Part shown: piece after piece, positions 1 through 8,518 of the stretch
Layout: each line of letters opens with the position of its first letter
Position numbering within the stretch: position 1 is the first letter of the stretch
Assembly: GCA_030622125.1 (NCBI GenBank)
Contig: JAUXGM010000089.1
Span: 1-8,518, forward strand
Direction of reading: 5' to 3'
Source: a bacterium
GTDB taxonomy: Bacteria > AUK180
Length of the DNA stretch: 8,518 bases
Notes under the pieces: model-generated
Database searches by the model: none
Told to the model about the DNA's origin: nothing
What the model saw: only the letters and a program-made list of their open reading frames with translations
Program-made: the position numbers and the translations under genes

Positions 1-1
1 A

Positions 2-940
2 ATAAGAAAAACGGTAACCTCAGGTAAAAAACTTATTGTGGGAATAAACTCAAGGTTTTTAGTTACCAGGCCAATAAATGTCGCCGGGGTGCCTGGAACC
101 CCTGAGTTTGAAAGTGCATTAGATAAAGCAATGACAGAAAGTTTTACAAATCATCCGAGAGAAACGATCCAAACTTCTTATGAGGTACTGACGAAGGGGG
201 ACGGTGAAACACCTTCGAATGTTCTTATATCAGCAGCAAAGGTTGTAGCCATCAATTTTTATAAGGATATAATCAATAGACTTGGTTATAAATTGACCAT
301 TGTAGACGGTGTGCCCTTTGCACTTAGCAATATCGCTAAGCATGTAAATTCAATGGATAAAGATTTCCAAAAGTTGAATAAAGAAGAAAAAAATTACATT
401 CATATTGATATCGGTTATAATAATCTCAATATCATCGGAATTAAAGCCGATACCCCTGCTGTATTTAAAGGATCTTTTGATTTTTGCGATCATAATGTAA
501 TAGAAGTGATAAAGCAAAACGAAGGTCTTTCCACTGATCAGGAGGTCTATAAATCAAAATATGAAAAGTTCGATGAATTATTGTCTGCAAAAGAAAATGA
601 GAAAGCGGATGTAAAAAGAGATGTTCTCAGCAAATATTTCAAAAACTACTTTAGTGGTCAAACGATAAGTCTTGTCAGTGAGATCGAAGAAGTAATTTCT
701 CAAATGGACCTTAGTAAATCCGAAATAAGGAAAATCTCTCTTTCGGGTGGGGGCTGTTTTTTCCCATTGATAAACCAATTCATACTTTCAAAATTCAAAG
801 ATGAAAATGAAAATATTAAAGTTGAATTTCTAAATCCTTTTTTACAAATGGTAGCAAGAAATCCACAAAAAGTAAAGGACACAAAATGGCTTAAATCACT
901 CTATGCAACTGCAACCGGACTTGCTTTGAGAACACTATAA
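2..940 (+). CDS. pilM: PilM, actin-like T4P assembly protein (5' end missing)
   Basis: Cytoplasmic actin-fold ATP-binding protein that docks on the N-terminal tail of PilN at the inner face of the T4P machine. The reading frame is open to the left edge, so the GTG at 38 is an internal valine and the true start lies upstream. Compared with Thermus PilM from memory, roughly 60-65 residues are missing, including the first phosphate-binding motif and part of the PilN-binding groove. In the 312 visible residues I see the early strand GKKLIVGINS leading into VTRPI, then the second actin-like phosphate motif IHIDIGYNNLNIIGI (about 130-144). The adenosine-type motif SGGG is at 248-251, followed by NPF and a terminal ATATGLALR, both typical of PilM. 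The stop is 12 bases before pilN, which has its own AAGGAG. The operon context (pilN, pilO, pilP, pilQ, pilC) supports PilM over FtsA or MreB. Confidence 0.93.
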   Translation: MRKTVTSGKKLIVGINSRFLVTRPINVAGVPGTPEFESALDKAMTESFTNHPRETIQTSYEVLTKGDGETPSNVLISAAKVVAINFYKDIINRLGYKLTIVDGVPFALSNIAKHVNSMDKDFQKLNKEEKNYIHIDIGYNNLNIIGIKADTPAVFKGSFDFCDHNVIEVIKQNEGLSTDQEVYKSKYEKFDELLSAKENEKADVKRDVLSKYFKNYFSGQTISLVSEIEEVISQMDLSKSEIRKISLSGGGCFFPLINQFILSKFKDENENIKVEFLNPFLQMVARNPQKVKDTKWLKSLYATATGLALRTL

Positions 941-952
941 AAGGAGCGTAAA

Positions 953-1507
953 ATGCTACAAATAAATTATTTACCTACAAAAAAGAAGGGTTTCAAGTTA
1001 GAAGTGAATTATTTTTATTGGGCGGCTGAAGCAGTAGTTCTTTTAATATTCATACTGATTTTTAATGGAGTTCTTACTCACAAGATAAATGCAAAAGAAA
1101 ATGAGATTAAAACAAAACAAGCAGAAGTGGAAAGGAATAAAGGATTGTTAAAACAGATTAAGGAATTTAGCAATATGCGTGCTGCCCTTGAAAAGAAAAA
1201 GAGCATTATAGACGGCTTGAATAATGACAGACAAAAATGGGTAAGAGTAATTGACACTTTATGCAATATTATTCCGGATCAGGTTTGGCTAACTTCTTTT
1301 AAAGGAAATCTACAAAGCGTCAATATTTCCGGTTATGGCATAACCATTTTGTATATAAATGAGTTCATAAAAGCACTTCAAACACAGGATAACATGTTTT
1401 CTACCATTACATTGAAATACATTTCTTCAGGTAAGGTTCCTGAGATTGCTCAATCAATACATAAATTTGAAATAGATATTACATTGAAAAGTGAGGTGAA
1501 AAAATGA
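953..1507 (+). CDS. pilN: PilN, inner-membrane T4P alignment protein
   Basis: Bitopic inner-membrane protein that couples cytoplasmic PilM to periplasmic PilO. At 184 residues it has the usual PilN length. The short cytoplasmic tail carries INYLP (residues 4-8), a variant of the conserved INLLP-type motif known to bind PilM. One membrane helix follows (about 22-41), then a Lys/Glu-rich coiled coil (about 43-95) and an alpha/beta ferredoxin-like domain (about 97-180) that in the family dimerises with PilO. The ATG start is supported by AAGGAG at 941-946 with a 6-base spacer. The stop codon overlaps the next start as ATGA. Unusually, the downstream gene is a secretin rather than pilO. Confidence 0.93.
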   Translation: MLQINYLPTKKKGFKLEVNYFYWAAEAVVLLIFILIFNGVLTHKINAKENEIKTKQAEVERNKGLLKQIKEFSNMRAALEKKKSIIDGLNNDRQKWVRVIDTLCNIIPDQVWLTSFKGNLQSVNISGYGITILYINEFIKALQTQDNMFSTITLKYISSGKVPEIAQSIHKFEIDITLKSEVKK

Positions 1508-2775
1508 AGATATATAGGATTATGGTAATTTTTGTCCTGATGATTTTACCAATTACTATTTTCTCTGAAAATAAAATTGAATTTTCGAAGAAGCGGGGTA
1601 AAATCTATATAACCATTGATGTTGTAAATTACCCTGTGAAAAAATTGCTGAAACAGATCGCAAAAGAGAAAAAGATGGAACTTATATTTTCTGCCAATGT
1701 GCGAGGCGAATTTACAGGCAGATTTACAAAGGTTCCCGTTGATATGATTTTTGATAAAATTTTAAAATGCAATAATCTTAGTTATGAAAAGTTAGGGAAT
1801 ATTTACAGGGTTGATTCTATCAAGAGTCTTGATGCATATAGACAAAAGATGCTGCAGATACAGGCAACCAACCAGGCTGTCAAGGATCTTGAAACACATA
1901 TGATCAAGATAAATTATGTTTCTTTGAGTTCCATTTCCAATAATGTTCAAAAATTACTTTCCGACCGAGGTTCCGTAATGTCTGATGAGAGAACAAAAAA
2001 GTTGATCGTTACAGATGTTCCGGAAAAATTCCCAATAGTTTATAAATTTATACAGGCAATTGATGTCCCGACTCGACAGGTATTGATAAAGGTAAAATTT
2101 GTCCAAATCAATCATTCAAATCTTGAACACATAGAATTTTATTGGTCGGCAGATAATAAAAATACCTCGTCAGCTACCAAGATCACCGGCGGTTCATACA
2201 CCGGTTCCTCATCTGCATACCCTTCAAGTAATGCAGGTTTACTAAGAATCGGAATTGTAAAGAACTATGTTGAGCTTGAAGGTGTTTTGAATATGTTAGC
2301 ATCGAATAATAAAGCAATTGTCCGCTCTCATCCCCAAATACTTGCTTTAAATAACGAAGAGGCAAGTATCAATATCGGGAATAAAATTCCTTTGAGAATG
2401 GTTGATGAAACAGGCAAGTTAACCACGCAACTTACGAGTGTCGGCACACAAATTCAGGTTACCCCACAAATAACGGCAAACAATCAAATTATATTGAAAA
2501 TTCATCCTGAGGTTTCATCAATTGCGGGACAATTCGGTTCCGGTGTTTTAATAGATACCAATCAAATTGATACGCAGATAATGTTGAAAAATAAGGAAAC
2601 AGCAGTTATCGGAGGTTTGGTAAAATCTGAGGATACCAGAACCAAAGCGGGTATTCCGTTTCTATCAGACATCCCGATCATAGGTGCACTTTTTAGATCA
2701 AAAGAAACGAGTAAAAATAGAATTGAGATACTAATAATGGTTACTCCTATCATTCAGGAGGGAAACAATGAATAA
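1504..2775 (+). CDS. Compact secretin-family protein, second PilQ-like paralogue between pilN and pilO
   Basis: Predicted exported outer-membrane secretin of 423 residues. A signal peptide covers about 1-21 (MKIYR, hydrophobic core, cleavage likely after IFS). An N0/STN-type domain follows (about 35-103), then an N1-type ring domain (about 130-195), a Ser/Gly/Thr-rich stretch (about 218-243) and a full secretin core (about 270-419). The core has the hallmarks ASINIGNKIP, QLTSVGTQIQVTPQI, ILKIHPEVS, TAVIGGLV, GIPFLSDIPIIGALF and EILIMVTPII. Nearly all of these recur in order in PilQ encoded downstream, so the two are paralogues. This one lacks the AMIN domains and acidic linker. Its start overlaps the pilN stop (ATGA) and is preceded by GAGGTG at 1493-1498; its 3' end contains the pilO ribosome binding site. 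Canonical operons have pilO here. It could form its own pore, mix with PilQ in one ring, or be a second gate; the sequence does not decide this. I give no symbol because pilQ fits the later gene better. Confidence 0.9.
   Translation: MKIYRIMVIFVLMILPITIFSENKIEFSKKRGKIYITIDVVNYPVKKLLKQIAKEKKMELIFSANVRGEFTGRFTKVPVDMIFDKILKCNNLSYEKLGNIYRVDSIKSLDAYRQKMLQIQATNQAVKDLETHMIKINYVSLSSISNNVQKLLSDRGSVMSDERTKKLIVTDVPEKFPIVYKFIQAIDVPTRQVLIKVKFVQINHSNLEHIEFYWSADNKNTSSATKITGGSYTGSSSAYPSSNAGLLRIGIVKNYVELEGVLNMLASNNKAIVRSHPQILALNNEEASINIGNKIPLRMVDETGKLTTQLTSVGTQIQVTPQITANNQIILKIHPEVSSIAGQFGSGVLIDTNQIDTQIMLKNKETAVIGGLVKSEDTRTKAGIPFLSDIPIIGALFRSKETSKNRIEILIMVTPIIQEGNNE
2756..2761 (+). promoter_or_regulatory. Ribosome binding site of pilO inside the upstream secretin gene
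   Basis: A perfect AGGAGG lies 6 bases before the pilO ATG at 2768 and within the last codons of the secretin gene, which ends at 2775. It fixes the pilO start and shows that the 8-base overlap is genuine. Confidence 0.85.
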
Positions 2776-3343
2776 ACAAACAACAAATATTGTTGTTCTT
2801 ATCGCCATTGCAGTTATTTTTATAGGTGCTTTTTTTATGTTTTCTTATAAGGGCAAAACTGCTAAGATAGCTGAATTGAGTGATAAAATAGGACAGCTTG
2901 ATAAGAAATTGCAAGAAGCTGAAGAGAATAAACAGAAACTCCAACTTCTTAAAAGAGAAATAGAAGATCTTAAGCTTGCTTTAAAATATGCAAGAGAGAA
3001 GTTGCCGTCCGAAGAAGAAATAACCCTTCTTTTAGATAATATTAATAAGCTCGGAACAATTGAAAGTAATATTTCTATTACATCCTTCAAACCTTTAAAT
3101 AAAATTACGCGAGAAATTTACTATGAAAAGCCATACAGTATGAAAATATTCGGTAGTTTTCATCAGATCGCCACATTCTTTAACAAGATCGGGAATCTTA
3201 ATCGAATCATTAATATTGATAAACTTTCCATTAGCCCGTCAAAGGGGAATTTTGAAGCGGTAAGTCTTGAATTAAAAACATATATTTACAATGACCCTTC
3301 TGTTACAGGGGGTAAATCAGGTTCTAACAGGGGGACCAGATGA
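2768..3343 (+). CDS. pilO: PilO, inner-membrane T4P alignment protein
   Basis: Periplasmic partner of PilN in the T4P alignment complex. At 191 residues it matches the family. A very short cytoplasmic tail precedes one membrane helix (about 8-27) and a coiled coil (about 31-78). The characteristic KLPSEEEI turn follows (78-85), opening the ferredoxin-like domain. That domain contains SITSFKP and then the conserved YSMKIFGSFHQIATFFNKIG with NLNRIINI after it, which is diagnostic of PilO. The C-terminal tail is Gly/Ser/Arg-rich and probably disordered. The start follows a perfect AGGAGG; the stop overlaps the pilP start as ATGA. Being separated from pilN by a secretin gene is the odd point. Confidence 0.93.
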   Translation: MNKQTTNIVVLIAIAVIFIGAFFMFSYKGKTAKIAELSDKIGQLDKKLQEAEENKQKLQLLKREIEDLKLALKYAREKLPSEEEITLLLDNINKLGTIESNISITSFKPLNKITREIYYEKPYSMKIFGSFHQIATFFNKIGNLNRIINIDKLSISPSKGNFEAVSLELKTYIYNDPSVTGGKSGSNRGTR

Positions 3344-3804
3344 AAAAGATTATTATTTATGCTATTACGGTAATATTTATACTTTTTGCATTATTTTCTT
3401 GTGGGTGTCGGAAAGAGAAAGAAGAGCAACCCACCACCAGAGCTCATCGCAGCCAGAAAGTTATTACTGAACCGAAAGAGGAAAAAGAAGATCTTGAAAA
3501 CGAAGTCAAGTATGTCTATGAACCAAATGGAAGACGTGACCCGTTTAAACCGATATTAAGTTTTCAAAGTAAGGTCGATATTGACAAGATCAAGCTTGTT
3601 GGATTTGTAACAAATAGTAAAGGAAAGATCAAAGCAATAGTAGAAGACGAAACAGGTAATTCGCATTACCTAAGCGAAGGTGATTTTTTGGGACAGGCAA
3701 AGGTTGTATCTCTTGATATTAAAGAAAAAAAACTAATATTTGAGATACAAAAAGATTACTATACAACAAAAAAAACTCTTCAATTGGAGGCATCTAATGA
3801 ATAA
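3340..3804 (+). CDS. pilP: PilP, T4P pilot/linker lipoprotein
   Basis: Inner-membrane-anchored lipoprotein that connects the PilN/PilO complex to the N0 region of the secretin. At 154 residues it is slightly short but within range. A hydrophobic signal (4-20) ends in a lipobox LFSC with the probable lipidated cysteine at 21; Cys23 is also close but has a poorer context. A charged, presumably disordered linker (about 24-60) precedes the family signature GRRDPF (64-69) and PFKPI. A small beta-sandwich HR domain follows (about 75-150: IKLVGFV, KAIVEDETG, YLSEGDFLG). The start overlaps the pilO stop (ATGA) and is preceded by AGGGGGA at 3329-3335. With two secretins in the operon, either N0 domain could be its partner. 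Confidence 0.92.
   Translation: MKKIIIYAITVIFILFALFSCGCRKEKEEQPTTRAHRSQKVITEPKEEKEDLENEVKYVYEPNGRRDPFKPILSFQSKVDIDKIKLVGFVTNSKGKIKAIVEDETGNSHYLSEGDFLGQAKVVSLDIKEKKLIFEIQKDYYTTKKTLQLEASNE
3786..3790 (+). promoter_or_regulatory. Ribosome binding site that sets the pilQ start
   Basis: GGAGG lies 6 bases before the ATG at 3797 and inside the 3' end of pilP. It favours the start at 3797, which also begins a clean signal peptide, over the in-frame ATG at 3740. Confidence 0.85.
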
Positions 3805-6232
3805 AAAAACATTTTTAATATTGCTTTTTATTCTATTTTTTACTGTTGGGTATGGAGCTAATATAAGTAAAATTGATTATCAAACTCAGGATGACGAAGA
3901 AAGAATTTCAATAGAAACGGACAAAGCGGTAAAATATGAATGTTACCCTCTAAATGATATTTCAATTATAATAATAAAAGATTCTATTCTTTCCGACGAA
4001 GTGAGTTTAGAAGGAGAAGGTAAACTTATCAAAACGGTAAATGCCTTTCAATTTACTACCGACCCCACAAATAGCATTGCAATATTGTTACAACATGCAA
4101 ATCCGGTTCATTATGAAATTGACAAAAATGGTTTCGGAATTATTTCGGGTAGTGAAGAATATCCTGATCAACCTGAAAATATATTTAATATCGCGAAGGA
4201 ACGATATAGAAATAAACTTTTTGAGATCGCAGAGGAAATGTTTGCGGTTGAAAAATATGATGAGGCGACAGTTATGTATAATTCCATTTATGGAGATAAT
4301 TTCTATGTTCCTTTATACATAATCAATCAGGTTAGAATGGAACTTAAAATGGAACCGATTAAAGTAGAGGAAGTTGTCAAAGCGGAAATACCGGCGGAAG
4401 AGATTGTTGAAGAAGAACCGGTAGAAGAAATTATAGAGGAAGAAGAACCTACAGAAGTTGTTGTAGAAGAAGAAGAACCGGTAGAAGAAATTGTCAAAGT
4501 GGAAACACCGACAGAAGAGATTGTTGAAGAAGAAATCCCGGAAGAAGTTGTAGAAGAAGAGCCGGTAGAAGAGATTGTGGAAGAAGAACCGGTAGAAGAA
4601 ATTATAGAGGAAGAAGAACCTACAGAAGTTGTTGTAGAAGAAGAACCAGTGAAAGTTTTAAATATTATAAGCGAAATAGCTCTTTTACCCGAGAAGGAAA
4701 TGACTCGACTTCAGATAGTTGCAGACACAAAATTAATGTATGAATTTAGAAAAAATGACAAGGCAGCATCAATAGAGATAAAAATACTGGATGCTAAATA
4801 TGAATATGAGGCACCACAAAAAGGTGGCTATATAAAAGCAATAAGTGGAAATCAGCAAAATGATAATTATATTATTAATATTGCTTATGTCAAAGACGCC
4901 GACATTTCTATTTTTCCCATTGATAATATTATTGAGTGCGATATTCTAAGACCCATTCAAAAGGTTGCAAAAGAGAAGAAAAAATATGTTCAATTTGAGA
5001 CCCCTAAGGAGAAAACGAAAACTTTAACAACAACAATTCCTGTTGGGAAAAAATATCGTGGACTTTCAAAGATATCCTTGCATCTAAAGGAAGCGAATTT
5101 AACATCCTTATTAAGACTTATTTCTATGGAGACAAAAATTAATATTTATTCTGATCCCGGAATTACCGGAAAGATCACTATTGATATTGATAACCAACCA
5201 TGGGAACCGACACTTGATGTTATACTGAAAAATTATGGACTGACAAAAGAATGGGAAGGTAAAAAAACGATCCGAGTTACCAATTTTGATCGACTTGCAA
5301 AAGAAAAGGAAATGGCAAAAAAAGCATTGGAAACAGAGCAGGATTTGGATCCGTTGGTTACAAGAATTTATCAGTTAAGTTTTGCACAGGCAAATTCAAT
5401 TATGGGATATCTTAAACCACCGTTACTTTCCAAAAGAGGAACTACGGATTTTAATCAAATGAATAATATTCTTATCGTTAGAGATACACAGAAAATATTA
5501 AACAAAGTAGATAGATTTGTGAAAGAGCTTGATGAAGAAACAAGACAGGTTAATATTCTTGTAAGAATTTACCGATTAAATAATATTTCTTCTGAAACGA
5601 TAGGAGTCAATTGGAGGATGAATAATAGTCCGTCGGCTACGGATATTTCTGCATCCGGAGGTGTAAATTTAGGGTCATCAACTCCTTCATTTACACAAAG
5701 CATGGGAATGACATCTGTTTTTTCTCCAACTCAAATAGCAAATATAAACCTTTCCCTTTCCGCCCTTATGAGTAAAAATCAAGTGGTATTAGAAAGTTAC
5801 CCGAATATTACTACATTAAACCATCAAACCGCAAGTATTATTATAGGACAAAAGGTTCCGATAACTATGCTTGACGAAGCAGGAAATACAATTACCCAAT
5901 TAACAACAGTTGGAACAAAAATAAGAGTTACTCCACATATAAATGCCGATGGAAAAATAATACTAAAAATACATCCGGAGATAAGTAATTTAGCAGGGGT
6001 TGTTGCAGGGCTGGTCAATATTGCAACAAGTGAAGCGAATACTACCTTAATTGTAGATAATGGTGATACGGCAGTTATAGGTGGATTAGTAGAATATAGA
6101 AAAACAAAGACAAAAGGTTTTATCCCGTTATTAGGAAAGATACCGTTATTAGGACTTCTTTTTCAAAAACATGATACATCATTGAACCAGGGAGAAATTT
6201 TAATCTTTGTAACTCCAAAAATAGTGGAGTAA
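3797..6232 (+). CDS. pilQ: PilQ, T4P outer-membrane secretin with glutamate-rich repeat linker
   Basis: Secretin forming the outer-membrane channel for the pilus; 811 residues from the chosen start. Order of parts: a signal peptide (1-20/21, MNKKTFLILLF...); an AMIN-type peptidoglycan-binding domain (about 22-118); a helical, TPR-like segment (about 127-175); nine Glu/Val/Pro repeats (201-285); a second AMIN-like domain (about 288-385); N0/STN (about 424-496, with ITGKITIDIDNQPWEPTLDV); N1 (about 520-580); a Ser/Thr/Gly-rich stretch (about 612-640); and the secretin core (about 658-809, with ASIIIGQKVPI, QLTTVGTKIRVTPHI, ILKIHPEIS, TAVIGGLV, IPLLGLLF, EILIFVTPKI). The ATG at 3797 is preferred because a signal peptide starts there and GGAGG sits 6 bases upstream. 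It overlaps pilP by 8 bases, and pilC follows after 4. AMIN domains plus PilM/N/O/P neighbours identify PilQ rather than a type II secretion GspD. The long acidic linker is unusual. Confidence 0.94.
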   Translation: MNKKTFLILLFILFFTVGYGANISKIDYQTQDDEERISIETDKAVKYECYPLNDISIIIIKDSILSDEVSLEGEGKLIKTVNAFQFTTDPTNSIAILLQHANPVHYEIDKNGFGIISGSEEYPDQPENIFNIAKERYRNKLFEIAEEMFAVEKYDEATVMYNSIYGDNFYVPLYIINQVRMELKMEPIKVEEVVKAEIPAEEIVEEEPVEEIIEEEEPTEVVVEEEEPVEEIVKVETPTEEIVEEEIPEEVVEEEPVEEIVEEEPVEEIIEEEEPTEVVVEEEPVKVLNIISEIALLPEKEMTRLQIVADTKLMYEFRKNDKAASIEIKILDAKYEYEAPQKGGYIKAISGNQQNDNYIINIAYVKDADISIFPIDNIIECDILRPIQKVAKEKKKYVQFETPKEKTKTLTTTIPVGKKYRGLSKISLHLKEANLTSLLRLISMETKINIYSDPGITGKITIDIDNQPWEPTLDVILKNYGLTKEWEGKKTIRVTNFDRLAKEKEMAKKALETEQDLDPLVTRIYQLSFAQANSIMGYLKPPLLSKRGTTDFNQMNNILIVRDTQKILNKVDRFVKELDEETRQVNILVRIYRLNNISSETIGVNWRMNNSPSATDISASGGVNLGSSTPSFTQSMGMTSVFSPTQIANINLSLSALMSKNQVVLESYPNITTLNHQTASIIIGQKVPITMLDEAGNTITQLTTVGTKIRVTPHINADGKIILKIHPEISNLAGVVAGLVNIATSEANTTLIVDNGDTAVIGGLVEYRKTKTKGFIPLLGKIPLLGLLFQKHDTSLNQGEILIFVTPKIVE
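4391..4474 (+). repeat. Direct repeat, copy 1 (84 bp) in pilQ
   Basis: First copy of a near-identical pair whose second copy begins 171 bases (57 codons) later. By hand alignment 81 of 84 bases match; the differences are at 4395, 4396 and 4408, and the last 66 bases (4409-4474) are exact. It encodes repeat units 1-3 less the final residues. Confidence 0.85.
4397..4651 (+). repeat. Nine tandem Glu/Val/Pro-rich coding repeats in pilQ
   Basis: Residues 201-285 of PilQ are nine back-to-back units of 9 or 10 residues with consensus E(E/V)(I/V)(I/V)EEE(E)P(V/T). Examples are EEIVEEEPV, EEIIEEEEPT and EVVVEEEEPV. A degenerate unit, VEEVVKAEIPA, precedes them. The fourth unit (EEIVKVETPT) and fifth (EEIVEEEIP) are the most divergent. 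The stretch is about half glutamate, strongly negative, and probably an extended linker between the two AMIN-like domains. Confidence 0.9.
4562..4645 (+). repeat. Direct repeat, copy 2 (84 bp) in pilQ
   Basis: Second copy of the pair starting at 4391; it encodes repeat units 7-9 with exact identity over 4580-4645. The offset is a multiple of three, so the duplication keeps frame. The high DNA identity points to a recent internal duplication or ongoing homogenisation. Confidence 0.85.
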
Positions 6233-6236
6233 TAAT

Positions 6237-7451
6237 ATGCCAATATATCTTTATAAATACAAATTAAAAGATGGAAAAAAAAGATCGGGTGAGTTAACTG
6301 CTGATAATCCCGAGGAAGTTAGAAAAAAACTGAATCGTACAAATATTGTTCCGGAAAGCGTTAGCATTAAAGAGAAATCAAAATTTAACGCCGAGATAAA
6401 TCTGCCGACAATTGAAATAATAACCCCGGCGGATGTTGCTATTTTTACAAGGCAATTTTCAGTTTTGTTGGATGCGTCGGTTGAATTAACAAGATCTTTT
6501 GATATTTTAGCTAAGGAGATCGAAAAAAAGAAATTTAAAGCGATTCTGATGGATATTAAGGAGAGAATAGAAGGCGGAACACCGATAGCACAAGCATTGG
6601 GAGCATATCCAAAGCATTTTGATACCTTATATGTCAATATGGTTGCGTCCGGCGAGCAAAGTAGTAATTTGCCGCAAGTATTTGCACGTCTTGCCGATTA
6701 TATGGAAAAATCGGAAGAGATTAAACACAAGGTAAAAAGTGCAATGACCTACCCTGTAATTGTTGGTATTGCCGCAGTTGCTATGGTTACTTTTATGTTA
6801 ACAAGTGTTATACCTACATTTAAGGAGATGTTTGAAGATATGGGTGGGAAGCTTCCGCCTCCAACTCTATTTTTATTTAATGCAAGTGACTGGACAAAAC
6901 ATAATTTTGTATTTATTATTTTAATCGTTGCTGCCCTTATAACCGCCCACATCGTTATGAAAAAAAAGGTTGATAAGTACGATTGGTTCCTTAATTTTCT
7001 TGCTTTAAAAATTCCGGTCGCCGGTAATATTACGATTAAAACTGCTATGGCACGTTTTTCAAGAACGCTTTCCACATTAATGGATTCCGGACTTGATCTT
7101 CCGGAAGCACTTAAAATAAGCTCTAAAACTACCGGAAATAGATTGTATGAAGAGGCAATTATGGAGGCAAGAGAAGCCGTAATGGGTGGACAGTCCCTTA
7201 CAATGCCGCTTAAAGAAGCAAAGATATTTCCGGGTATGATGCTTCAAATGATCGATGCCGGTCAGGAAGCAGGTAAGACAGGTGAACTTTTAACAAAGGT
7301 TGCGGATTTTTATGAAAGTGAGGTTGATGTTGCAGTTGAGGGATTGATGTCTGCACTTGAACCGATTATTATGCTTGTTCTCGGTAGTGTATTGGGTTTC
7401 ATTGTTATAGCAATGTTTGCACCTATCTTGACAATGGCAACCTTAGCTTAA
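6237..7451 (+). CDS. pilC: PilC, T4P inner-membrane platform protein (GspF family)
   Basis: Polytopic inner-membrane platform that contacts the assembly and retraction ATPases and the pilin subunits; 404 residues, the normal length. An N-terminal segment (LYKYKLKDGKKRSGEL, about 4-45) matches the PilC/GspF start. Two related GspF domains follow. The first (about 67-190) has FTRQFSVLLDASVEL, GGTPIAQAL, NMVASGEQSSNLPQVF and TYPVIV. The second (about 268-392) has ARFSRTLSTLMDSGLDLPEAL, GGQSL, MLQMIDAGQEAGKTGELL and EPIIML. The two domains repeat the same motifs. Membrane helices are at about 170-193, 223-243 and 376-398. The start is ATG at 6237, 4 bases after pilQ, with TGGAG at 6225-6229. It sits last in the pil cluster here, with no ATPase gene beside it in the window. 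Confidence 0.94.
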   Translation: MPIYLYKYKLKDGKKRSGELTADNPEEVRKKLNRTNIVPESVSIKEKSKFNAEINLPTIEIITPADVAIFTRQFSVLLDASVELTRSFDILAKEIEKKKFKAILMDIKERIEGGTPIAQALGAYPKHFDTLYVNMVASGEQSSNLPQVFARLADYMEKSEEIKHKVKSAMTYPVIVGIAAVAMVTFMLTSVIPTFKEMFEDMGGKLPPPTLFLFNASDWTKHNFVFIILIVAALITAHIVMKKKVDKYDWFLNFLALKIPVAGNITIKTAMARFSRTLSTLMDSGLDLPEALKISSKTTGNRLYEEAIMEAREAVMGGQSLTMPLKEAKIFPGMMLQMIDAGQEAGKTGELLTKVADFYESEVDVAVEGLMSALEPIIMLVLGSVLGFIVIAMFAPILTMATLA

Positions 7452-7453
7452 AG

Positions 7454-8518
7454 ATCGTAAAATTAAAAAAAATAATCAATCTTATTCTGTTAATAATAAT
7501 CATCGTTTTCCCGTTTGTAAATAAACCAATTCTTTTCATCTTAATTTCAGTTATATTTGTAATAATAAACATAAAAAACATTTCATTAAAAACCACCGAT
7601 ATACCTTTCTATCTCTATTTTGTATTTGTTTTAATTAATATTATTTATACAAAAAATATTGATGATACATTGATATTTGGTTATTTACTGTTATTTATTA
7701 TTTTAGTTAGGGGACCAATAGAAAAAACAGATAAAGAAAATTATGAAAAAATTTTCTTTGCTGCAGGAATTTTTTTGATTATATATGGTATTTACCAGAG
7801 ATTTATTCTTTATCCGCGTTTGGAGGTTTTTCTTCAGACTGTTGAAAGCCCTATCATTGATATAGGAAATTATACAGCGTACATTAAAAGACATAGGATA
7901 CTTGGTTTTTATATTTCTCCTAATATATTTGCCATCATACCTTTGATGTTTACATATAATTATCTTAAAAAATTAAGACTCGGTTACATTCTATTTACCA
8001 TTACATTCTTGATAATGCTCTATCTAACACGTTCTTTTAATTTAATTATATTTTTCACCATTTTATTATTTTCATGTATTAAACGAAAATACTGGAAGCT
8101 TATTATTATTTCAATAACGGTTGTTATTATAATTCTATTTTTAAGTAGAAGGTCGAGTTTTCAGGACGGGTCCATCGCCAACCCTATTAAAATGCGTATA
8201 AAAAATTATCATTCGGCAGTTAATATCTTTTTTAGAAGTCCATTTATAGGACACGGAATATCAAGTTTCAAAGATCTTTATCCAAAATTTAAAATAAAGG
8301 GGAGTAATGATATAAAATATACCCATAATATTATTTTACAGCACCTTTGCGATGGAGGGGTAATATTTTTACTTCTCTTTTTATATCTGATCTACACAAT
8401 CTATAAAAAACTTCCAGCCAATGAAAGATACTTTCCAACAGCAATACTTGTTCATAATTTATTTTCATTTTCATTTTACTCTTCATCGGTTTTCCTTCTT
8501 TTTTTTGTATACTACTAT
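7454..8518 (+). CDS. O-antigen ligase/polymerase-like membrane protein (3' end missing, start codon unclear)
   Basis: Multi-spanning inner-membrane protein resembling the Wzy_C family (O-antigen ligase WaaL, polymerase Wzy, bacterial O-oligosaccharyltransferases). These transfer or polymerise lipid-linked glycans at the periplasmic face. The frame is open from 7388 to the window end. Features counted from 7454: repeated hydrophobic helices from the very start (KKIINLILLIIIIV); RILGFYISPNIFA near 148-160, a common R-x-x-G...PN motif; a periplasmic segment with MRIKNYHSAVNIFFRSPFIG then HGISSFKDLYPKF; and THNIILQHLCDGG with the family's characteristic His at about 291. No ATG, GTG or TTG exists in frame before a TTG at 7670, and the first in-frame ATG is at 7946, deep inside. 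ATC at 7454 is given as a nominal start because hydrophobic protein sequence begins there; it has no clear ribosome binding site. It abuts pilC, so a role in pilin glycosylation is possible, but an unrelated glycan locus is equally so. The DNA looks more AT-rich than the pil genes. Confidence 0.75.
   Translation, partial: MVKLKKIINLILLIIIIVFPFVNKPILFILISVIFVIINIKNISLKTTDIPFYLYFVFVLINIIYTKNIDDTLIFGYLLLFIILVRGPIEKTDKENYEKIFFAAGIFLIIYGIYQRFILYPRLEVFLQTVESPIIDIGNYTAYIKRHRILGFYISPNIFAIIPLMFTYNYLKKLRLGYILFTITFLIMLYLTRSFNLIIFFTILLFSCIKRKYWKLIIISITVVIIILFLSRRSSFQDGSIANPIKMRIKNYHSAVNIFFRSPFIGHGISSFKDLYPKFKIKGSNDIKYTHNIILQHLCDGGVIFLLLFLYLIYTIYKKLPANERYFPTAILVHNLFSFSFYSSSVFLLFFVYYY

Follow-up and report, generated by a model that had tools for sequence, protein, structure and literature searches.

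Organization of the pil locus

The window analyzed in this study, by which we mean the whole stretch of 8518 bases, is the entire contig C117, from a draft genome of 2.08 Mb, and has a GC content of 33%. All its genes lie on the + strand, in the order pilM (cut), pilN, a short secretin gene, pilO, pilP, pilQ, pilC and the first part of a Wzy_C-like gene (Table 1). Two secretins are therefore encoded in one gene run, and we refer to the additional one as SHORT and to the canonical downstream PilQ as LONG. A previous sequence-only reading of this DNA had described SHORT as a complete secretin of 423 residues between pilN and pilO, with pilQ 1 kb downstream, a description that the Pfam domain set bears out. 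The features by which that reading coupled SHORT to its neighbors, namely the ATGA shared with pilN and an embedded ribosome-binding site for pilO, are real in the sequence, the latter as CAGGAG(G) before the pilO ATG. SHORT also has an 8-nt overlap with pilO, both overlaps are largely conserved in the window's family, and the operon position of SHORT supports its being encoded together with the alignment proteins.

Table 1. Features annotated in the window
Feature	Position	Strand	Basis
pilM, 5' end truncated by contig end	2..940	+	Pfam PilM_2, E 2.8e-11
pilN	953..1507	+	Pfam PilN, E 2.3e-9
SHORT secretin: signal peptide, N0, N1, secretin core; no AMIN detected	1504..2775	+	Pfam/NCBIfam; orthologues in G001, G003, G004, G005, G006; AF2 core match to V. 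cholerae PilQ 6w6m
ATGA shared by the pilN stop and SHORT start codons	1504..1507	+	Sequence; same in G003, G004; 14-nt overlap in G001
SHORT/pilO 8-nt overlap; CAGGAGG ribosome-binding site within SHORT just upstream	2768..2775	+	Sequence; same overlap in G001, G003, G004
pilO	2768..3343	+	Pfam PilO, E 2.9e-30
pilP, lipoprotein-like	3340..3804	+	Pfam PilP, E 1.4e-4, just below gathering score, plus synteny
LONG secretin PilQ, 811 aa from ATG: signal peptide, weak AMIN-like domain, acidic repeat linker, N0, N1, core	3797..6232	+	Pfam
Acidic Glu/Pro/Val tandem repeat linker in PilQ	4364..4647	+	TRF
pilC	6237..7451	+	Pfam T2SSF, E 1.2e-56; sole T2SSF/PilC-type gene found in each window-family genome

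Beyond pilC, positions 7670–8518 encode a Wzy_C/O-antigen-ligase-like membrane protein, which is kept at this place in the genomes G002, G003 and G004 and, with a weaker match, in G005. This protein is a candidate pilin glycosyl/oligosaccharyl transferase.

SHORT is a complete PilQ-type secretin

The start of SHORT is signal-peptide-like, and the signal of its orthologues ends in an A-x-A-like site. It is followed, by Pfam, by STN/N0 at residues 61–103 (E 9e-4, a match that misses the gathering score), Secretin_N/N1 at residues 131–192 (E 2e-9) and Secretin at residues 265–417 (E 1.6e-42). This succession of N0, N1 and core, encoded together with pilMNOP, is that of PilQ-type secretins. The best NCBIfam model for SHORT was TIGR02515 (PilQ) at 251 bits, which is under the 284-bit cut-off of that model; the canonical PilQ of the window likewise falls below it at 237 bits, and the SHORT orthologues of a second family exceed it at 294 and 286 bits. 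A GspD-like origin was ruled out by the profiles and by the tree described below, as SHORT scored 178 bits against the 351-bit cut-off of TIGR02517 and has a single Secretin_N, not the N0-N1-N2-N3 set. SHORT also resembles HofQ, the short DNA-uptake secretins, in its N0-N1-core layout, its lack of AMIN and its length (~412–419 positions in HofQ), but it scored only 175 bits with the HofQ model versus 251 with that for PilQ, and its operon also encodes a PilQ that bears AMIN.

The AF2 monomer model of SHORT, built on a 22-row alignment, has a mean pLDDT of 60, with values of ~60–90 for N1 and most of the core and below 50 for N0 and the signal region, so that the N-terminal quarter is of low confidence. 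The model contains long paired strands (pLDDT mostly 60–90) and matches PilQ, GspD and InvG structures, Foldseek ranking V. cholerae PilQ 6w6m first (E 7e-23), ahead of InvG and GspD secretins. It supports a normal secretin core and is uninformative on homo- versus hetero-assembly. SHORT is a complete secretin, neither a fragment nor an accident of assembly. It is like the type IVa pilus secretin PilQ (TIGR02515) in domain order, in its operon with pilMNOP and pilC, in its core motifs and in its closest solved structure, and differs from it by the position between pilN and pilO, by being a second copy in an operon that already bears pilQ, by a diverged N0 and by the missing AMIN, for which Pfam gave no match in SHORT, where only ~30 residues precede N0. 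Between the two paralogues AMIN was detected on the LONG copy only: the match in the window's PilQ is below the Pfam cut-off (E 0.02–0.08), and the LONG orthologue of the second family has AMIN above the cut-off, in two stretches.

Both copies are retained throughout the assembled loci of the phylum

Our sample of the phylum comprised seven genomes from two families, the window family (f1) and a second family (f2). SHORT and LONG were both present wherever the locus was assembled, which was the case in six of the seven genomes, and SHORT orthologues were found in five genomes besides that of the window, three in f1 (G001, G003, G004) and two in f2 (G005, G006). The three f1 genomes have the order pilM-pilN-SHORT-pilO-pilP-pilQ, their contigs ending inside pilQ and the remaining pilQ and pilC lying at another contig end. 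All three assemblies break there probably at the acidic repeat that corresponds to positions 4364–4647 of the window. In f2 the order is pilO-pilP-SHORT-LONG (G005, and G006 as far as assembled), with pilM-pilN before and pilC after this run in G005. The position of SHORT has therefore changed within the operon between families, but never to outside the operon. Its description as inserted between pilN and pilO holds for the window and three other f1 genomes and not for f2, where SHORT is next to pilQ.

The 8-nt SHORT/pilO overlap is identical in all four of these f1 genomes and the ATGA overlap with pilN occurs in three of them, G001 having 14 nt. Mis-assembly of the window's contig was ruled out, because G001, G003 and G004 repeat its gene order and the two f2 genomes have a related one. 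In the remaining genome, G002, SHORT is missing along with pilN and pilO, a pattern indicative of a gap in the assembly, and we rejected a true absence of SHORT there.

Divergence and constraint of the two copies

The sequence-only reading had noted that SHORT has most core motifs in common with PilQ. The motifs are indeed shared in order, but overall identity between the copies within a genome, from N0 to core, is only 33–35%, and since this value recurs in all five genomes compared there is no sign of gene conversion. A twelve-sequence alignment contained 57 invariant columns and 23 in which SHORT and LONG each have a fixed residue of their own. By domain, SHORT and LONG are 42–44% identical in the core, 32–34% in N1 and 21–23% in N0, and between families N0 identity is 38% for SHORT versus 50% for LONG, all of these values being drawn from few sequences with one f2 genome. 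The greatest differences between the copies lie in N0 and AMIN.

Between the two genomes of genus g2, dN/dS was 0.089 for SHORT and 0.079 for LONG, and by this sequence comparison the two copies are under similar purifying selection. One member of a duplicate gene pair often decays, and this general expectation is all that would favor SHORT being a superfluous or decaying copy with no role of its own. Given that SHORT is intact in six of six genomes from two families, has the above dN/dS and retains its core motifs and start/stop overlaps, we regard decay as very improbable.

Phylogenetic origin of SHORT

In a tree of 88 rows the six SHORT and six LONG sequences formed two clades, each with support of 100/100, that were sisters at 99/94. 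Support for this sister relationship was 97/93 and 93/91 with smaller taxon samplings, and reciprocal clades were obtained in all three trees. SHORT accordingly pairs with the PilQ of its own lineage and not with GspD-like secretins, these being the two outcomes the sequence-only reading had envisaged for such a tree. In AU tests, holding either SHORT or LONG with twelve outgroups cost ~6 log units and was not rejected (p 0.31 for SHORT, 0.33 for LONG), and the same test with the six nearest outgroups was borderline (p 0.050 and 0.046); an earlier split of the two copies is thus compatible with these tests.

The nearest outgroups in two of the trees were mostly single short PilQs of 429–474 aa from other phyla, and their position shifted in the third tree. 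Those of G140, G331, G213, G031 and G163 have this length and the same layout as SHORT but, unlike SHORT, each is the sole PilQ of its pilMNOP locus. For some short-PilQ outgroups AMIN is encoded by a neighboring gene, either as an AMIN-PilP fusion (locus L145) or as a 309-aa AMIN protein (locus L151). The fusion in L145 (4410–6140) is a 576-aa protein with an AMIN N-terminus and a PilP C-terminus, encoded directly before the short PilQ, which places the wall anchor on PilP instead of PilQ. Based on these outgroups, a short PilQ without AMIN is an ordinary architecture, and it may be an older one than the long form, so that the earlier term "stripped-down" for SHORT may have the direction wrong.

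The architecture shared with the nearest outgroups would also fit a horizontal origin, in which SHORT is a PilQ from another phylum and not a duplicate of the resident one, and the AU test does not reject a clade of SHORT and the twelve outgroups. However, SHORT is sister to the resident PilQ in three of three trees, the genomes searched yielded no closer relative from outside the phylum, and LONG gives the same AU result, so that nothing marks SHORT as foreign; we consider such an acquisition improbable. Judged from these sequence comparisons, the most likely origin of SHORT would be an old duplication within the operon at the base of the phylum, or possibly somewhat earlier with losses elsewhere.

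Tandem PilQ genes were not found in the sister phyla searched. The additional PilQ copies of the G331 phylum were ruled out as orthologues of SHORT or LONG, as they form a distant clade and have their own PilM and PilC. At least one independent run with two secretins exists, and rare parallels may occur beyond the matches listed in a survey of 386 genomes. This run is gspD-gspE-gspF-pilMNOP-pilQ in G016 (locus L183, 5369–14589; gspD-gspE-gspF-pilM-pilN-pilO, the pilP position, then pilQ). It is like the window locus in having two secretin genes and a single inner-membrane set in one gene run, but its secretins belong to the GspD and PilQ branches, each above its own family cut-off, and are not sister paralogues as SHORT and LONG are. 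Two further loci, L052 and L056 (both 2–8338), each contain an open frame of 2778 aa that includes a secretin-like part, on contigs labeled as cyanobacterium and phycisphaeral, respectively, and are possibly one mislabeled record or a fused frame.

One pilus machine or two

Throughout the window family we found one PilC/GspF gene and no more than one PilO match per genome, and PilN matches in the family are confined to the pil operon, plus a weak one in G000 beside a GspD-like secretin. Since only one PilC and, in assembled loci, one pilMNOP set were found per genome, SHORT most likely works in the same pilus machine as LONG, and the separate pilus that had been suggested for it is less likely. 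A second full pilus system was rejected as a candidate, as the window family has no second PilC; in f2, G005 has a second T2SSF gene on contig C177. The genome of the window has two secretins beyond SHORT and LONG. One, of 473 aa with two Secretin_N and no N0 match (L073, 1690–3111, contig C129), adjoins a beta-helix/NosD-like protein on a short contig without recognized pilus genes and is apparently an orphan. The other belongs to a minimal T2SS-like cluster (L072, 4061–9181, contig C178) of a GspD-like secretin, a pseudopilin and a PilN-like protein that has no GspF of its own in this genome with one PilC/GspF.

SHORT might instead form separate homomeric rings, as a pore for another filament or substrate (e.g., HofQ-like, in DNA uptake) that shares PilC and PilMNOP. 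HofQ-type secretins share the N0-N1-core layout and are of similar length (models of 412–419 positions), the diverged N0 of SHORT fits a different inner partner, and the four large PilB/GspE-type ATPases of each f1 genome, which suggest that several motors may act on one shared platform, would permit several filaments. Yet the single PilC and pilMNOP set speak against such a use, as does the contrast with the G331 phylum, in which second PilQ-type secretins lie in separate clusters with their own PilM and PilC, as expected of an independent second system, and the tree places SHORT beside its own PilQ and away from the GspD-like groups sampled. We therefore view a separate filament or substrate as unlikely. 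In G000 the four ATPase genes are scattered over contigs C181, C116, C170 and C69 among unrelated neighbors, versus one PilC, and the count is the same in other f1 genomes. Together with the two further secretins of the window's genome, these ATPases make a second filament that shares PilC conceivable.

Discussion

The AMIN domains of PilQ bind peptidoglycan and position the machine, and N0 is the domain that docks on PilP (PMC5285504). PilQ without AMIN formed stable but non-functional oligomers in P. aeruginosa, with the machine mislocalized (PMC5285504), and failed to assemble in M. xanthus (PMC10653833). AMIN is not universal among PilQ proteins, and across species its presence tends to accompany polar pili and its absence peritrichous pili (PMC10653833).

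Beyond the genes themselves and their observed co-conservation, constraint, phylogeny and domain difference, we infer a shared machine in which the two pores mix or alternate. SHORT would be an old PilQ paralogue that arose by duplication within the pilMNOPQ-pilC operon, no later than the base of the phylum, and that later would have moved in one family from the pilP-pilQ position to that between pilN and pilO, or the reverse. Both copies would be full pore-forming secretins of one type IV pilus machine that has only one PilMNOP set and one PilC. LONG, with AMIN, linker and a more conserved N0, is predicted to be the copy that binds peptidoglycan and docks on PilP, and SHORT would contribute a barrel with a diverged N0 and no wall anchor. 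The labor could be divided in mixed rings in which only some subunits have AMIN and PilP-docking surfaces, or the copies could be interchangeable pores giving wall-anchored and free machines.

An in-operon duplicate sharing the labor of one pilus machine, by mixed rings or by interchangeable pores, is our best explanation overall and, on balance, a probable one. Its two forms, a regular mixed ring and alternative homo-rings of the same machine, are each possible but tentative when taken singly, and the same holds for the reading in which the outer-membrane ring is an obligate hetero-oligomer of a wall-anchored, PilP-docked paralogue and a barrel-only partner. Production of both proteins, and their meeting in one ring, are predictions from the gene sequences. 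A precedent exists in PulD, whose full-length and N-terminally shortened subunits co-assemble as mixed multimers seen as a 13-step ladder (PMC4604470), although the cores of those subunits were identical whereas those of SHORT and LONG are far less so, as given above.

The open literature searched contained nothing on a dual-PilQ operon, a PilQ duplication or hetero-oligomeric secretins in such an arrangement, nor a description of a secretin ring that is naturally hetero-oligomeric and made of two dedicated paralogues, and no sign emerged that the arrangement is widespread and already described. The operon with two PilQ paralogues, real, conserved and functional as judged from sequence, is thus apparently an undescribed element, each part of which is of a known kind. 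To our knowledge, secretin rings are treated as homo-oligomers, with one PilQ per machine. Where such operons occur, systems will be miscounted by genome annotation tools that assume a single secretin in every pilus locus. An operon that keeps, phylum-wide, two PilQ paralogues with and without AMIN and with different N0 domains represents a natural experiment on AMIN and the PilP-docking surfaces. It bears on whether every subunit of the ring needs these surfaces, and it makes the choice between a mixed ring and swapping between two pores testable in one pilus machine.
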